A stretch of 64,000 nucleotides of DNA from the NCBI GenBank assembly GCA_021825365.1, contig JAKAHR010000005.1, positions 62,001-126,000 of the forward strand. Reading direction: 5' to 3'. The position numbers and the translations under genes were made by a program. This document shows positions 1-64,000 of the stretch, one piece after another. Each line of letters starts with the position of its first letter. Position 1 is the stretch's first letter. The notes beneath the pieces were generated by a model. The model worked only from the letters and a program-made list of their open reading frames with translations. It ran no database searches and was not told where the DNA came from. The DNA comes from Nitrospirota bacterium (GTDB lineage: Bacteria; Nitrospirota; Thermodesulfovibrionia; Thermodesulfovibrionales; UBA6898).

Positions 1-3000
1 TTTCTTCTCGAGACGCTTGGCGAACCCACCGACCGAGACGAGCGGGTTTCTGATTTCGTGCGCAACCTTTGCCGCAACCTCGCCGAGGGCCGCCATCTTT
101 TCGGTCATGACGAGCTTCTGCTGAAGGCTCTTCATCTCCGTAATATCGCGCACCACGTGCACGGACCCCATGAATTCGCCGTTAAGGTCAAAGATCGGGG
201 AACTCGACGTGAGGAACGTCCCGCCCATGTGCGGGTCATCCAGTTCCTCCACGTACGCCTTCTTGGTAGTGACCGTCTTGTGATGGGGGCACTTCGTGTA
301 CGGCTCTTTGGTGCCGTGGAAGACCTCGTAACACTTCTTCCCCACGATCTGCGAGGGCGGGAGGCCCAGTTTATTGCTCACCGCCCTGTTGATGCTCAGG
401 ATCTCATAGTCCTTGCTGTTAAAGTAGACCATATCGGAGATCGATTCGAAGATATTTTCCAGTTGCTGTTCCGCCATCTTCACCTTCTCGAAGAGCCGCG
501 CATTCTCGATCGCCGAGGCGACGTGGTTCGAAAAGCTCGCCAGAAATTTCATGTCCTCGTCCGATATCTGTTTCCGGTTGAAGTAATTGTCCACCCAGAT
601 GATGCCGATGACCCTGTCCCTTGATACGAGCGGTACGATCGCATAGGCCTGCGTCCCCAGCTGCTGGATCAGGACGGCGTCGGATAGGGGCTCGTCCTTG
701 ATGCTCGTGACATTAAAGGGCCTTTTCTCCTTCACCGCACGCGTCAGTATGGAGTCCTGTTCAAGGGAAAGTTCTATCCCCATGCTGAGCCGGTCAAAAA
801 AGGTGTCCTTTGCAACCGGATTCGCGATTACCTCCTGCATGATGTCTTCGAGCGTCTTCCGCTGAAGGGAGAGCTCATCCCATACGCGCCAGGCCTCTTC
901 CGGGCTCGCCGGCCCCACACCCATGGCGCCCCTGACCATCCGCTTGTCTTCATCAACGAGGAACAGGATGGCCCTGTTGAAGCCCATGCCGTCGCTCATG
1001 GTCACGGCGACAAGGACCATGCGCAGAAGTTTGTCGAGCTCAAGGGTCCCCCGCATGGCCGAGCTGATGAAAAAGAGGCGGGAGAGTTCCTGACTGCGGC
1101 GGATGAGTTCCTTTTCTACCGACTTCTTCTCGGATATGTCGCGGGCGATGCCGCTGAGCCCGATCACCTCACCCGCAGCGTCCTTGATGGGCGAGAGGGT
1201 CAGACTCACCTCGATAATCGCACCATCCTTACGTTTGCGGAGGGTCTCGACGTTCTTTATTACCTCTCCCTGCTTGATCCGTTCGATGTTCTCCCGTTCC
1301 TTATCGAGAAGGAAGTCCGGGACAAAAGGCAGGAACTGGCCGATCGCCTCGACCTCCGTGAAGCCGAACGTCTTTTCTGCGCCCTGGTTCCATGACGTAA
1401 TAACGCCCTCGAGGTCCGTGGTCACGATCGCGTCGGCCGAGTTGTCGATAATGCTTTCGAGATATTCCTTGGTCTGGATCACCTCGCGGTAGAGGCTGAG
1501 GGTCTCCTCCTGGTACAGGACGCGCTCGGTGATATCCTGAATAAAGACCACGCAGGACTCGATGCCGCCCCCTTCATTCTTGATGGGATAGGCTGTCAGT
1601 TCCGCATAGTTGACTCCCCGGGACTGCATGATGGAATTGATCTCTCCCGTTTCGAATGTCGCCTTGGCGGCGCAATGCGGACAGATGCCTATCTTGTCGT
1701 GGAAGACGTCCAGACTGCTTCTGCCGAGAAGCGCGTCGCTGGAGAGCCCGACCCATTCCTCTACATACTTGTTCGCCGATATAATCGTGAATTCGCGGTC
1801 GAGGGTGATGATGCCACCCTGCACGCTGTCAAAAAGGATGGCAAGCCTCTTGCGCGCCTCGCTCGCCTCTTTCTCACGCCTCACCTCGTTCTCGTAGATC
1901 TTGGATTTGTCGATCGCGATGGCGGACACCGACGCGAAGCCCTCGGCGGTGTTAAGGTCATCGACGGTGAAGGGGACAGGGACGCCGTCCGGGCCGTTCT
2001 TGTCGTACAGGCCGAGGGTGCCGATAACGGCATCGCCCACCTTCAGCGGCACGCAGATCACGGATTGCGCCCCGATCATCGGCAGCCGCATGTCGATCGG
2101 CATCTTCGAGAGGTCTTCGACCAGGAGCGGCGTGCCCCGCTCCGCCACCCAGCCGGCTATGCCTTCGCCGATCGCCTGTTCCATGCCCTCCTCAACGCCC
2201 TGCGGCAGGCCGTAATGGGACTTCACCCGGAGACGGTTGTTCTCGAGGAGACGGATGATGCAGCCCCGGGAGGACAGGAGGCCTGCAATCTTCTCGGCGA
2301 TCATCCTGAGCAGATCATCAAGGCTGAGAATCGAGGTCACCGCCTTGCTCAGCTCATAAAGGACAGTCAGTTTCTGCAACTGTTTCTTCGTTGACTGGTA
2401 CAATTCAGCGTTTCTGATTACCGAGCCGACAGTATGGGCCAGGATCCTGAGGGCATTCACCTCGTCCTCGGTAAACCGGTAGAGCCCGGTGTTGCGGATA
2501 ACCAGCACGCCCTGGCAGACATTGTCACGGATGATCGGACTGGCAAAGAGGGACCGATATCTGCCGCCCATATCCAGGCCGCTCACATCCCGCGCCCCGG
2601 TGTCCTCGACCACCACGGGACGGAGGGTGCTGATGATCTCATTGGCGATGCCGGCATCCAGGGAAAGGCATGTCTCCTGCTGCTCACTGTCGATCCTGCT
2701 GGCGGCGCCGAGGCAGAAGGCATTCATGTCCGGCCGGAGCATATAGATAAGGCAGCTGTCGTAGCGGAGTTTTAAGGCGATGGTCTCGGTGATGAGGACC
2801 ATGGCATCCTTCAGATCGAGGGTGGTCCCGGCTATCCTGGCGATCTCCAGGAAGAGTTCCGTCTCCGCGAGTTTCACGCTGTCGCGTTTACTGGAAGATT
2901 CCAGCGCCTCGACCATCGTATCAAATCCCCTGAGGACAACGCCCAGCTCATCGCTCCGGCGGGGATTGATCCGAAACGACAGATCGCCCCTGCTCACCCG

Positions 3001-3636
3001 CTCTGTCCCCCTGAGCAGTTCGCCGAAGGGCCCCGATACGGCCGCCCTGATGCGGACGATAAGCCATAGGGAGACAAGGGCGCTAAAGGCGATGAGAACG
3101 ATGTGGTAATAGATCAGCTCCTGTTTGAGCGCCTTCCCGGCACTCACCACGTTCAGGACGGCATTTACCGAATGCTCCTGGTACTCGTCGATTCGCCCGA
3201 TGATATTGACCCCCAGCGACTCCATCTTCTGGATATTGGCGCGGACAGCGGGATCATCCACCGGCTGACGGGCTTCGAGAACAGCCGTAACGGACGCAAG
3301 AATCTTTTGGTACTCTGTCCTGAGCAGGTCGATGTCTTCCCGGTGGCCGACGACCCGCTGCAGGTTCCCGAAGGCCATCTCCACCTCGGCAATCATCTTG
3401 TGCGCCTGCTTTCTGAAGCGCGGGTCTCCGCCGGCGGCCCACTTATTTGTCGCCTCGATCAGTTGGCCTATATTGCGGTCCAGTTCATTGTAGAGCTTGT
3501 TCTCGCGGCTGACCGACCCGAGGGAGCCGAGCGTCTCGCTCATGCGGTCGAAGATCACAATCGTCCCGCCCGCCAGGATCGCGATAAGCACGAGAAATGC
3601 CGACAGCATGAGGGACAGTTTCGTCCTGAGGCTCAT
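1..3636 (-). CDS. Multi-sensor histidine kinase (HAMP, GAF, PAS), C-terminus outside the window
   Basis: A membrane sensor kinase of which 1212 codons lie in the window; the reading frame is open to base 1. Order seen by translation: membrane helix about 7-29, a helical periplasmic region, second helix about 174-195, HAMP about 186-236, GAF about 260-405, GAF about 423-580, PAS about 600-700, PAS about 726-850, GAF about 870-1045, PAS about 1050-1165, then the HisKA H-box HEIRNP with the phospho-His near residue 1193. The ATPase domain must lie beyond the window. The start ATG overlaps the glgA stop by 4 bases (ATGA), so translation is probably coupled. The ligand is unknown. A link to carbon storage is suggested only by the glgA neighbour. 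Confidence 0.88.
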   Translation of the reverse strand, partial: MSLRTKLSLMLSAFLVLIAILAGGTIVIFDRMSETLGSLGSVSRENKLYNELDRNIGQLIEATNKWAAGGDPRFRKQAHKMIAEVEMAFGNLQRVVGHREDIDLLRTEYQKILASVTAVLEARQPVDDPAVRANIQKMESLGVNIIGRIDEYQEHSVNAVLNVVSAGKALKQELIYYHIVLIAFSALVSLWLIVRIRAAVSGPFGELLRGTERVSRGDLSFRINPRRSDELGVVLRGFDTMVEALESSSKRDSVKLAETELFLEIARIAGTTLDLKDAMVLITETIALKLRYDSCLIYMLRPDMNAFCLGAASRIDSEQQETCLSLDAGIANEIISTLRPVVVEDTGARDVSGLDMGGRYRSLFASPIIRDNVCQGVLVIRNTGLYRFTEDEVNALRILAHTVGSVIRNAELYQSTKKQLQKLTVLYELSKAVTSILSLDDLLRMIAEKIAGLLSSRGCIIRLLENNRLRVKSHYGLPQGVEEGMEQAIGEGIAGWVAERGTPLLVEDLSKMPIDMRLPMIGAQSVICVPLKVGDAVIGTLGLYDKNGPDGVPVPFTVDDLNTAEGFASVSAIAIDKSKIYENEVRREKEASEARKRLAILFDSVQGGIITLDREFTIISANKYVEEWVGLSSDALLGRSSLDVFHDKIGICPHCAAKATFETGEINSIMQSRGVNYAELTAYPIKNEGGGIESCVVFIQDITERVLYQEETLSLYREVIQTKEYLESIIDNSADAIVTTDLEGVITSWNQGAEKTFGFTEVEAIGQFLPFVPDFLLDKERENIERIKQGEVIKNVETLRKRKDGAIIEVSLTLSPIKDAAGEVIGLSGIARDISEKKSVEKELIRRSQELSRLFFISSAMRGTLELDKLLRMVLVAVTMSDGMGFNRAILFLVDEDKRMVRGAMGVGPASPEEAWRVWDELSLQRKTLEDIMQEVIANPVAKDTFFDRLSMGIELSLEQDSILTRAVKEKRPFNVTSIKDEPLSDAVLIQQLGTQAYAIVPLVSRDRVIGIIWVDNYFNRKQISDEDMKFLASFSNHVASAIENARLFEKVKMAEQQLENIFESISDMVYFNSKDYEILSINRAVSNKLGLPPSQIVGKKCYEVFHGTKEPYTKCPHHKTVTTKKAYVEELDDPHMGGTFLTSSSPIFDLNGEFMGSVHVVRDITEMKSLQQKLVMTEKMAALGEVAAKVAHEIRNPLVSVGGFAKRLEKK

Positions 3637-5084
3637 GCCCGCATCCTGGTGACGGCCTTCTCGTAGAGAGAGATATATCGTCCCGCGGACAACGTCCACG
3701 AAAAGTCCTCTCTCATGGCGTTAGCGACGATCCTGGTGAATGTTCTTGCATCACCATAGACTTCCAGGGCTGTTTCCACCGCCTCTGTCAGCGCCTCGGG
3801 CGTATACTCGAAAAAAAGGAAGCCCGTCGCCTTTGACGGAGACCGTACGTAGTCGCGTATCGTGTCCGCAAGACCCCCGGTATGGCGGGCCACGGGGATA
3901 GTGCCGTACCTCAGGGCGATGAGCTGGCCGAGGCCGCAGGGCTCATACCGCGAGGGCATCAGGAGAAAGTCACAGCCCGCGTAGATGAGGTGCGCAAAGG
4001 TCTCGTCAAATCCGGTCCGCAGGAATATGCGTCCGCGACTCCGCTCCGCCGCATCCTTCAGCATATCCTGGTAATACTCGTCTCCCTTGCCGAGCACAAT
4101 GACACGGATGTCCAACGCCAGAAGTCGGTCGAGGGCCGCTGCGACCAGGTCGATGCCCTTCTGACTCGAAAACCGGTTGACCATTCCGAAAAGAGGACGG
4201 TCCCGCCCGTTCAGGCCGGTCGCCTTCAACAGCTGTTTCCTGCAGACCGCCTTCCCCTTCCGGTTTTCAGCGCTGTATGTCGCAGGCAGATTCGCGTCCG
4301 CGGACGGGTCCCATTCCGTGTAATCGACTCCGTTGAGTATCCCATACATATCCTGCCGGCGCTGACGCAAGACTCCCTCAAGCCCAAAGCCGTTTTCCTT
4401 TTCGAGTATCTCCCGGGCGTAGGTCTCGCTCACCGTGCTGAGCAGGTCGGCGTATTCGAGGCCGGCCTTCATAAAATTGATCTTTCCGTAAAACTCGACG
4501 CCGTCGGGATGAAAGAAATCAACTCCAATGCCCGTTCGGGCGAGGTCGGATTTCGGGAAGATGCCCTGATACCCCATGTTATGGATGGTAAAGAGGACGG
4601 CGGTTGAACGCAGCAGCGGCTCTTTCCGGTAGAACGCCTTTAGGTAGAGGGGCAGGAGCCCTGTTTGCCAGTCGTTGCAGTGGATCACATCCGGGGCAAG
4701 GCCCACGGCGATGCAGGTCTCGAGGATGCCCCGGGCGAAAAAGGCGAATCGCACGGCATTGTCCGGATAATCACCTGCCGGGGTCCCGTACAGTTCAGGC
4801 CGGCCGTAGAGCTCGTCGCATTCGATGAAGTACGCCTCAGGGCAGGCAGATTCGTCCGAGGCCCGGATGTCACCTCGCAAGACCGTGTCACCCATCGTCA
4901 GGGTTAGGGTCTTCCCGGTTCCAAAGGGTCTGAAATTCTCCCTGACCTCCTGGTACAAAGGCAGGATGAGCGAGGCCTCGATGCCTCGACCGCGAAGCTC
5001 CCGGAGAAGGGAACCCGCGACGTCCGCCAGGCCGCCGGTCTTTACATACGGGGCGGCCTCGGGGGTGGCAATCAGTATCTTCAT
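3633..5084 (-). CDS. glgA: Glycogen synthase (ADP-glucose type, GT5)
   Basis: Transfers glucose from ADP-glucose to the growing alpha-1,4-glucan in the cytoplasm. The 483-residue length fits bacterial GlgA. The N-terminus has the conserved KTGGLADV loop that binds ADP-glucose, and the second Rossmann domain carries SRYEPCGLGQ, the usual nucleotide-sugar site. An earlier in-frame start exists, but the ATG at 5084 gives the family-typical MKILIATPEAAPYVKTGG beginning, so it is used. It lies 28 bases downstream of the GalT-like gene and overlaps the sensor kinase by 4 bases, so the three probably form one transcript. No glgC or glgB is present in the window. Confidence 0.95.
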   Translation of the reverse strand: MKILIATPEAAPYVKTGGLADVAGSLLRELRGRGIEASLILPLYQEVRENFRPFGTGKTLTLTMGDTVLRGDIRASDESACPEAYFIECDELYGRPELYGTPAGDYPDNAVRFAFFARGILETCIAVGLAPDVIHCNDWQTGLLPLYLKAFYRKEPLLRSTAVLFTIHNMGYQGIFPKSDLARTGIGVDFFHPDGVEFYGKINFMKAGLEYADLLSTVSETYAREILEKENGFGLEGVLRQRRQDMYGILNGVDYTEWDPSADANLPATYSAENRKGKAVCRKQLLKATGLNGRDRPLFGMVNRFSSQKGIDLVAAALDRLLALDIRVIVLGKGDEYYQDMLKDAAERSRGRIFLRTGFDETFAHLIYAGCDFLLMPSRYEPCGLGQLIALRYGTIPVARHTGGLADTIRDYVRSPSKATGFLFFEYTPEALTEAVETALEVYGDARTFTRIVANAMREDFSWTLSAGRYISLYEKAVTRMRA

Positions 5085-5112
5085 CGTGACCTTTCCCGGC
5101 GGGATACAGTCC

Positions 5113-6108
5113 CTATATCTTGGCCTCGCGCATGAATTTGGCCGATTCCTCCGGAGGAGTCGGATTGATGTAGAAGCCGGAACCCCATTCAAACCCCGCG
5201 ATCCGGGTGAGCTTCGGCATGAGCTCTATATGCCAGTGGTAGTAATCATTCGTCTCGTCATAGAACGGAGACGTGTGGATAACGAAGTTATAGGGAGGGG
5301 TATCGAGAATGCGGTCCATCTGGCGGAGGATGCGCTGCAGGATCTCGGCCAGGTCGCTGAAGCTCTTGTCGGAAGGGCCGTACATCGACTCATGCCGCTT
5401 CGGGATGATCCAGGTCTCGAACGGCGCACGCGGAGCAAAGGGAGAAAGCGCCACATAGCGCGCATTCTCATAGATCACCCGCTTGCCGTCCTCCAGTTCC
5501 TGGTTAATCACGTCGCAGAAGATGCACCGCTCCTTGAAGTCAAAGTGCCTCCTGGCTGAGTCGAGTTCCTCCTTCACGAGTTTTGGCACGATGGGGAGGG
5601 CTATCAGCTGGGTATGGCTGTGCTCCAGTGAAGCTCCGGCCACCTCGCCCTCGTTCTTGAAGACAAGCACGTACTTGAACCGCTGATCCTTCTTGAGGTC
5701 AGTCATCCTCATGTGGCAGGCCCAGAGCATGTCCTCCACCGCCTTCAGAGACATCGTAGCCATCGAGAGGTTGTGATCAGGGCTCTCGACGATGACCTCG
5801 TGTGCTCCCACGCCGTTCATCTTGTCGAAAATGCCCTCACCGCTCTTTCCCAGATCACCGTAAATCTGCAGAGCCGGGAATTTATTCGGCATCACCCGGA
5901 GGGTCCAGCCCGGGGTATTCGGCTGCGAGCCGACCGGCCTGAAGGCCATGATCTCGGGTGGAGTCGTATATTCATTCCCCGGGTCAAAAGGGCAGAAACC
6001 GCCCTTTTTTCTCTGGGAGGTAGAAACAAAATCAGTGGGTCTCTTCCCCCGCTCGACTGATATGATGACCCATCTCCCGACGATGGGGTCCTTCCTCAAC
6101 TCAGGCAT
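5113..6108 (-). CDS. galT: GalT-like nucleotidyltransferase (HIT superfamily)
   Basis: A 331-residue member of the galactose-1-phosphate uridylyltransferase family, which swaps a nucleotide between a sugar phosphate and a nucleotide sugar through a uridylylated or adenylylated histidine. The nucleophile region reads LEHSHTQ, i.e. HSH where classical GalT has HPH. The first zinc pair is altered (CPFDPGNE instead of CPFCPGNE), while a CIFC pair remains later. The C-terminus has a HWHIELMP motif typical of bacterial members. The GGAGG just before the ATG supports the start. The neighbour glgA uses ADP-glucose, so a role in ADP-glucose turnover rather than galactose use is possible; this is inference. 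Confidence 0.85.
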   Translation of the reverse strand: MPELRKDPIVGRWVIISVERGKRPTDFVSTSQRKKGGFCPFDPGNEYTTPPEIMAFRPVGSQPNTPGWTLRVMPNKFPALQIYGDLGKSGEGIFDKMNGVGAHEVIVESPDHNLSMATMSLKAVEDMLWACHMRMTDLKKDQRFKYVLVFKNEGEVAGASLEHSHTQLIALPIVPKLVKEELDSARRHFDFKERCIFCDVINQELEDGKRVIYENARYVALSPFAPRAPFETWIIPKRHESMYGPSDKSFSDLAEILQRILRQMDRILDTPPYNFVIHTSPFYDETNDYYHWHIELMPKLTRIAGFEWGSGFYINPTPPEESAKFMREAKI

Positions 6109-6175
6109 ATATCCTCCGTCAGCAAAGTGGGAATAGGTACTGAGAACAGGACCAGAAGCTCATGGAAACCGAACT

Positions 6176-6205
6176 TTGGACTATTATATCACAATACATT
6201 ACAAT
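6176..6205 (+). promoter_or_regulatory. Sigma-70-like promoter of the MBL-fold gene
   Basis: TTGGAC (6176-6181), an 18-base spacer and TACAAT (6200-6205) lie immediately before the ATG at 6211. The -10 is only 5 bases from the start codon and there is no Shine-Dalgarno, so the transcript would be leaderless. Confidence 0.5.
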
Positions 6206-6210
6206 TGCTT

Positions 6211-7182
6211 ATGAAACCCAGTTTTCATCATAAACTGGTGAACAGCCCCCTGGAAGACCCCTGCCTCTTCGTCCGCATTCTGCGGGAAAGACGCGCCCTT
6301 CAGTTCGATCTGGGAGATATCGGCAGGCTGTCAGCCGCCGAGATGAACCGTATCACCGATGTCTTCATCAGCCACGCTCATATCGACCACTTCATCGGCT
6401 TCGACCGGCTTCTCCGGGTGCTGCTCAGGAGGGAAACCCCCTTGAGCGTCTACGGCCCCCCCGGCATCATCTCCTGTGTTGCAGGCAAGCTCAGGGGCTA
6501 TACCTGGAACCTCATCACCGACTATCCAGCGGTGATCAACGTCATCGCCTTCAGCGGCAGGAGGATCTCTCGCGCCGTCTTCCGGGCAAAAAACCGTTTT
6601 CGCAGGGAGGCCGGGGAGACAGGGGAATCAGACGGCCTTCTGCTGAAAGATCCCCTCTTCCTGGTGCGGGCCGTACGCCTCGATCACGACACCGCCTGTC
6701 TCGCCTTTTCGCTCGAGGAGGAATGCCACATCAACATCCACAGGGACGCGCTCGTGAAGAAAGGGCTCACCGTTGGTCCCTGGCTCACCCTCTACAAGAG
6801 GTTCCTGCGTGAAGCCGACGGGGACATGTCACGGGAATTTCCGATCAACGGGAAGAAGTATACCCTCGGACAGCTTGCTGACATCGCCGAGTTCACGAGG
6901 GGCCAGAAGATCGTCTATGCAACCGACATAGCCATGACGCCGGGAAACATATCCGCACTGACCCGTCTGGCGCGCGGGGCGGACGATTTCTTCTGCGAGG
7001 CGTATTTCATGGAGAAAGACAGAGACAGGGCGCTGGAGAGGTTTCACCTGACAGCAAAGGCATGCGGTTCCATAGCGAGGAATGCGGGAGCGAAGCGGCT
7101 GTCCGTCGTCCATATCTCGCCGAAGTACAGCGACAGCCCTGAAAAGGTTATCGAAGAGGCGACGCGGGAGTTCGGAAGATAA
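6211..7182 (+). CDS. MBL-fold metallo-hydrolase, ribonuclease Z-like
   Basis: A 323-residue metallo-beta-lactamase-fold protein. The HxHxDH zinc motif is clear (SHAHIDHF), followed by later conserved residues (LDHDTACLAF, YATDIAMT, VVHISPKYS) as in RNase Z-type proteins. RNase Z trims tRNA 3' ends, but many proteins of this shape have other substrates, so the call stays at family level. An upstream in-frame ATG at 6127 would add 28 residues of unconserved sequence that overlap the promoter, so 6211 is preferred. It is transcribed divergently from galT. Confidence 0.8.
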   Translation: MKPSFHHKLVNSPLEDPCLFVRILRERRALQFDLGDIGRLSAAEMNRITDVFISHAHIDHFIGFDRLLRVLLRRETPLSVYGPPGIISCVAGKLRGYTWNLITDYPAVINVIAFSGRRISRAVFRAKNRFRREAGETGESDGLLLKDPLFLVRAVRLDHDTACLAFSLEEECHINIHRDALVKKGLTVGPWLTLYKRFLREADGDMSREFPINGKKYTLGQLADIAEFTRGQKIVYATDIAMTPGNISALTRLARGADDFFCEAYFMEKDRDRALERFHLTAKACGSIARNAGAKRLSVVHISPKYSDSPEKVIEEATREFGR

Positions 7183-7188
7183 TCCGCC

Positions 7189-7380
7189 TCAGGCGGTGGC
7201 GAGACAGTCCTCCCTCCAGAGGCAATCTTCCTGCGTACAATGCCCCGCCCTCGCGGTGCCGAAGCAATCGAAGTTGCCTTCAGCCTTCTGTATCGAACGG
7301 ATGAGTTCCTCCTTCTTCATCTTCCCGCCGTTGATGCCCTTGGATTTGGCGATCTCCTTGACCTGTTTCAGATTCATCAT
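7189..7380 (-). CDS. Small SAP/Rho_N-domain protein with a cysteine-rich tail
   Basis: A 63-residue protein. Residues about 3-35 resemble the helix-turn-helix of SAP or Rho N-terminal domains (LKQVKEIAKSKGI...KKEELIRSIQ), a nucleic-acid-binding fold. The C-terminal 25 residues hold four cysteines in the pattern CFGTA, HC, DCLW and DC, which could bind a metal. The AGGGGG 8 bases before the ATGATG pair sets the start at 7380 rather than further upstream. The function is unknown. It ends 7 bases from the convergent MBL-fold gene. Confidence 0.7.
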   Translation of the reverse strand: MMNLKQVKEIAKSKGINGGKMKKEELIRSIQKAEGNFDCFGTARAGHCTQEDCLWREDCLATA

Positions 7381-7525
7381 CTTTTTTCCCCCTGATTTCC
7401 CTGCCTGCACTGAGACATATCCTGATATACATACCGCATTATGCAGGCAAAATCAAGCGGCTCCCTGTCACCCCGGGGAAAGGCAGTGGCATATCCCTCC
7501 GTCTGGAGACTCAGAACAGGCTCGT

Positions 7526-7792
7526 TCATCCTTTCTTCTTCTCCGTGACCTTCTTCCCCGGCCGGGCCTTCCCGGACCCGGCGGCTGCCTTCGGCTTCAG
7601 GGAACCCGTCGTCTTCGCCGCCACCGTCTTCGGATCCTTCTTCACAGCGGGCTTCTGTTTTGCGTATCGCGCCGTCACGATCCGCTCGGCCTCTATCCAG
7701 TCATCGACGTGGTATCCCGCCACGCATCCCCTCTTTTCGAACAGCTCATACGCGACCCGCGCTATCTCATCCTGAAGCTTGCTTTTGTCCAT
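7526..7792 (-). CDS. DUF2934 domain protein with basic tail
   Basis: An 88-residue protein. Residues about 5-40 match the DUF2934 pattern (IARVAYELFEKRG, then a DDWIEAERI segment). The remainder is rich in Lys, Ala and Pro (KKDPKTVAAKTT, RPGKKVTEKKKG), like a flexible nucleic-acid- or acid-polymer-binding tail. A perfect AGGAGG at 7801-7806 lies 8 bases before the ATG at 7792. A GTG at 7801 is in frame but would sit inside that ribosome site. The function is not known. Confidence 0.75.
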   Translation of the reverse strand: MDKSKLQDEIARVAYELFEKRGCVAGYHVDDWIEAERIVTARYAKQKPAVKKDPKTVAAKTTGSLKPKAAAGSGKARPGKKVTEKKKG

Positions 7793-7857
7793 CTCCGACA
7801 CCTCCTGTTGAATGCAACACTAACGAATCCTATCACGGCCCGCCCCCCGGTGCAAGT

Positions 7858-8337
7858 CTAATCGACAAGACAAAGGTGAAGACCTGCCCCCCGGTTGATC
7901 ACACGGCTCGCCACACTGCCCACGGGAAAATGGCGCACCTTCGCATGGCCGCACCTTCCCAATACGACTATCCGGTAGAATCCGTTTTTCGCCTCTTCGA
8001 TGATACTGTCTGCGGCGTCGGTGGAATCAGAGATGGTCTTCACCTCGATCCGGGCCGCCGGGACGCCGAGTGACGACAGCCTGGCTGCCGCCTCCCGCAT
8101 TGCCGGCTCAAAGAGACTCCTCTGGTTGTCCAGCCACTTCTCGATGACCCTGCTCCGCGCTTCCTTTTCTTCCCCGCTCAGGATATGGCCGTCGTCCCAC
8201 AGGGGAGCAGGCACATAGGCCAGGACATGTAGAAGTGTTATCTGCAGCCCCTCAAGACTGGCCATATGTTTGCCCACAAACTCGGCCGCCCGCAGGGAAT
8301 TCTCCGATCCGTCTATCGCTATAAGCACTTTGTTCAT
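7858..8337 (-). CDS. Universal stress protein, UspA family
   Basis: A 159-residue single Usp domain. It starts MNKVLIAIDGSENS, the usual beta1 and ADG/DGS nucleotide loop, and contains the VVLGRCGHAKVRHFPVGSVASRV segment (split here by its GxxG-x9-GS glycine pattern) seen in ATP-binding Usp proteins. AGGGAGGG precedes the ATG. The C-terminus ends CLVD rather than the usual PVLVV. It stands alone between DUF2934 and aat with its own promoter. The specific stress is unknown. Confidence 0.88.
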   Translation of the reverse strand: MNKVLIAIDGSENSLRAAEFVGKHMASLEGLQITLLHVLAYVPAPLWDDGHILSGEEKEARSRVIEKWLDNQRSLFEPAMREAAARLSSLGVPAARIEVKTISDSTDAADSIIEEAKNGFYRIVVLGRCGHAKVRHFPVGSVASRVINRGAGLHLCLVD

Positions 8338-8389
8338 GATCCCTCCCTGTTTGTCGTACCTCTCAAGACACGGCTGATGCCTACTTTCC

Positions 8390-8417
8390 ATTGTACCCGC
8401 TTCGGTTGCTTTATCAA
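8390..8417 (-). promoter_or_regulatory. Sigma-70-like promoter of the usp gene
   Basis: On the minus strand TTGATA (8417-8412), a 16-base spacer and TACAAT (8395-8390) lie about 50 bases before the usp start at 8337. The predicted leader has room for the AGGGAGGG ribosome site. Confidence 0.55.
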
Positions 8418-8512
8418 CATCGCAGCTGCAAGAAAGTCTTTGGGAAGGGAGAAAAGAAATCCTTATCCTGTGAGGCGCCGGAGCGGGTAACAACGGAAGG
8501 CAAGACGATCGG

Positions 8513-9208
8513 TCAGTCCGCCGTACATCGCTCCCAATTCCCCTGGGGAGCCGCTGTCTGCAGACGCGCATCTCCGATGATCCTGAGAAAATCAGGACGG
8601 GACATTTCATGCGCCCCCATGCTCATCATATGTGCTGAGGTCACCTGGCAGTCAATGATGCGGAAGTCCCAGAGTACAAGCCTGCGCACCAGATGAACAA
8701 GGGCGACCTTGGATGCGTCCGTAGCCCGACTGAACATCGACTCTCCGAAAAAGGCACTTCCGAGGGCGACCCCGTATAGCCCTCCGGCCAACCGCCCCTC
8801 ATGCCAGCTCTCAACCGAATGGGCATGTCCGGCCTCATGAAGCTGACAGTACGCGTTAATCATCTCCGGGGTAATCCACGTCCCCTGGCCGTCACGCCGT
8901 GGAATGCAGGAACAGGCGGTTATCACCTCCCTGAATGCGCGGTCAAAGGTAACGGTGAAGACGTTCTTCTTGAGTGTCCGCCGAAGGCTCCTCGTTATCC
9001 TGAGATCCCCGGGCAGCAGGACAAGCCTCGGGTCAGGAGACCACCAGAGGATCGGCGAATCATCGGAAAACCAGGGGAAGATGCCCATAGAATAGGCGAG
9101 CAGGAGGCGTTTGACGCTGAGGTCTCCGCCAACGGCGAGCAGACCGTCCGCATCGGCCAGGCCGGGGTCAGGGAATCTAAGTTGACGGGTAAGGCGAAAT
9201 ACGGCCAT
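8513..9208 (-). CDS. aat: Leucyl/phenylalanyl-tRNA--protein transferase
   Basis: Adds Leu or Phe from charged tRNA to N-terminal Arg or Lys of proteins, creating a degron read by ClpS. The 231-residue sequence has the family signatures GLLAVGGDLS, MGIFPWFSDDSPILWWSPDPR (given here in part) and GESMFSRATDASK-VALVHLV. The ATG at 9208 gives the canonical start and lies 10 bases after the clpA stop; a longer reading from 9274 would overlap clpA. Its position third in clpS-clpA-aat makes a shared role in N-end-rule proteolysis very likely. Confidence 0.95.
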   Translation of the reverse strand: MAVFRLTRQLRFPDPGLADADGLLAVGGDLSVKRLLLAYSMGIFPWFSDDSPILWWSPDPRLVLLPGDLRITRSLRRTLKKNVFTVTFDRAFREVITACSCIPRRDGQGTWITPEMINAYCQLHEAGHAHSVESWHEGRLAGGLYGVALGSAFFGESMFSRATDASKVALVHLVRRLVLWDFRIIDCQVTSAHMMSMGAHEMSRPDFLRIIGDARLQTAAPQGNWERCTAD

Positions 9209-9218
9209 CCGGGCAGGA

Positions 9219-11498
9219 TCACTTCCTGCCGGATGTCTTTCCCGCAGCAGGCTCGTACGCGAAGTGCAGGGCATCGTCCTTCAGGTCGACAAAGACCCCG
9301 CCGCCGTTCTTCAGCCTGCCGAAGAGCACCTCCTCGGAAAGAACATCCTTGATCGCCGACTGTACAAGACGTCCGAGCGGACGGGCCCCGTACAGACTGT
9401 CGTATCCCTTCTCTGCGAGCCAGGCAACGGCGTCTTCGCTGAGGCTTATCCTGACGCGCTTCTTCGCGATCTGCGCCTGCAGTTCCGCTATAAATTTACC
9501 GACGACCTTCTTCATGATCTCCGGGGTCAGCGCGGAGAAGGTGATGGTGCCGTCCAGTCGGTTTCTGAATTCAGGATTGAAAAGCCGGTTGACCGCATCC
9601 TTGCCGCGGTTGCCCGCATCCTTGTCCCGGTCGCCGAATCCCACGACGCTCCTGGCCATGTCGCGGGCCCCGGCATTCGAGGTCATTATCAGGATCACAT
9701 TGCGAAAATCAGCCTTCTTCCCGTTGTTGTCCGTCAGCGTGGCGTAGTCCATCACCTGCAGCAGGATATTGAATATATCGGGATGCGCCTTCTCGATCTC
9801 GTCGAGGAGCAGAACGCTGTACGGGTGCTTCCTCACGGCATCGGTCAGGAGCCCCCCCTGTTCAAAGCCGACATACCCCGGTGGCGCTCCGATCAGCCGG
9901 GCAACGGCGTGCTTTTCCATATATTCGCTCATATCAAACCGGGTGAAGGTAACTCCGAGGACCTCTGCCATCTGCCTGGAGACCTCGGTTTTGCCCACCC
10001 CGGTGGGGCCGGTAAACAGGAAAGAGCCGATCGGGCGGTCAGGGGACCCCAGCCCTGCCCTCGCCCGCTTGATGGAGCCGCAGAGCGAATGGATCGCACC
10101 CTCCTGGCCAAAGACGGTCTTCTTCAGCTCGTCTTCGAGCTGTTTCAGTTTTTCCACGTCCGAGGTCGAGACAGTCCGTGAGGGTATCCTCGCCATGCGC
10201 GCGATCACCCGTTCGACCTCCCGCGTACCCACGGTCTTCTTCCCCGTCACCTCCGAGAGCTTCATCTCCGCCCCCGCCTCGTCAATGACATCTATCGCCT
10301 TGTCCGGAAGGAACTTGTCGTTGATATACTTTGCCGAAAGTTCGGCCGCCGCCTTCAGGCTGCTTTCCGAATACGCGACCCCGTGGAATTTTTCATAGTA
10401 CCCCTTCAACCCCCTGAGGATGCCGATCGTCTCCGCTACGGCCGGCTCCTGCAACTCGATCTTCTGAAACCGCCTCGACAGGGCACGGTCTTTTTCGAAG
10501 AAGTTCTTGAACTCTTCATACGTGCTCGCCCCGATGCAGCGCAGCCGTCCTGCATTGAGTACCGGCTTGAGGATGTTCGATGCGTCCATGGAGCCGCCGC
10601 TGGTGGCGCCCGCCCCGACGACCGTATGTATCTCGTCAATGAACAGGATGGCGTCGGACATCCTTTCGAGACGTGCAAGGGCAGACTTCAGACGCGCCTC
10701 GAAATCTCCCCGGTACTTGGTTCCTGCCAGAAGCGCCCCCATATCCAGGGCATAGATCCGGGCCTTCTTCAGGACAGCCGGAACTTCGCCGCCATGAATC
10801 CTGAGGGCCAGGCCCTCGACCATCGCGGTCTTGCCGACCCCCGGCTCTCCGACAAAGACCACATTGTTCTTCCTCCGCCTGCTGAGCACCTGGATCGTCC
10901 TGAGGAGTTCGTCCCCGCGGCCGATGAGCGGGTCCACTTCACCCCGGGCCGCCTTTGCCGTCAGGTCGACCGCGAACCGCTCGAGAGGATCTGCGGCAGG
11001 ACCCTGTTCCCCGGGAATTTCCTCCGCATCAGCATCAGCATCCGGCCCGCCGGGCTGTTCCCGGGGGACCTTCGCTATCCCGTGCGAAATGTAATCGAGT
11101 ACGTCCAGACGGCTGATTCCCGCCTGGTGCAGCAGTTCGACGGCCGGAGACTCCTCTTCGACGAAGATGGATGCCAGGAGATCGCCCGCATCCGTCTCCC
11201 CCTTCTCAGCCGACTGGGTATGGACGATGGCCCGCTGTATCACCTTCTGGAATCCGACAGTAGGCCGGGGATACAAATCATCGTCCTTCCTGATCTTCGG
11301 CACATCCTTTTCAAAAAAGCTCACCAGGGACGACTTCAGCGAGGAGACATCACCACCGCAGGCGCGAATGATCTCTATCCCCCTTTCGTCGTGAAGCACG
11401 GCGAAGAGAATATGTTCGATGGTCAGATATTCGTGGTTGCGAGCCCGGGCATCCCGAATTGTCGCTTCGATCGTAAGTTCCAGTTCCTTGTTTATCAT
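9219..11498 (-). CDS. clpA: ATP-dependent Clp protease ATP-binding subunit ClpA
   Basis: A 759-residue AAA+ unfoldase that feeds substrates to ClpP. It has two Clp_N repeats (1-140), a first Walker [10 protein letters not shown] with Walker B LFIDEIHT, and a second Walker [10 protein letters not shown] with [15 protein letters not shown]-terminal D2-small domain follows. There is no long ClpB-type middle domain, and the first-position partner is ClpS, so ClpA is preferred over ClpB or ClpC. Start 11498 is backed by GGAGAAGGA and the ATGA overlap with clpS. An earlier in-frame start at 11516 lies inside clpS. Confidence 0.95.
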
Positions 11499-11809
11499 TC
11501 CTTCTCCATAACGCATTTGAGGGGAAACTGTCGCTCCCGGGCAAGGCTCCGTACCGCCTCCACCTTTGTCTCGGCTATGTCCCTCGTGTAAACCCCGGCC
11601 AGCCCGGCGCCTTTCTTGTGCACGTGGAGCATAATCTGGGTAGCCTCTACCGCGGATTTATGAAAGATGCTCTCCAGCACGTGGACAACAAAGTCCATGG
11701 TCGTGTAATCGTCGTTCAGGAGGAAGACCCGGTACATCGGAGGCCGTGCGACCTTCTGCCTCTCAAGAACCGCTGCTTTTTCCTGTCCCTTTTCCCCTGT
11801 CCCTGCCAT
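11495..11809 (-). CDS. clpS: ClpS, adaptor for ClpA
   Basis: A 104-residue adaptor that binds N-terminal Leu, Phe, Tyr and Trp and hands the protein to ClpA. The core (YRVFLLNDDYTTMDFVV, then HKKGAGLAGVYTRDIAE, then PLKCVME) contains the expected N/D and His residues of the N-degron pocket. A GTG at 11818 is in frame, but AGGAAGGG sits directly against it and is correctly spaced for the ATG at 11809. It overlaps clpA by 4 bases. Confidence 0.95.
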   Translation of the reverse strand: MAGTGEKGQEKAAVLERQKVARPPMYRVFLLNDDYTTMDFVVHVLESIFHKSAVEATQIMLHVHKKGAGLAGVYTRDIAETKVEAVRSLARERQFPLKCVMEKE

Positions 11810-11837
11810 CGCTTCCACCCTTCCTTTGCTGAAACCT

Positions 11838-11843
11838 ATTTTA
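11838..11843 (-). promoter_or_regulatory. Possible extended -10 promoter of clpS-clpA-aat
   Basis: On the minus strand TGG-TAAAAT lies about 30 bases before the clpS ATG. No good -35 is visible, so an extended -10 promoter is the most one can say. Confidence 0.35.
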
Positions 11844-11890
11844 CCACAGAGGCCTGCCGGGACAGCTCGGGACAGCCCCTCACTTCCCTG

Positions 11891-11918
11891 TTGACATCGA
11901 GGAAGTTCTCTATATATT
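11891..11918 (+). promoter_or_regulatory. Strong sigma-70-like promoter of the cytochrome conduit operon
   Basis: Consensus TTGACA (11891-11896), a 16-base spacer and TATATT (11913-11918); an alternative -10, TATTAT, lies at 11915-11920. GGAGGG at 11938-11943 then precedes the ATG at 11948. It drives the four-gene cytochrome cluster. Confidence 0.7.
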
Positions 11919-11947
11919 ATTGTACACTTACATTGCCGGAGGGAAAC

Positions 11948-12964
11948 ATGACTTCTTCGAGAAGCGTCCTCTTTTTTACGATCACCCTGACCCTTGCCGT
12001 AGCGGTTTCACTGTCTCTCGCCGGATGCGAGACGCTCAAGACATCGAAGCCGATCTTGCCGCTGAAGGAGTATGAACGGATGATCGCCGGCCGGCTGGAC
12101 GCGAATTACGTCGGCACGGCGACCTGCCTGGCCGCCTGTCACTACCACGACAAGATCAAACGGGACTTTGATGCCAGCACCATGGGCTCCCAGCTTTCGA
12201 AGAAGTCCGGCCTTCCGAATGTCGATTGCGAGTCGTGCCACGGGCCGGGGAGCCTGGCCGTCCAGGACCTCACACCGGAGAAGGTCGAAGAAGACGCCAA
12301 GGCGGGAAAGCTGACAGCGTGCGATTATAAAACCCTTATCGATATCAGGAACCTGCCTGCGCAGGCGCAGTCTCTCATCTGCCTGAAGTGCCACACCGGC
12401 AACGCCACGTTCAATCTGCACAACTGGAATGCCAGTTCACATGCGGTCAGCGATGTCTCCTGCTCAGACTGCCATAAGGTGCATGTGGGGCCTGACCTGA
12501 AGGTCAAACCCCGCGACATCGGCAGGATGTGCGAGAGGTGCCACCAGGATGTGCAGGCATCCTTTGCCCTGCCGAGCCACCACCCGCTTCCTGAAAACAG
12601 GGTATTCTGCAACGACTGCCACGACGCCCACGGTGCCCTCGGCAACCACATGCTCAAGAGAGGGACCGTAAAGGAGACCTGTATCTTTTGTCACGCAGAA
12701 AAGTCAGGGCCTTTTGTCTTCGAACACGCCGAGACGATGGAGGACTGCGGCACCTGTCATTCGCCCCACGGATCGGTGAATACCCGGCTTTTGAATGTCC
12801 AGGTCCCCTTCCTCTGCCTCCAGTGTCACGCCGGGCACCGCACCTCGGCGAAGGCCTCGGCCGAGGCGAAGGGCGCGTTCTATACGAGATGCACTGACTG
12901 TCATTCTCAGATCCACGGGTCAGACCTTCCTTCTGCTGCAGGCAGAAGAAGGTTTACCCAGTAG
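11948..12964 (+). CDS. Decaheme c-type cytochrome lipoprotein, MtrA/DmsE type
   Basis: A 338-residue periplasmic electron carrier. The signal peptide ends in a lipobox (SLAGC, Cys27), so it should be lipid-anchored. Nine standard CxxCH heme sites are present: CESCH, CLKCH, CSDCH, CERCH, CNDCH, CIFCH, CGTCH, CLQCH and CTDCH. A tenth, atypical CX3CH (CLAACH, about residues 60-65) comes first in the chain. This order and the HxxH spacing match MtrA/PioA/DmsE cytochromes, which sit inside an MtrB-type barrel. The next gene encodes such a barrel 13 bases downstream. Whether electrons go out (metal or electrode reduction) or in (Fe(II) oxidation) cannot be told from sequence. No outer-surface MtrC-like cytochrome is in the window. 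Confidence 0.92.
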   Translation: MTSSRSVLFFTITLTLAVAVSLSLAGCETLKTSKPILPLKEYERMIAGRLDANYVGTATCLAACHYHDKIKRDFDASTMGSQLSKKSGLPNVDCESCHGPGSLAVQDLTPEKVEEDAKAGKLTACDYKTLIDIRNLPAQAQSLICLKCHTGNATFNLHNWNASSHAVSDVSCSDCHKVHVGPDLKVKPRDIGRMCERCHQDVQASFALPSHHPLPENRVFCNDCHDAHGALGNHMLKRGTVKETCIFCHAEKSGPFVFEHAETMEDCGTCHSPHGSVNTRLLNVQVPFLCLQCHAGHRTSAKASAEAKGAFYTRCTDCHSQIHGSDLPSAAGRRRFTQ

Positions 12965-12977
12965 GGGGGACGGGACG

Positions 12978-14957
12978 ATGAATAAGATGATCATACAAAC
13001 ACTCCTGGCGGCCTTGCTTCTGACTGCGCCTGCCTTTGGCCAGGAAAAGCCTGACCAGACTGACGCCTTGCCGTCTGATGAACTCATCCAGCAGGAACAC
13101 TACGCCTTCCCGGCCATAGCCCCCGAGGTCCGGCTCTCGGGCGGCTACCGGCTCGTCGGATCGAGCGGCTCCGGCAGGGCGGATCAGTATGAGTACCTTC
13201 ACAGCTCCCCGGTATTCGGCGGCGAGGTTCGCATCTTCTCCTTTCCCCACCGGTTCCATCTGGATCTGGACTTCAGGAACAAGAAGGACTATTTCGGCGA
13301 CGCAAGTTACGCCTATGAGGACATGGTTCTCTTCAGGGGCATCAACAGGACGCTCTTTCACAATCTGGACGCTGTGCCGATCATCGACCTAAACCCCGCA
13401 ACGTCCTCACCGGCCGTTTCCGTGCGGGATACTGACACAAGGTACGGTGTCAGGTTCGGCATGAGCAACGTCTTCCTGAGGTTCAAGACCCACGACTTCC
13501 CGTTTCACGTCTACGTCGACGGCACGCTCGTCGACCGCAGCGGCACTCAGCAGCAGCGGAGTCTTCTCGGCTCGGGATATTACAACAATATCGTCCGGGA
13601 CTCCCAGTCCAGGAACATCGACATGCAGACGAAGAATGTCGTGGTCGGCATGAACAGCCACCTCGGCCCGGTCGAGGTGGACATCTCCCACGGCGAAATG
13701 CGGCATGATGTCAGCGGCGACCGGGTCCTCTTCGACACCTACGCAGCGGCGACCGGCCTTACGCCCCGTGCTGCGGGAGAATATCCCCACAATCTCCTGC
13801 CGGAATTCAAGGGGTCGTCCAACACCCTCAAACTCCATACCTCGTACACCGGCGGCATCGTCGCATCGGCGACGTTATCGAAGATAGACCGGGACAACCG
13901 CGATAGCGGCGCCCAATCCGACTACTTCGTAGGCGCCGGCGAAGTCTCCTGGATAGCATCAAACCAAATCGGCTTCTTCCTGAAGTACCGTCACAAGGAG
14001 ATCGATTTCGACGTGCCGCGGGAGGTGACGATCGCCGACAGGACCAACCCGGCCAACTCCTACACGTACTTCGTCGAAAGTCCCATTCCGTCGATGACGG
14101 ACACCGTCTCTGCGGTCGCCCGTCTCCGGCCTGCCTCCGGAGTGACGCTCCTTGCGGAATATGCCTATGAAAACGTGCGCAGGTCCGTCTCGTTCGAATG
14201 GAGCGTGCCGGCCTCGACCCATCGGAACTCCGCTTCCATATCGGCGAACCTCAGGGTCATCAAGGGCCTGAACCTCAAGGCATCCTATACGCACAGGACG
14301 ATCGAAGACCCTGCATACAACACGGACCCTAACCGTTCCGATGAGGCGAGGTTCGCCCTCACCTGGACGCCGAAGCCGCAGATCACGACGATGCTCAGTT
14401 ACACCGTTCTGAGCGAGAAGCGCACGGACATGCACTTTGTAGACGCGCCCGACGCCCGCAAGCGCGACGTCAACCGGAACGGTCTGCTCGGGAGCGTCAC
14501 CTTCCTGCCGCTGAAGGACCTTTCCGTAACGGCGAGCTATTCCTATTTCGACAACAAGGTGCGTCAGGATATCGTCTATCATGATGAAAGCGGCGCCGCG
14601 GTAGTAGATCCTTTCGTTCCGTTTAAGGACATGGCGCATGCGTACGGCCTGAGCGTCACCTATCTGCCGTGTCCATCTGCAAGCATAAGCGCCTCCGTGA
14701 GCCATACGATCGGAAGCGGGACGTTTTATCCCGCGGACCCGAATCTTACCCAGCCTGTCTCTGTAGCGCTCTTTTCCGAGACCAAGGCCCGGGAGACCGT
14801 CTATTCCGCTTCCGGAGAGTACCGCTTCAAGAACGGGTATTCGGTCGGACTGGAGTATCGGTACAGCGACTTCAGGGATGTCCTCGATAATCCCTACGAC
14901 GATCTGATCAACGGGAGGGCACATATCGTGTTGCTGACCTTCTCAAAGAAATGGTAA
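12978..14957 (+). CDS. MtrB/PioB-type decaheme-associated outer-membrane barrel
   Basis: A 659-residue protein with a signal peptide (MNKMIIQTLLAALLLTAPAFG, about 21 residues) followed by alternating amphipathic strands across the whole length. Its C-terminus is aromatic (LLTFSKKW), as expected for a barrel inserted by the Bam machine. It belongs with the MtrB/PioB family by position directly after the decaheme cytochrome and by length. Only one cysteine is seen (in LPCPSA), so the N-terminal CxxC described for Shewanella MtrB is absent. Expected role: a sheath holding the decaheme cytochrome across the outer membrane. Confidence 0.88.
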   Translation: MNKMIIQTLLAALLLTAPAFGQEKPDQTDALPSDELIQQEHYAFPAIAPEVRLSGGYRLVGSSGSGRADQYEYLHSSPVFGGEVRIFSFPHRFHLDLDFRNKKDYFGDASYAYEDMVLFRGINRTLFHNLDAVPIIDLNPATSSPAVSVRDTDTRYGVRFGMSNVFLRFKTHDFPFHVYVDGTLVDRSGTQQQRSLLGSGYYNNIVRDSQSRNIDMQTKNVVVGMNSHLGPVEVDISHGEMRHDVSGDRVLFDTYAAATGLTPRAAGEYPHNLLPEFKGSSNTLKLHTSYTGGIVASATLSKIDRDNRDSGAQSDYFVGAGEVSWIASNQIGFFLKYRHKEIDFDVPREVTIADRTNPANSYTYFVESPIPSMTDTVSAVARLRPASGVTLLAEYAYENVRRSVSFEWSVPASTHRNSASISANLRVIKGLNLKASYTHRTIEDPAYNTDPNRSDEARFALTWTPKPQITTMLSYTVLSEKRTDMHFVDAPDARKRDVNRNGLLGSVTFLPLKDLSVTASYSYFDNKVRQDIVYHDESGAAVVDPFVPFKDMAHAYGLSVTYLPCPSASISASVSHTIGSGTFYPADPNLTQPVSVALFSETKARETVYSASGEYRFKNGYSVGLEYRYSDFRDVLDNPYDDLINGRAHIVLLTFSKKW

Positions 14958-14970
14958 AGGAATAACGGCT

Positions 14971-15897
14971 ATGAAGAGGCGCAGTATTACATTCTTCCTG
15001 TTGCTTGCCTTTGTCGTCCTTGCTCCGGTGACTGCATCTGCGGCGGAGAAGACGGTCGGTGTTATCATGACCGGCAATATCCCCTATTACAAAGAAGTCC
15101 ACAAGGCCTTCACGGAGGGGCTGGCCGCCGAGGGGCTCGGCCCGGGGGCGGCAACCGTGGTGCTCCAGACGCCGTCTCCGGAAATCATGGCCTGGACGAA
15201 TGCTGCCCGGAAACTCGTCGCCGTCGGCGCTGACATCATCGTTTCGTACGGGGCTCCGGCGACTCTTGCGGTAGTCAATGAAACCTCTGACATCCCGATC
15301 GTCTTTGCAGGCGTCTTCGACCCGCAGGCCGTGGGCGTCGCCAAAGCGAATTCAACGGGCATCAGCTCGAAGGTGCCGGTGGGAAGCCTTTTGAAGAATC
15401 TCAAGAGCATCTCAAACTTTTCGAACCTCGGCGTCGTCTTCAGCGATGCGGAAAAGGATACGGTTGTACAGGCTAATGAGGTGAAACAGCTTGAAGGCAG
15501 TTTCAACTTCAAATCTGTCAGATTAAATATAAAGAAGGCGACGGATACACCGAAGATCACCAACGTCGACGCACTCTTCCTGACCACCGGATGTTCGGCG
15601 ATGCAGTGCGTGAGCAATATCCTCGGGGTGGCCCGAAAATCCAAGATCCCCACGGCCACAACCATCGGCGGCGGCGAGGCGGCGGGCATTCTCCTCACCA
15701 TCTCTGCCAGCCCGTCAGAACAGGGCAGAGAGGCGGCGAAGATGGCGGCCAAGGTGATCAGAGGGGCGAAGCCCTCTTCACTGCCCGTGCAGCATCCCAA
15801 GAAGATCGATATGACCATCAACCTCAAGGAGGCCAACGCAATGGGGTTCAAGGTCCCCTTTGACCTCTTGACTGCCGCCACGAAGGTCATCAAATGA
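14971..15897 (+). CDS. Periplasmic ABC-type substrate-binding protein (ABC_sub_bind family)
   Basis: A 308-residue secreted protein with signal peptide [24 protein letters not shown]. The mature part has the two-lobe binding fold of the TrpX/YtfQ-like ABC_sub_bind family ([23 protein letters not shown] is typical; also [10 protein letters not shown] and GGGEAAGI). Family members bind aromatic amino acids or other small organics. No permease or ATPase gene is nearby. It starts 13 bases after the barrel gene and overlaps the chemoreceptor gene by 4 bases. A ligand-presenting role for the receptor, rather than transport, is therefore inferred. Confidence 0.85.
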
Positions 15898-17969
15898 AGA
15901 AGGGGCTTAATCTTCAGAAAAAGGCAATCTATATCGCAGCCGGGATACTCTTTTTCATCCTGAGTATCAATACCGCTGTCTTGACCTACGTGGCATCCAG
16001 CAAGTTCAAGGACGCGATCTTTGCGAAGACGTCAGCCACCGGCTCCGGCCTGCAGCGCGAATTGAGCAAGGTGTTGAACCTCGGCGTTCCCGTCGAGTCC
16101 CTCGAGGGGGTGAGCGAGAAATTGAAGGACCTTACCTCAACGGACTCCGCGATAGGTTATGCCATGGTCACCGACGGCAAGGCAAAGGTCCTTTTTCATA
16201 GCGACACGAACTTTCTCGGCAAGGAATTGACCGACAAGCCGTCGCTCGCGGCCGCCTCATCAGACAAATCGCTCAGGCAGGTCACGGGCATCTTCTATGA
16301 CATCTCCTTCCCCCTGCTTACTGCTGACGGAAAGATCGCCGGTACCCTCCGCATCGGGGTCCACAAGAGCGCCATCAACGCACAGCTCTACGCCCTCCTT
16401 CTCTGGGCTCTTGTCATATCTGTCTTCTGTTTTATCCTGTCGCTGTTCCTCGTCTCCTCGTCCATCTCTCGGTTCATAGCCAAACCGATCATGGCGATGG
16501 AAAAAGCTGCGGACAGAATCGCCTCAGGAGACCTCACGTCCTCGATAGATGTCCGCGGAGAAGACGAGATCGCTTCCCTTGGCAGGGCCATCAACCGCAT
16601 GGCCTTCAACCTGAAGGACATGCTCTCGAAGATCGGCGGCATCACCAACAGCGTATCTTCGGTGACTGCCAATATCGCCGCCGCTTCACAGGGGGTCCTT
16701 TCTGCGGCGGAGATCCAGAAGAAGGCGGTCGAAGAGACCGCATCCGCCATCGAGGAGATGGACGAATCGGTCGCAAAGGTCGCCACCAGTTCCAACAGCC
16801 TCTCCGAGTCCGCCTCCGACACCTCGTCGTCCATCCTGGAACTCTCCGCCTCGATCGAAAGGATCGCCGAGAACACGAACGTCTTCAGCGAGACGGCGCA
16901 TGAAACCGCCTCTTCCATCGAGGAGATGATCTCTTCCATCAAGAACATCGCCGAGAGCATCGGAAACCTCTCGGCCTCCTCAGAGGCAATCGCCTCCTCC
17001 GTCGACCAGGTGAATGCGGCCACCAAGGACATTGAGCACCGCGCCCAGGAATCGGTCCGCCTAGCCGAAACGGTCATGGAGAACGCCTCGGACAAGGGAG
17101 TCAGCGCCGCCCGGGCCGCGACCGAGGGGATGGAGAACATCAAAACGAGCGTCGCAGCCCTCTCGGATGTCATCAACATGCTCGGTAAGCGCACCAACGA
17201 TATCGGCAAGATCCTCACCGTCATCGACGATGTCGCTGACCAGACAAACCTCCTCGCCCTCAATGCGGCAATACTGGCATCGAAGGCCGGGGAACACGGC
17301 AAGGGGTTTTCGATCGTCGCCGATGAGATCAAGAATCTCGCTGAGCGGGCGTCGGTCTCCACCAGCGAGATAGCCTCGCTGATCCGGTCGGTCCAGGATG
17401 TGACGAAGTCCAGCATCAAGATGGCCCTTGACGGCATTCAGACGGTAGAGAAGGGGATCACCCTCGTGGCCGGGGTCCACGGGGCGTTGGGCGATATCTT
17501 CGAGAGTTCGAGGGCCGCGACCGAGATGGCAAAGGCGATTCAGCGGGCCACGGCGGAAGAGTCCACGGTCATCAAGCAGATAACGAATTCCATTGAGGGG
17601 ATGTCTGAACAGACCGAAAACATCTCGCGCGCCATCCAGGAACAGAGCAAGGGAAGCAAATTCATCATCGAGGCGACCGAGAGGGTAAAGGATCTGTCGC
17701 GTCAGGTAAAGACAGCCACCGGGGAGCAGAAGGACGGAAGCAAACAGATCGCCGGGGTCATAGAAAACGTTACCCTGCAGACCTCACAGATCGCCGGGGC
17801 GATCAGCAAGCAGAAGGAAAAATCCGCCCTCATCGTCCGGTCCATGGAGAGGATCCACGACTCGACAGGGAACCTGAGCGAGTCGGCCCACGATATGAAC
17901 AAGGTGATCACGGCCCTGCAGGACGAGGCGATGAATCTCCTGAAGGAGATCCAGAAATTCAGGGTGTAG
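15894..17969 (+). CDS. Methyl-accepting chemotaxis protein
   Basis: A 691-residue transmembrane chemoreceptor. Helix about 10-31, a periplasmic sensing region about 32-168 of single-Cache size, second helix about 169-192, HAMP about 193-245, then a long helical signalling domain. The hairpin tip (about 443-490) reads [24 protein letters not shown]; the usual AAIEAARAGE is altered to [10 protein letters not shown] but the tip is intact. There is no C-terminal CheR-binding pentapeptide (it ends EIQKFRV). Start ATG overlaps the binding-protein stop (ATGA), so the two are likely made together. Confidence 0.93.
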
Positions 17970-17990
17970 GTCCGAGGTTTCCGTCCGCGG

Positions 17991-18665
17991 CTACTTGGGT
18001 TTTCGCGCCTGCAGGAGTTTCTTCGACGCGCTTCGTACGGCCTCCGCAAGGTTCTTGTTCCTCTCCAGGATGACGAGGTCCTTTGTCTTGAGATCGCTCA
18101 CGTGCGAGATGCTGATGCCGGGCGGGGTCTTGGGATTTGTAACAAGCGCCTGTACGACGGCATAGTTCTTCATCCACTCCCGGTTCTTCGAGATCCTCCT
18201 GAGCGCCTCTTCGAGCGACTGCCGCGACTTGGCGATCATCTCGATCTCCGTCACCGTGATCTTGCCGTTTTCAAGGATGCTCAGCATCACCTCCTTGTTC
18301 GAGTCCCGGGCGAGGATGCCCCGTATCTCGCGGCCGCCCTTCAGGGCCAGCTGGATTCGTGCGGAGACATTCAGCCTCTGTATCCTCTGCGTCAGGCTCT
18401 CGGCCCTCTGTTCCTGCGTCTTTTCTGCCCTCGCCGTCTTCGGGGGGAGCACCGGCAGCTGCATAATGCCGTTGATATACTGTCTGACCGTCTCCGGTGT
18501 TTCGGGGTGGTCGAGGAGGAGCCTGAGGATTTCGGGACGCCCCGCATTTGCCCGGGCAATCTCATCAAAAAGCTCCGGCTCCGAGCTGTCTTCGAGAAAG
18601 ACCTCGATCACCTCCCTGGATGCAGAGGCGAGGTCCAGTTCAAGCAGCAACTTGTTTTCTTCCAT
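17991..18665 (-). CDS. Uncharacterised helical-repeat protein (paralogue of 57457-58299)
   Basis: A 224-residue cytoplasmic protein with no signal peptide. It is built of short helix pairs like HEAT repeats; one repeat (NPKTPPGISISHVSDL followed by KTKDLVILERNKNLAEAVR) aligns by eye with NPATPQRVTFSLLKFL and DLAEIARDQHVPIAVR in the protein at 57457-58299. A charged stretch occurs near residues 75-90. The ATG follows the tlyA stop with no gap, so it is co-translated with tlyA. Function unknown; a scaffold or binding role is a guess. Confidence 0.7.
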   Translation of the reverse strand: MEENKLLLELDLASASREVIEVFLEDSSEPELFDEIARANAGRPEILRLLLDHPETPETVRQYINGIMQLPVLPPKTARAEKTQEQRAESLTQRIQRLNVSARIQLALKGGREIRGILARDSNKEVMLSILENGKITVTEIEMIAKSRQSLEEALRRISKNREWMKNYAVVQALVTNPKTPPGISISHVSDLKTKDLVILERNKNLAEAVRSASKKLLQARKPK

Positions 18666-19403
18666 TTATCTTCTCCCCACCACGATGAAATATTCGATAT
18701 TGCCCTTCTGCCCTCGCACCGGCGACTCGAAAATGCCCTGCGCGGCGTATCCCATTTCAGCGATCCCCTCTCTCACCCGCTCCACCGCGTCCAGCCTCGC
18801 AGACTCGTCACGGACGATCCCCCCCTTTCCCACAAGCCCCCTGCCCACCTCAAACTGGGGCTTTACGAGTGCAAGCACCCTCCCCTTGGGAGAAAGAAAA
18901 TCAAAGACCCGGGGAAGGACCTTCAACAAGGAGATGAATGATACGTCGATGACCGCAAGATCGATCCTCTCCGGCACAATCTCCTGTTCGAGATACCGGA
19001 TATTCGTCTTCTCCAGCAGGACGACCCTCGGGTCACCCCTGAGAGACCAGTCGAACTGGCCGTATCCAACGTCTATAGCATACACTTTCCGCGCGTTTTT
19101 TTTAAGCACGCAATCCGTGAAGCCGCCCGTGGAACAACCAACATCCATCACCACCATGCCCGCCGGATCAATGCCGAAGAAAGCCAGAGCAGCGTCAAGC
19201 TTCAGCCCGCCACGGCTGACGTAGGGGATGTCTTGGTCAAGGAGACTGATATCGGCGTCGGTGCCCACCATGGTGCCCGCCTTGGAGACCCTGCCGCCCG
19301 CAACGAAAACCTTGCCCTCCATGATGAGCGCACGGGCCCGCTCCCTGGATTTCACGAGTCCGCGGTCAACCAGGACTTTATCGAGGCGGTCTTTGGGTTT
19401 CAC
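18666..19403 (-). CDS. tlyA: TlyA-family rRNA 2'-O-methyltransferase (S4 + FtsJ domains)
   Basis: A 245-residue protein with an N-terminal S4 RNA-binding domain (RLDKVLVDRGLVKSRERA) and an FtsJ-type SAM methyltransferase domain (DVGCSTGGFTDCVL as motif I, then AVIDVSF, then LVKPQFE). In mycobacteria TlyA methylates cytidines of 16S and 23S rRNA. Hemolysin names for this family are historical. A GTG start at 19403 lies 6 bases after the dxs stop and gives a normal N-terminus. It is part of an ispA-dxs-tlyA run. Confidence 0.92.
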   Translation of the reverse strand: MKPKDRLDKVLVDRGLVKSRERARALIMEGKVFVAGGRVSKAGTMVGTDADISLLDQDIPYVSRGGLKLDAALAFFGIDPAGMVVMDVGCSTGGFTDCVLKKNARKVYAIDVGYGQFDWSLRGDPRVVLLEKTNIRYLEQEIVPERIDLAVIDVSFISLLKVLPRVFDFLSPKGRVLALVKPQFEVGRGLVGKGGIVRDESARLDAVERVREGIAEMGYAAQGIFESPVRGQKGNIEYFIVVGRR

Positions 19404-19409
19404 GGAAGA

Positions 19410-21284
19410 TCAGGCGCTGAAGGTCGGCTCTCGCAGGAAAGCGCGGACAGAGGCGGCGATGCCGTCCTCGTCTATCCCGTATTTCGCCCGCAGCCTGTCC
19501 TGACCGCCCTGCTCCATGAACCCGTCGGGCACCGCCAGGCGCCGCACATGCACATGCGACCCGGCATCAGAGAGACATTCAAGCACCGCGCTGCCAAACC
19601 CTCCCTGGCCGGCGTTCTCCTCGATCGTGACTACCTTCGGCACGCGGGATGCGACGGACTGGATCAGCCCGCTGTCGAGAGGTTTTACAAACCGCGCGTT
19701 GACGACCACGGAACTGATGCCATCCGCAGCCATCCGCTCCGCAGCTCGCACTGCCGGGATGACGCAGCTGCCGACGGCAAACAGCGCAACGTCCGTGCCT
19801 TCCCTCACGACCTCCCCCCGCCCGAGTGACAGGGGAGAATGGGGCAAGGGGCTCTCGGGAAGCCGCCCGCGAGGATACCGTATCGCCGCGGGTCCCTGCT
19901 GTGTAACGGCGAACCTGAGCATCATATCGAGTTCCTCCCCGTCAGCAGGGGCCATGACCGTGAGATTCGGAATGTGTCTCAAAAAAGATATATCAAAGAG
20001 ACCGTTATGCGTAGGACCGTCCTCGCCGACAATGCCCGCCCTGTCTATGGCGAATATCACCGGCAATCCCTGCAGACATACGTCATGGATGATCTGGTCA
20101 TAGGCGCGCTGTAAAAAGGTGGAATAGACAGCGAATACCGGCCGCACGCCCTGTGTCGCCAGCCCGGCGGCAAAGGTGACCGCATGGGGCTCGGCGATGC
20201 CGACGTCGTAGAACCTGTCAGGAAACCGATGAGCAAAGCAATCCAGACCGGTCCCTTCCGTCATCGCTGCCGTGATGGCGACGATCCTGTCATCAGAGGA
20301 AGCGAGATCGGAAAGTATGTTTCCGAAGGTCTCGCTGTACGTCAGAACGCCGGATGAACGCAGGGGTGAGCCGGTCTCGGGTTCAAATGGTCCGACACCA
20401 TGAAAGATGCAGGGGTCTTTTTCGGAAAATTCATACCCCTTCCCCTTCTTCGTGATAACGTGGATCAGGGTCGGAGAGGTCGCTTTCTTTATCCGGGAAA
20501 GGGTATCGATCAGCATTTCGATGCTGTGTCCGTCAATGGGGCCGACGTAATCGAAACCCATCTCCTCAAAGAGGATGCCCGGCAGCAGCAGGCCCTTCAT
20601 CAACTCCTCCGCCTTCTGCGCCATCTTAGCAACCGGCATTCCGAGGCGTGGAATACCCTCGAGGAAGGCCTTTGTCTGTTTCTTGAACCTCCGGTAGAAC
20701 TCTCCGGTGAGTATCCGGTTCATGTAGTCGGAAAGGGCTCCCACATTATGAGATATCGACATCTCGTTATCATTGAGAATAACGATCAGGTCCTTCTTCA
20801 GATGGCCGGCGTTGTTGAGTCCCTCGAAGGCAAGCCCGCCCGAAAGGGCACCGTCACCGGTAACCGCGATCACCTTGAAGTCCCCCCCTGTCCTCGCCCT
20901 GCCCTCAAGGATGCCGAGGGCTGCCGAGATGGACGTGGAGCTGTGGCCCGTGCCGAATGTGTCGTACTCGCTTTCACCCCGCTTCGGAAAACCCGATATA
21001 CCGTCTTCCTTCCTGATCGTGTGGAATCGGTCTCTCCGGCCGGTGAGGAGCTTGTGGGAGTACGACTGGTGGCCAACATCCCAGATGATCTTGTCCGTGG
21101 GGGTGTTGAAGGCATAATGGAGGGCAATCGTGAGCTCCACGGCGCCGAGGTTCGATGCCAGATGACCGCCGTTGACCGCGACCGTACTGATGATGACCTC
21201 TCTCAGTTCCTTCGCGAGTTCACCCATCTCCGTCAAGCTCAGTTTCCTGAGATCAGCGGGTCCCTGTATCCTGTCGAGGATCAT
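19410..21284 (-). CDS. dxs: 1-deoxy-D-xylulose-5-phosphate synthase
   Basis: The first enzyme of the MEP isoprenoid pathway: pyruvate plus glyceraldehyde-3-phosphate give DXP, with thiamine diphosphate. The 624-residue length is standard. The TPP motif is present (GDGALSGGLAFEGLNNAG with NDNEMSISHN), as is the N-terminal GHQSYSHKLLTGR and the transketolase C-terminal domain. The start overlaps the ispA stop by one base (TGATG), placing the substrate-making and prenyl-extending enzymes in one transcript. Confidence 0.97.
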   Translation of the reverse strand: MILDRIQGPADLRKLSLTEMGELAKELREVIISTVAVNGGHLASNLGAVELTIALHYAFNTPTDKIIWDVGHQSYSHKLLTGRRDRFHTIRKEDGISGFPKRGESEYDTFGTGHSSTSISAALGILEGRARTGGDFKVIAVTGDGALSGGLAFEGLNNAGHLKKDLIVILNDNEMSISHNVGALSDYMNRILTGEFYRRFKKQTKAFLEGIPRLGMPVAKMAQKAEELMKGLLLPGILFEEMGFDYVGPIDGHSIEMLIDTLSRIKKATSPTLIHVITKKGKGYEFSEKDPCIFHGVGPFEPETGSPLRSSGVLTYSETFGNILSDLASSDDRIVAITAAMTEGTGLDCFAHRFPDRFYDVGIAEPHAVTFAAGLATQGVRPVFAVYSTFLQRAYDQIIHDVCLQGLPVIFAIDRAGIVGEDGPTHNGLFDISFLRHIPNLTVMAPADGEELDMMLRFAVTQQGPAAIRYPRGRLPESPLPHSPLSLGRGEVVREGTDVALFAVGSCVIPAVRAAERMAADGISSVVVNARFVKPLDSGLIQSVASRVPKVVTIEENAGQGGFGSAVLECLSDAGSHVHVRRLAVPDGFMEQGGQDRLRAKYGIDEDGIAASVRAFLREPTFSA

Positions 21285-22171
21285 CAGTGGCTCCGGCCGA
21301 GAAGGTGAAAGGCAAGCTCCCTCAGAGGCTCAACGGAAAGGGGGATCGCATCCAAGGCTGCAACGGCGTCAGCGACGAACGTGCGCGCGATTTCACGGGA
21401 GCGGTCAAGTCCATACATCCTGGGGTAGGTCATCTTCTTTTTCTTCTCATCAGAGCCGGCAGGCTTTCCGATCACCGCGGTGTCGCCCTCTACGTCCAGT
21501 ATGTCATCAATCACCTGAAATGCAAGCCCAAGGCTCTGCCCATACCGGTCTATCGCATCGACAATCTCGGTCGAGCCTCCGTGCAAAAGGGCCCCTGCAG
21601 TCGCGGAGGCCCTCAGGAGGGCGGCGGTCTTGTGTCGGTGGATGAACTGCAGGGTGTCCTCATCCGGCTCGGAATTTTCGGAAAGTATGTCCTGCACCTG
21701 GCCGGCCACCATACCGCTGCAGCCGGAGGCCCGGGCGATCTCCCCGGCGGCACGAAAAAGATTATCAGGCCGCACGGCAGGCCCCAGCAGCGGGTTGGTA
21801 AGCACCACAAAGGCCTCGCTCAGGAGGGCATCTCCTGCCAGAATCGCCACCGCCTCGCCGTACACCTTATGGCTGGTCGGCTTCCCCCGTCTCAGGTCGT
21901 CATCATCCATGGCAGGGAGGTCATCATGGATCAGGGAGTAGGTGTGGATGAATTCGAGGGCAGCCGCATAGGGAATGATCTCCTTGCCGTTTCCGCCGCA
22001 CGCCTCGTACGATGCGAGGCAGAGGACAGGCCGAATCCTTTTGCCTCCGGCATTCAGGGAGTAGAGCATCGCCTCCCTCAGGACCGCGGGACGCCCGGCC
22101 TTTCCGAAATACTCTCCGAAGAAGGCCTCAACAGCATTCTTCCTGTCTGCAAGATAGCTCTTGATATCCAT
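21284..22171 (-). CDS. ispA: Polyprenyl synthetase, probable farnesyl/geranylgeranyl diphosphate synthase
   Basis: A 295-residue prenyl chain extender. The two Asp-rich motifs are present (DDLPAMDDDD and DDILD), with the GGKRIRP substrate loop. The product chain length cannot be fixed by eye, so ispA is the family default. A longer in-frame reading from 22282 runs into the guaA 3' end with unconserved, Pro-rich sequence; the ATG at 22171 gives the usual N-terminus. No xseB, often placed upstream in proteobacteria, is seen. Confidence 0.93.
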   Translation of the reverse strand: MDIKSYLADRKNAVEAFFGEYFGKAGRPAVLREAMLYSLNAGGKRIRPVLCLASYEACGGNGKEIIPYAAALEFIHTYSLIHDDLPAMDDDDLRRGKPTSHKVYGEAVAILAGDALLSEAFVVLTNPLLGPAVRPDNLFRAAGEIARASGCSGMVAGQVQDILSENSEPDEDTLQFIHRHKTAALLRASATAGALLHGGSTEIVDAIDRYGQSLGLAFQVIDDILDVEGDTAVIGKPAGSDEKKKKMTYPRMYGLDRSREIARTFVADAVAALDAIPLSVEPLRELAFHLLGRSH

Positions 22172-22232
22172 CGTGAAGCCTGCCCGGGCCAACCCTGCGG
22201 TCAGGCCCCCAGGCTGGACCGGTCCCGGCCGG

Positions 22233-23771
22233 CTATTCCCACTCAATCGTGCCGGGCGGCTTGGAGGTGATATCGTAGACAACCCGGTTGACGCCTTTCA
22301 CCTCATTGATGATACGGTTTGAAATCCGGCCCAGCACCTCGTAGGGTATAGTAGCCCAGTCGGCGGTCATCCCGTCAAGGCTGGTGACCGCACGGACAGC
22401 AACGACGCTTTCGTAGGTCCGTTCGTCGCCCATCACCCCGACGCTCTGAATCGGCAGAATGACCGCAAAGGCCTGCCAGATACAGCGGTACAGATCCGCC
22501 GTCTTGATCTCATCGAGGACAATAGCATCAGATTCCCGCAGAATATGCAGCCGTTCCTCCGTAATCTCGCCGATGCACCGGATCGCCAGGCCGGGACCCG
22601 GAAAGGGGTGGCGCCAGCATATCTCCTCCGGCAGCCCCAGTTCCTCGCCCAGCACCCGGACCTCATCCTTGAAGAGTTCCCGGAGGGGTTCGATGAGCTT
22701 GAGCTTCATCACCTCCGGGAGACCGCCCACATTGTGGTGGCTCTTGATCACCGCAGAAGGTCCTTTGAAGGAAACGCTCTCGATCACATCAGGGTAGAGC
22801 GTACCCTGGGCGAGGAATTCCGCATCCTTTATCTTCCGCGCCTCTTCCTCGAAGACGGCGATGAACTCATTGCCGATAATCTTGCGCTTCTTCTCCGGGT
22901 CGGTGACTCCGCTGAGTCTGTCAAGAAATCGCTTCCGGCTGTCCACATGGATCAGCCGTATATGGAAATGCTCCTCAAAGGTCTTGCGCACCTTCTCCGC
23001 CTCCGCCTTGCGCAAAAGACCATTATCCACAAAGATACAGGTGAGACCCTCGCCGATAGCACGGTGAAGCAGGAGGGCGACGACAGAGGAATCCACGCCT
23101 CCGCTCAGGGCGCAGATCACCTTCTTGCCGCCAACGCGGGAGCGGATGTCCCCTATCGACCATTCGATAAACGATGCCATCTCCCAGGTCGGCCTGCAAC
23201 CGCAGATCGTGTAGACGAAGTTGTGAAGGATCCTGGTGCCCTCTTCGGTATGTACGACCTCGGGATGGAACTGCAGGGCATAGTAGTGCCTCGTCCTGTC
23301 GGCCATAGAGGCTATGGGGGAGTTTGCGGTATGGCCGATGGGGACAAACCCCCCGGGCATCGCCTCGATGCGGTCGCCATGGCTCATCCATACCTTCGTC
23401 TGCGGGGACAGGCCCCACAGGAGGTCTTCGTCACTGTCGACCGAGAGTTCCGCCCTTCCGTACTCCCGCTTTGCCGCCTTTGCGACACGCCCTCCCAGGT
23501 AGTGCGCCATGACCTGCATGCCGTAGCAGATGCCGAGAACCGGAACGCCGAGATTGAAGATTTCGAGGTCAGGCACCGGGGCGCCGCTGTCATACACGCT
23601 GGAAGGCCCCCCCGACAGGATGATCCCCCGCGGCTCGAATGCCCGGATCCTGTCGATCCCGATATTAAAAGGAAATATCTCCGAATAGACCTTGCTCTCC
23701 CTCACCCTCCGTGCGATGAGCTGGGTGTACTGGGAGCCGAAGTCGAGAACTAGAATCCTGTCTTCATGCAT
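22233..23771 (-). CDS. guaA: GMP synthase (glutamine-hydrolysing)
   Basis: Converts XMP to GMP using glutamine and ATP. All 512 residues are present: a class I glutamine amidotransferase domain with the nucleophile in GICYGMQ and the His/Glu pair in [11 protein letters not shown], an ATP pyrophosphatase domain with SGGVDSSV, and the C-terminal dimer domain ending KPPGTIEWE. It lies 54 bases after guaB, so the two steps IMP to XMP to GMP are encoded together. Confidence 0.97.
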
Positions 23772-23825
23772 GTCAGGCCGCGATCTCCTTGCGGTTACGT
23801 GCGCTAAAAAAGATACTCACCGGCC

Positions 23826-25283
23826 TTACCATTCCGGCCGGTAATTGGGCGCCTCTTTCGTTATGATGACGTCATGGACATGGCTTTCCCGCAGACCCGC
23901 ATTCGTGATACGAATGAAGCGCGCCTTCTTCCTCAGTTCCGCGAGGTCCTTTGCGCCGCAATAACCCATACCGGAGCGGAGACCTCCGAGGAGCTGGTGC
24001 ACGCTCTGGGACAGAGGGCCTTTGTGCGGCACCCTCCCCTCAACCCCTTCAGGGACGAGCTTCTTCGTCTCGACGCCCTCCTGCTGGTACCGGTCCTTGG
24101 CTCCCACTTCCATCGCCCCGATCGAGCCCATGCCCCGGTAGACCTTGTAACTGCGTCCCTGGAACAGGACAATCTCACCCGGCGACTCGTCCGTGCCGGC
24201 AAAGAGGCTTCCTATCATCACCGAATTCGCACCAGCCGCGAGGGCCTTGGTTATGTCCCCGGAATACTTGATGCCGCCGTCTGCGATGAGCGGGATCCTG
24301 AACCTCTTCGCAACGGCGAAACAGGTCTTGATCGCCGTAAGCTGGGGCACTCCCGCCCCCGCAACGATCCTCGTCGTGCAAATCGATCCCGGCCCGATGC
24401 CGATCTTGATCGCATCGGCGCCCGCCCTTATCAGGTCAAGAGTGCCCTCGGCGGTCGCTACATTGCCGGCGATCACCTCTGCGTCATATTTCTTCTTGAT
24501 CGCCCGGAGAGTCCTGATGACCGACTCCGAATGTCCGTGAGCGGTGTCGATGACAATAATATCCACCCCTGCATTGATGAGCAGTTTTGCCCGGTCCATG
24601 GTATCACCGCCCGTACCGACCGCTGCCCCCACCATAAGCCTGCCGAGTTTGTCCTTGCAAGAGTTGGGATACTTCTTCCGCTTCTCGATATCCTTTATGG
24701 TAATCAGACCCTTCAGCCTGAATTCCTTGTCGACGATCGGGAGTTTCTCGATCTTATAGGTATTGAGAAGGCCCTTCGCCTCCTCCAGGGTCGTACCGAC
24801 CCCGGCGGTGATCAGTTTCTTTCGGGTCATCACCTCGGAGACCTTCCTGTTCACCTTCGTCTCGAACCTCAAATCCCTGTTGGTAAGGATGCCGACCAGT
24901 TTGCCGTTTACCGTAACCGGGACGCCCGATATCTTGTAGCGCTCCATGAGGGCCATCGCCTCGGCGATCCGCGCGTCCGGCGAGACGGTGATCGGATCGA
25001 TGATCATACCGCTTTCCGATTTCTTCACCTTGTCGATCTCGAAGGCCTGCCTGTCCGGCGACATCGCCCGGTGGACGATGCCCACACCGCCCTCGCGGGC
25101 GACCGCGATAGCCATCGCCGCCTCGGTGACCGTGTCCATGGCAGAGCTCAGCACAGGGATATTTATGCGGACCTTCTTCGTAAGCTGCGTCTCGATATTC
25201 ACTTCATTGGGGAGCACCTCCGACCGCGCGGGCAGCAGCAGAACATCGTCGAATGTTAAACCAACCTTGATATCTTCGGGCAT
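23826..25283 (-). CDS. guaB: Inosine-5'-monophosphate dehydrogenase
   Basis: Oxidises IMP to XMP with NAD. 485 residues: catalytic TIM barrel interrupted by two CBS domains (about 95-205), active-site Cys in [12 protein letters not shown], and the mobile flap ([17 protein letters not shown]). Start 25283 is set by AGGAGA five bases upstream; an upstream in-frame ATG at 25391 would cover the promoter. First gene of a guaB-guaA operon. Confidence 0.97.
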
Positions 25284-25306
25284 CCGGTTCTCCTGATTTT
25301 CTTGAA

Positions 25307-25336
25307 ATTTTACCATGTTGTCTTTCGAGAAAGCAA
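25307..25336 (-). promoter_or_regulatory. Possible promoter of guaB-guaA
   Basis: Minus-strand TTGCTT (25336-25331), an 18-base spacer and TGG-TAAAAT with its hexamer at 25312-25307. The -35 is weak but the -10 has the extended TG. A GC-rich inverted stretch (GGGGCCCGG...) lies upstream. Confidence 0.4.
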
Positions 25337-25381
25337 CGCGGCCCCGCGGCCGGGCCCCGCTGTTATGAGCCCATTTCATGC

Positions 25382-25410
25382 TTGACAGCAACTTCTTTTT
25401 CCATTATAGT
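25382..25410 (+). promoter_or_regulatory. Strong promoter upstream of the triheme cytochrome
   Basis: TTGACA (25382-25387), a 17-base spacer and TATAGT (25405-25410). It implies a leader of about 135 bases before the ATG at 25555. I see no recognised riboswitch in that leader. Confidence 0.65.
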
Positions 25411-25554
25411 GTGCTTGCATTTGGGTGTCTGTTCCGATCGGCCGCTGCTTCTGCCCGGCGTTTTACTTGGCACCTCACTTATTGGTACAATATGCCGTTT
25501 ATTACGGTCCTGTGTTTCAGGATAAAAGTCTGGCTCATGAAAGGGGGTGAAGAG

Positions 25555-25869
25555 ATGAGGATCACCGTATTACTCCTGACCATCTTTGTAGCAGTAGCAT
25601 TCGTAGGCAGCGCCCTGGCCGTTCCTCCGGGCAAGACCGTGGAATTCGCGGCCGGAGCAGCAGGCAAGGTCATCTTCGACGGCAAGGTTCACGCTGACAA
25701 GGGTCTGAAGTGCAATGACTGTCATACCAAGATCTTCCCGATGAAGAAGGGTGGGAAGTACACCATGGCAGACATGAACTCCGGCAAGAATTGCGGCATG
25801 TGCCATAACGGCGAGAAGGCCTTCGCGTCGAAGGACGCAGCGAACTGCGGTAAATGCCATAAGAAGTAG
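25555..25869 (+). CDS. Small triheme c-type cytochrome (c7-like)
   Basis: A 104-residue secreted cytochrome with signal peptide MRITVLLLTIFVAVAFVGSALA and three heme sites (CNDCH, CGMCH, CGKCH) in a Lys-rich mature domain of about 82 residues. This matches the c3/c7 family of periplasmic electron shuttles that feed outer-membrane conduits. AGGGGGTGA precedes the ATG. An in-frame reading from 25378 is rejected because it would cover the promoter and lacks a signal. It is followed by a strong terminator. A role as donor or acceptor for the decaheme conduit at 11948 is plausible but not shown. Confidence 0.92.
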   Translation: MRITVLLLTIFVAVAFVGSALAVPPGKTVEFAAGAAGKVIFDGKVHADKGLKCNDCHTKIFPMKKGGKYTMADMNSGKNCGMCHNGEKAFASKDAANCGKCHKK

Positions 25870-25880
25870 TTTCACAAGGC

Positions 25881-25918
25881 AAAAAAAGAGGCATGGGGTA
25901 AACCATGCCTCTTTTTTT
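25881..25918. terminator. Bidirectional rho-independent terminator
   Basis: GAGGCATGG (25888-25896) and CCATGCCTC (25903-25911) form a perfect 9-bp stem with loop GGTAAA. It is flanked by A7 on the left and T7 on the right, so it works in both directions: for the cytochrome (+) and ilvE (-). Confidence 0.93.
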
Positions 25919-25935
25919 GCGCTGCGACGGGAAGA

Positions 25936-26850
25936 TCAGAAACGCGTCAGCCAGGACTCGTACTTCTTGTTCTTCCCCTTCACGATATCAAAAAAGAGGG
26001 ACTGCAATTTCTTCGTAATCTTCCCGCGGCTGCCGCTGCCGATCGTCCGGCAATCCACTTCCCTGATGGGCGTAACCTCGGCTGCAGTGCCGGTAAAAAA
26101 GGCCTCGTCGGCGATATAGATCTCGTCACGGGTAAAGCGTTCTTCAACGACCTCGATCCCGCTGTCCCGCGCAAGACTGATAACGCTGTCCCGCGTAATG
26201 CCCTCCAGAATGGACGTGAGCGGAGTCGTCTTGATCCGCCCCTTCCGAACCATGAAGACGTTCTCGCCGGAGGCCTCCGATACATAGCCTTCGGTATCGA
26301 GCATCAGCGCCTCATCGTAGCCGCACAGGATCGCCTCCTTCTTGGCAAGCTGCGAATTAACGTAATAGCCGCATACCTTGCCCCGGGTCATGTCCACATT
26401 GACATGATGTCGCGTGAAGGAGGATACCTTCACCTTTATCCCCTTCTCCAGCCCCTCGTCGCCAAGGTAGGCGCCCCACGGCCAGACGGCGATGGAGACC
26501 TTTACCGGATTGTCCTTCGGATACAGACCCATCGCTCCCAGCCCCAGATACACCAGCGGCCGGATATAACATTCACGGAGTTTGTTCGCCTTGATCGTCT
26601 TGATGATGGCATCCCTGATCTCCTTCTTCGTAAAGGGGATCTCCATCATGAAGATATGCGCTGAATCATAGAGCCGGTCTACATGTTCGTCGAGCCTGAA
26701 GATGGCAGAGCCCTTCTCGGTCCGGTAGCAGCGGATGCCCTCGAACACCCCGAGGCCGTAATGGAGGGTATGGGTAAGGACATGCACCTGCGCCTTGTCC
26801 CAGTCAACGAGCATGCCGTCCATCCAGATCTTGTCGGTCTTCGGTACCAT
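25936..26850 (-). CDS. ilvE: Branched-chain amino-acid aminotransferase
   Basis: Final transamination of Val, Leu and Ile synthesis. 304 residues of fold-type IV PLP enzyme: [17 protein letters not shown] near the N-terminus, a PLP Lys in the [12 protein letters not shown] region, EASGENVF and GITRDSVI for cofactor binding. The start is at 26850. The -10 of a near-consensus promoter sits 8 bases before this ATG, so the mRNA probably has almost no leader. Confidence 0.95.
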
Positions 26851-26858
26851 CGGTGTCT

Positions 26859-26888
26859 ATTAAAACAATATCCGGAAGAAGCTGTCAA
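26859..26888 (-). promoter_or_regulatory. Promoter of ilvE
   Basis: Minus-strand TTGACA (26888-26883), an 18-base spacer and TTTAAT (26864-26859). Only 8 bases separate the hexamer from the ilvE ATG, so the predicted 5' leader is 0-3 bases. Confidence 0.65.
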
Positions 26889-26954
26889 CAGCTTTGACGA
26901 AGGGCTTGCCGTGCGTACAGGGTCAGGGTTGCACCGGACAAAGGGGCTCTCCCC

Positions 26955-28616
26955 CTACATCCGTTTGGGCGCGGTGACTCCGAGGATGGTGAGGGCGTCG
27001 TGCAGCACCTTTTGTATGCCCGCGCAGAGGGCAAGGCGCGCCGCCGTCAGGGCGGGGTCATCTCCCACGACCTTGTACTTGTGGTAGTAGGGATGGAAGA
27101 TGCCGGCCAGCTGCTGGAGGTAAAAGGTGATGTGGTGCGGTTCATACGACCGGGCAGCCCCCTCAAGCACCATGGGATACGAAAGCAGCTTCCTGATGAT
27201 CTCCATCTCCTCCGGCGCGGAAAGAGGGGACAGGTCAACCCCGCCAAACCTGTTCGTTTCAAGCCCCTTCTCGCGGGCATTGGCGAGGATGCTGTTGATA
27301 CGGGCGTTGGCGTATTGGACATAGTAGACCGGGTTTTCGGCAGACTGCGCCGTGACGACATCAATATCAAAATCGAGGTGGCTGTCCGACTTTCTCGTGA
27401 GGAAGATGAATTTCGTCGTGTCAGCCCCCACGAGGTCCACCACATCGCTCAACGTCACAAAGGTGCCGGCTCGTTTTGACATCTGGAACGGCTCCCCATG
27501 CTTCAGGAGGTTCACCATCTGGACCAGGATCACCCTGAACCGGCTGCTGTCATAGCCGAAGGCGCGCATGACGGACTCGATTCGCGGAATATAGCCGTGG
27601 TGGTCAGCGCCCCAGATATCGATGATAATGTCGTAGCCGCGGTCGAGTTTGTCCTTGTGATAGGCGATGTCCGAGGCGAAATAGGTATTAGCGCCGTCGC
27701 TCTTGATCACAACCCGGTCCTTGTCATCCGTATAGCCGGTCGACCGGAACCAGAGGGCGCCGTCCTTTTCATACAGGGCCCCCTTGTCTTTGAGAAAGGA
27801 GATGGCACCGGCAACCTCGCCCCTGTCGTACAGACTCTTCTCGGACACCCACCGGTCATAGGGCTTGACCTTGAACAGATCGAGGTCCTTCCTGATGAGA
27901 TCGAGCATCTTGCGGTACGCGAATTCTCTTGCAGCCTGAATGCCCTTCTGCGGCCCCTCCTCGTTTACAACCTGAGAATGATGATCTCCCTCTTTTTCCC
28001 TGAATGCGCGGGCTATGTCCTCGATGTAATCACCCCGATAGCCTTCTTCCGGAAATGTATATCCCTCAAACCCGCAGAGATGCATGTATCTGGCGAATAC
28101 CGATTCACCCAGGAGGAGCACCTGTCTTCCGGCATCGTTGATATAAAACTCCCGCTCGACCGAAAAACCGGATTCCTGAAGCAGGTTGCAGAGCGCGTTG
28201 CCGACTGCCGCGCCACGAGCATGGCCGATGTGGAGCGGCCCGGTCGGGTTTGCGCTCACGAACTCCACCAGCGCCCTTCTGCCGCGTCCTGTATCCACCC
28301 TGAGCATCGATGTGTCACCGTCGAGGAGCTGCAGGAGGGATGCGTGCAGATATGAGCTGGTAAAGGTAATATTGATGAATCCGGGGCCGGCGATTTCGAC
28401 CTTTTCGAATTGGGGATTGTCTTTAATGGCGGCTACGATATCTTCCGCGATCTGGCGGGGAGGTTTCCTGAGCGCCTTTGCCAGGCCCATGGCAAGCGTA
28501 GTAGCGACATGGCCGTGAGCCCCGCTCTTGGGAATCTCCACATCGATCTGCGGCAAAGCCGATACGCCCATCGCCTGGATAGCGGTTTCGAGTATTTTGA
28601 CGAGGTCTTTTTTCAT
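26955..28616 (-). CDS. argS: Arginyl-tRNA synthetase
   Basis: Charges tRNA-Arg in the cytoplasm. 553 residues: N-terminal Add1 domain, class I HIGH motif in PTGPLHIGHARGAAVG, the KMSKS-equivalent MSKRAGTFVTL, and an anticodon-binding DALR domain at the end. It stands between the ABC transporter genes and ilvE. Confidence 0.97.
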   Translation of the reverse strand: MKKDLVKILETAIQAMGVSALPQIDVEIPKSGAHGHVATTLAMGLAKALRKPPRQIAEDIVAAIKDNPQFEKVEIAGPGFINITFTSSYLHASLLQLLDGDTSMLRVDTGRGRRALVEFVSANPTGPLHIGHARGAAVGNALCNLLQESGFSVEREFYINDAGRQVLLLGESVFARYMHLCGFEGYTFPEEGYRGDYIEDIARAFREKEGDHHSQVVNEEGPQKGIQAAREFAYRKMLDLIRKDLDLFKVKPYDRWVSEKSLYDRGEVAGAISFLKDKGALYEKDGALWFRSTGYTDDKDRVVIKSDGANTYFASDIAYHKDKLDRGYDIIIDIWGADHHGYIPRIESVMRAFGYDSSRFRVILVQMVNLLKHGEPFQMSKRAGTFVTLSDVVDLVGADTTKFIFLTRKSDSHLDFDIDVVTAQSAENPVYYVQYANARINSILANAREKGLETNRFGGVDLSPLSAPEEMEIIRKLLSYPMVLEGAARSYEPHHITFYLQQLAGIFHPYYHKYKVVGDDPALTAARLALCAGIQKVLHDALTILGVTAPKRM

Positions 28617-28638
28617 GGTGATCTACCGGAAAATAGAG

Positions 28639-28666
28639 TTTAAACGGCGTTCCCCCGGAAAGTCAA
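28639..28666 (-). promoter_or_regulatory. Possible promoter of argS
   Basis: Minus-strand TTGACT (28666-28661), a 16-base spacer and TTTAAA (28644-28639), about 20 bases before the argS start. Spacing is good but the -10 match is moderate. Confidence 0.4.
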
Positions 28667-28672
28667 ACGCCC

Positions 28673-29440
28673 CTACCCCTTCCGCTCAAATGCCTTCCCG
28701 GCAACGGCGACAAAGACGACGGAAGCGATGATGATCACCCCGACGTCGACGATGAAGGGGAAGTCAGCGCCCAGAGCGCCGGTCTCGTTCGGAAAGATCA
28801 GGTGTTTCAGGGCATCGATACCGTACGTCAGCGGGTTGACCTTCGTAAAGACCTGAAGGAGGGTTGGCATCATCTTGACCGGATACATCGCCCCGGAGAG
28901 GAAGAACATCGGCATGACGATGAAGTTCATAATGACGCTGAAGCTCTCGTAGCTTTCATAAAAGGACGCCAGCAATATGCCGAAGGCGGCGATCGCAAAG
29001 GAGAGCACGAGACAGACGAAGACGATGCCCACCACCTGAAGGATGCCTATCTTCAGCCCCAGAAGCGGGAAAAAAGCGAGGATGATCACCGCCTGCAGGG
29101 TCGAAAGCACCATGCCGCTCGTCGCCTTTCCGACTACGACCGAGAACCGGGAGATGGGCGCAACGAGTATCTCCTTCATGAAGCCGAACTCCTTGTCCCA
29201 GATGATCGATATCGAGGAAAAGATCGAGCTGAAGAGGATCGTCATGCCGAGGATGCCGGGGAAGATGAACTGCATATAGGAAGGCCCCGCGCCGGTCGGC
29301 ACGAGACGGGACATGCCCCCGCCGACGAGGAAGAGCCAGACGAGAGGACGGGCTATCGTCGAGACGAGCCTGCTCCTCTCCCTCACGAACTTCTTGAATT
29401 CTCGCGCAACGATGACATAAACGGCGCTACCCTCTATCAT
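28673..29440 (-). CDS. ABC-2 type transporter permease
   Basis: A 255-residue inner-membrane protein with six predicted helices and the ABC-2 family segment KEILVAPISRFSVVVGKA after the first two helices, plus NPLTYGIDALKHLIF near the end, as in NodJ/DrrB-type exporters. GGAGG 5 bases before the ATG at 29440 fixes the start. It overlaps the ATPase gene by 14 bases. The substrate (drug, lipid or polysaccharide) cannot be read from sequence. Confidence 0.92.
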   Translation of the reverse strand: MIEGSAVYVIVAREFKKFVRERSRLVSTIARPLVWLFLVGGGMSRLVPTGAGPSYMQFIFPGILGMTILFSSIFSSISIIWDKEFGFMKEILVAPISRFSVVVGKATSGMVLSTLQAVIILAFFPLLGLKIGILQVVGIVFVCLVLSFAIAAFGILLASFYESYESFSVIMNFIVMPMFFLSGAMYPVKMMPTLLQVFTKVNPLTYGIDALKHLIFPNETGALGADFPFIVDVGVIIIASVVFVAVAGKAFERKG

Positions 29441-30407
29441 GCCGCCTCCGATAAGACCGTACCGCCTCCCTGATGTCGTCACCCGCTGCCGCCGCGTCCT
29501 CCCGGATCTCCTTGCCGGTGAGTTTCAGGAAGACATCGTTGAGCGTCGGTCGCTGCATGCGCACGGACAGCACGCACTCGCCGATCTCCCGTATGAGCGT
29601 CGGGATGACGCTGTCCCCCCGCGGGACTGACAGGAATATCTCGCCCTCTTTTTCCGCAGCCTCGATCTGGAAGAGACGCCTGATCTCTCCCGCAGCCTTT
29701 CTGTTGTCTGAGGTTTTGAGGTAGATGACGTCGCCGCCCACGATCTTCTTCAGTTCACCCGGCGTGCCGGATGCGATAATCCTCCCCTTATCGATAATGG
29801 CGATGCGGCTGCAGACCTCCGCCTCCTCCATATAGTGGGTTGTCATGAATATCGTAACGTCGTGCTCTTTCGGCAGCCGGGTGATAAACTCCCAGAGGTT
29901 TGACCTGCTCTGCGGATCGAGGCCAAGGGTCGGCTCATCAAGAAAGAGCACCTTCGGCCGGTGGATCAGCCCCCTGGCGACTTCAAGCCGCCGCTTCATG
30001 CCCCCTGAAAAACGTTTAACCAGGTCATCGGCCCTCTCGTAGAGGTCCGCGAATTTCAGGGCATCGTCGACCCGTCGATTCCGTTCGGACGCATTGACGC
30101 GGTACAGGTATGCATGGAACAGGAGGTTCTCACGGGCCGTCAGGTCCTTGTCCAGGGAGCTGTCCTGAAAGACGATACCGATGGACCTGCGGACAGAGGC
30201 TGACTCCGCGGTGCAGTCGTGCCCGTTGATAAAAGCCTCACCCGACGTAGGCGCGAGGAGGGTGCACAGGATGCTGATAGTCGTCGTCTTGCCGGCGCCG
30301 TTTGGACCGAGGAAACCGAATATGGTCTTCGGCTCAACGGAAAAGGAGATGCCGTCAACCGCCACTACGGGGCCGAAACGTTTCACGAGATTTTCGACGC
30401 GAATCAT
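29427..30407 (-). CDS. ABC transporter ATP-binding protein (DrrA/NodI-like)
   Basis: 326 residues. Walker A GPNGAGKTTT, signature FSGGMKRRLEVA, Walker B VLFLDEPTLGLDP and switch TTHYMEEAE are all present. The C-terminal about 90 residues form the extra domain seen in DrrA-type exporters (MQRPTLNDVFLKLTGKE). Start 30407 gives MIRVENLVKRFG. A longer frame from 30575 would run across the divergent promoter. It pairs with the overlapping permease gene; no accessory protein is seen. Confidence 0.93.
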   Translation of the reverse strand: MIRVENLVKRFGPVVAVDGISFSVEPKTIFGFLGPNGAGKTTTISILCTLLAPTSGEAFINGHDCTAESASVRRSIGIVFQDSSLDKDLTARENLLFHAYLYRVNASERNRRVDDALKFADLYERADDLVKRFSGGMKRRLEVARGLIHRPKVLFLDEPTLGLDPQSRSNLWEFITRLPKEHDVTIFMTTHYMEEAEVCSRIAIIDKGRIIASGTPGELKKIVGGDVIYLKTSDNRKAAGEIRRLFQIEAAEKEGEIFLSVPRGDSVIPTLIREIGECVLSVRMQRPTLNDVFLKLTGKEIREDAAAAGDDIREAVRSYRRRHDRG

Positions 30408-30445
30408 GGTATTAAAAAGTTTACCAGATATCACCTCCGGAGTTG

Positions 30446-30474
30446 TTGCAATTTTTGTCCAAATGCCTTTTAAT
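30446..30474 (+). promoter_or_regulatory. Promoter of the polyamine genes
   Basis: TTGCAA (30446-30451), a 17-base spacer and TTTAAT (30469-30474), about 30 bases before the decarboxylase ATG at 30505. Confidence 0.5.
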
Positions 30475-30504
30475 AAGAGCTCATTACTCTTTATCAGGCA
30501 ACCG

Positions 30505-31659
30505 ATGGCGATCAGATTCAGAATAGACAAGTCACATACCGATATTACGGCCAAGTCCACTATCAAGAAGGCCATCGCCTTTCTGAAGACTGCGGAGGTC
30601 GACCCGCCCTATCTCCTGATGGATACGGCGAAGGTGAAGCAGAAGGTGCGCTCAATCGGCCGGAAGATCGGGAACTCCAAGGTCTTTTATGCGGTGAAGG
30701 CGAATCCCGATAGTGAAGTGCTACGGCTGATCCACAACCTCGGTCTCGGCTTCGAGATTGCCTCCGAGGGCGAACTCGCCATCCTCGAATCAATCGGCGT
30801 GCCGAAGGAACATATCATCACGAGCAACCCCATGAAGTCGTTCCGCTTTCTCAGGGCAGCCACGGAATACGGCGTCGACTACTTCGCCTTCGACTCCAAA
30901 GACGAGGTGCTGAAGCTCAGGGACTACGCCCCGGGGTGCAGGGTCTACGTCCGTCTGTCGGTCCCCAATGAGGGGTCGGAATGGCCGCTCAGCAAGAAGT
31001 TCGGCGTGGAGTTGGACGAGGCCGAGGAACTCCTCATCTACGCCAAGAAGAAGGGGCTCAAGCCGGTCGGACTCACCTTCCATGTCGGCTCGCAGTGCAC
31101 GAACCCTTACAACTGGAATTCCGCCCTGGACAAGGCGAAAATGCTCTGGGACCGGGCGCGCAAGGCGGGCATCAGACTGTCGATCCTGAATATCGGCGGG
31201 GGGTATCCGATCAACTACACCAAGAACGTTGTGGATATAGCCACGATAGAAAACAATGTCAACAGCCTGATCTACAAGAAATTCCCTGACAACATCCAGG
31301 TCTATCTCGAACCGGGCAGGGCGGTGGTGGGTGACGCCGGTATCTTCGTGTCCCGGGTCATCGGCAGGGCATGGCGCGGTGACGCGCACTGGCTTTACAT
31401 CGACGTCGGCGTCTTCAACGGGCTGATGGAAAGCGTAGGCGGCATCAAGTACAGCTATATCGTCGAAGGGTCGAAAGAAACGAAGGAGTGGACCCTCGCC
31501 GGGCCCAGTTGCGACAGCTTCGACGTCATCGACAAACGCATCGAGCTGCCCGAACCCGAGATCGGCAGCCGCGTCCTGATCCTCTCGGGCGGGGCCTACA
31601 CCATATCCTACGCATCAGAGTTCAACGGTTTTTCCATCCCCAGGACGATCCTGATTTAG
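30505..31659 (+). CDS. PLP-dependent ornithine/lysine-type decarboxylase (alanine-racemase fold)
   Basis: 384 residues of the Orn/DAP/Arg decarboxylase family 2. The PLP lysine lies in FYAVKANPD, FHVGSQC holds a cofactor-contacting His, and the GPSCDSFD loop carries the catalytic Cys near the C-terminus. DAP decarboxylases lack that loop, and this protein is shorter than biosynthetic Arg decarboxylase, so ornithine or lysine is the likely substrate, giving putrescine or cadaverine. The following gene, 9 bases on, is a spermidine-synthase family member, which favours ornithine. Confidence 0.88.
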   Translation: MAIRFRIDKSHTDITAKSTIKKAIAFLKTAEVDPPYLLMDTAKVKQKVRSIGRKIGNSKVFYAVKANPDSEVLRLIHNLGLGFEIASEGELAILESIGVPKEHIITSNPMKSFRFLRAATEYGVDYFAFDSKDEVLKLRDYAPGCRVYVRLSVPNEGSEWPLSKKFGVELDEAEELLIYAKKKGLKPVGLTFHVGSQCTNPYNWNSALDKAKMLWDRARKAGIRLSILNIGGGYPINYTKNVVDIATIENNVNSLIYKKFPDNIQVYLEPGRAVVGDAGIFVSRVIGRAWRGDAHWLYIDVGVFNGLMESVGGIKYSYIVEGSKETKEWTLAGPSCDSFDVIDKRIELPEPEIGSRVLILSGGAYTISYASEFNGFSIPRTILI

Positions 31660-31668
31660 GAGAAGGTC

Positions 31669-32505
31669 ATGATAAAGTTCTTCGAAAAGGATCCCTATGC
31701 GCCGATCCAGTACCTCTACGAGGTCTCCCGCATCCTGTATAGCGGCAAGAGCAGGTACCAGTCGATCGAAGTCTTCGAGAATCCCTTTTTCGGCAAGATG
31801 CTCATCCTCGACGGGGTAGTTCAAATAACGGAGCGCGACGAGTTCTTCTACCATGAGATGCTTGCCCACCCGGTGCTCAAGGCCCTGCCCAACCCCCGCA
31901 GGGTGATCGTCATCGGCGGAGGCGACGGTGGGACGGTGCGGGAGGTCCTCAGGCACAAGTCTGTTGAAAAGGTGTACTTCATCGAGATAGACGAAGAGGT
32001 GATCCGCGTCTCGAAGAAATTTTTCCCTGGCGTCGCCCGCGGCGTCAATGACAAACGCGTCGAGATCAAGTGCATGGACGGGGCGGAATTCGTCAAGGGA
32101 CGGAAGGGCGATATCGACGCGGTCATTGTGGACTCGACCGATATCGTCGGCTTCGCCAAGAGCCTCTTCACGAGAAAGTTTTTCAGATCGATCAGGGACT
32201 GTCTCACCGCTGACGGCATGCTCGTCACCCTTTCGGAATCCCTCCACTTTCACAAGGACCTCGTGGTTGAGGTCCAGGAGACGATGAAGGCGGTTTTCCC
32301 GGTCGTGGATCTATATACGGCTCCGATCGCCACCTACGCCGGCAACTGGTGGACCTTCTCCGTGGGGTCAAAACGACTCAACCCCCGGGAGATACGGCGC
32401 AAGGATAAGCTCGGGACCAAGTACTACTCAGACGATATCCACCGCTCGGCCTTTCTCCCGAAGGATATGTACGCCAAACTGCTGTCAGGCAAGCTGGGGT
32501 GGTAG
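31669..32505 (+). CDS. speE: Spermidine synthase (polyamine aminopropyltransferase)
   Basis: Transfers aminopropyl from decarboxylated SAM to putrescine. 278 residues with the GGGDGG cofactor loop, the N-terminal strand domain (YQSIEVFENPFFGKMLILDG) and the catalytic DSTD segment. GGAGAAGG precedes the ATG. No speD (SAM decarboxylase) is in the window. It forms an operon with the decarboxylase. Confidence 0.93.
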   Translation: MIKFFEKDPYAPIQYLYEVSRILYSGKSRYQSIEVFENPFFGKMLILDGVVQITERDEFFYHEMLAHPVLKALPNPRRVIVIGGGDGGTVREVLRHKSVEKVYFIEIDEEVIRVSKKFFPGVARGVNDKRVEIKCMDGAEFVKGRKGDIDAVIVDSTDIVGFAKSLFTRKFFRSIRDCLTADGMLVTLSESLHFHKDLVVEVQETMKAVFPVVDLYTAPIATYAGNWWTFSVGSKRLNPREIRRKDKLGTKYYSDDIHRSAFLPKDMYAKLLSGKLGW

Positions 32506-32526
32506 ATTCGCACTTTTCCCCCTCAC

Positions 32527-32556
32527 TTGACACTGAAAACCCTTTCCTGCTACATT
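32527..32556 (+). promoter_or_regulatory. Promoter of the hrcA heat-shock operon
   Basis: TTGACA (32527-32532), an 18-base spacer and TACATT (32551-32556) end one base before the CIRCE operator, the usual arrangement for HrcA repression. Confidence 0.6.
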
Positions 32557-32557
32557 A

Positions 32558-32584
32558 TTAGCACTCGATGATGGAGAGTGCTAA
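32558..32584 (+). promoter_or_regulatory. CIRCE operator
   Basis: TTAGCACTC - 9 bases - GAGTGCTAA is a perfect match to the HrcA-binding CIRCE element. Its right half overlaps the GGAGAG ribosome site of hrcA, so bound HrcA would block transcription, and a CIRCE hairpin in the mRNA could hide the ribosome site. Confidence 0.97.
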
Positions 32585-32586
32585 AC

Positions 32587-33612
32587 ATGCTTGACGAAAG
32601 AAGTAAGAGCGTCTTGCTCGCGGTTATCCAGTGTCACATTAACTCGCCTGAACCCGTGGGTTCCCGGGCCGTTACCAAGAAATATCCCTTTGGCCTGTCT
32701 CCTGCGACAATCCGCAATATCATGTCAGACCTCGAGGAGATGGGGTTCCTGGCGCAGCCGCACACCTCCGCGGGACGGGTGCCGACTGACCTCGGATACC
32801 GTTACTACGTTGACACGCTGAAGGATAATAACCCCTTAATTAACAATGAGTTAGTGTCTGAACTTAATAATAAGCTTGAAGTTATTAGACAGGATATCAA
32901 TACCGTGCTCGATGAGGCGTCGAGGATGCTCTCTTCGCTCTCGCATTATATCGGCATCAGCGTATCGCCCAATGAGGCCACCTCGACCCTGAGCAAGATC
33001 GAGCTGATCAAGTACAGGGAGAACCAGTTGGCGGTGATCATGTTCACCGACGAGGGTATCATCAAGAACAAGGTCATTGCCATCGACCCGGAACTTTCCC
33101 AGTCGAACCTGAACCGCATTGCAGAGTATATTAATGCCCAGCATGCAGGCCACACGGTCGAGGAGATCAAGGAAAAGGTGATCAACGACCTCTCGCAGGA
33201 CCGTCTTCGCTGCGATGACCTGATCAGCCAGGCTGTCAGGATTTGCAGGGATGTCTTCTCGTCGTCGCCCGGCAACGTCTATGTCTCGGGACTCTCGGAA
33301 GTGCTGCAGCTGCCCGACTTTTGCGATATCGATAAGATAAAGGAGCTGCTGAGGGCGATTGAGGACAAACACATCATTCTCCGGCTGCTTGACCAGGTAT
33401 CCGATGCAGCGGGCACGCAGATATTCATCGGATCCGAAAATCCCCTGGAAGAGATGAAGAAGCTCAGCATGGTCGTCTCGACTTATCGGGAAGGCTCCAG
33501 GCCGATCGGGGCGATCGCGATCATCGGCCCTACCCGGATGAATTACCAGCAGGCGATCACTATCGTCGCCTCGACGGCAAACTACATAACCGACATGCTC
33601 TCCAACAAATAG
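32587..33612 (+). CDS. hrcA: Heat-inducible transcription repressor HrcA
   Basis: 341 residues: N-terminal winged helix (SRAVTKKYPFGLSPATIRNIM), inserted dimerisation region and C-terminal GAF-like domain (GPTRMNYQQAI). It binds CIRCE and needs GroE-type chaperone help to fold, linking repression to free chaperone. The ATG at 32587 is 8 bases after GGAGAG; a GTG at 32578 lies inside CIRCE and is not favoured. First gene of hrcA-grpE-dnaK-dnaJ-rsmE. Confidence 0.96.
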   Translation: MLDERSKSVLLAVIQCHINSPEPVGSRAVTKKYPFGLSPATIRNIMSDLEEMGFLAQPHTSAGRVPTDLGYRYYVDTLKDNNPLINNELVSELNNKLEVIRQDINTVLDEASRMLSSLSHYIGISVSPNEATSTLSKIELIKYRENQLAVIMFTDEGIIKNKVIAIDPELSQSNLNRIAEYINAQHAGHTVEEIKEKVINDLSQDRLRCDDLISQAVRICRDVFSSSPGNVYVSGLSEVLQLPDFCDIDKIKELLRAIEDKHIILRLLDQVSDAAGTQIFIGSENPLEEMKKLSMVVSTYREGSRPIGAIAIIGPTRMNYQQAITIVASTANYITDMLSNK

Positions 33613-33628
33613 ATAACGGAGGTCAGAC

Positions 33629-34207
33629 GTGGACGATCAGGACATGCAGGATATAAAGGAAGACGAGACTCTGGCAGGACCCTCTGCCGCTGAGATCGAG
33701 GCGGCAGCCGAAGAGATTGCGAGGAATGATGCTGCCGAAAGAACGGTTGATGAACTGAACAACAAGTACTTGAGATTGTATGCTGAATTTGATAATTATA
33801 AGAAGAGGGTAAACCGGGACAGGGAAGAACTGGCAAAATACGGCAACGAATCGCTGCTGTATGAGCTTCTTCCGGCCATCGATCATCTGGAACTCGCCCT
33901 GAAACATGCGGCAGGAGAACCCAATTCCGGACTTGTGCAGGGCGTTGAGATAACCTTCAAGGAACTGCAAAGGACCCTCGAGAAGTTCGGACTGAAGAGA
34001 ATCGAGGCGTTGGGCAAGTGCTTCGACCCTGCTGTTCACCACGCCATGATGCAGGTGGAAAGGGAAGACCTCGACGAAAAGATGGTGGCGGATGAACTGC
34101 GGGCAGGATATCTGTTTCATGACAAGGTGCTTCGCCCTTCCCTCGTTTCCGTCTCCGTCAGACCGAAAAAGGCGGAAGAGGGCCAGGATGCACCTTGCGA
34201 GAATTAA
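33629..34207 (+). CDS. grpE: GrpE nucleotide exchange factor
   Basis: 192 residues; an acidic N-terminus, a long coiled coil (about 40-95, with LRLYAEFDNYKKRV) and the beta-rich head domain (FDPAVHHAM, then YLFHDKVLRPSLVSVS). Drives ADP release from DnaK. It starts with GTG at 33629, 5 bases after a clean GGAGGT, 16 bases downstream of hrcA. Confidence 0.96.
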   Translation: MDDQDMQDIKEDETLAGPSAAEIEAAAEEIARNDAAERTVDELNNKYLRLYAEFDNYKKRVNRDREELAKYGNESLLYELLPAIDHLELALKHAAGEPNSGLVQGVEITFKELQRTLEKFGLKRIEALGKCFDPAVHHAMMQVEREDLDEKMVADELRAGYLFHDKVLRPSLVSVSVRPKKAEEGQDAPCEN

Positions 34208-34244
34208 ATCCAGAGTAATGAGAACATAGAGGAGGACTACTATC

Positions 34245-36167
34245 ATGGGAAAGGCTATAGGAATCGATCTCGGAACAACGAACTCCGTAGTTGCCGTTGT
34301 CCAGGGAGGTGAACCGGTTGTAATCCCTAACCAGGAGGGAACCCGGACTACCCCTTCCGTGGTCGCAATCACGGATAAGGGAGAGCGCCTCGTCGGGCAG
34401 ATCGCAAAGCGGCAATCCATAACAAATCCTGAAAACACCATTTTTTCCATAAAACGGCTGATGGGCAGGAAATACAGCTCGCCTGAAGTGGATCACGCAA
34501 AGAAGCGACTTCCCTACAAGATCGTGGAAGCGCCCAACAATGACGCCCACGTGGAGATCATGGGAAAGCGCTTTTCGCCGCCCGAGGTATCGGCCATGAT
34601 CCTCCAGAAGTTGAAACAGGCTGCTGAAGACTATCTCGGTGAGAAGGTGACCGAGGCGGTGATCACGGTGCCTGCCTACTTCGACGACAGCCAGCGGCAG
34701 GCGACGAAGGACGCCGGCAGGATAGCCGGTCTGAACGTCCTGAGGATCATCAATGAGCCGACGGCTGCCGCCCTTGCATACGGCATGGACAAGAAGAAGG
34801 AAGAGAAGATTGCGGTCTATGACCTGGGAGGGGGGACTTTCGACATATCCATCCTCGAGATCGGTGAAGGAGTGATCGAGGTCAAGTCTACGAACGGCGA
34901 CACATATCTGGGCGGCGATGATTTTGACATCAGGATCATCGACTGGATGGTGGATGAGTTCAAGAAGGATCAGGGCATCGACCTCAAGAGCGACAAGATG
35001 GCGCTCCAGAGGCTTAAGGAGGCTGCAGAGCGGGCGAAGATCGAACTTTCGACCGCAACGGAGACCGAGATAAACCTCCCCTTCGTTACCGCCGATTCCA
35101 CCGGCCCGAAGCATCTCCTCATGAAGATATCCAGGGCGAAGCTCGAACAGCTGGTCGGAGACCTTATCGAGAGCACCACGGTGCCGTGCAAGAACGCCCT
35201 TTCCGATGCCGGACTTTCGCCCTCTGCAGTCGATGAAGTGCTGCTGGTGGGAGGCCAGACCAGGGCCCCGAAGGTTCAGCAGGTCGTCCAGACATACTTC
35301 GGCAAGGAGCCGAACAGGACGGTCAACCCCGATGAGGTCGTCGCCGTGGGGGCTGCCATACAGGCCGCGGTTCTCAAGGGCGACGTGAAGGAGGTGCTCC
35401 TCCTCGACGTCACGCCTCTTTCACTCGGCATCGAAACCCTCGGCGGCATATTCACCAAGATTATCGAGCGAAATACAACCATACCCACCAAGAAGAGCCA
35501 GGTGTTTTCGACCGCAACCGACAACCAGCCCGCTGTCACCATAAAGATATTCCAGGGTGAGAGGGAGATGGCGTCTGACAACAAGCTCCTCGGCAATTTC
35601 GAACTCATCGGCATCCCGCCGGCGCCCCGCGGCATACCCCAGATCGAGGTCACCTTTGATATCGATGCAAACGGTATCCTTCACGTCTCTGCGAAGGACC
35701 TCGGCACGAACAAAGAGCAGTCGATCAGGATCACCGCCTCGAGCGGGCTCGCTGAAGAGGAGATCAAAAAGATGGTCCGCGATGCAGAGTCGCATACGGA
35801 GGAGGACCGGAAGAAGAAAGAGCTGGCTGAGGCGAGAAACAATGCCGATACGCTCATCTATACCGTAGAAAAGTCGTTGACGGACTATGCCGACAAGGTC
35901 ACCCCGGATGAGAAGAGGGATATCGAAGATGCCCTCGCAAACTGCAAGAAGGTGAAGGACTCCGGGACCGACGCGGCAGCGATCAAGGCTGCCACGGACA
36001 AACTCACCTCGGTATCGCACAAGCTCGCGGAGCATATCTATAAGTCCGCGGGCGCCCAGCAGCCAGGAGCGGGCCCCGCGGGTGACGGGTCTGCGAGGCC
36101 CTCGAAAGAGGGGGAAGAAGAAGTGGTGGAGGCTGAGTTCGAGGACGTGGACAAGGACAAGAAATAG
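34245..36167 (+). CDS. dnaK: Chaperone DnaK (Hsp70)
   Basis: 640 residues. ATPase domain with GIDLGTTNS at the N-terminus, phosphate loop [11 protein letters not shown] and the second phosphate site [11 protein letters not shown]; substrate domain with [14 protein letters not shown]-terminal lid ending in an acidic tail ([15 protein letters not shown]). AGGAGG lies 10 bases before the ATG. Works with GrpE and DnaJ encoded on either side. Confidence 0.98.
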
Positions 36168-36176
36168 GAGAAACGG

Positions 36177-36246
36177 AAAAGGGTCCGGACCGTCGCGGGT
36201 TCTGCCATTGGCCAGATCCCGGCAGCCATCCTCCGGACCCTTTTTT
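36177..36246 (+). terminator. Terminator-like hairpin between dnaK and dnaJ
   Basis: GGGTCCGGA (36181-36189) pairs perfectly with TCCGGACCC (36232-36240), preceded by AAAA and followed by T6. The 42-base interior contains smaller stems. It looks like an attenuator that would lower dnaJ relative to dnaK, or an mRNA-processing or stability element. Confidence 0.65.
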
Positions 36247-36258
36247 CTTTGAAACTCA

Positions 36259-37371
36259 ATGGCGAAAGACTACTACGAACTCCTCGGCGTTTCGAAGGAT
36301 GCTTCAGAGACTGACCTGAAGAAGGCCTTCCGCCAGCTCGCGATGAAGTATCATCCGGACAGGAACCCGGGAGATAAGGCGTCCGAGGAAAAGTTCAAGG
36401 AGATCAACGAGGCATATTCCTGCCTGAGTGACCCGGCCAAACGGGCGAATTATGACCGGTTCGGCACCGCCGAGGGACCTGGTGCGGGCGCGGGCTACGG
36501 TCCTTTTGGCGCAGGGACGGGGTTTGGCGACGTCTTCGACGATATATTCGGCGATTTTTTCGGCACCTTCAGCGGCCAGCGCAGGACACGGCCGTCCCGC
36601 GGCGACGATCTCCGGTACGATCTCACCCTCACCCTGTCCGATGCCGTCTTTGGCGTCGAAAAGCTGATCCAGTTCCCGAGGCTTGAGGAGTGCGGCGAAT
36701 GCAGGGGGAGCGGGTCGGAACCCGGCAAGTCACCCGAGGTCTGCCCCTCCTGCAAGGGGGCAGGACAGGTACGGTTTCAGCAGGGGTTCTTCAGCGTCTC
36801 AAAGACCTGCGGCAAGTGCTACGGCTCGGGGAAGATCGTCACAAACCCGTGCAAGTCCTGCCGCGGGGCCGGCAAGATCGAAAACCTCAAGAGCATTTCC
36901 GTAAAAATACCCGCTGGAGTCGACACCGGATCCCGGCTTCGGATCCACGGCGAGGGAGAACCCGGGGCCTATGGCGGTCCCAAGGGCGATCTGTATGTCG
37001 TCCTCACCGTTGCGGAGCATCCTTTCTTTAAGCGTGACGGAACCGAGCTGTACTGCGAGGTGCCTGTCTCCTTTCCACAGGCAGCGCTCGGCTCGGAGAT
37101 CGAGGTCCCCACGCTCGACGGTACGGCTCGGCTGAAGATACCTCCGGGCACGTCATCGGGAAAGATATTTCTTCTCAAGGGGAAGGGCGCGCCGCGCATC
37201 GGCAGCCACCATCGGGGGAACCAGGCGGTAAGGATCTATATCGACGTTCCCGAAAGACTGACGCCGCGCCAGCGTGAACTGCTCGAAGAGTTTGCCTCTA
37301 TCAACGGCGACGAGGTCTCAAAGACGTTCAAAGAAAAACTGAAGGACCTCTTCACGCACGCGGAAAAATAG
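36259..37371 (+). CDS. dnaJ: Chaperone DnaJ (Hsp40)
   Basis: 370 residues: J domain with HPD in [10 protein letters not shown], a Gly/Phe-rich linker (about 75-110), four CxxCxGxG zinc repeats ([32 protein letters not shown]) and the C-terminal substrate domain. No good Shine-Dalgarno precedes the ATG, and the terminator-like hairpin ends 13 bases before it, so its level is probably kept below DnaK. Confidence 0.97.
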
Positions 37372-37376
37372 GATTC

Positions 37377-38105
37377 ATGCCTCTGATCTTCCTGCCGGAG
37401 ACCGAACTCTCACCAGGTATTATTGCCATTACGGGGGAAAAGGCCCACTACCTCGCAACCGTGCTTCGGTGCAAACCCGGAGATCCTCTTATTATCAAGG
37501 ACAGCCGGGGAAATGCCTTTGCCTCGAGAATCGTTGATCTCGGGAAGAAGGAGATTTCCGTCGAAATAACGGGCCGTGCAGAGTCGGGAAAGGAGTCCCC
37601 CCTCTCTCTGATACTCGTTCAGGGCCTGCTCAAGGGAGAAAAGATGGACCTGGTCATTCAGAAGACAACCGAGCTGGGCGTCCGGGACATCCGTCCTGTC
37701 GTGACCGGGAGGAGCCAGGTGCGGACCACCCGCAAGACAGACCGCTGGAAAAAGATCGCCGAAGAGGCGTCGAGACAATCCGGCAGGGACCGCATCCCCG
37801 ACGTGCGGGAGCCGGTTACCCTTGCGGAATTCCTGGGGGAATCAGACAGGCATGGCATTATCCTGTGGGAGGGCGGAGGACAGCCCCTCAAGAGGGCGTT
37901 GGCTTCTGCCGCCGCAGAAAGTAACGCCGCTCCTTTTCATATCCTCATAGGCCCGGAGGGAGGGTTTTCGGCGACTGAGGTTGAAGAGGCGTCCGGCAGG
38001 GGATTTCTGGTCTGCTCCTTCGGCAAGAGAATCCTCAGGGCTGAGACAGCAGCTATTGCGGCCGTCTCCATCGCCCAGTATGTCCTGGGGGATATGGGGC
38101 TCTGA
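37377..38105 (+). CDS. rsmE: 16S rRNA (uracil1498-N3)-methyltransferase
   Basis: 242 residues: N-terminal PUA-like domain and a SPOUT methyltransferase knot with the family signature IGPEGGFSATEVEEA and LRAETAAIAA. Methylates U1498 of 16S rRNA. It starts 5 bases after dnaJ and probably shares its transcript, a pairing seen in many bacteria. Confidence 0.95.
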   Translation: MPLIFLPETELSPGIIAITGEKAHYLATVLRCKPGDPLIIKDSRGNAFASRIVDLGKKEISVEITGRAESGKESPLSLILVQGLLKGEKMDLVIQKTTELGVRDIRPVVTGRSQVRTTRKTDRWKKIAEEASRQSGRDRIPDVREPVTLAEFLGESDRHGIILWEGGGQPLKRALASAAAESNAAPFHILIGPEGGFSATEVEEASGRGFLVCSFGKRILRAETAAIAAVSIAQYVLGDMGL

Positions 38106-38185
38106 ACTGCGTGTTCCCCATCTCAGAGCGCTTTCTGCCGCATACTGATTGCATGGATATCCTTTGCTGTCTCCGGATAATCGCG

Positions 38186-38191
38186 TATAAT
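38186..38191 (+). promoter_or_regulatory. -10 element of the CorC/HlyC-like gene
   Basis: A perfect TATAAT 10 bases before the ATG at 38202. The best -35 (TTTGCT, 17-base spacer) is weak. The predicted leader is about 3-5 bases. Confidence 0.5.
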
Positions 38192-38201
38192 GGAATGAAG
38201 A

Positions 38202-39503
38202 ATGCTACTTGACGTAGTGCTCATCCTGATCTTTCTGTTCCTCAACGGGTTTTTTGCGGCCTCCGAGATCGCCGTAGTCACATCCCGGAAGTCCTTTGTC
38301 AAAAACCTGGCCGAGAAGGGCAGCGCCCGGGCGGCGAGACTGCTGCAGTTGCAGACCGAGCCGGACAAACTTCTCGCAACGGTTCAGATAGGCGTGACGG
38401 TCATGTCCGCCCTCGCCTCTGCCCTCGGCGGCGCACTGGCGGTCACCACGGTGAAGCCCTGGCTTATGTCGATTCCGCTATCTTTCATCTCGCATAACGC
38501 CGAGGCCTTTTCCATCGGTATCGTCGTCGCGATCATTTCGTACTTTTCGCTTATCGTCGGCGAACTGGTGCCCAAGTCCCTCGCCCTGAGAAACCCCGAA
38601 CGTGTCGGCATGGCCGTGGCGGGGCCGATCGTCTTCATCTCGCGGATATCCTCTGTCCTCGTCAATATCCTTACGGCAAGCAGCAACCTGTTCCTGAAAC
38701 CCTTCGGCGCCCGGGCCTTCTCCGAGCGCTCCTTTGTCAGCGAAGAGGAAATCAAATTGCTCATCGAGGAGGGTAAGGACAAGGGGATCTTTGAACCCAC
38801 CGAGCATGAGCTGATCCACAGCGTCTTCCGTTTCACCGACATATCCGTCAAGGGCGTGATGGTACCCAGCGCAGCGATGGTGGCCTTCAGCATCGACGAG
38901 CCGCCGGAGGTGATCATCAGGCGCATCACCGAGGAGAACTTCTCACGGTACCCGGTGTATGAAAAGGACATCGCCGACATCAGGGGGATACTGTACAGCA
39001 AGGATGTCTTCAACCAGCTCGCCCATAAAAGGGAGGTGTCGATCCCCGGTCTGCTGCACTATGCCCTCTTTGTGCCGGAGAGCATGAAGATCAGCGCCCT
39101 CATGAGGGAAATGCAGAAGAAACGCCTCCATATGGCGATCGTCGTGGACGAGTACGGAGCTGTTGCGGGGCTGGTGACCATTGAGGACCTCCTCGAAGAG
39201 ATCGTCGGGGAGATCCGGGACGAATACGACACCGAGCTCCCGGTGCAGACGCTGAAAAACGGCGCCATGCTCATCGATGCCTCTCTGGCGGTTCGGGATC
39301 TGAATGAGGATTACCACTTCGACATCCCGGAATCGAATGAATACGACACCCTGGGCGGATATCTCCTTTCGAGCCTGCAGCGAGTCCCCTCGGTGGGCGA
39401 CAGCCTCTCCTCTGATTCGTACAAGTTCACCATCGTCAGCATGAAGGGCCGCAGGATACTCAAGGTCAAGGCCGAACCCGTCACCCAGCTGAAGGAGGCC
39501 TGA
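38202..39503 (+). CDS. CorC/HlyC-type membrane protein (DUF21 + CBS pair + C-terminal domain)
   Basis: 433 residues: DUF21/CNNM membrane domain (about 1-200; four hydrophobic helices, with the usual [17 protein letters not shown] start), two CBS domains (about 210-340, with VMVPSAAM, then [24 protein letters not shown], split here by function) and a C-terminal CorC_HlyC domain. The family is tied to Mg/Co efflux or ion homeostasis; the hemolysin name is historical. It is convergent with the Usp gene at 39522. Confidence 0.9.
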
Positions 39504-39521
39504 CCCTGGCTATCGCCCGGT

Positions 39522-40007
39522 CTATGCCGGAGCGGTAGCCTGCCGGGTCATCGTTACGATCGGCCGTGATGCCGTCTTTACCAGTTTCTGGAGTTCCTTG
39601 GCGGTGACGGCATCGTTATGAACGACACTGGGGCTCAGCAGGACGATGTCCACCGCCGTCTTCTTCCGGAGAAAATCCTTCACCGATGAGACGATGTCCT
39701 GCGTCGCCGTCTGGACGCTCGCCTGGATCCCGGACTTCCGGCATGCCGTGGTGAGCAGGTTGATCCTGCTGTCCGTATCTTTCCCTGTTATGGCCCCTGC
39801 ATAGAGGCTCCGCGCAGTTTCACTTTCTCCCGCCTCGGCGAAGGCGACAGCTGTCATCACATCTTCGAACCGCTCCATGAGATTCTTCCTGAAAACCAGG
39901 AGGATGGCGATCTCCCGGCGCATGATCTTCGCCAGATCGATGGCATACGAAAGGCCTTCCTCGCAGTGATCGTCGTGATAGGTCACAAACAAGAGATTTT
40001 TTTTCAT
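39522..40007 (-). CDS. Universal-stress-protein-like, divergent
   Basis: 161 residues with the Usp fold: an initial beta strand (KKNLLFVTYHDDHCEEG), SYAIDLAKIMRREIAILLVF for helix 1 and strand 2, and VDIVLLSPSV near the end. The glycine ATP loop GxxG-x9-G(S/T) is missing, so it probably does not bind ATP the usual way. Last gene of the GntR-TauE-Usp run; 129 bases after the previous gene. Start 40007 is chosen over an upstream in-frame ATG that lacks a ribosome site. Confidence 0.75.
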   Translation of the reverse strand: MKKNLLFVTYHDDHCEEGLSYAIDLAKIMRREIAILLVFRKNLMERFEDVMTAVAFAEAGESETARSLYAGAITGKDTDSRINLLTTACRKSGIQASVQTATQDIVSSVKDFLRKKTAVDIVLLSPSVVHNDAVTAKELQKLVKTASRPIVTMTRQATAPA

Positions 40008-40136
40008 GTGCACCCCAAGATCTCCTTGTCGCACGCATATTCCGGCTACGGTCTGTACACGCCGGAAAAGGCAAGCATGACCCGCTTGCCTATTCCGGAG
40101 TTTCCAGGACTATCCTTTCTTCTCGGCCTCAGTTCG

Positions 40137-40592
40137 TCATGTCGCCAGAACGGAAACAACAGGACAGCGGAGTTCATGATCGAGCATGTTGTGCGCAAAC
40201 TGCCTGATCGTTTCGATAAACGCCGCGTGATGGACCTCCTTTGTAGGCGTGGGCACGACAACGAGCCGGACATTTCTGTCCCTCACCACCTGCTTGATGG
40301 CTTCCTCAATGTCGCCCCGTTCTACCCGGGTATCGGCGGTTATGCCGTTATCCAGACAGAACTGTACCGCCCTCTCGAGAAAACCTGTTATGTCCTCTTC
40401 GAATTTTTTGGAAACCGCCCCGTAGGGACCGAACTCATACAGGGCGACCGCCGTGGTATGGGATTCAAACTCGGGGATTACGCTCAGCAACAGGAGCTTA
40501 GCGCCCATCTCCCTTGCCCTCTCACTGCCATACCTGATGGTCTTCCTGTACGGCAGTCCCGGATGGATCAAGATCACTATCTTCTTCTCCAT
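40137..40592 (-). CDS. Universal-stress-protein-like
   Basis: 151 residues. It begins MEKKIVILIHPGLPYRKTI, then ERAREMGAKLLLLSVIPEF, and ends with a conserved VRLVVVPTPTKE strand and RCPVVSVLAT. The order matches Usp proteins, again without a full ATP glycine loop. GGGAG precedes the ATG. It lies 49 bases after the TauE/SafE gene, suggesting a transporter-linked stress or signalling function. Confidence 0.78.
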   Translation of the reverse strand: MEKKIVILIHPGLPYRKTIRYGSERAREMGAKLLLLSVIPEFESHTTAVALYEFGPYGAVSKKFEEDITGFLERAVQFCLDNGITADTRVERGDIEEAIKQVVRDRNVRLVVVPTPTKEVHHAAFIETIRQFAHNMLDHELRCPVVSVLAT

Positions 40593-40641
40593 GGTATTCT
40601 CCCTTCATCATTCCACGACTTGCGTGAAATCATGGTTACGG

Positions 40642-41877
40642 CTATTCTTCTGCAGCGGCCCTCGCCTGGACGGCCAGCCGCTTCTCCGTCCTGATACCCT
40701 GCATCATCTTCGAGATGATCAGAAGGCTGAGGCCGACAGCAGCGCCCAGCATGAGATAACCTGAATAATCGTTCCATGCCTTCTCCATCGCCCTGGCCTG
40801 CTGAATCACATCTGATTGCTGTGCAATCCACGCCTTTACGGCATCCTTATTCATCAATATCCAGTCCCTGACCTGGACCTTCGTGTTTCCCAGAGCAGCT
40901 CCTTCCGACTTCGCCCACTCAATAAAATGCGGGTTGTCTTTTACCCATGCATTGAGGCTCGACGAATAGACGGATTTGTAGCTGCCGGCAATATGCTTGA
41001 AGACAACGGATACGCCGGCCAGCGCCATGGTGGTCGCGAAATAAAGCCGTATCTTGAGGCCCTTTACATATTGGGTGGCGAGTGTTCCGAACTGTGCCCC
41101 GATTGCCGCTCCGATGAGCATCACCGCTGCTGCAACCAGCTCGACCCTTCCCTTCATTGCGTAGCTGAATGCGCCATACGCGCCGGTAATGACGATCTCA
41201 AAGAGGTCGGTGCCGACAGCCACCCTTGTGGGACAACCGATAAGATAGATAAGAGACGGCATTCTGATGAAACCGCCGCCCACGCCGAGGAAACCCGCCA
41301 GAAAACCGGTGAATGCGGAGATGAGGAGGACGATCCATGCGGATATGTGAAATCCGGAAACCTTAAGGTGGATCATCGGCGGTATCTTGATCTTGTGCAT
41401 CTTCAGGGCCAGGGCAGATGTGCCGGCATCAGCCACCGGCTTCGCCTTTTCAGTGGACTGGCCCTTGGTGAGCTTGAAATATTCATACAGCATGTAGGTG
41501 CTGAGACCAAACAGCAGGACCATATACGTTATCCTTACGACAAAATCGACGCGCCCCACCTTTTCGAGCCACATGATCATGGTGGCGCCGCCCTCGATCC
41601 CGATCGCAGTCCCGACTATCATGAGCAGTCCCAATCGCATATCAACATTGCCGTACTTCCGGTGCTTCGCCGTAGCAACGATGGACTTGCCGGCAATGTG
41701 CGCCATGTCCGTTCCGATGGCATATGCCATGGGGAATCCGAAAACATTCAGTGCCGGTGTGACCATGAAGGCTCCGCCGACTCCGAAGAAGCCGCCGATG
41801 ACGCCGACGGTGAAGCCCAGCAGTACGAGCTTCCACGCCATGATCTCCACACCGGATATTGGTAAAAATATCTCCAT
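40642..41877 (-). CDS. TauE/SafE-family membrane transporter
   Basis: 411 residues of the sulfite exporter / anion permease family. Two related halves each open with the glycine motif (GVIGGFFGVGGAFMVTPAL and LAGFLGVGGGFIRMPSL). It is longer than typical members (about 250-300) because a soluble segment of about 85 residues (about 300-385, SYKSVYSS...EKAWNDY) is inserted before the last helix. The likely substrate class is sulfite, sulfonates, sulfoacetate or another small anion; not fixed by sequence. GGGGGT, located inside the upstream small ORF, precedes the ATG. Confidence 0.85.
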   Translation of the reverse strand: MEIFLPISGVEIMAWKLVLLGFTVGVIGGFFGVGGAFMVTPALNVFGFPMAYAIGTDMAHIAGKSIVATAKHRKYGNVDMRLGLLMIVGTAIGIEGGATMIMWLEKVGRVDFVVRITYMVLLFGLSTYMLYEYFKLTKGQSTEKAKPVADAGTSALALKMHKIKIPPMIHLKVSGFHISAWIVLLISAFTGFLAGFLGVGGGFIRMPSLIYLIGCPTRVAVGTDLFEIVITGAYGAFSYAMKGRVELVAAAVMLIGAAIGAQFGTLATQYVKGLKIRLYFATTMALAGVSVVFKHIAGSYKSVYSSSLNAWVKDNPHFIEWAKSEGAALGNTKVQVRDWILMNKDAVKAWIAQQSDVIQQARAMEKAWNDYSGYLMLGAAVGLSLLIISKMMQGIRTEKRLAVQARAAAEE

Positions 41878-41879
41878 TT

Positions 41880-42017
41880 CTATTTACCCCCTATTCCTAA
41901 TGATTTTCTGATGAGTATCCCCGATATCCAGCCGACGCCCATCACCAGCGCCGCCATCGCAGCGAGTATTCCAATGGTCACCAGCACCGGGATAACCTTT
42001 GCAGCAATAGCAAGCAT
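41880..42017 (-). CDS. Small membrane protein, 45 residues
   Basis: A short ORF below common size cut-offs. It starts MLAIAAKVIPVLVTIGILAA, has one hydrophobic helix with a Gly/Ala-rich face (MAALVMGVGWISGILI) and ends with a basic tail (RKSLGIGGK). Perfect AGGAGG 2-3 bases closer than usual precedes the ATG. It stops 2 bases before the TauE/SafE start and carries that gene's ribosome site, so it is translated with it. Possibly a small subunit or regulator of the transporter; no family recognised. Confidence 0.65.
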   Translation of the reverse strand: MLAIAAKVIPVLVTIGILAAMAALVMGVGWISGILIRKSLGIGGK

Positions 42018-42037
42018 AAAACCTCCTGTGCCCATTT

Positions 42038-42208
42038 CTAGTGATGAATTTCAATTCTTTCGCCCTTGATGCCGATAATCTTAAAGAGTACTTCTATCGT
42101 TGCGGCGATCACTACGCCGAGTCCCGACATCGTCACTACGGTCAGCATGCCAAAACCGACATGGTTAGTCTTGTTGAGAGCAACAATCCAGTTCCCGATA
42201 CTCTCCAT
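42038..42208 (-). CDS. Small membrane protein, 56 residues
   Basis: Starts MESIGNWIVALNKTNHVGFG, followed by a helix LTVVTMSGLGVVIAATIEVL and a short charged end (GIKGERIEIHH). GGAGGTGAAGG directly precedes the ATG at 42208, clearly deciding the start against a longer in-frame reading from 42379 inside the GntR gene. It sits 16 bases after the GntR stop and 20 bases before the next small ORF. Function unknown; the fixed order GntR, two small membrane proteins, transporter suggests one complex. Confidence 0.75.
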   Translation of the reverse strand: MESIGNWIVALNKTNHVGFGMLTVVTMSGLGVVIAATIEVLFKIIGIKGERIEIHH

Positions 42209-42224
42209 ATCCTTCACCTCCTTC

Positions 42225-42998
42225 CTATATCCTGATGCGCTCGAGCACTGACGTAAGTGCCTCGGTTTCCGTCCTGTAGAATGATTCGGAATAGATGGCC
42301 GGTCTGTCGCCGGCTGAGTAGCAGATATGTCTGATTCTGAGCGCTGCGGTTTCCTGCTCCACCTCCAGGAGACCGGCATCCTGCGCGCTTAGGGGGGCGA
42401 CATCAATCATCTCCTTGACCCGCTGGATTCTCACCCCGTATCTGTTTTCCAGAAATGCATACGGGTAGACCTCGTGAGTGTCCTCCGCATTGAAGGAACC
42501 GGGCAACAGATCCGCGGGAATAAATGTCTTTTGAGCAGACAGGGGTTTCCCTTCGATGAAGAGAAGGCGCAGGAGGTAGAAGCAGTAATCCCCCTCGCAG
42601 AGATTGAGATACGTCTTTACCCCCTGGTCAGGGTACAGCGTCCTGTTTTCGAGCACGCGCGCGAGATGGGACGAATTCTGACAGAGACAGTCTTCACCGA
42701 GATTCGTCAGCATCACGATGCTGTGGCCGGTCTTCTTTCTCCGGACAAACGTACCCTTGCCCTGCAGTTTCTTCAGATAACCCAGGGAGACAAGCTCTCC
42801 TATCGCCAGCCGTACCGTCGCTCTGCTCACCCCGTACTGGCTGCACAACTGTTCCTCAGTCGGGATCTGCAAGCCGACCTTCCATTCACCCTTCTCTATG
42901 TGAGCCTTGATGATCTCGACGATCTGTAAATACAGTTTCTGCGGCCGTGCCCTGTCTATTGCCTGGGTGTCTGTACCTGATGAGTTAACGTCGTACAT
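42225..42998 (-). CDS. GntR-family transcriptional regulator with UTRA domain
   Basis: 257 residues: winged helix (about 22-88; LQIPTEEQLCSQYGVSRATV, then LGYLKKLQGKGTFV) and a C-terminal UTRA ligand-binding domain (about 100-250, ending SFYRTETEALTSVLERIRI). HutC-type members sense a small metabolite and repress their own operon. It is the first gene of the run leading into the TauE/SafE transporter, so its ligand may be the transported compound. No Shine-Dalgarno precedes the ATG at 42998. Confidence 0.9.
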   Translation of the reverse strand: MYDVNSSGTDTQAIDRARPQKLYLQIVEIIKAHIEKGEWKVGLQIPTEEQLCSQYGVSRATVRLAIGELVSLGYLKKLQGKGTFVRRKKTGHSIVMLTNLGEDCLCQNSSHLARVLENRTLYPDQGVKTYLNLCEGDYCFYLLRLLFIEGKPLSAQKTFIPADLLPGSFNAEDTHEVYPYAFLENRYGVRIQRVKEMIDVAPLSAQDAGLLEVEQETAALRIRHICYSAGDRPAIYSESFYRTETEALTSVLERIRI

Positions 42999-43010
42999 AC
43001 ATCAGTACAA
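42989..43010. promoter_or_regulatory. Possible GntR operator overlapping the gntR start
   Basis: The stretch CGTACATACATCAGTAC contains two GTAC half-sites 9 bases apart around the gntR start codon, where an autorepressor would bind. The dyad is imperfect; this is weak evidence. Confidence 0.25.
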
Positions 43011-43026
43011 AACAATATCCGTGCCT
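43011..43026 (-). promoter_or_regulatory. Sigma-54-like -24/-12 promoter of the GntR-TauE operon
   Basis: On the minus strand AGGCACG - GATA - TTGTT matches the -24/-12 consensus TGGCACG-N4-TTGCW with correct spacing. The -24 GG is intact; the -12 GC is GT. The predicted start is about 43000, right at the gntR ATG. An NtrC-type activator is encoded in the next operon. Confidence 0.4.
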
Positions 43027-43044
43027 AGCCGTTTTCCCCTTTTA

Positions 43045-43057
43045 ATTCAAATGGTTA
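43045..43057 (+). promoter_or_regulatory. Possible IHF site
   Basis: ATTCAAATGGTTA fits the IHF consensus WATCAANNNNTTR with one mismatch. It lies between the sigma-54-like promoter and the upstream dyad, where DNA bending would be needed. Confidence 0.25.
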
Positions 43058-43195
43058 TCTCGATTGCTTGGTTGACGGGGTGCAGGCCTGCTACTGCAGG
43101 GCGATGATGGTTCAGGATGAGGACGGAATGTGGAAAAGCTTTGAGATTAATGCATTAGGAAAAGTTCAGGAGATATTCCGTGCGCGGCTGCGAAT

Positions 43196-43211
43196 TCCTT
43201 GCATGCAAGGA
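43196..43211. promoter_or_regulatory. 16-bp perfect palindrome, candidate activator site
   Basis: TCCTTGCATGCAAGGA is a perfect dyad centred about 180 bases upstream of the sigma-54-like promoter, a normal enhancer distance. It also lies 1 base after the Usp stop codon, so a 3' hairpin role is the alternative; no T-run follows. Confidence 0.4.
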
Positions 43212-43212
43212 T

Positions 43213-44088
43213 TCACTGCAGGAAGATGGTATTTCTGTCGTGAGAGTCGAGCAGTCTGTTTGCGATCCCCCCCAGTCTCTTTTGCTGCTGCCCTCCTCTC
43301 AAACCGATGATCAGCAGGTCGTAATGTGCGGCCTCAGAGAGAATCTCGTCGGATGGACGGCCCTTCCTGACAATCGCCGGGGCCTCAATGTCCATGGATT
43401 TCAAAATATCCCTTGTTGCGGCAAGGGTACGTTGCACTATCTCTTCCAGGTCCTTTTCTGAAGACTCGATATGACGCCCGATATTGGGAACTTCGGCTAT
43501 CCGCGTATACTCATTGATCGCCGCCTCGGCATCAGGCATCACGGACAGCAGTCCGATTCGTGCCCCGGTGGACTGTGCCAGCGCCCCCCCGTATGCAACC
43601 GCCTTCCTGGATATGTCCGAATCATCGACAGCGATAAGAATGCTCTTGATTTCTATCTCCCTGCTTACCACAAAGACAGGGATCCTCGACTGAGCCACGA
43701 CACTCTTCGTTATGCTTTCGACAAATTCCTGCGTCCCCCTGCCCTTGCTGCTGTGTCCCATGACAATCAACTTGATGATGCCGTGCGACTTTACATACTT
43801 CATGATTTCCTGGGCCGGAATCCCGTCGGAAATGATCCCTTCCACCGGGACCTCACAGGCCCTTCCGATTTCATACGCCCTGTGTATGACCTTGTGGCCG
43901 AATGTCTCAAGCTCCCTCGCGATGCGCTCCTTGATGGACGTCCAGGAGGTCTCTTCGGGAGAATACTCGACCCCTTTGTTGACGTAAAAGGCGGTGATAT
44001 AGGAACGCGTCTTCTGCGCCATGAGGCAGGCGCTCCTCATCGCATGAAAGGCAGCGTCGGAGCCGTCAAGGGCAACAAGTATCTTCAC
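43213..44088 (-). CDS. Tandem universal stress protein (two Usp domains)
   Basis: 291 residues with two Usp domains. The first (1-145) has VALDGSDAA and LIVMGHSSKGRG followed by TKSVVAQSRIPVFVV, a complete ATP loop. The second (about 150-290) starts IKSILIAVDDSDISRKAV and has LIIGLRGGQQQKRLGGIANRLL. It starts with GTG that overlaps the response-regulator stop by 4 bases (GTGA), so it is part of the kinase-regulator operon and may be its output or feedback sensor. Confidence 0.9.
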   Translation of the reverse strand: MKILVALDGSDAAFHAMRSACLMAQKTRSYITAFYVNKGVEYSPEETSWTSIKERIARELETFGHKVIHRAYEIGRACEVPVEGIISDGIPAQEIMKYVKSHGIIKLIVMGHSSKGRGTQEFVESITKSVVAQSRIPVFVVSREIEIKSILIAVDDSDISRKAVAYGGALAQSTGARIGLLSVMPDAEAAINEYTRIAEVPNIGRHIESSEKDLEEIVQRTLAATRDILKSMDIEAPAIVRKGRPSDEILSEAAHYDLLIIGLRGGQQQKRLGGIANRLLDSHDRNTIFLQ

Positions 44089-45464
44089 GTTTCATCATCC
44101 TTCAATGAATCGGTATGTATGCCCAGCTCCTTGATCTTCTGCTGCAGGCTCTGCCGGTGGATGTCGAGGAGCCGCGCGGTCCTGGAGATATTCCCGTCGC
44201 ATTCCCGGAGGGCCGACATCACGAGGCTGCGTTCAAATTCGACTCTCGCCGCCTTCAATGGCTTTATCGGACCAGCGGGCCGTCTGCCCTTGCCCCCTCG
44301 CAGTGCCAGCGGCAGGTCTTCCGGAGTTATCTCGCTGCCATGCGCAAAGGCGACCGCATATTCGATGGCATTCTCAAGCTCCCTGACGTTACCCGGATAG
44401 TCGTGACTCATGAGCACCTCAACCGCCAGTGGAGTAATACCCCGTATCTTTGCGTCGGTGCGCTTCTTGGCATACTTTTCGACGAAATGGAGAATGAGGG
44501 CGGGGATATCCTCCTTCCTCTGACGAAGGGGAGGAATGTGGATGGAGATGACATTCAACCGGTAGAAAAAGTCTTCCCTGAACAGACCGTCAGCGATCGC
44601 CCGTTCCAGGTTGCGGTTCGTCGCCGCGATGAGCCGCACGTTGACCCGCGTGGCAAGGGGGTTGCCAACTTTGTTGAACTCGCCCTCCTGAATCACCCTG
44701 AGGAGTTTTACCTGGAAGGCCGGAGATGTTTCCCCGATCTCATCGAGAAACAGAGTACCCCCTGATGCCAGCTCGAGAAACCCGCTCTTTTCGGTAACAG
44801 CCCCCGTAAATGCGCCCTTGCTGTATCCAAACAGCTCCGCCTCGATGAGCTCCCGGGAGATGGCACCACAGTTGACAGGCACGAAGCGGCTGTTCTTCCT
44901 CAATGAATTATAGTGGATCGCCCGCGCAACGAGTTCCTTGCCCGTCCCCGACTCGCCCGTGATGAGCACGTTGCTGTCGCTTCCCGCGGTCTGCCGGATC
45001 ACCTTGAATATCTCCTGCATCTTGGAGCTTCTGCCGATGATGTTTTCAAATCCAAAACACTGGGAAAGCTCCTGTCTCAGGTGGTTTATCTCCTCCGTGA
45101 GAGCGACCTTTTCGAGTGCCCTCTTGGTGATGATCCTCACCGTGTCGGGAGTCAGGGGCTTGGTAAGATAGTCGTAGGCCCCTTTTTTGATCGCCTGGAC
45201 CGCGGTCTCAATGGTCGCAAACCCCGTAATGATGATGACCTGCGTCCTGGGGGAGCGGCTCTTAGCGTATCCCAGGATATCGAGACCGCTCATGTCCAGG
45301 AGGCGGAGATCGGTAAAGATGATATCATAGGCATTTTCGGCTATGAGAGCCAGCGCGCTGTCTCCCCTGTTTACGGTTGTCACCCCGTACCCCTCTTTGA
45401 CAAGAAGCATCTCCATTGATTTGCAGATGCCTATTTCATCGTCAATGACAAGCGTCTTGATCAT
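44085..45464 (-). CDS. NtrC-family sigma-54 response regulator
   Basis: 459 residues: receiver domain with phospho-Asp52 (IIFTDLRLLD), AAA+ domain with Walker A GESGTGKE, sigma-54 contact GAFTGA and R-finger region, and a C-terminal Fis-type helix-turn-helix (GNISRTARLLDIHRQSLQQKI). It activates RNA polymerase carrying sigma-54 from distant sites. It overlaps the kinase gene by 4 bases. The neighbouring GntR-TauE operon, with a sigma-54-like promoter and a dyad 180 bases upstream of it, is a likely target. Confidence 0.94.
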   Translation of the reverse strand: MIKTLVIDDEIGICKSMEMLLVKEGYGVTTVNRGDSALALIAENAYDIIFTDLRLLDMSGLDILGYAKSRSPRTQVIIITGFATIETAVQAIKKGAYDYLTKPLTPDTVRIITKRALEKVALTEEINHLRQELSQCFGFENIIGRSSKMQEIFKVIRQTAGSDSNVLITGESGTGKELVARAIHYNSLRKNSRFVPVNCGAISRELIEAELFGYSKGAFTGAVTEKSGFLELASGGTLFLDEIGETSPAFQVKLLRVIQEGEFNKVGNPLATRVNVRLIAATNRNLERAIADGLFREDFFYRLNVISIHIPPLRQRKEDIPALILHFVEKYAKKRTDAKIRGITPLAVEVLMSHDYPGNVRELENAIEYAVAFAHGSEITPEDLPLALRGGKGRRPAGPIKPLKAARVEFERSLVMSALRECDGNISRTARLLDIHRQSLQQKIKELGIHTDSLKDDET

Positions 45465-47173
45465 GCCTGCTCCTGCATAACCGGTAACTGAATGGTGATT
45501 GCCGTCCCTTTACCCGGCCTGCTTTCGGCCCGGATGCTCCCGCTATGTCTTTCAATGATCTTTCTGGTTATGGCAAGACCGAGGCCATGACCTCCGGCTT
45601 CCTTTCTCGTCGAAAAAAAGGGATCGAATATAAGCGGCAGATATTCCTCGGCGATGCCCGGTCCGCTGTCCTTTACGACAATCGTCATCATATCGTCGTT
45701 CGCACGCCCGGCGATATCGATCGTGCCGCCGGAGGGGGTAACCTGATAGGCGTTGGTCAGGATGTTGACCAATGCCTGATATATCAGTACCGAGTCCAGA
45801 ACCGCCGACTCGGGCAGACCGTCAAGAGATGCGCTGATACGTACGCGGCTGTCGCGGTGCTGCTCGCATACGATGTCAACCGCCTCGCGGACGAGTTCCG
45901 AGGGATTGACCTTCCTGAATTTCAGCGGCTCCTTCCGGGCAAAGTCCACCAACTCCCTGAGAACCGCCTGACATCGGTCGACCTCCTTGATCATCAGCGT
46001 GAGCGCCTCCTTCTTGGTATCGTCGTCCCGCATGTCCTCATAGAACATGCGGAGGAATACCGTCAGGGAGGACAATGGATTATTGATCTCGTGCGCTATC
46101 TCCGCTGCCAAGAGTCTCATGGCCGACAGCTTCCGCGCCTCGACGAGCTCGTCCTGACGCTCGATAAGCTCCCGGTTGGTGATCTCGATCTTCGCGAGAG
46201 TGATATCAAGCTCCGCCTTCGACTCACCAAGCCGATCGATTGTCTGATTATACGCCTGCGCAAAGGACAGAATTTCCCGCGGCGCGTTACCGGAATGAAC
46301 ATCTATACCGTACGCAAAATCCCCTTCCTTCAGCCGCGCAAACGACTTCTCCATCGTCTTCAGCGTCCTCGCGACATTCGTCGAAAACAGACAGGCAACC
46401 GTAATTGTCGAGACAATAAGAAACACGAGCGAAACGATAAGCAATCGTCTTGACGACGCGATCGTCTTGTCAATGGCATTCCTCTTATTCTGAGAAAACT
46501 CAAGGGTGATTTTTTCAATCGCCCTGCCCGACTGGCGCATCGCCTCGATCAGGCCGTCCTTGGCCGCCTCGCTGCGCGTGAGAGAATCGAAGACCCGGGT
46601 ATAGTCCAGCACGGCAGGTCGCATCCCGGGCTCACTCCGCACGAGTTCCTCGGCAATCCGATGCACCTTCTCCACGGCAGATCGTTCGCCGTAAATGATA
46701 TAGTTCTTCTCGAACCGGCGAAGATCGAGCGCCCTGTCCTTCCGCGCAGCGCTATTTTCAATCGTTCTGCCCAGGGGACGTATCTGCTCCAGAAGTTCCT
46801 GCTCGGTCTTGATCGCCCGGATGAGCCGTCGCCCGGAATCCTTGTATGTCTCGATATTAGCCAATAATGGTTTATAGCTCTGCTTGTTGATTTCCTCGAC
46901 GATCTGTCTCTCCGCTTCCCCGACCCGGGTATCGAGTTGTCTGAGATGCTCGTAAAACTTCGTGATATTCTGCTCTTCCTTAAATAGCACAATATTCTTC
47001 TCATATCTTCTGAGTTCCAGGAGCGTGAGATTGATATCATCGGCCCGTTCCATGAAATCAATCCTGTTCGAAATGGTGCCGAGGGTAAATACCGCGTAGA
47101 GAACGATTGCTGCCGAGATAAGGATAGGCAGAAGCAGGCTGAGATTAACTTGTTGCCAGAGCTTCAGCGGCAT
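45461..47173 (-). CDS. Sensor histidine kinase (periplasmic helical sensor, HAMP, HisKA, HATPase)
   Basis: 570 residues: helix about 9-30, a largely helical periplasmic domain about 31-242 rich in Arg, Glu and Leu (four-helix-bundle type), helix about 243-265, HAMP, coiled coil, H-box AAEIAHEINNPLSSL with phospho-His361, then ATPase boxes NILTNAYQ, DSGPGIAEEYL and GGHGLGLAI. Partner of the overlapping NtrC-type regulator. The start codon has no Shine-Dalgarno but a promoter -10 six bases upstream, so it is probably leaderless. Confidence 0.94.
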   Translation of the reverse strand: MPLKLWQQVNLSLLLPILISAAIVLYAVFTLGTISNRIDFMERADDINLTLLELRRYEKNIVLFKEEQNITKFYEHLRQLDTRVGEAERQIVEEINKQSYKPLLANIETYKDSGRRLIRAIKTEQELLEQIRPLGRTIENSAARKDRALDLRRFEKNYIIYGERSAVEKVHRIAEELVRSEPGMRPAVLDYTRVFDSLTRSEAAKDGLIEAMRQSGRAIEKITLEFSQNKRNAIDKTIASSRRLLIVSLVFLIVSTITVACLFSTNVARTLKTMEKSFARLKEGDFAYGIDVHSGNAPREILSFAQAYNQTIDRLGESKAELDITLAKIEITNRELIERQDELVEARKLSAMRLLAAEIAHEINNPLSSLTVFLRMFYEDMRDDDTKKEALTLMIKEVDRCQAVLRELVDFARKEPLKFRKVNPSELVREAVDIVCEQHRDSRVRISASLDGLPESAVLDSVLIYQALVNILTNAYQVTPSGGTIDIAGRANDDMMTIVVKDSGPGIAEEYLPLIFDPFFSTRKEAGGHGLGLAITRKIIERHSGSIRAESRPGKGTAITIQLPVMQEQA

Positions 47174-47179
47174 GGCTTG

Positions 47180-47208
47180 ATATTAATGTAAACCGCGTCA
47201 ATTTGCAA
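47180..47208 (-). promoter_or_regulatory. Promoter of the kinase-regulator-Usp operon
   Basis: Minus-strand TTGCAA (47208-47203), a 17-base spacer and TAATAT (47185-47180), 6 bases before the kinase ATG at 47173. The transcript would start at or next to the ATG. Confidence 0.6.
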
Positions 47209-47230
47209 CTGCCGCCGCAGGCAGCGGCAG
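47209..47230. other. Inverted repeat between panB and the kinase gene
   Basis: CTGCCGC (47209-47215) and GCGGCAG (47224-47230) with an 8-base loop. It could end the panB transcript, but no T-run follows on the minus strand, so termination would be weak. Confidence 0.35.
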
Positions 47231-47233
47231 CTA

Positions 47234-48034
47234 TTATTTAAAGCTGTTGTCTTCCGAAGGGAATACTCCTCTTTCAACCTCCTCCCTGAACTCGGAGACG
47301 GCCTTGAGCGCCGCTTCTCTGAGATTTACGTACCGTTTCGCGAACTTGGGAATAAACCTCTCAAATATACCGACAACATCATGCAGCACCAGAACCTGCC
47401 CGTCACAGTATGGCCCGGCGCCGATGCCGATGGTCGGTATTGAAAGCTCTTCCGTTATACGTCCCGCAAGATCCATCGGAATCGCCTCCATAAGAAGTGA
47501 AAAGGCCCCTGCGTCTTCGGCGATGTGCGCCTCTTCAATCAGCCTTCGGGCCGCATCCTCTGTCTTGCCCTGCACCTTGTATCCGCCCATCCGGTGTATG
47601 GACTGGGGCGTCAGCCCGATATGCGCCATAACAGGAATGTCGGACCTGCTCATCGCCCTGATCCGGTCGGCTACCTCAGCTCCTCCCTCGAGCTTCACCG
47701 CTGCAGCCCCCGCCTCCTTGAGAAATCTGCCTGCATTCCTCACCGCATCCTCGACCCCCGCCTGATACGACATGAAGGGCATATCCCCGATAACGAGGGC
47801 ATTCCTGGCCGCCCTCGTAACAAGCCGGGTATGATAAATCATCTCATCCATGGTGACAGGCAGCGTATTTTCGAGACCCTGCACGACCATCCCCAGGGAA
47901 TCGCCCACAAGGATGCAGTCTATCCCCGCCTCGTCCACAATCTGGCCGAAAGGATAATCATAGGCCGTAAGCATCGTGATCTTTCTGCCGTCCTTCTTCT
48001 TCCTGATAAAGTCCTGGATCGTTATCCTGGGCAT
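47234..48034 (-). CDS. panB: 3-methyl-2-oxobutanoate hydroxymethyltransferase
   Basis: The first committed step of pantothenate (coenzyme A) synthesis: adds a hydroxymethyl group from methylene-THF to ketoisovalerate. 266 residues with the metal and substrate motifs [23 protein letters not shown] and [20 protein letters not shown] precedes the ATG. No panC or panD is nearby. It depends on the same methylene-THF pool as the MetF/FolD genes 3 kb away. Confidence 0.96.
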
Positions 48035-48066
48035 GGTGTCTCCTGAATCGATAAGATAATATGCAG

Positions 48067-48072
48067 ATTATA
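48067..48072 (-). promoter_or_regulatory. -10 element of panB
   Basis: Minus-strand TATAAT (48072-48067) about 33 bases before the panB ATG. The -35 is poor (TGCTTT-like), so only the -10 is supported. Confidence 0.4.
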
Positions 48073-48238
48073 ACCGGCTGCCCCAAAAAAAGCATCCCCT
48101 CGTTATCGGAAAATAGTCACGACGGCGGGTCTGCAACCATGAGACGAGACCACGGATACCGGCTTGGCAGGCAATCTGCGGAACCTTTCCGTGCCGGGAG
48201 GAACCCCGGCGCGTTCAGGGAGGGGCAGGCGATCAGCT

Positions 48239-48625
48239 CTACAGCCAGCGGTCCAGTGCCCGCTGTATTTCCCTTCCGAACTGATCCATGTCGAAGGCCT
48301 TCTGCACAAAGCCGTCCGCACCCGCCGCATAAGAAGCCTTCACATCCACGTCGAGAGAGGAATGCGTGACAACGACAACCGGGATATGTTTCAAACCTTC
48401 GTCAGAGCGTATACGGCGCAGGAACTCGATACCACCCATGCCCGGCATCTTCAGGTCAAGAAGTATGAGCGCCGGATTGACCTTTCCGTCCTTCAGCACA
48501 GCGAACCCCTCCTCCCCGCTCGATGCTGACTGCGTCGCAAGGTCCCTCCCCACTTTTGCAAGAACCATTTCCGTTATCAGGACATCGTCCTGGCTGTCAT
48601 CGATAATAAGGATTGTCGGCGCCAT
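48239..48625 (-). CDS. Single-domain response regulator (Rcp1-like)
   Basis: 128 residues, receiver only. Acidic pocket DD at 9-10, phospho-Asp57 (LILLDLKMPG), conserved Thr in VVTHSS and a Lys near the end (FVQKAFD). The insertion KDGKVNPAL before the phospho strand is typical of Rcp1/phytochrome-type regulators. No kinase is adjacent. GGGAG favours the ATG at 48625 over a GTG at 48631. Confidence 0.88.
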   Translation of the reverse strand: MAPTILIIDDSQDDVLITEMVLAKVGRDLATQSASSGEEGFAVLKDGKVNPALILLDLKMPGMGGIEFLRRIRSDEGLKHIPVVVVTHSSLDVDVKASYAAGADGFVQKAFDMDQFGREIQRALDRWL

Positions 48626-48830
48626 GCCCACTCCCTCTGGTATTCACCGCGAAATTCGTTCCGGCCTCATTGTCTGGCAATCCCGGACCGGAGCCAGCGG
48701 CGGTTTCTCTTACATGATAGACGCTATTGCGGTCCTTTTCAACTGTCCGGGTCTTGTCGCTTTCCTGGTGTTCGCCCGTACCGTCGCCGCCCCGGCTCAA
48801 TCCTTCACGGCAAGCCGTGCCCCGCTGTGC

Positions 48831-48836
48831 TATACT
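48831..48836 (+). promoter_or_regulatory. Possible extended -10 before the DUF2301 gene
   Basis: TGC-TATACT 13 bases before the ATG at 48850, just after a small hairpin CACGGCAAGCCGTG (48806-48819). No clear -35. Confidence 0.35.
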
Positions 48837-48849
48837 CAATCAGGTGCAC

Positions 48850-49461
48850 ATGGGTGAGCGCGCTTTCTATCAGTCATTGACGAAGCAGGACAGGATTACG
48901 GTGGTTCTCTACCGGGCGGGCATCGTCCTCTCGACGGCGATCATCTGCCTGTTCGCGTTCCTCGCGGTGCGGGGGGTACAGGATATTCCCTCGCCCGCTT
49001 CCGGCCCCGGCGGCATGCTCCTCCTCGTCGCTCTCTATATAAGCGTGGGCCTGAGCGTATTCTTCATCCACCTCTACATAGGAAAGTTTCACCGGATTTT
49101 GAAGAAGATATATTATGTTGCTGTTGCGTGTCTCATCGCTCTATTTGTGATCGGGAACGGCAACCCCGTGGCTCCGCTTATGAAAGGCCCTCATCTGAGC
49201 GCCCTGTTGCTGCTCCCCCTTTCTCTCTGTCTCGGCTTTGTGACGGCGAAGGAGGCCTTCTGTTTCAGGCTTCTGGAGGGATACGTCCTGGCCTTCATAA
49301 TGCCGGCGTATATCTTCTACTATGCACTCGGGCTGTCGACATCACGGGGCACGATGATCGGAATCGGCATTGTTGCCTTTCTCCTTCTGCTCTTCTGTCT
49401 ACGGAAGGTCTTTCAGCCTCTCCACTACGATATCGGCGACAAGTCCGCATACCAGCCCTGA
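48850..49461 (+). CDS. DUF2301 membrane protein
   Basis: 203 residues with six hydrophobic helices. The C-terminal signature FQPLHYDIGDKSAYQP is characteristic of DUF2301. A short cytoplasmic N-terminus (MGERAFYQSLTKQDRITVV) precedes the first helix. A longer in-frame reading from 48727 lacks homology and crosses the promoter. Role unknown. Confidence 0.85.
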   Translation: MGERAFYQSLTKQDRITVVLYRAGIVLSTAIICLFAFLAVRGVQDIPSPASGPGGMLLLVALYISVGLSVFFIHLYIGKFHRILKKIYYVAVACLIALFVIGNGNPVAPLMKGPHLSALLLLPLSLCLGFVTAKEAFCFRLLEGYVLAFIMPAYIFYYALGLSTSRGTMIGIGIVAFLLLLFCLRKVFQPLHYDIGDKSAYQP

Positions 49462-49503
49462 ACCCTCCGGCAGACGCCAGTAGCATTATTGACGCAATTG
49501 TCT

Positions 49504-49509
49504 TATAGT
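49504..49509 (+). promoter_or_regulatory. -10 element before the zinc-tail response regulator
   Basis: TATAGT 7 bases before the ATG at 49517, with no Shine-Dalgarno between them. Possible leaderless transcript; no good -35. Confidence 0.35.
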
Positions 49510-49516
49510 GTCTCTA

Positions 49517-50071
49517 ATGAGCAATATCCTGATCATTGATGATGACAGGGACGTGCGTGATGTGCTGGCGGCATTATTCTCCGGTGAGGGGTTTGATGTG
49601 ACCGCAGTACCGGACGGTATGAGCGGCCTCGGCCTCCTGAGACAATGCGAATTTGACATCATCTTCATCGATCTCGTCATGCCCGGAATGAGCGGGCTTG
49701 ACGTGTTGAAGGAACTGACAGCCATCAAGACCGATGTCCCGGCCGTTATTATGACCGCCTTCGCCGCGGTGAATACGGCAGTCAACGCGATGAAGCTGGG
49801 TGCATTCGATTATGTGACCAAGCCCTTCAACCTCGATGCGCTCCTGATCATGACAAAAAGGATCCTGACGATGAGAAATGTCATGAGGGAAAACGTCATG
49901 CTGAAGAAACAGTTGTCCGGCCTTCTCCCGGTCTGCGCCTGGTGCAGGAAAATCCGCGACGAAAAAGGACGCTGGAAGACGATCGAGGACTATATCAAGG
50001 AACGCGACAAGGTCGCATTTTCGCATGGAATATGTCCTGACTGCCTGAAAAGGACGAACGCGGAGACGTAG
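49517..50071 (+). CDS. Response regulator with C-terminal Cys-rich (zinc-ribbon-like) tail
   Basis: 184 residues: a receiver domain (1-120) with DDD at 8-10 and phospho-Asp52, a helix, and a C-terminal segment CAWCRKIRDEKGRWKTIEDY followed by SHGICPDCLK. The two CxxC pairs suggest a bound metal. Similar tails occur on sensor proteins of anaerobic bacteria and may form a docking or redox module. The ATG at 49517 is preferred over an upstream GTG. No partner kinase is adjacent. Confidence 0.85.
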   Translation: MSNILIIDDDRDVRDVLAALFSGEGFDVTAVPDGMSGLGLLRQCEFDIIFIDLVMPGMSGLDVLKELTAIKTDVPAVIMTAFAAVNTAVNAMKLGAFDYVTKPFNLDALLIMTKRILTMRNVMRENVMLKKQLSGLLPVCAWCRKIRDEKGRWKTIEDYIKERDKVAFSHGICPDCLKRTNAET

Positions 50072-50106
50072 AGGAACCGCTGGCCCGGACCGGGGGTATT
50101 TTCTGC

Positions 50107-50139
50107 AAAAAAAAGGCGGGGTATGAGCCCCGCCTTTTT
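50107..50139. terminator. Bidirectional rho-independent terminator
   Basis: GGCGGGG (50115-50121), loop TATGAG, CCCCGCC (50128-50134), with A8 before and T5 after. It separates the convergent response regulator (+) and metF (-). Confidence 0.92.
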
Positions 50140-50155
50140 GAGTACGCAAACGATG

Positions 50156-51130
50156 TCAGTCGAAAGTCGGCCGCGGATACAATCCCGCCGCCTTAACGAT
50201 CCCCTCTATCGCTGATTCCCATTCGATGGCCTGTATGTGCACACCCTTTACGCCCGGGGTCTCGAGGACCTGATGAATGAGCTCCACCGTGATCCTGATC
50301 CCCTCCTGCTCCTGAAGCTCCCGGGCCTTCTTCTTGTCCTCTCCCGCTGCCTCCTTCGCCTTGTTCATCCGGTCGATGAGGGACTTAGGGACAGACACTC
50401 CCGCAACAGAGGAGTCCATGTACTTGAGCATCATGGCGCTCTTCGGAACGATAATCCCGCCGAGTATGGCGGTCCGCTCATGCAGACCCATATTCCGTAT
50501 CTTCTCCATCTGCGAGCGGAAACCCTCAATGTCGTAGATGCCCTGCGTCTGGATAAAATCAGCCCCCGCATTCACCTTTTTCATAAGATTGATCGGCCGG
50601 AAGTCGACCGGATCAGCCATCGGGGTCCATGAGGCTCCGATGAAGAACCTGGGCGCGACCTCGAGGGCGTCTCCGCCTTCCTGCTTTCCCTCGTCGCGCA
50701 TCTTTTTGAGAACTCCGACCAGTTGACAGGTGTCAAGATCATATACATTCTTCGCGCCGGGATGCCCCTTCAGCTTCCCTGCTGCGCTGAACTTCTGATG
50801 GTCGCCGGCAAGACAGAGGCAGTTCTTGAGCCCCAGGGCTGCTGCACCCAGGAGGTCCGCCTGAATCGCTATCCGGTTGCGGTCGCGGCAGGTCATCTGC
50901 ACGACCGGCTCGAGGCCATTCTGAAATGCCAGGGCAGCGGCCGCGATACTCGATATGCGAACCACCGCCGTCTGGCAGTCGGTGATGTTGGCAGCGTCGC
51001 AGAAGCCCTTCAGTATCCCGGCCTTCTTCACCACCTCATGTGCATCCGCTGACATGGGGGGCCCAAGCTCCGCCGTCACCGCAGGTTTGCCGCTCGCGAT
51101 TACCTTTTCGAGATTGCTTCCGCTCTTCAT
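50156..51130 (-). CDS. metF: Methylenetetrahydrofolate reductase, flavin subunit
   Basis: 324 residues, a little longer than E. coli MetF (296). It opens with VTAELGPPMSADAHE, the TIM-barrel start, and shows the flavin-site signature QMTCRDRNRIAIQADLLGA and PRFFIGASWTPMAD (family GAA..P segment), then ADFIQTQGIYD. Reduces methylene-THF to methyl-THF, the last step before the corrinoid protein in the Wood-Ljungdahl pathway and also the methionine branch. It overlaps metV by 4 bases, as in acetogens, and probably works as a MetFV complex. Confidence 0.95.
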   Translation of the reverse strand: MKSGSNLEKVIASGKPAVTAELGPPMSADAHEVVKKAGILKGFCDAANITDCQTAVVRISSIAAAALAFQNGLEPVVQMTCRDRNRIAIQADLLGAAALGLKNCLCLAGDHQKFSAAGKLKGHPGAKNVYDLDTCQLVGVLKKMRDEGKQEGGDALEVAPRFFIGASWTPMADPVDFRPINLMKKVNAGADFIQTQGIYDIEGFRSQMEKIRNMGLHERTAILGGIIVPKSAMMLKYMDSSVAGVSVPKSLIDRMNKAKEAAGEDKKKARELQEQEGIRITVELIHQVLETPGVKGVHIQAIEWESAIEGIVKAAGLYPRPTFD

Positions 51131-51843
51131 TGTTTCTTACCTCCCGTCGCCTGGGCCTTTTCTTCCTTCTCCTCATACTCCCTCAGATGCTCCAGGGATA
51201 TCCGGCGCGGGCCTCCGTCCCTGGACGTGGCCCAGTTCCTGGGCGGCTGTATCTCGCTGAGCTTTTCCAGCGTGCCGAGTTTCTTCATCCTCTCGACGAT
51301 AAGGTACCAGATGCAGTCGATCTCATTACTCACCTCGCACTTGCCCTTGTTGGTCCCGCCGCAGGGACCGTTCATGAGCGTCTTTGAACAGCGGGCGATG
51401 GGGCAAAGCCCGCCCGTCAGGTGAACGATGCAGTTGCCGCATCCGGCGCAGAGCTCTTTGAAGAAGCCGGGGGCCTCTACGGATCCGAAAAAGGAAGTGT
51501 TGATGCCCGGAAAAACCGGTATCGTACCGGTCCTGTCGGACAGAAAGTTCACGCCAACGCCGCAAGCGGTAGAGAGGATGAGGTCGTACTTCTTCACCTC
51601 GTCCATGACCGGCTCGAAATATTCCGGTTCGCAGTGGCGCATCACGCCGAGGTGTTTCACCTCCATCGTCCTGCCCTCCTGCTGAGCGCGCATGCGGACG
51701 AGAGAGGCGATCGTCTCTGCCTCTTTCTCACCCCCGGCATGGCAGACGGCGACGCACGTGTTACAGCCGAAAACGAGGACCCTGTTGAAGTCCTTCACCA
51801 TCGCCCAGATTTCATCGATCGGCTTTTGTGATCCCATTATCAT
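51127..51843 (-). CDS. metV: MetV, zinc/iron-sulfur partner of MetF
   Basis: 238 residues. Cysteines occur as VFGCNTCVAVCH at the N-terminus and CAGCGNCIVHLTGGLCPIARC plus GPCGG, KC and DC in the middle, matching the MTHFR C-terminal (MetV) family. In Moorella this subunit carries iron-sulfur clusters and passes electrons to MetF. It overlaps metF (ATGA) and follows the fusion flavoprotein by 39 bases. Several ATGs cluster at the start; 51843 is chosen for spacing to AAAGGAG. Confidence 0.9.
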   Translation of the reverse strand: MIMGSQKPIDEIWAMVKDFNRVLVFGCNTCVAVCHAGGEKEAETIASLVRMRAQQEGRTMEVKHLGVMRHCEPEYFEPVMDEVKKYDLILSTACGVGVNFLSDRTGTIPVFPGINTSFFGSVEAPGFFKELCAGCGNCIVHLTGGLCPIARCSKTLMNGPCGGTNKGKCEVSNEIDCIWYLIVERMKKLGTLEKLSEIQPPRNWATSRDGGPRRISLEHLREYEEKEEKAQATGGKKQ

Positions 51844-51882
51844 AGTTCATGGTCTCCTTTGTGTATAACGCATATCAGTCTT

Positions 51883-53991
51883 TCACCGTATTGAGGCCTT
51901 TCTCAGGCCCATCTCCTTCACCCTTGCCGAAAATGCCGCGCATACGGCCTCATAGGAGGCGCTGTCGCCGCCCGTGGCGGAGAGGACCTCGATGCGTTCC
52001 GGCCCCATACCCAGGGCGCTCATCAGTTCCTGTACCCGCTTCGCCCGGGCTGAAACGCGATGCATGATGCCGCGATACTTGCAGGTCCCTTCCCCGCAGC
52101 GCACTATCGCCACTCCGTCGGCGCCACATTCAACCGCCTTCAGGATATCCAATACATCTATCCGGCTCGTGCAGTGCACGGGGATGGCGTGAACATTCGA
52201 GGGAACCTTGAAGCCGAAGACACCCACATGATGCGTGCAGATGAAGGCAGCGATGTGGGGCTCTTTCCTTCCGGGATCAACGGCGCCGATGAGAGACGGC
52301 ATCCGGTCCCTGAACTCCCGCACGTCGTAGCTCACCATGCTGATCGCCTGACCCGGGCATTCCGGAGCGCAGAGACCGCATGCCTGGCAATACTCCGGCC
52401 TGATCTCGGAGACCGAGGTCACGACAGGAGCCCCGTACGGGCATATGCGCTGACAGGTGAGGCAGGCCATACACTTATTCGGGTTGACCACCGCCCCGCC
52501 GCCGCAGCCGCGGCAGCGTCCGGCCTCTTTGAGGGCCTCTGTCTCGTCATAGCCGATCTCAAAATGGACCATCGTATCGCACCGGACCTCAGGGGCAAGG
52601 TGCTTGATCTTGACCCGGGACTCCCGGGCGACCTTTTCAACCACCTCGGCAGGCATCTGCTCGATCTTTTCCTTTTCCTGCGCCGCCGGGAGTCGCCCCT
52701 CAATCGTCTCTCCCTGACAGTGCAGGTGCATCGCAAGCGCCGCGCGGTGGCCGTTGGCGACAGCTGCGATGGCTGAACCGGGCCCGGTGACCACCTCACC
52801 CGAGAGGAATATCCCCGGGGCGCTCGACATCTGCGTCTCGGGATTCCACTGTACGCGGCCGCGCTCATCGACCTTTACCGCAGAGTCCTTCATGAAAGAT
52901 ATGTTCGACATCTGGCCGATGGTAATGATAATAGTATCGGCCTCCAGCAGAGTCGTATTGCTCTCGTCGTATGCTGGATTAAACCTGCCGCTGGCATCGA
53001 AGACCGACTTCACCTTCTTCACCTCAAGACCCAGGACCTTTTCCCCCTCCCGTCTTACCGCCTTAGGCCCCCAGCGATGGTTGATGGCAATGCCCTCTTC
53101 CACAGCCTCGTCAACCTCCCACTTCCAGGCAGGCATCTCCTCGGCAGATTCGAGGCAGACCATCGATACGTCCTTTACGCCAAGCCTTCGGGCGGTGCGG
53201 GCAACGTCCATGGCGACGTTTCCGCCGCCGATGACCAGCACCTTCTTGCCCAGCGAGGGCTTCCGGTCAAAGGCAACATCCTCAAGAAAGGGGATAGCGA
53301 GCAGCACGCCCGGGCCTTCCACGCCCGGGATCGGGATGGAACGGCTCTGGGACAGTCCGATGGCGATCAATACGGCATCATGCTTCTTTGCGAGATCCTC
53401 CAGTTTCACGTCCCTGCCGATCTCGCAGCCGGTCTTCACCTCTATGCCCCTTGAGATCACATCGTCAATGTCTTCCTTGAGCATATTTCGGGGCAGACGG
53501 TAGGGAGGGATCGCTGAGGCGAGCATACCCCCCAGAACCGGATGGCGCTCATAGATCGTGACGCTATAGCCGAAATCCGCCAGGTCGCGGGCGGCGGTCA
53601 GGCCCGAGGGACCGGAACCGATGATACCGACGCTCTTGCCCCTCGTCTTCTGGACAAGCCTCCGCTTGGCCCGTCTGTATTCCTGGGACTTCTCGATAGC
53701 GAACCGCTTCAGGTGGCGAACGGAGAGGGGCTCGTCGATGCCGCAGCGGCGGCACGCCTGCTCACAGGGATGGTGGCAAATCATGGAGCAGACCGACGCG
53801 ATGGGATTCGGGGCGGTAATCACCTCGAATGCCTCGGTATACTTTCCCTGCGCTATCAGTCCGACATATGCCTGCACGTCCGTATGGGCCGGGCAAGCAG
53901 CGCGGCACGGCGAATACGGCCTCGTCTCCTTAATATCCGCGCCATAAGGCCGGTATGGTTCAGTCGTTGTTCCCTTATTCTGTGGTGTCAT
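51883..53991 (-). CDS. GltD-like flavoprotein fused to a two-cluster ferredoxin and an MvhD domain
   Basis: 702 residues in one chain. N-terminal iron-sulfur domain with CRAACPAHTDVQAY and CSMICHHPCEQACRRC (about 30-90); FAD and NAD(P) Rossmann folds with GSGPSGLTAARDLADFGY and GGGNVAMDVARTARRLGV (about 115-440); two 4Fe-4S motifs CMACLTCQRICP and CQACGLCAPECP (about 510-565); then a C-terminal MvhD domain (about 585-690, HVGVFGFK, VHCTSRIDVLDILKA, GADGVAIVRCGEGTCKYRG). MvhD normally carries 2Fe-2S and links hydrogenase or formate dehydrogenase to HdrABC. Directly upstream of metVF, so it likely supplies electrons to (or from) MTHFR. Bifurcation is a hypothesis. Confidence 0.88.
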   Translation of the reverse strand: MTPQNKGTTTEPYRPYGADIKETRPYSPCRAACPAHTDVQAYVGLIAQGKYTEAFEVITAPNPIASVCSMICHHPCEQACRRCGIDEPLSVRHLKRFAIEKSQEYRRAKRRLVQKTRGKSVGIIGSGPSGLTAARDLADFGYSVTIYERHPVLGGMLASAIPPYRLPRNMLKEDIDDVISRGIEVKTGCEIGRDVKLEDLAKKHDAVLIAIGLSQSRSIPIPGVEGPGVLLAIPFLEDVAFDRKPSLGKKVLVIGGGNVAMDVARTARRLGVKDVSMVCLESAEEMPAWKWEVDEAVEEGIAINHRWGPKAVRREGEKVLGLEVKKVKSVFDASGRFNPAYDESNTTLLEADTIIITIGQMSNISFMKDSAVKVDERGRVQWNPETQMSSAPGIFLSGEVVTGPGSAIAAVANGHRAALAMHLHCQGETIEGRLPAAQEKEKIEQMPAEVVEKVARESRVKIKHLAPEVRCDTMVHFEIGYDETEALKEAGRCRGCGGGAVVNPNKCMACLTCQRICPYGAPVVTSVSEIRPEYCQACGLCAPECPGQAISMVSYDVREFRDRMPSLIGAVDPGRKEPHIAAFICTHHVGVFGFKVPSNVHAIPVHCTSRIDVLDILKAVECGADGVAIVRCGEGTCKYRGIMHRVSARAKRVQELMSALGMGPERIEVLSATGGDSASYEAVCAAFSARVKEMGLRKASIR

Positions 53992-54015
53992 GTATCACTC
54001 CTCCCCCTCACCCTT

Positions 54016-54052
54016 TGCCCTCTCCCCTGAAGGGGACAGGGATGGGAGAGGG
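54016..54052. repeat. REP-like inverted repeat
   Basis: GCCCTCTCCC (54016-54025) and GGGAGAGGGC (54043-54052) form a perfect 10-bp inverted repeat, with an inner CCCCTGAAGGGG. Elements of this form are scattered in many genomes. It lies between folD and the fusion gene and could shape or stabilise the mRNA. A second small stem (GGCAGC...GCTGCC, about 54078-54099) follows. Confidence 0.6.
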
Positions 54053-54131
54053 CGTAACGTTCAAATCCTGGTCTTGACGGCAGCCTCTTCGGCCGCTGCC
54101 TTATTCTACCATCAGCCCCTGTGGGCCGTTC

Positions 54132-55040
54132 TCACTTGATGCCGGCGTGCAGCTTTGCCGATTTCACGGTATTCTTCATGAGCATCGTGATCGTCATGGG
54201 ACCCACGCCGCCCGGTACCGGGGTAATAGCTCCGGCGATCTCCTTTGCAGCGTCAAAGTCCACATCGCCCTTGAGGATCGGGATCATCTTGCCTGTCTTT
54301 TCGCTCATCTTCTCTCCCACGCGATTGACGCCGACGTCGATGACACAGGCACCCGGTTTGATCCATTCGGGTTTCACCAGACCGGGGACGCCGGCCGCAA
54401 CGACCAGGATGTCGGCCCGCTTACAATGATCAGCCATGTTCTTTGTCCCGGTATGCACGATGGTCACCGTAGAGTTGGCGCCCTTCCCTTTCTGGAGCAT
54501 GATGTTGGCTATCGGCTTTCCGACGATATTTGAACGGCCTACAACCACGACTTCGGCCCCGGCGGTCTCAAACCCGGAACGCACGATCAATTCCTGAATG
54601 CCGGCGGGCGTGCAGGGGAGGAACTTCGCCTCGTCGCCCCCGATCATGAGGCGGCCGACGTTGATGGGGTGAAAACCGTCCACGTCCTTATCCGGGTCGA
54701 TGGCATTGAGGATCTTCTTCTCATCGATATGCTTCGGGAGAGGAAGCTGCACGAGGATCCCGTGAACCTTCGGATCCTTATTATATTTATCCACCAGCTT
54801 CAGCAGGTCCGCCTCGGAGATGTCCTCGGGCTGGTCGTCCTGGGTTGAATTGAAGCCCAACTCATGGGCGGTCTTCTGCTTCCCGGTTACATAACTGATC
54901 GAGGCAGGGTTCTTTCCGACCAGAATGGTGACCAGCCCCGGGATCACCCCGTGCTTTTCCTTCATCTCGGAGACTTCCTTCTTGAGTTCTTCCCGTATCT
55001 GGGCAGCTACTTCAGTTCCGCTTATGATCTTTGCAGCCAT
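54132..55040 (-). CDS. folD: Methylene-THF dehydrogenase / methenyl-THF cyclohydrolase
   Basis: Bifunctional enzyme converting methylene-THF to formyl-THF and back. 302 residues with the catalytic Lys in SYVTGKQKTAHELG, QLPLP, DVDGFHPINVG, PCTPAGI and the NAD(P) loop GRSNIVGKP. AGGAGG precedes the ATG at 55040. It provides the substrate of MetF and supports the methyl branch of the Wood-Ljungdahl pathway. Confidence 0.97.
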   Translation of the reverse strand: MAAKIISGTEVAAQIREELKKEVSEMKEKHGVIPGLVTILVGKNPASISYVTGKQKTAHELGFNSTQDDQPEDISEADLLKLVDKYNKDPKVHGILVQLPLPKHIDEKKILNAIDPDKDVDGFHPINVGRLMIGGDEAKFLPCTPAGIQELIVRSGFETAGAEVVVVGRSNIVGKPIANIMLQKGKGANSTVTIVHTGTKNMADHCKRADILVVAAGVPGLVKPEWIKPGACVIDVGVNRVGEKMSEKTGKMIPILKGDVDFDAAKEIAGAITPVPGGVGPMTITMLMKNTVKSAKLHAGIK

Positions 55041-55119
55041 CTTCTTCCTCCTTTTTGTATATGATGATTCATGGTGACAGTCCGTGATGACGGCCCGGAG
55101 GCCCAACGTGCCCCGGTCG

Positions 55120-55683
55120 CTAATCCCGATGTTTTATGAGTTCCAGCAGTTCCTGCCGCGTTGACTCTTTTGATCTGAATATACCGCGCACAGCCGACGT
55201 GACCGTGCGCGCACCCGGCTTCTTCATGCCCCGCATCGAGAGGCAGAGATGCTCCGCGTCAATGATCACCATCGCGCCCTTGGGCCTGAGCTTTTCCATC
55301 AGCATGTCCGCCAGTTGCGCGGTGAGCCGCTCCTGCACCTGCGGCCTCTTTGCCAGGATCTCCAGGGCCTTGGCCAGTTCTCCGAGGCCCGCGATCTTCC
55401 CGGCGCCGGGCACGTAGGCCACATGAGCTTTTCCGATGAAGGGGAGGAGGTGATGTTCGCAGACGGAATAAAAGGGGATATCCTTGAGGAGGACGAGTTC
55501 ATCGTGGCTTTCACCCTCGATATGCTTCAGGATCTCTTCGGTAGGGGTCTCCAGTCCGGAAAAGATCTCCTGGTACATCCGGGCGACCCTGCCGGGCGTG
55601 TCCTTGATCCCGGGACGTTCAGGGTCCTCCCCTATTCCTTCGAGGATCATCCGTACACCCTTTTCTATCTTCTTTATGTCCAT
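55120..55683 (-). CDS. folE: GTP cyclohydrolase I
   Basis: The first step of (tetrahydro)folate synthesis from GTP. 187 residues with zinc-site [18 protein letters not shown] and [14 protein letters not shown], catalytic His included. Start 55683 gives [14 protein letters not shown]; a longer frame from 55749 would cover the promoter. First gene of folE-folD-fusion-metV-metF, though gaps of 79 and 140 bases leave room for internal promoters. Confidence 0.96.
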
Positions 55684-55720
55684 TGATTCGCAGTCCGCCC
55701 TCTCCACGTTTTGGGTACCG

Positions 55721-55749
55721 ATTGTATCATCACGGATGCAGCAAGTCAA
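55721..55749 (-). promoter_or_regulatory. Promoter of the folE-folD-metVF cluster
   Basis: Minus-strand TTGACT (55749-55744), a 17-base spacer and TACAAT (55726-55721), about 37 bases before the folE ATG. Good match to sigma-70. Confidence 0.65.
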
Positions 55750-55855
55750 AGAAAAAGGGATAATGAGTCCTTATCGCATTATAAGAAAAACAAATAGATT
55801 TAACAAGGAAAAAATGCGGGGTGAGGGATGGTCGTCCCCCAAAAGGCCCGATACC

Positions 55856-56887
55856 CTATTTCCGCCGTCCCCGCGGCTTTCCGACAAACTTCTCGAGGCT
55901 CCGCATCTCCGCCAGCAGTCTCTCGAACTCCCTGAAGTGGAGGGACTGCGGTCCGTCGGACAGCGCGGTCTCCGGTGAAGGGTGGACCTCAACAAGCAGG
56001 CCGTGAGCCCCCACCACGATCGCGGCCAGAGACATGGGAGACACGAGACTCCTCCTGCCCGTAGCGTGGCTCGGGTCGAATATGACCGGCAGGTGGGAAG
56101 CAGCCTTCACCAGCGGGATCACGGACAGGTCCGCCGTATTCCGCGTTGCGGTCTCGAAGGTCCTTATGCCCCTTTCGCAGAGGATCACCTCCCGGTTGCC
56201 TCCGAGTAGGATGTATTCCGCCGAGGCAAGCCATTCTTCAACAGTGGCCGAAAGCCCCCGCTTAAGGATCACCGGCTTATCGATCCTGCCGATCTCGTTC
56301 AGCAGATCAAAGTTCTGCATGTTGCGTGCACCGATCTGGAGTATATCCACCTTCCCGGCAACCGCTTCCACATGCTCCGGGCTCATCACCTCGGTAACCA
56401 CGAGGATGCCCACTTCCCGCCTCACCTCGTCGAGGATGTCAAGCCCCTCCTCGCGCAGCCCCTGAAACGAGTGCGGGCTCGTCCTCGGCTTATATGCGCC
56501 TCCTCTCAGCACGGTTACTCCCAGCGACTTCAAAAAACGGGCCGTCTTGAAGAGTTGATCCCTGCCCTCGATCGCACACGGCCCGGCTATGGTGAGAAAG
56601 GGAGATGTACCCCCTATCCTGACACTACGGGATAGCCTGACGACCGTATCGGCGGGATGAAAGTCACGGCTGACGAGCTTGTACGGTTTGGTCACATGAA
56701 TGATCTCCCGAATCGCCCTGATCTCCCTGAACGAGGAGTCGTCCACCCATCCCTGGTTCCCGATCACTCCGATCGCCGTCCGTTCGGCGCCCGGGATAGC
56801 GACCGGCCTCAAGCCGAGCGAGGTAATGGCCCTCTTGACCTGTTCGATGTCCTTTTCGGCTGCGCCGTGATGCATCACGATGAGCAT
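55856..56887 (-). CDS. aroF: 3-deoxy-7-phosphoheptulonate synthase (DAHP synthase, type I-beta)
   Basis: The first step of aromatic amino-acid synthesis (PEP plus erythrose-4-phosphate). 343 residues: an N-terminal ferredoxin-like regulatory domain (1-95, starts MLIVMHHGAAEKDIEQV) and the KDO8P-synthase-like barrel with GPCAIEG, LRGGAYKPRTSPHSFQG and the metal-site DPSHATG. No chorismate mutase domain is fused. GGAG precedes the ATG. Confidence 0.96.
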   Translation of the reverse strand: MLIVMHHGAAEKDIEQVKRAITSLGLRPVAIPGAERTAIGVIGNQGWVDDSSFREIRAIREIIHVTKPYKLVSRDFHPADTVVRLSRSVRIGGTSPFLTIAGPCAIEGRDQLFKTARFLKSLGVTVLRGGAYKPRTSPHSFQGLREEGLDILDEVRREVGILVVTEVMSPEHVEAVAGKVDILQIGARNMQNFDLLNEIGRIDKPVILKRGLSATVEEWLASAEYILLGGNREVILCERGIRTFETATRNTADLSVIPLVKAASHLPVIFDPSHATGRRSLVSPMSLAAIVVGAHGLLVEVHPSPETALSDGPQSLHFREFERLLAEMRSLEKFVGKPRGRRK

Positions 56888-56914
56888 GTGTAATTCTCCA
56901 TGACGATGTCACTA

Positions 56915-56944
56915 ATATTACCCTGACACGCCTTTAAATGGCAA
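56915..56944 (-). promoter_or_regulatory. Promoter of aroF
   Basis: Minus-strand TTGCCA (56944-56939), an 18-base spacer and TAATAT (56920-56915), 27 bases before the aroF ATG. Confidence 0.5.
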
Positions 56945-56976
56945 AAACAGAAGCAGACCGCTTGTGGTATCGTATG

Positions 56977-56982
56977 TATAAC
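56977..56982 (+). promoter_or_regulatory. -10 element before the thioredoxin gene
   Basis: TATAAC 5 bases before the ATG at 56988, preceded directly by TG. There is no Shine-Dalgarno, so a leaderless start is suggested. The -35 is not recognisable. Confidence 0.35.
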
Positions 56983-56987
56983 ACTCT

Positions 56988-57434
56988 ATGGCTATCGATT
57001 CGGTCCTTTTACGGTGCAGTTCCTGCAGGACGGTGAACCGGGTCCCGGCGCAAAGACTGCCGGAACATCCCCGGTGCGGCAAGTGCGGGAGTGTCGTTGA
57101 CTTTCCCCGCACGCCGGCAGAGGTGACCGGCCGCACCTTTGACCACGAAATTCTGGATCATCCGGGGTATGTCCTTCTTTTTTTCTGGGCTTCATGGTGT
57201 GCCCATTGCAAAGGCATGTTCCCGGTGATCGAGGAGCTTGCGCGGGAACTGGCGGGCATCGTGAAGGTCGGTCTGATCAATACGGAACAGGAACCCCGGC
57301 TGGCCAGCCTTTTCAATATCATGGCAGTTCCCCGGCTTACCCTGTACCGCAACGGCAGGGTTATGGACGAGTTGGATGGAGCGGCCTCAAAGCCGAAACT
57401 TATCTCCTGGATAGAGTCTCACCTGCAGACATAA
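56988..57434 (+). CDS. Zinc-ribbon thioredoxin (TrxC-like)
   Basis: 148 residues. N-terminal zinc ribbon with CSSC (10-13) and CGKC (30-33), as in thioredoxin 2. The thioredoxin domain has active site WCAHC (70-74) instead of WCGPC, and a cis-Pro in MAVPRLTLY. The changed CAHC dipeptide should raise the redox potential, so it may act as an isomerase- or oxidase-like reductant partner; inference. Reads divergently from aroF and converges with the helical-repeat gene. Confidence 0.88.
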   Translation: MAIDSVLLRCSSCRTVNRVPAQRLPEHPRCGKCGSVVDFPRTPAEVTGRTFDHEILDHPGYVLLFFWASWCAHCKGMFPVIEELARELAGIVKVGLINTEQEPRLASLFNIMAVPRLTLYRNGRVMDELDGAASKPKLISWIESHLQT

Positions 57435-57456
57435 CGCCAGACACCGCCTGCGTGCC

Positions 57457-58299
57457 TTACCCCTCCCGAATATACGGGGGAACGTCATCTTCATCCTCGG
57501 AGAGTTCGTATACCTCATCTTCCCTTTTCTCAATCGGTTCGCCGCGCTCACACAATTCGCTGAAGATGAAATGGCGTGTGGCTGACGGCAGTTTCGGGTC
57601 AGTATAGAGGTCCCGGAGATCGGCCGTCTTCATGCCCCCGACAAATTTCAGGACAGCGGGCATGGGGGTATGGAAATTACGGATCAGGCCAAACCGTATG
57701 TTGTATCCCAGGGACCACTTGGCATGGCCAGCGATAAGCCTGATCACCTCGCCTCCGGTGGAAGGCCGGTTGATGATCCGGTAGATGAATGCCTCGGTCA
57801 GCGCCGGGCTGTCGAGGCATGCCCTGATCACCCCTTCCCCCCCTGCCTCCATGAGCATCACCAGGATGCTCGAATGACACCTCCTCGCGAGCGCCGTTCT
57901 GACTCCCAGCGGCATCGAGGGAATGCGCTCCGCGAAGAGGTGCTCGATCTTCTGTCTGACCGCGATCGGCACGTGCTGGTCCCGCGCGATCTCGGCGAGG
58001 TCGAAGATCCTGAGGAACTTCAGGAGGGAGAAGGTCACCCTCTGGGGGGTCGCGGGGTTCTTGCAGAGACTGAATTTGAGTTTATAGTTGTCCTTGAAGC
58101 GAACGTCCTGGGACAGAAAACCCAATACCTCCGGAGGGGCTGTCTTCTTCTTTGCTATGAAGGCGGCCATCTCCTCGTTCAGGTGGCGGTTGAGGAGCAC
58201 ATTGGCTATCACCGCAGGATGGGCATCCCTGACAAATTGCCAGAGTTCCTCCGGACCTGCTGTCAGGGCAAAGCGCATCCTTTCTTCCACGGAAAGCAT
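57457..58299 (-). CDS. Uncharacterised helical-repeat protein (paralogue of 17991-18665)
   Basis: 280 residues of short helix pairs, with repeats such as HPAVIANVLLNRHLNEEMAA, NPATPQRVTFSLLKFLRI, DSPALTEAFIYRIINRPS and TDPKLPSATRHFIFSELCE. The C-terminus is highly acidic (REDEVYELSEDEDDVPPYIREG in part). A GTG at 58317 is in frame, but the ATG at 58299 is preferred. No enzyme motif is seen. It may be a scaffold. Confidence 0.7.
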   Translation of the reverse strand: MLSVEERMRFALTAGPEELWQFVRDAHPAVIANVLLNRHLNEEMAAFIAKKKTAPPEVLGFLSQDVRFKDNYKLKFSLCKNPATPQRVTFSLLKFLRIFDLAEIARDQHVPIAVRQKIEHLFAERIPSMPLGVRTALARRCHSSILVMLMEAGGEGVIRACLDSPALTEAFIYRIINRPSTGGEVIRLIAGHAKWSLGYNIRFGLIRNFHTPMPAVLKFVGGMKTADLRDLYTDPKLPSATRHFIFSELCERGEPIEKREDEVYELSEDEDDVPPYIREG

Positions 58300-58305
58300 A
58301 GGTCT

Positions 58306-58311
58306 ATTGTA
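58306..58311 (-). promoter_or_regulatory. -10 element before the helical-repeat gene
   Basis: Minus-strand TACAAT 6 bases before the ATG at 58299, with no Shine-Dalgarno. Possible leaderless start; the -35 is not clear. Confidence 0.3.
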
Positions 58312-58425
58312 CAGCACGCCGGCTTGATTTCTGACCCCTGAATACGGCCCGATCCCTTGCCATCCGTCGTAATTGGCACTACCATAATAGTAATGGAGTC
58401 AGTCATACCGATCAGGGAGGCGACC

Positions 58426-58908
58426 ATGGACATATACGATTACGCGATGCAGATGGAAAGGGACGGTGAAAACTACTATGCCGAACTCAGGGAGAGAACA
58501 ACAAACCAGGGCCTCAAGACTATCCTGGGAATGCTTATCTCAGCGGAAAAGAAACACTATGCTCTTTTTCAAAATATGAAACAGCATCAAAAGGTACAGG
58601 TTTCCGACAGCCCCATACTCGTTGAGGTGAAGAATATCTTTGTGCAGATGAGGGAGCAGAAGGACTTCAGCGTTGACGTAGCGCAGAAGGACCTTTATCG
58701 AAAGGCCCAGGATATCGAGGTGAAGAGCCGCGACTTCTACCGGGCTAAAGCGGAAGAGGTAACAGACGCCTCCCAGAAGGAAGCATTCAGGAAGATTGCG
58801 CAGGAAGAACAGCGCCACTTCATCATACTGGAGAACATCATCAACTTCGTCTCACGGCCGGACATCTGGCTTGAAGACCCGGAGTGGTATCACCTGGAAG
58901 AGTATTGA
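58426..58908 (+). CDS. Ferritin-like / rubrerythrin-type diiron protein
   Basis: 160 residues of a four-helix diiron carboxylate protein. Ligand motifs: MERDGENYYAEL in helix 1, AEKKHYALF (ExxH) in helix 2, AQDIEVKSRDFYRAKAEE in helix 3 and AQEEQRHFIILE (ExxRH) in helix 4. It lacks the rubredoxin domain of full rubrerythrin. Probable role: peroxide reduction or iron handling under oxygen stress. GGGAGG lies 5 bases before the ATG; an upstream in-frame ATG (58357) lacks a ribosome site. Confidence 0.88.
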   Translation: MDIYDYAMQMERDGENYYAELRERTTNQGLKTILGMLISAEKKHYALFQNMKQHQKVQVSDSPILVEVKNIFVQMREQKDFSVDVAQKDLYRKAQDIEVKSRDFYRAKAEEVTDASQKEAFRKIAQEEQRHFIILENIINFVSRPDIWLEDPEWYHLEEY

Positions 58909-58916
58909 CTTGGCAC

Positions 58917-59627
58917 TCATTTCCCGCCGGCGATGAAATCCATAAGGTCCCGGTGATCTTCCTCCGCTAAGCGGGAAAACCTTGCCCCGTAGGACGATTC
59001 AGTTCCATCGGTGCGCAATTTCTTGCGGACGACTTCGACATCGAGGGCAAACCTCTTCTTCGTCGCCGGGTTGACGAACGTCACGATCATCTTCTGGCCT
59101 TCGGCAAATTGCTCGCCGCATTCAAAGGCCACGCCACTTTGGCTGAAATCGAGGGACTTCCCGAAAAACCGCGCACTGCTTCCCTCAGGCTGTAAGCCTA
59201 TTAATATCTCGAACACACGCCGGTGGGCCCTCTTCTGCATCGTGACAAGGCGGGAGAGGACCGCAGTGCGGTCTATGGGCATCGTGAACACGACTTCGCC
59301 ATCTATGCCGGCACTCTTGGCGGCAAAATCGGTTGTGCCGGAAGGCAGAAATACGATCCTCGGGACGCTCGAAAGAAGGGGGCTGTCTCTCAACTGGGCA
59401 ATCTCATTCCGCAGCTTATGCGGGTCCCTGTCAGCCAAAAGGAGGACGAAATCGGCTTCCGCTCCTGACGTGACGGCTTCATCGACCGATCTGAACCGCC
59501 TGCACTTGGCCACGTCCGCCAGATGAGCCCGTAACGGCTCAAGCCCGTCGCCGGACGGTTCGATAAAGGAAATTCTCTCCACTGGGTCTATCCTCCCGTA
59601 CGCATTCACTGCCTCTTCCAGCCTCAC
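58917..59627 (-). CDS. PilZ protein with receiver-like N-terminal domain
   Basis: 236 residues. The N-terminal 125 residues look like a degenerate receiver (alternating strands and helices, e.g. DFVLLLADRDP and IVFLPSG) without a clear phospho-Asp pocket. The C-terminal PilZ domain has the c-di-GMP motifs RAHRR (RxxxR) and DFSQSG (DxSxxG). Starts with GTG overlapping the upstream PilZ gene by 4 bases (GTGA). Confidence 0.85.
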   Translation of the reverse strand: MRLEEAVNAYGRIDPVERISFIEPSGDGLEPLRAHLADVAKCRRFRSVDEAVTSGAEADFVLLLADRDPHKLRNEIAQLRDSPLLSSVPRIVFLPSGTTDFAAKSAGIDGEVVFTMPIDRTAVLSRLVTMQKRAHRRVFEILIGLQPEGSSARFFGKSLDFSQSGVAFECGEQFAEGQKMIVTFVNPATKKRFALDVEVVRKKLRTDGTESSYGARFSRLAEEDHRDLMDFIAGGK

Positions 59628-60325
59628 GGAGCCGGATCGGCAGCGCTCAACGTCGCGATAAATTCCGTTATAACCTCCCGGCCCCTGTCCGGCATATCAA
59701 TGAACTCGATCCCTATGTCATAAAGATCCGAGTTCCGGCCGCACGACGCCACCCTCCCGGAAACTCTGACAACTCCCTCGTTGTGAAAAAATATTTCCAT
59801 GGGGAACCTGCTATTTCTTTCGAGCGGAAGGGTGCTCTCAAGAAGCATGCCTCCCAGACTTATCTTCCTCACACTGCAGTTTTCAGGGTAATTGAGGATG
59901 GCCTTTTCGTTGCCTCCGATATAGAACCGTATATGAAATCTCTGGCCCTTGCGTCTGTCCGCCTCTGCCACGTCAAAATCCTCCTTTGTGTGTTTTTCAA
60001 TAAAGTCGGACAGTTCCTTCAGGGCTTCATCAGACAGGGAGGAAAACTGCATACCGGCCGTATAAAAGGGAATCACGTCGCCACGGGCATTTCCCCTGGT
60101 CTCACTCAGCCTGGACCATACAACCCTGCCCTTGAGATTTATAAGCCCCCCTCTATTGCTTATCTTAAGCGAGTACTCGGCCCCGATATTCAGCCTCTTG
60201 TCCACCTTCAGAGATATGCCGCTATAGCTGATATCCAGAATATTGACCTCGTTGGCGAGTATCATTTTGCTTTTGATCTTCAAGCCGTCAACAGAAAATC
60301 TCTTATAGCGTCGCCGGTCCAGCAT
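59624..60325 (-). CDS. Tandem PilZ-domain protein
   Basis: 233 residues with two PilZ domains. The first has RRYKR and DISYSG, both c-di-GMP motifs intact. The second has RKGQR but KISLGG, where the conserved Asp or Asn is Lys, so its binding is doubtful. AGGGACAG precedes the ATG. It lies 40 bases after the GGDEF-EAL gene and is coupled to the next PilZ gene: a c-di-GMP enzyme with two receptors. Confidence 0.87.
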   Translation of the reverse strand: MLDRRRYKRFSVDGLKIKSKMILANEVNILDISYSGISLKVDKRLNIGAEYSLKISNRGGLINLKGRVVWSRLSETRGNARGDVIPFYTAGMQFSSLSDEALKELSDFIEKHTKEDFDVAEADRRKGQRFHIRFYIGGNEKAILNYPENCSVRKISLGGMLLESTLPLERNSRFPMEIFFHNEGVVRVSGRVASCGRNSDLYDIGIEFIDMPDRGREVITEFIATLSAADPAP

Positions 60326-60365
60326 CTGTCCCTGCCTTTTTCACCATTTCCGCCTGCTGCCGATT

Positions 60366-62534
60366 TCAGACCACATCACGCCTTATCCATGTCTCGAGCG
60401 ATTCCGCCGGCATCGGTTCGGCGAAGTAATACCCCTGGGCCTCCCCGCACCTTCGCGCCTTGAGATAATCCAGCTGTTCCCTGTTTTCCACGCCCTCGGC
60501 GACTACCTTCAGGTCCATACTGCGGGCAATCGCGATTATCGTGTCAACAATAACCGCCTCGTCCCTGTTCGATGTGATATCGGCAATAAACGACCGGTCG
60601 ATCTTTATCCTGTCTATGGGAAAATGCTTCAGATAGCTCAGGGAGGAATAGCCGGTCCCGAAATCGTCGATGCTCAGGTGTATGCCTCTGTCCTTGAGCT
60701 CCCTCAGGGTCAGGGTCGTCTTCTCGGCCTTGTCCATGATAACGCTCTCGGTGAGTTCAAATTCCAGGCAGGTCGGATCCATCGAGCTTTCATCAAGCAC
60801 GGTGTCGATCAACGAAACAAAAGACGGCTGTTTGAACTGGTGGCCCGATATGTTGATCGCCATCCTCAGCGGGGGATGACCGGCGTCCCGCCAGGCCGCG
60901 GACTGGCGGCATGCGGTCCGCAAGACCCATTCTCCCAGCCGGAAAATGAGCCCGCTGTCCTCTGCGACGGGGATAAAGCGGGAGGGCATGACCACCCCCA
61001 TTTCGGGGCTCATCCATCTCAGAAGCACCTCCACGCCGATGATCCGTTCGCTGCCCAGCTCTATCTGGGGCTGATAGTACAGGCAGAACTCCTGCCGCTC
61101 CAGCGCCCTCCGCAGACCATTTTCGATATGCACCTTTTCCGTGATCTTCCGGTTGATCTCCTCGGAAAAAAAACGGTACGTCTGACGTCCTCCCGCCTTC
61201 GCGTGATACATCGCCGTATCGGCACTCCTCAGGAGATCATTGACGTCCCTGCCGTCTTTTGGGTAAAGGGCCACACCGATACTCGTGCTGCTGTACACTT
61301 GCCGGCCTTCAAGTTCAAAAGGCTCGGTGAACAGGGCAAGTATCCTTTCTGCAGCCGTTATCGTCCCTGCCCTGTCCGAAGCACCCGTCAGCAGGATCAC
61401 GAACTCATCCCCTCCCAACCGCGCAAGGGTGTCTGCATCGCGCACGCACCGGCCTAACCTGAGTGCCACCGCCCTCAGCAACTTGTCGCCAAACTCATGT
61501 CCCTGCGTATCGTTGATGTCCTTGAACCGGTCCAGGTCGAGGAACAATACTCCCAGCTGCCGGCCTTCGCGACGGGCCGAAGCAAGGGCCTTCTGCAGCC
61601 TGTCCTGAAACATCGATCGGTTCGGCAGACCGGTGAGACTATCGTGATAGGCAAGCCTTTCTATCGCAACCTCGGCCTCCTTACGGTCGGTGATATCCTC
61701 ACAGGTCGTGATGATACCCAAAGGGACACCCTCCGAATTCTTTACCGGGATCGATGTCAACTGTACCGGAAATTTTTCCCCGCCCTTCCGGAGATTCAGG
61801 GTCTCACGCTTCCAGACGGTCATCTTGTGAAATTTATCGGCCGCCAACGGCTTCCGTAATTCAGGAGGCCCGAACATCCTCGCCTCCCTGCGCATCAGTT
61901 CTTCCAGTGTATAGCCATGCATCTCCGCCTCGGCCGGGTTGGCATAGATTATCTTCCCCTCCAGATCGCTTATGGTGATTCCTATGGGGAGGCGTTCCAC
62001 CGCCTCTTTCAGGAGCCTCAGGCTGTCCTCCGACCGTTTCTTGTCGCTAATGTCCCGGGAGGCACCAAGCATATAACGGATCCGATGACAAAAGAGATCA
62101 AGGTTCACCGGCTTGATGATGTAATCGGTAGCGCCGGACTCGAAGGCCTGCTTTACCGATCTTGAATCCCCGTGGCCCGTGATAATAAGGATAGGAGTGT
62201 ATTCGCTGCCCGGAAGGCTGCGTATGGTCCTGCAGGTTGCAAAGCCGTTGAGGTCGGGCATGACCAGGTCGAGGATCACCAGGTCGGGCTTAAGATGAAT
62301 AAAGGCCGTGATGGAATCCACACTGCTCTGCGCCTCCTTCACGACGAAGCCCGCCTTCTCGAGTCCCCCCCCATAAAACTGGAGCATCAGGGGGTCATCA
62401 TCAACAAGCAGTATTACCGGTTTCCTGTCAGCGCCGTTCCCCCCTGCGCCTGATCTGTCAGATGTCTGGCGGAATTTTCCGCCCTCGGCCAGACCATCTC
62501 TCTTTTCCTCGTTTACCACAATCTTCTTGGACAT
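60366..62534 (-). CDS. Response regulator with PAS, GGDEF and EAL domains
   Basis: 722 residues: receiver (about 40-155, phospho-Asp89), PAS (about 170-290), GGDEF with intact GGDEF at 374-378, and EAL with EVLLRW at 502 and DDFGTGYSSLSYLK. Both c-di-GMP synthesis and breakdown sites look active; the balance is likely set by phosphorylation and PAS input. Stop lies 40 bases before the PilZ pair. Confidence 0.95.
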   Translation of the reverse strand: MSKKIVVNEEKRDGLAEGGKFRQTSDRSGAGGNGADRKPVILLVDDDPLMLQFYGGGLEKAGFVVKEAQSSVDSITAFIHLKPDLVILDLVMPDLNGFATCRTIRSLPGSEYTPILIITGHGDSRSVKQAFESGATDYIIKPVNLDLFCHRIRYMLGASRDISDKKRSEDSLRLLKEAVERLPIGITISDLEGKIIYANPAEAEMHGYTLEELMRREARMFGPPELRKPLAADKFHKMTVWKRETLNLRKGGEKFPVQLTSIPVKNSEGVPLGIITTCEDITDRKEAEVAIERLAYHDSLTGLPNRSMFQDRLQKALASARREGRQLGVLFLDLDRFKDINDTQGHEFGDKLLRAVALRLGRCVRDADTLARLGGDEFVILLTGASDRAGTITAAERILALFTEPFELEGRQVYSSTSIGVALYPKDGRDVNDLLRSADTAMYHAKAGGRQTYRFFSEEINRKITEKVHIENGLRRALERQEFCLYYQPQIELGSERIIGVEVLLRWMSPEMGVVMPSRFIPVAEDSGLIFRLGEWVLRTACRQSAAWRDAGHPPLRMAINISGHQFKQPSFVSLIDTVLDESSMDPTCLEFELTESVIMDKAEKTTLTLRELKDRGIHLSIDDFGTGYSSLSYLKHFPIDRIKIDRSFIADITSNRDEAVIVDTIIAIARSMDLKVVAEGVENREQLDYLKARRCGEAQGYYFAEPMPAESLETWIRRDVV

Positions 62535-62567
62535 CCCCGCCCTCCCAAAAGAATATCTCTCAAGCCC

Positions 62568-62786
62568 TCACGAGAGTCCCCTGCACCTCTTGATCCTCTT
62601 GTCTATGGATTTTGCAATTCGCACAAAGTCATCCAGGTCCAGGATCCTCAGGATCTCTTCCTCATGACGCGAAAGCTTGTACCCACACTTCGAGCAGGCG
62701 TCAGACAGGGAATCTTTGGCGCATTCGCGAAAGTCTTCGTCGGTGATGACGCGTCCTAAGAACCTTTCTACGGAATCCTGGCTCAT
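62568..62786 (-). CDS. Small NHLP-like (nitrile-hydratase-leader-like) peptide
   Basis: 72 residues starting MSQDSVERFLGRVITDEDF. The pattern V-ER-LGR-TDE-FR followed by helices resembles Os1348/Franean1_4349-type NHLP leader peptides, some of which are RiPP precursors. Cysteines occur in ECAKDSLSDACSKCG and near the end (KRCRGLS). No modification enzyme is in the window, so it may be only a structural relative. An ORF from 62810 is longer, but MSQDSV at 62786 matches family starts. Confidence 0.55.
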   Translation of the reverse strand: MSQDSVERFLGRVITDEDFRECAKDSLSDACSKCGYKLSRHEEEILRILDLDDFVRIAKSIDKRIKRCRGLS

Positions 62787-62873
62787 GAAGGCAAAGATTA
62801 CAAGAAACATACCAGCACGGTATCGTCATAAGAAAGGGGGACTTACAAAAAAGGCCCGGGAAGGCAGGTGTAC

Positions 62874-62920
62874 GTTTTCGGGACATACAATCATCCGGGG
62901 CCGGCTAACTGTCCGAAAAC
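62874..62920. other. Large imperfect inverted repeat
   Basis: GTTTTCGGGACA (62874-62885) and TGTCCGAAAAC (62910-62920) pair over 11-12 bp with one bulge. It lies between the sigma-54 activator stop and the small NHLP-like gene. No T-run follows in either direction, so it may be a regulatory stem-loop rather than a terminator. Confidence 0.4.
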
Positions 62921-62979
62921 AGAAATATTTTACAGCATCGTCCCTTTTACCGACAATTGTCCCAAATAGGGATAGCCGG

Positions 62980-64000
62980 CTATTTCCTTCTGTAAAACAA
63001 TTTGCGGTCGACTTTGAGGAGCTCTGCAGCCCTGGTCTTATTGTTGCCGCATTTTTGAAGGACGATCTCCAGGATTCGCTTGGTGGCCTCTTCAAGCGAA
63101 AAATCGGACGGGCTGAGCGAAAGATGAATATCTATCCTGTCTTCGTGGCCTCCTGAGGTTTCTGTCGCCCAGGAAGCCGGGTGGTCTATGTTCAGGTGTC
63201 CCGGCCGGATCAACTCGTCGTCAATCAGTATCGCCGACCTCTCGATGCAATTTTTCAGCTCCCTGACATTGCCGGGCCAATGGTAATGAAGGAGGTTCTC
63301 CATAGCCGCCTCCGATACACCGGGAATCTGTTTGCCGAGTTCGCTCCTGTAGCAGTTCAGAAAATGATCGACGAGGACGGGGATGTCCTCCTTGCGTTCC
63401 CTGAGGGGAGGAAGGGTGATCGGAAACGAATGTATGCGGTGAAACAGGTCCTCGCGGAACCTCCCCTCTTTCACCAGCTGTCTGAGGTCTCTGTGGGTGG
63501 TCGTGATGATCCTCATCTCGGCCCTGACAGGTCGGTTCGAGCCGACTCTTTCATAAACACGTTCCTGGAGCACCCTGAGAAGTTTTGCCTGAAGCTCAAG
63601 CGGCATGTCGCCTATTTCATCGAGCAGGATCGTGCCCTGCTGCGCACAGTCGAACTTGCCCTCGCGGTCCCTGTCGGCTCCGGTAAAAGCGCCCTTCACA
63701 TGTCCGAAGAGCTCACTCTCGAGCAGGTTAGAGGGTATGCCGGCGCAGTTGACGGCCGCGAACCTGCTTTCCTTTCCGCCGGTCGCAAAATGTATCGCCC
63801 GGGCTAGCACCTCCTTGCCCGTCCCGCTCTCTCCGAAAATCGAGACCGTCGTATCAGGCACCTTTGAAACCTTTTCGGCAAGTTCAAGGACATGCTGCAT
63901 GCGCGGGGACCTGGTGATGATGTTCTTAAAACTATAGAGCCGTCCAACGTAATCCCTGAGTTCCTTATACTCCCGATTCAGCTCGGAATAGCTCAGCAGG
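62980..64000 (-). CDS. Sigma-54-dependent activator (start lies beyond the window)
   Basis: 340 codons visible; the frame stays open to base 64000. AAA+ domain with Walker A GESGTGKE, sigma-54 loop GAFTGA and Walker B TILLDEIGD, then a C-terminal Fis-type helix (NNKTRAAELLKVDRKLFYRRK). The upstream sensor part is not in the window; the linker reads LREY-type coiled coil (ELNREYKELRDYVGRLYSFK). Its target may include the small gene 62568-62786 downstream on the same strand, though I saw no clear -24/-12 there. Confidence 0.9.
   Translation of the reverse strand, partial: LLSYSELNREYKELRDYVGRLYSFKNIITRSPRMQHVLELAEKVSKVPDTTVSIFGESGTGKEVLARAIHFATGGKESRFAAVNCAGIPSNLLESELFGHVKGAFTGADRDREGKFDCAQQGTILLDEIGDMPLELQAKLLRVLQERVYERVGSNRPVRAEMRIITTTHRDLRQLVKEGRFREDLFHRIHSFPITLPPLRERKEDIPVLVDHFLNCYRSELGKQIPGVSEAAMENLLHYHWPGNVRELKNCIERSAILIDDELIRPGHLNIDHPASWATETSGGHEDRIDIHLSLSPSDFSLEEATKRILEIVLQKCGNNKTRAAELLKVDRKLFYRRK

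Follow-up and report, generated by a model that had tools for sequence, protein, structure and literature searches.

A decaheme cytochrome–barrel conduit encoded with a binding protein and a chemoreceptor in Nitrospirota

It is an open question how bacteria locate electron acceptors or donors that are solid, and the locus described here bears on it. In the window, a 64,000-nucleotide stretch of a Nitrospirota contig, genes for a decaheme cytochrome and an outer-membrane barrel are followed by genes for a periplasmic solute-binding protein (SBP) and a chemoreceptor (MCP). Why would an electron conduit be encoded together with sensory genes? Our best reading, to which we assign a probability of about 0.55, is that a porin-cytochrome conduit is co-inherited with an SBP-fed chemoreceptor whose signals enter a dedicated chemosensory pathway of the Esn-like kind. 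An MtrAB-like electron path through the outer membrane would be formed by the lipoprotein cytochrome and the barrel, while the transporter-less PF04392 protein would bind a solute linked to this exchange of electrons; a soluble carrier of electrons, a chelate, or a product of the extracellular reaction is more likely than an aromatic amino acid. Once loaded with ligand, the SBP would dock on the co-encoded receptor at its periplasmic Cache domain, and the receptor would then drive a CheA-AAA ATPase-CheW-HEAT-CheR-CheB-GAF-CheY pathway encoded on another contig of the same genome. The output of the pathway would bias movement or surface colonization toward sites where the conduit can work. We infer the SBP-receptor contact, the ligand class, the pathway to which the receptor is assigned in the window genome, the behavioral output (taxis or surface colonization), and the direction of electron flow through the conduit; the Cache domain of the receptor could itself bind a ligand directly.

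The observation of a four-gene conduit-SBP-MCP unit is confirmed. The reading frames are co-directional, with gaps of 13, 13, and −4 bases, and lie where the first-pass annotation had placed them (Table 1). The single consensus promoter that it had proposed for the operon was also found (TTGACA-N16-TATATT, 11 of 12 consensus matches), and in the nearest relative, L005, the same hexamers precede the orthologous operon at the corresponding position. Since both neighbors, clpS (11495–11818) and an open reading frame at 17991–18665, are encoded on the opposite strand, the unit consists of exactly four genes.

Table 1. Features of the conduit-SBP-MCP locus, numbered from the first letter of the window.
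Feature	Position	Strand	Remarks
Sigma-70-type promoter	11891..11920	+	TTGACA-16-TATATT (or 18-TATTAT), 11/12 consensus matches
Decaheme cytochrome gene	11948-12964	+	TIGR03508 DmsE-type
First heme-type motif	12125..12142	+	CX3CH (CLAACH) in place of CXXCH
MtrB/PioB-GSU2204-like outer-membrane beta-barrel gene	12978-14957	+	Family-level profile matches
Periplasmic SBP gene	14971-15897	+	PF04392, TrpX-like family
Cys208 and Cys213 (CX4C) of SBP	15592..15609	+	Aligned with "DN" of aromatic-amino-acid-binding relatives
Chemoreceptor (MCP) gene	15894-17969	+	691 aa; sCache_3_2 + HAMP + MCPsignal

Judged from its profile matches, the cytochrome is of the MtrA/DmsE/GSU2203 type. It scored 247.1 bits (2e-73) against TIGR03508, above the cut-off of 192.2 for the MtrA/DmsE family, and 230.6 bits against the curated NF041028 (GSU2203 family; cut-off, 325), to which it is thus related without being a member. 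Its best Protein Data Bank (PDB) match was 6r2q_A (2.6e-44). The initial description of a lipoprotein decaheme cytochrome holds, with a lipobox (Cys27) and ten heme-type motifs, of which nine are CXXCH and one is CX3CH. The CX3CH motif, the lipobox Cys, and all heme Cys and His residues are invariant in 54 of 54 relatives.

The barrel has a signal peptide and a C-terminal aromatic residue (FSKKW). The window protein itself matched PF11854 at E = 0.03 (13.3 bits; cut-off, 23) and NF041027 (GSU2204 family) at 102.8 bits (cut-off, 350), again as a relative and not a member. Among 29 members of the barrel family, all matched NF041027, 25 matched PF11854 (E ≤ 0.001, best 1.3e-15), and 16 matched TIGR03509; the label "MtrB-like" is founded on this family and not on the window sequence by itself. 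When compared to PDB sequences, the barrel profile retrieved no MtrB, merely a weak siderophore-receptor match, and the AlphaFold model, based on 3 sequences (pLDDT 28), was unusable. The cytochrome and the barrel are best read as a predicted MtrAB-like electron path across the outer membrane. As in MtrAB/PioAB/MtoAB and in GSU2203 (OmcK)-GSU2204 of Geobacter, whose profiles are matched in part, a decaheme cytochrome adjoins a barrel, here a probable member of the MtrB family. In contrast to these systems, the window cytochrome combines a lipobox with a CX3CH first motif, and the operon continues from the conduit to an SBP and a chemoreceptor, with no outer cytochrome.

The first-pass annotation regarded the grouping of an MtrAB module with sensory genes as abnormal. 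This does not hold in Nitrospirota, where the two are usually grouped: the MtrAB-SBP-MCP order, whose conservation it had proposed to check, recurs in several families and in other lineages of the phylum. The barrel-SBP-MCP order was present in 30 of 30 relatives from the first search. Within the taxonomic order of the window, 42 cytochrome-barrel loci had readable context; 27 were accompanied by SBP and MCP genes, 8 by genes for the SBP, a PhnD-like SBP, and a sensor histidine kinase (HK), and 7 by neither set. Outside this order, the cytochrome was found in 23 of 25 SBP-bearing genomes, and in genomes with both genes 24 of 24 SBP loci were 2.8 to 3.1 kb from it, genome counts not being phylogenetically independent. 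A chance neighborhood without functional meaning would fit the seven conduit loci that lack the sensory genes, but it is scarcely credible given that order, strand, and tight spacing recur across several families and other Nitrospirota lineages; an order that recurs across the phylum is not due to chance. Phylum-wide conservation, replacement of the receptor half, and placement inside a complete chemosensory cluster in other lineages (see below) strongly support the view that the conduit and the sensory genes are one unit. We found no description in the literature of a conduit-SBP-MCP gene arrangement or of a PF04392 protein associated with an electron conduit. The components and the behavior have precedents.

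The SBP matches PF04392 (ABC_sub_bind, 5e-26), carries a signal peptide but no lipobox, and has 3lft, 6hni, and 3lkv as relatives of known structure; its AlphaFold model (4 sequences, pLDDT 44) was unusable. There is no ABC permease or ATPase among the four genes, and genome-wide no permease matches the SBP, the BPD_transp_2 permeases being three adjacent LivHM-type pairs only. HK-linked homologs likewise lie beside a receptor, not a transporter. The protein can thus be regarded as an SBP without a transporter, as was initially proposed, and the coupling of its gene to the receptor gene, with no dedicated permease, is the pattern of an SBP-fed chemoreceptor. Stimulation of receptors by SBPs has been called widespread, with MBP-Tar and LsrB-Tsr of Escherichia coli as cases (PMC9602780). 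The window pair is similar in that a soluble SBP accompanies a transmembrane receptor, their contact here being putative. TorT-TorS and LuxP-LuxQ are further SBP-stimulated receptors.

Could the SBP-MCP pair be an ordinary nutrient chemoreceptor, for an aromatic amino acid or similar compound, that merely shares the promoter of the conduit? Structurally known PF04392 relatives bind Tyr, Phe, or Trp, and the window SBP belongs by sequence to the same family as the aromatic amino acid binders TrpX, CD0873, and VC_1101 (PMC6816091). Unlike them, it lacks a permease partner (TrpY/TrpZ), and its score against the TrpX equivalog NF041285, 111.5 bits with a cut-off of 390, places it outside TrpX. The aligned pocket loops also differ: TGVSD and PIDN/PTDN, which hold the acidic or amide positions in amino acid binders, are replaced by TGISS and TTGC. 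In addition, the linkage is phylum-wide, and behind related conduits the receptor half is swapped for an HK cassette. We therefore consider a nutrient chemoreceptor improbable. The proposal that the locus is a sensing unit is upheld in part: a single conduit-sensor unit is strongly supported and an SBP without a transporter is supported, while aromatic amino acids, one of several ligands suggested, appear less likely from the pocket residues. Cys208 and Cys213 were considered as a defining ligand site. Among MCP-linked SBPs of the window's order, Cys208 is present in 31 of 31 and Cys213 in 97%, with Ala commonest in HK-linked SBPs; the pair is absent from most MCP-linked SBPs of other lineages and is thus clade-specific, which weakens this candidate.

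The SBP may instead be a working part of the conduit, a periplasmic protein that keeps or hands over a shuttle, cofactor, or metal, in which case the receptor would sense redox state or another ligand on its own and co-transcription would reflect joint expression only. Consistent with this, the SBP gene stays directly behind the barrel gene in L150, L152, L153, and L155, where an MtrC-like gene lies between it and the MCP gene, L154 has the conduit and the SBP with no adjoining receptor, and SBP distances track those of the barrel nearly as well as those of the MCP (correlations of 0.87 and 0.89). By mirror-tree analysis, nothing specific to the SBP and the Cache domain remained once the general SBP-MCP signal was accounted for (partial r = −0.02). 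On the other hand, PF04392-PhnD-HK cassettes with HK-linked SBP homologs and no conduit are common (18 loci), so close SBP paralogs are receptor partners. The SBP stop also overlaps the next start by 4 bases, as in the window, at 17 of 28 SBP-MCP junctions and likewise at 17 of 28 SBP-PhnD junctions. Overall, we judge a role as a conduit part unlikely and favor the SBP as partner of the receptor.

The chemoreceptor is arranged as TM1-sCache_3_2-TM2-HAMP followed by a long signaling hairpin; the ~450 residues after HAMP would, judged by length, correspond more closely to 64 heptads than to the 40 of class 40H. Its NAAILA tip is shared with MCPs of a chemosensory cluster on contig C14, one of which bears the Pfam domain Mcp40H-20_sensor, while MCPs on contig C26 carry NAAIEAARAG. 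The window MCP groups (support 99) with MCPs located behind the SBP in che clusters of family f25, and canonical NAAIEAARAG-tip MCPs are separate. The tip is thus of the same type as in the receptors of the Esn-like C14 pathway, and, judged by tip sequence and by gene order in relatives, the window MCP probably feeds this dedicated pathway and not the canonical one.

At ten loci of f24 and f25, two families classified only to phylum level (the same phylum as the window), the conduit block is inserted after the first CheW gene and ahead of the che genes that complete the cluster, in the order CheY-CheA-ATPase-CheW-[conduit-SBP-MCP]-CheW-HEAT-CheR-CheB-GAF-CheY. The presence of a complete unit inside a chemosensory cluster suggests that cells sense what they exchange electrons with. 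In the window genome, the corresponding cluster is the one on C14, and the conduit is absent from it. Of the 38 genomes that carry the SBP-MCP unit, 35 had CheR of the C14-type cluster, compared to 46 of the 138 that lack the unit; at the family level, the figures were 8 of 8 and 1 of 5 (p = 0.007). Absence of CheA as the cause of the replacement of the MCP by a histidine kinase was rejected, since CheA is present in 160 of 176 genomes.

In Shewanella, cells accumulate at minerals by congregation or energy taxis only if they have both MtrBC/OmcA and the Cache MCP SO_2240, and flavin has been proposed as the redox sensor (PMC5789149, PMC6336422). There, a conduit is functionally paired with a Cache MCP; however, judged by locus tags the genes are unlinked, no SBP has been reported, and the sensed signal is unsettled, while Nitrospirota keep the conduit, SBP, and receptor together phylum-wide and the window has them as one operon. 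The unit singles out one binding protein for direct ligand screening and provides a gene signature by which redox-sensing systems could be recognized in Nitrospirota that are uncultured. More tentatively, the conduit may itself be part of the sensor, with an SBP that receives redox information, or a ligand converted by redox chemistry, from the decaheme/barrel pair and gates the dedicated chemosensory array. If so, the cell would read extracellular acceptors or donors via its own respiratory wire.

Because the likely receptor pathway resembles Esn of Geobacter, "taxis" may be too narrow a term for its output. Esn, which includes EsnA (a class 40H MCP), EsnB (CheW), and EsnC (CheA), affects electrode colonization, with a proposed action through c-di-GMP (PMC5585712). 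The systems share the CheA-ATPase-CheW order (esnC-GSU2221-esnB in Geobacter), an MCP with a sensor domain of class 40H, and a link to extracellular electron transfer. In Geobacter, esnB and esnC also have locus numbers near those of the closest named conduit genes (GSU2203-GSU2222). They differ in that EsnA has no periplasmic domain and neither an SBP nor a conduit has been reported in its cluster, whereas the window receptor is periplasmic-sensing and co-encoded with a conduit. Together with the poor growth of Esn mutants on electrodes and a DUF4388 gene upstream of the che cluster in f24 and f25, these similarities make a non-motility output (c-di-GMP, pili, or biofilm), that is, surface commitment and not swimming, possible, though with the odds against it. 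This alternative concerns the output only and overlaps with our preferred reading. Against it, neither CheY of the cluster could be connected to an output domain, and the window genome also encodes flagellin.

Re-reading of the sequence reproduced exactly the four open reading frames, strands, and gaps (13, 13, and −4) of the first-pass annotation, which had proposed that an outer-membrane electron conduit, made of a cytochrome and a barrel, forms a sensing unit with a periplasmic solute-binding protein (SBP) and a chemoreceptor (MCP). The unit is flanked on each side by opposite-strand genes, a diverging clpS on the left and a converging open reading frame on the right. A sigma-70–like promoter (TTGACA-16-TATATT) precedes the cytochrome gene; in the nearest relative, a Nitrospirae MAG (L005), identical hexamers are found at the identical position. 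Since genes were called by a simple longest-ORF method, certain start codons and intergenic distances are approximate.

The cytochrome is a DmsE/MtrA-type decaheme lipoprotein by TIGR03508. Nine of its heme motifs are CXXCH; the first is CX3CH. This first motif is kept unchanged by 54 of 54 relatives, as are the lipobox Cys and the two Cys and the His of every other heme motif. The window barrel alone has a weak likeness to MtrB; among its 29 orthologues, 25 matched PF11854, 16 matched TIGR03509, and all matched NF041027. The binding protein has a PF04392 (TrpX-like) domain, and the receptor is laid out as sCache_3_2-HAMP-MCPsignal.

Conservation of gene order, which the first-pass annotation had suggested as a check, was borne out: the barrel-SBP-MCP order is kept in all 30 relatives first examined, with barrel identity down to 32%. 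Within the taxonomic order, 62 of 176 genomes carry the cytochrome (E ≤ 1e-50) and 59 of 176 the SBP (E ≤ 1e-40). At the 46 loci where the cytochrome and barrel genes are both complete, the conduit is followed by SBP-MCP in 25, by SBP, a second, PhnD-like SBP, and a histidine kinase (HK) in 8, and by SBP-MtrC in 1; two more have the SBP behind and the MCP in front, 7 have neither SBP nor receptor, and 3 are unreadable or ambiguous. A 4-base overlap between the end of the SBP gene and the start of the following gene is seen at 17 of 28 SBP-MCP junctions and equally at 17 of 28 SBP-PhnD junctions.

The cytochrome family shows a sharp edge in a phylum sample of 396 genomes. Outside the order, 25 genomes have the cytochrome, 25 the SBP, and 23 both, and in all 24 cytochrome-SBP pairs the two genes share a contig, with starts 2.8 to 3.1 kb apart. 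Close reading of 20 such loci places the SBP directly behind cytochrome and barrel in 19, mostly followed by an MCP; at several, an MtrC-like cytochrome is inserted or lies upstream. Six-heme proteins of ~470 to 540 amino acids are encoded directly upstream of some conduits.

In the SBP tree, all MCP-linked proteins fall into one group (support of 100), while conduit-linked HK cassettes split into two separate groups. In the barrel tree, the partner label requires seven changes, and the HK-linked barrels of L054 and L057 lie inside a supported set with window-type barrels. As judged from these trees, the sensory half is replaced behind related conduits, with some SBP-receptor cassette usually still present. 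Conduit-free cassettes of a PF04392 SBP, a PhnD-like SBP, and a HAMP-GAF HK are widespread in the order (18 loci). Nearly all HK-cassette kinases carry one putative CXXCH heme motif.

In two families sharing only the phylum with the window genome (f24 and f25), the conduit-SBP-MCP block lies within a chemosensory cluster at ten loci (L159 to L168), some of which end at contig ends and one of which (L168) lacks readable conduit genes. The cluster order is CheY, CheA, AAA ATPase, CheW, [MtrC-like], cytochrome, barrel, SBP, MCP, (MCP), CheW, HEAT protein, CheR, CheB, GAF, CheY. DUF4388 (PF14332) genes were seen directly upstream of CheY-CheA in these families. Contig C14 of the window genome holds the same cluster with two MCPs and without a conduit. 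The window MCP and the C14 MCPs have a common NAAILA tip, and one C14 MCP bears a Pfam Mcp40H-20 sensor domain; MCPs of the C26 cluster have the canonical NAAIEAARAG tip. In the receptor tree, the MCPs that come first in f25 clusters group with those of window type (support of 99); branches elsewhere in this tree are long. The cluster CheR, whose presence/absence pattern is clean, occurs in 35 of 38 genomes that carry the SBP-MCP unit versus 46 of 138 that lack it, a comparison whose genome-level p value ignores kinship; by family, the figures are 8 of 8 versus 1 of 5 (p = 0.007). The C14-type pathway is the most likely signalling route of the window receptor. Several MCPs carry a C-terminal PhnD-like SBP domain (PF12974) past the signalling domain, a position that would place this fold in the cytoplasm unless the topology differs.

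No permease matching the SBP was found genome-wide, where only three paired LivHM-type permeases are present. Structurally characterised PF04392 relatives are binders of Tyr, Phe, or Trp that hold the amino and acid groups in a common mode (PMC6816091). An amino acid appears a less likely ligand here, because the aligned TGVSD and PIDN/PTDN loops of the relatives read TGISS and TTGC in the window SBP. We infer all functional steps of the unit as follows. The conduit, judging by its family, would carry electrons across the outer membrane. The SBP would bind a solute and hand it to the receptor made from the same operon, as suggested by gene coupling, the SBP-HK cassettes, and the absence of a matching permease. 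Receptor output via the C14-type pathway may then alter swimming bias or attachment; the genome has a flagellin gene.

Neither the components nor the concept of conduit-dependent taxis is new. Shewanella congregation at minerals requires mtrBC/omcA plus a Cache MCP, with flavins proposed as the redox carrier sensed (PMC5789149, PMC6336422). The CheA-ATPase-CheW order of Geobacter esnC-GSU2221-esnB is repeated in the C14-type cluster; Esn mutants grow poorly on electrodes and reduce Fe(III) normally (PMC5585712). A literature search covering few subscription papers and preprints yielded no account of a porin-cytochrome conduit sharing an operon with an SBP and a chemoreceptor, or lying within a chemosensory cluster, which leaves room for an earlier description elsewhere. 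A 1301–amino acid open frame with weak MtrC/MtrF-like matches, located about 9 kb to the left of where the window begins, possibly encodes a large multiheme cytochrome.

Coordinates of the unit and of related features in the window genome and its relatives
Feature	Location	Strand	Remark
Cytochrome	window 11948-12964	+	
CX3CH heme motif	window 12125-12142	+	
Barrel	window 12978-14957	+	
SBP	window 14971-15897	+	
MCP	window 15894-17969	+	
Converging ORF	window 17991-18665	−	
DUF4388 gene	L177:8486-9736		domain match
DUF4388 gene	L179:6210-7424		by N-terminal sequence
DUF4388 gene	L181:18377-19609		by N-terminal sequence
MCP with PF12974	L134:6483-9335	−	window genome
MCP with PF12974	L136:5437-8415	−	window genome
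MCP with PF12974	L160:8809-11712		outside window genome
MCP with PF12974	L181:3747-6641	−	outside window genome
MCP with PF12974	L181:10789-13653	−	outside window genome
HK-cassette kinase	L054:9804-11768		similar kinases elsewhere
HK-cassette kinase	L072:5084-7063		similar kinases elsewhere
PF04392 domain fused to PAS-histidine kinase-receiver	L060:6470-9304	−	window genome
Conduit-free SBP-PhnD-HK cassettes	L045, L046, L049, L061-L071, L074-L077		
Six-heme protein	L042:3662-5116		also L039, L043, L044, L088, L105
1301–amino acid frame	G000:C11:50277-53237		window genome

Follow-up and report, generated by a model that had tools for sequence, protein, structure and literature searches.

What does it mean that the first heme site of a decaheme cytochrome has one residue more between its cysteines than the nine sites that follow it: an error in the sequence, a neutral change of spacing, or a rebuilt entry to an electron wire? 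The gene lies in a window of 64,000 nucleotides, i.e., the whole stretch of DNA that was analyzed, from a Nitrospirota bacterium (assembly GCA_021825365.1, contig JAKAHR010000005.1, positions 62,001 to 126,000 of the forward strand).

A decaheme cytochrome with a CX3CH first heme site

The cytochrome gene is an open frame of 338 residues that runs from an ATG at 11948 to a stop codon at 12962–12964 on the + strand (Table 1). By direct translation, codons 60–65 (TGC CTG GCC GCC TGT CAC, 12125–12142) give C-L-A-A-C-H, and the nine remaining sites are CXXCH, exactly as the initial annotation had read them, with the first site inside the interval 12100–12145 that it gave. The heme motifs number ten, one CX3CH (the first) and nine CXXCH, a total that holds only with CX3CH counted as a motif. 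Taken alone, the bare CX3CH DNA pattern says little: it matched six times in the window against 2.53 matches expected, and 5 of 100 shuffles reached six. The evidence is conservation. At the N-terminus, Cys27 of a lipobox-like LAGC probably provides a lipid tether.

The assignment to the MtrA/DmsE-type decaheme proteins, already proposed in the initial annotation, was borne out by the DmsE decaheme model TIGR03508 (247.1 bits, above the curated cut-off of 192.2), and the GSU2203 model NF041028 scored 230.6 bits, below its curated cut-off of 325. The best solved relative was chain A of 6r2q (sequence E 2.6e-44, profile E 1.2e-53), which is named MtrA in PMC12203936. It was also the best Foldseek match (E 8.9e-13, TM 0.52/0.64, rmsd 7.2) of an AlphaFold model that was built from 57 sequences without hemes and had a mean pLDDT of 65.6, with residues 48–56 and 67–106 below 50. 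The structure table labels this chain “Cystathionine beta-synthase”, apparently a mislabel; Foldseek lists the Mtr complex. Elsewhere in the window genome, one other protein matched the cytochrome at E values up to 1e-5, and it has 15 CXXCH motifs. A plasmid search gave a single distant MtrA-like match.

Table 1 Cytochrome gene, residues of interest and downstream genes, in window coordinates
Feature	Position	Strand	Evidence or distribution
DmsE/MtrA-type decaheme c-type cytochrome, 338 aa	11948..12964	+	Open frame; TIGR03508; 6r2q_A by sequence and Foldseek
Cys27 of lipobox-like LAGC, predicted lipid anchor	12026..12028	+	Cys in 98/99 CX3CH rows and 15/15 aligned GSU2203 rows
Heme site 1, CX3CH (CLAACH), residues 60-65	12125..12142	+	Direct translation; defines the 99 CX3CH rows
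H67-D68, two residues past the motif histidine (CHxHD)	12146..12151	+	99/99 CX3CH rows; His67 in 0/77 CXXCH rows
Met79, where the family conserves a His in the loop from motif 1 to motif 2	12182..12184	+	93 of 99 CX3CH rows have Met, the other 6 His
Heme sites 2-10, nine CXXCH motifs	12227..12904	+	Motif search
Ala104, where the family conserves a His, six residues past motif 2	12257..12259	+	Ala in 99/99 CX3CH rows and L136; His in the other 76/76
Cys125, added lone cysteine in the lengthened linker from motif 2 to motif 3	12320..12322	+	99/99 CX3CH rows; among 77 CXXCH rows only L136
His158, between motifs 3 and 4	12419..12421	+	In 93 CX3CH rows with Met79; absent in 6 with His79; also in L136
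MtrB-like outer-membrane porin (position and weak profile matches)	12978..14957	+	NF041027/GSU2204 102.8 bits (cut-off 350); Porin_4 below cut-off
ABC-type substrate-binding protein (PF04392)	14971..15897	+	Profile match
Methyl-accepting chemotaxis protein, sCache_3 and HAMP domains	15894..17969	+	Profile match

The motif is conserved among relatives

In the only other genome of the genus, these codons spell CLSACH, with synonymous differences at the motif codons; over 339 codons, the two genes differ at 22 first, 8 second and 88 third codon positions. In a scan of 84,980 species genomes, CX3CH was found in 80 of 80 loci (best 80 of 107), down to 57% identity, in a set that favors close relatives since the search peptides were taken from the query and only the best loci were kept. 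Judged by titles and tree labels, these loci are mostly from Nitrospirota, with Desulfobulbaceae and other Desulfobacterota/“Deltaproteobacteria” besides. Close relatives thus carry CX3CH, and not the plain CXXCH against which the initial annotation had weighed its reading. A sequencing or assembly error at site 1, which that annotation wished to see excluded, can be put aside almost entirely, given the same-genus CLSACH with its synonymous motif-codon differences, the motif in the independent assemblies of all 80 loci (best 80 of 107) and the intact frame downstream.

The general DmsE family model is free of this query-peptide bias. Across 148 genomes of the window's phylum, 58 places exceeded its cut-off, and 56 of these were read, leaving out one fragment without an N-terminus and one composite match. 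Both spacings of site 1 occur in the phylum, because 27 of the 56 places read CX3CH and 29 CXXCH. For the family as a whole, part of the places in the broader listing were sampled, including 30 GSU2203-type loci, of which every second one (15) was aligned. Rows dropped before counting were L001 and L003 (window gene; copy of L004), L002 (15 CXXCH), L073, L145 and near-copies; L073 and L145 share the same broken frame and still read CLAACH. This left 176 family members for comparison, 99 with CX3CH and 77 with CXXCH at site 1.

The initial annotation called CX3CH rare, which may hold across the family at large but does not hold within the CX3CH clade. The motif is also on record elsewhere: it is described for ImcH and two CymA homologs (PMC6295460) and counted in surveys of Gallionellaceae and iron oxidizers (PMC10734462, PMC5566968), and a Desulfovibrionaceae survey gives both spacings in 9.6% of Geobacter heme proteins (PMC11434368). 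CX3CH is, in short, a recognized heme motif.

Residues that changed with the motif

Further residues set the CX3CH rows apart (Table 1). The CHxHD pattern after motif 1 is visible even without an alignment. Among the 76 CXXCH rows other than L136, an exceptional member treated below, 12 have Asp at column 68; column 79 reads His in 71 and Met in 5, and His67, Ala104 and a non-motif cysteine in the linker between motifs 2 and 3 occur in none. From motif 1 onward, Cys125 is the sole non-motif cysteine in 93 of the 99 CX3CH rows, while five rows have two such cysteines and one has three. Two non-motif histidines near motifs 1 and 2 are conserved in the CXXCH members, and both are gone in the window protein. 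Because CX3CH, Met79 and Ala104 replace CXXCH and these two histidines (present in 71 and 76 of the 76 rows), the window protein is, as far as its residues tell, a variant and not a typical member of the DmsE/MtrA family.

The changes are not all equally tied to the motif. Among the first 139 rows, L136 aside, 92 CX3CH rows had Met79 and 46 CXXCH rows had His79. A tight coupling of CX3CH to the replacement of His by Met at this column failed on 40 further places that were read to test it (37 aligned, three near-copies being removed). Because six CX3CH rows have His79 and five CXXCH rows have Met, the link between the two is loose, and within the clade Met79 is better seen as a further change, one that accompanies His158. 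That pairing has no exception among the 99 CX3CH rows (Met79 with His158 in 93, His79 without His158 in 6). All six proteins combining CX3CH with His79 came from the Desulfobacterota search. As a separate observation, the CXXCH members L207, L213, L218, L219 and L220 have Met both at the place of the loop histidine and at that of His179, and possibly contain His/Met hemes.

A single clade with one nested exception

Trees were midpoint-rooted and computed on thinned sets from residue 127 onward, one with 102 of the 139 rows (column 158 included) and one with 95 of the 176 rows (column 158 excluded). On the 102-row tree, 55 CX3CH rows and L136 formed one group (100/100), and this group joined the 15 GSU2203 rows (100/98). 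The 95-row tree, from which residues up to 126 and column 158 had been removed, likewise placed 31 CX3CH rows and L136 in one group (100/100). The fewest changes required on the latter tree were two for the motif, one for column 104, one for column 125, four for column 79 and two for column 158. We read the two motif changes as one gain and one loss. Independent events are hence few, the co-occurrence within one clade amounting to this one gain and one loss. An order with CX3CH ahead of Met79 would depend on the midpoint root and on the His79 set, whose placement is weak (53/3, one long branch).

The exception, L136 (1868–2938), branches inside the CX3CH clade; its site 1 is CXXCH, and the loop that leads from motif 1 to motif 2 is shortened. 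It has no H67 but does have Ala104, the linker cysteine and His158, and its H67 may have been lost by a single deletion of the loop. L136 is probably a diverged paralog, because its genome also carries a CX3CH copy (L122); with L136 as the query, no further protein in the 198 genomes of the phylum that were searched exceeded 57% identity to it. Because CX3CH is kept along the whole branch with this single exception, together with other changes near the same heme, the site has the look of a genuine redesign, not of an error in the sequence.

Gene neighborhood

A porin homolog lies directly downstream of the cytochrome gene, on the same strand, in all 77 loci with room for it (best 80 of 107 loci). 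Under the same selection of loci, same-strand homologs of the substrate-binding protein occur downstream in 59 of the 66 loci that leave room for one, and those of the chemotaxis receptor in 26 of 62. This arrangement (12978–17969), with a binding protein and frequently a chemotaxis receptor after the cytochrome–porin pair, suggests that sensing or taxis may be connected with the conduit. Further along, at 25711–25860, the window encodes a small triheme c7-like cytochrome with three CXXCH motifs.

A proposed rebuilding of the periplasmic end

Our preferred reading, to which we assign a probability of about 0.72, is that the window protein is an outer-membrane wire of ten hemes in which the heme site facing the periplasm was rebuilt once, along with its ligands. 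From homology and gene order, the protein would belong to an outer-membrane conduit of the MtrAB type, as its periplasmic decaheme electron wire inside a porin sheath, and the CX3CH at site 1 would still bind heme c, for ten hemes in all. The corresponding heme in MtrA faces the periplasm. In the ancestor of the clade, the periplasmic end would have been remodeled in a single episode, in which the motif was extended by one residue, a His-Asp pair became fixed two residues past the motif histidine, the histidine after motif 2 was lost, and the linker that joins motifs 2 and 3, now longer, gained a lone cysteine. Later, in most members, the loop histidine would have given way to Met79 while His158 arose in the stretch from motif 3 to motif 4. 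Hemes 1 and 2 would acquire different sixth ligands in this process, which would shift the potentials of both hemes and the docking face for periplasmic partners. The comparison itself shows conservation, the grouping on the tree and the co-occurrence of the residues; that heme is attached, which residues act as ligands, the potentials and the direction of electron flow we infer. A changed potential of the entry heme had been suggested from the motif spacing, in an account that missed the package of H67-D68, the loss of a conserved histidine, the lone Cys125, and Met79 with His158. On altered ligation, this package is more informative than the spacing.

The most economical assignment would leave all hemes bis-His, with H67 replacing the lost histidine and H158 the loop histidine. 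Ten non-motif histidines are conserved in the clade, namely H67, H158 or H79, and those at 165, 179, 212, 228, 260, 274, 297 and 323 (His179 and His228 being replaced in 5 and 7 of the 99 CX3CH rows), which would be enough for ten bis-His hemes; which of the family histidines are axial we judge from conservation and alignments. All 20 hemes of the Mtr complex are described as bis-His, with heme A1 of MtrA ~20 Å inside the periplasm (PMC7198977). A histidine only two residues past a motif ligand could, by analogy, serve a neighboring heme, as in cytochrome c3, for which consecutive axial ligands of two hemes are described (PMC10454114).

The alternative to an all-bis-His wire would be an axial Cys125 thiolate or Met79. 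In its more specific form, which we regard as a tentative possibility, a His/Cys-ligated heme would sit at the periplasmic entry, the Cys125 thiolate replacing the histidine lost after motif 2 while CX3CH and H67 shape the pocket. Cys125 is favored as a sixth ligand because its distribution exactly matches the loss of His at column 104 (99 of 99 CX3CH rows and L136, against none of the other 76). It would also have no partner for an internal disulfide within the heme region, because it is the only non-motif cysteine there in 93 of 99 rows; the porins have no conserved cysteine, and 19 of 70 full-length porin frames have none at all. Were this correct, the thiolate heme could act as a low-potential gate or as a sulfur-responsive entry site. 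We know of no other MtrA-type wire with a thiolate-ligated heme.

The same cysteine could be taken as a sign that site 1 is free of heme, in a nine-heme wire whose periplasmic mouth would hold a different metal site or a thiol redox site made up of C60, C64, H65, H67, C125 and M79. Cys125 is present in 99 of 99 rows and lone in 93 of them, and these thiol- and histidine-rich residues at the periplasmic end changed together, all of which would suit such a site. We nonetheless consider it unlikely, as every one of the 99 rows keeps the two cysteines and the histidine of the motif, the same site in the nested L136 is a canonical CXXCH, as fits a heme site throughout, and published surveys and descriptions of ImcH count CX3CH as a heme motif. 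The invariant motif residues agree with the original expectation that heme 1 is likely bound.

It also seems doubtful that CX3CH is neutral drift in spacing, with ordinary bis-His ligation and no functional effect. Other spacings do work in nature, e.g., the CXXXXCH that occurs twice in cytochrome c3 (PMC10454114), but CX3CH is found in all close relatives together with H67, D68, Ala104 and Cys125 in 99 of 99 rows.

Altered maturation of the site was another suggestion of the initial annotation, and the ResB and CcsA-type genes found in the genome gave nothing that ties CX3CH to it. These genes sit side by side on two contigs, C1 and C21. On C13 a third CcsA-type gene lies close to a weaker ResB match, and two further CcsA-type matches are on C48 and C5. 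Maturation is hence probably by System II, with more than one synthase. A dedicated heme synthase for CX3CH, like those for CX15CH and CXXCK, would be compatible with these two full pairs and the weaker third place, and with PMC3601427, which describes proteins dedicated to CXXCK and to CX15CH as well as defective attachment by System I at altered spacing. We rate it as very improbable: contig C11, which holds the window, has no ResB or CcsA-type match, and several synthases may simply reflect many cytochromes.

Relation to known cytochromes

The proposed ten-heme wire can be set against several known systems. MtrA of Shewanella MtrCAB (6r2q A) is likewise decaheme and aligns along motifs 1–10, and here too a porin gene adjoins; unlike the window protein, it has CXXCH at site 1 and the loop histidine, and in the alignments it has no counterpart of H67, Cys125 or His158. 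The GSU2203 family (NF041028) is the nearest group on the midpoint-rooted tree and shares Cys27 in its 15 aligned rows, but it has CXXCH at site 1 in 30 of 30 loci read and keeps both histidines in the 15 aligned rows. The ImcH inner-membrane cytochromes share the CX3CH motif, whereas PMC6295460 describes them as proposed quinol oxidases, most with three transmembrane motifs and 5–9 CX2CH motifs.

PioA of Rhodopseudomonas palustris is another MtrA-type decaheme protein, with His/Met heme ligation according to a title cited in PMC10304953, and may serve as a precedent for hemes other than bis-His in the MtrA family. Compared by its description, PioA differs in having ten CXXCH sites and an N-terminal region of ~200 residues (PMC6831781). 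Hemes A1–A5 of MtrA are described as superposed by NrfB hemes and A2–A5 by STC hemes (PMC7198977). NrfB and STC are smaller proteins, with CXXCH in the aligned stretches of NrfB and in STC (PMC10454114); the aligned stretch of NrfB has histidines at similar places near motifs 1 and 2, as do the CXXCH members of the family.

A term search of the main text of the Mtr-evolution paper PMC8805035 gave no CX3CH, CXXXCH or Nitrospir-, and that of the Desulfobacterota paper PMC12133095 no CX3CH or Nitrospir-. In the literature searched, which consisted of titles and abstract openings, with most subscription journals outside it, we found no report of the CX3CH clade. The protein is of a known kind, i.e., MtrA-type, in a variant clade for which that literature gave no description.

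For annotation, heme-counting scripts that consider only CXXCH will call proteins of this clade nine-heme. For the study of conduits, the clade is a natural experiment, in which a family that is all bis-His in Shewanella changed the surroundings of its entry heme once and kept the residue package in members from both Nitrospirota and Desulfobacterota. Set beside a GSU2203-type protein, a member of the clade would reveal how the potential, direction and partner choice of an outer-membrane wire depend on the ligation of its entry heme, and L136 and the six His79 members offer intermediate states.

As a general cytochrome module, the motif with a close histidine can be rejected for this genome. 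A pattern search for CX3CH with His-Asp/Asn shortly after it gave three places: the window gene and two frames that lack CXXCH, one coding for a ferredoxin-like protein and the other short. In loci L101, L103 and L124, an adjoining multiheme cytochrome has one CX3CH with a close histidine (CAASCHSYHD, CAASCHNYHN and CYASCHDYHN).
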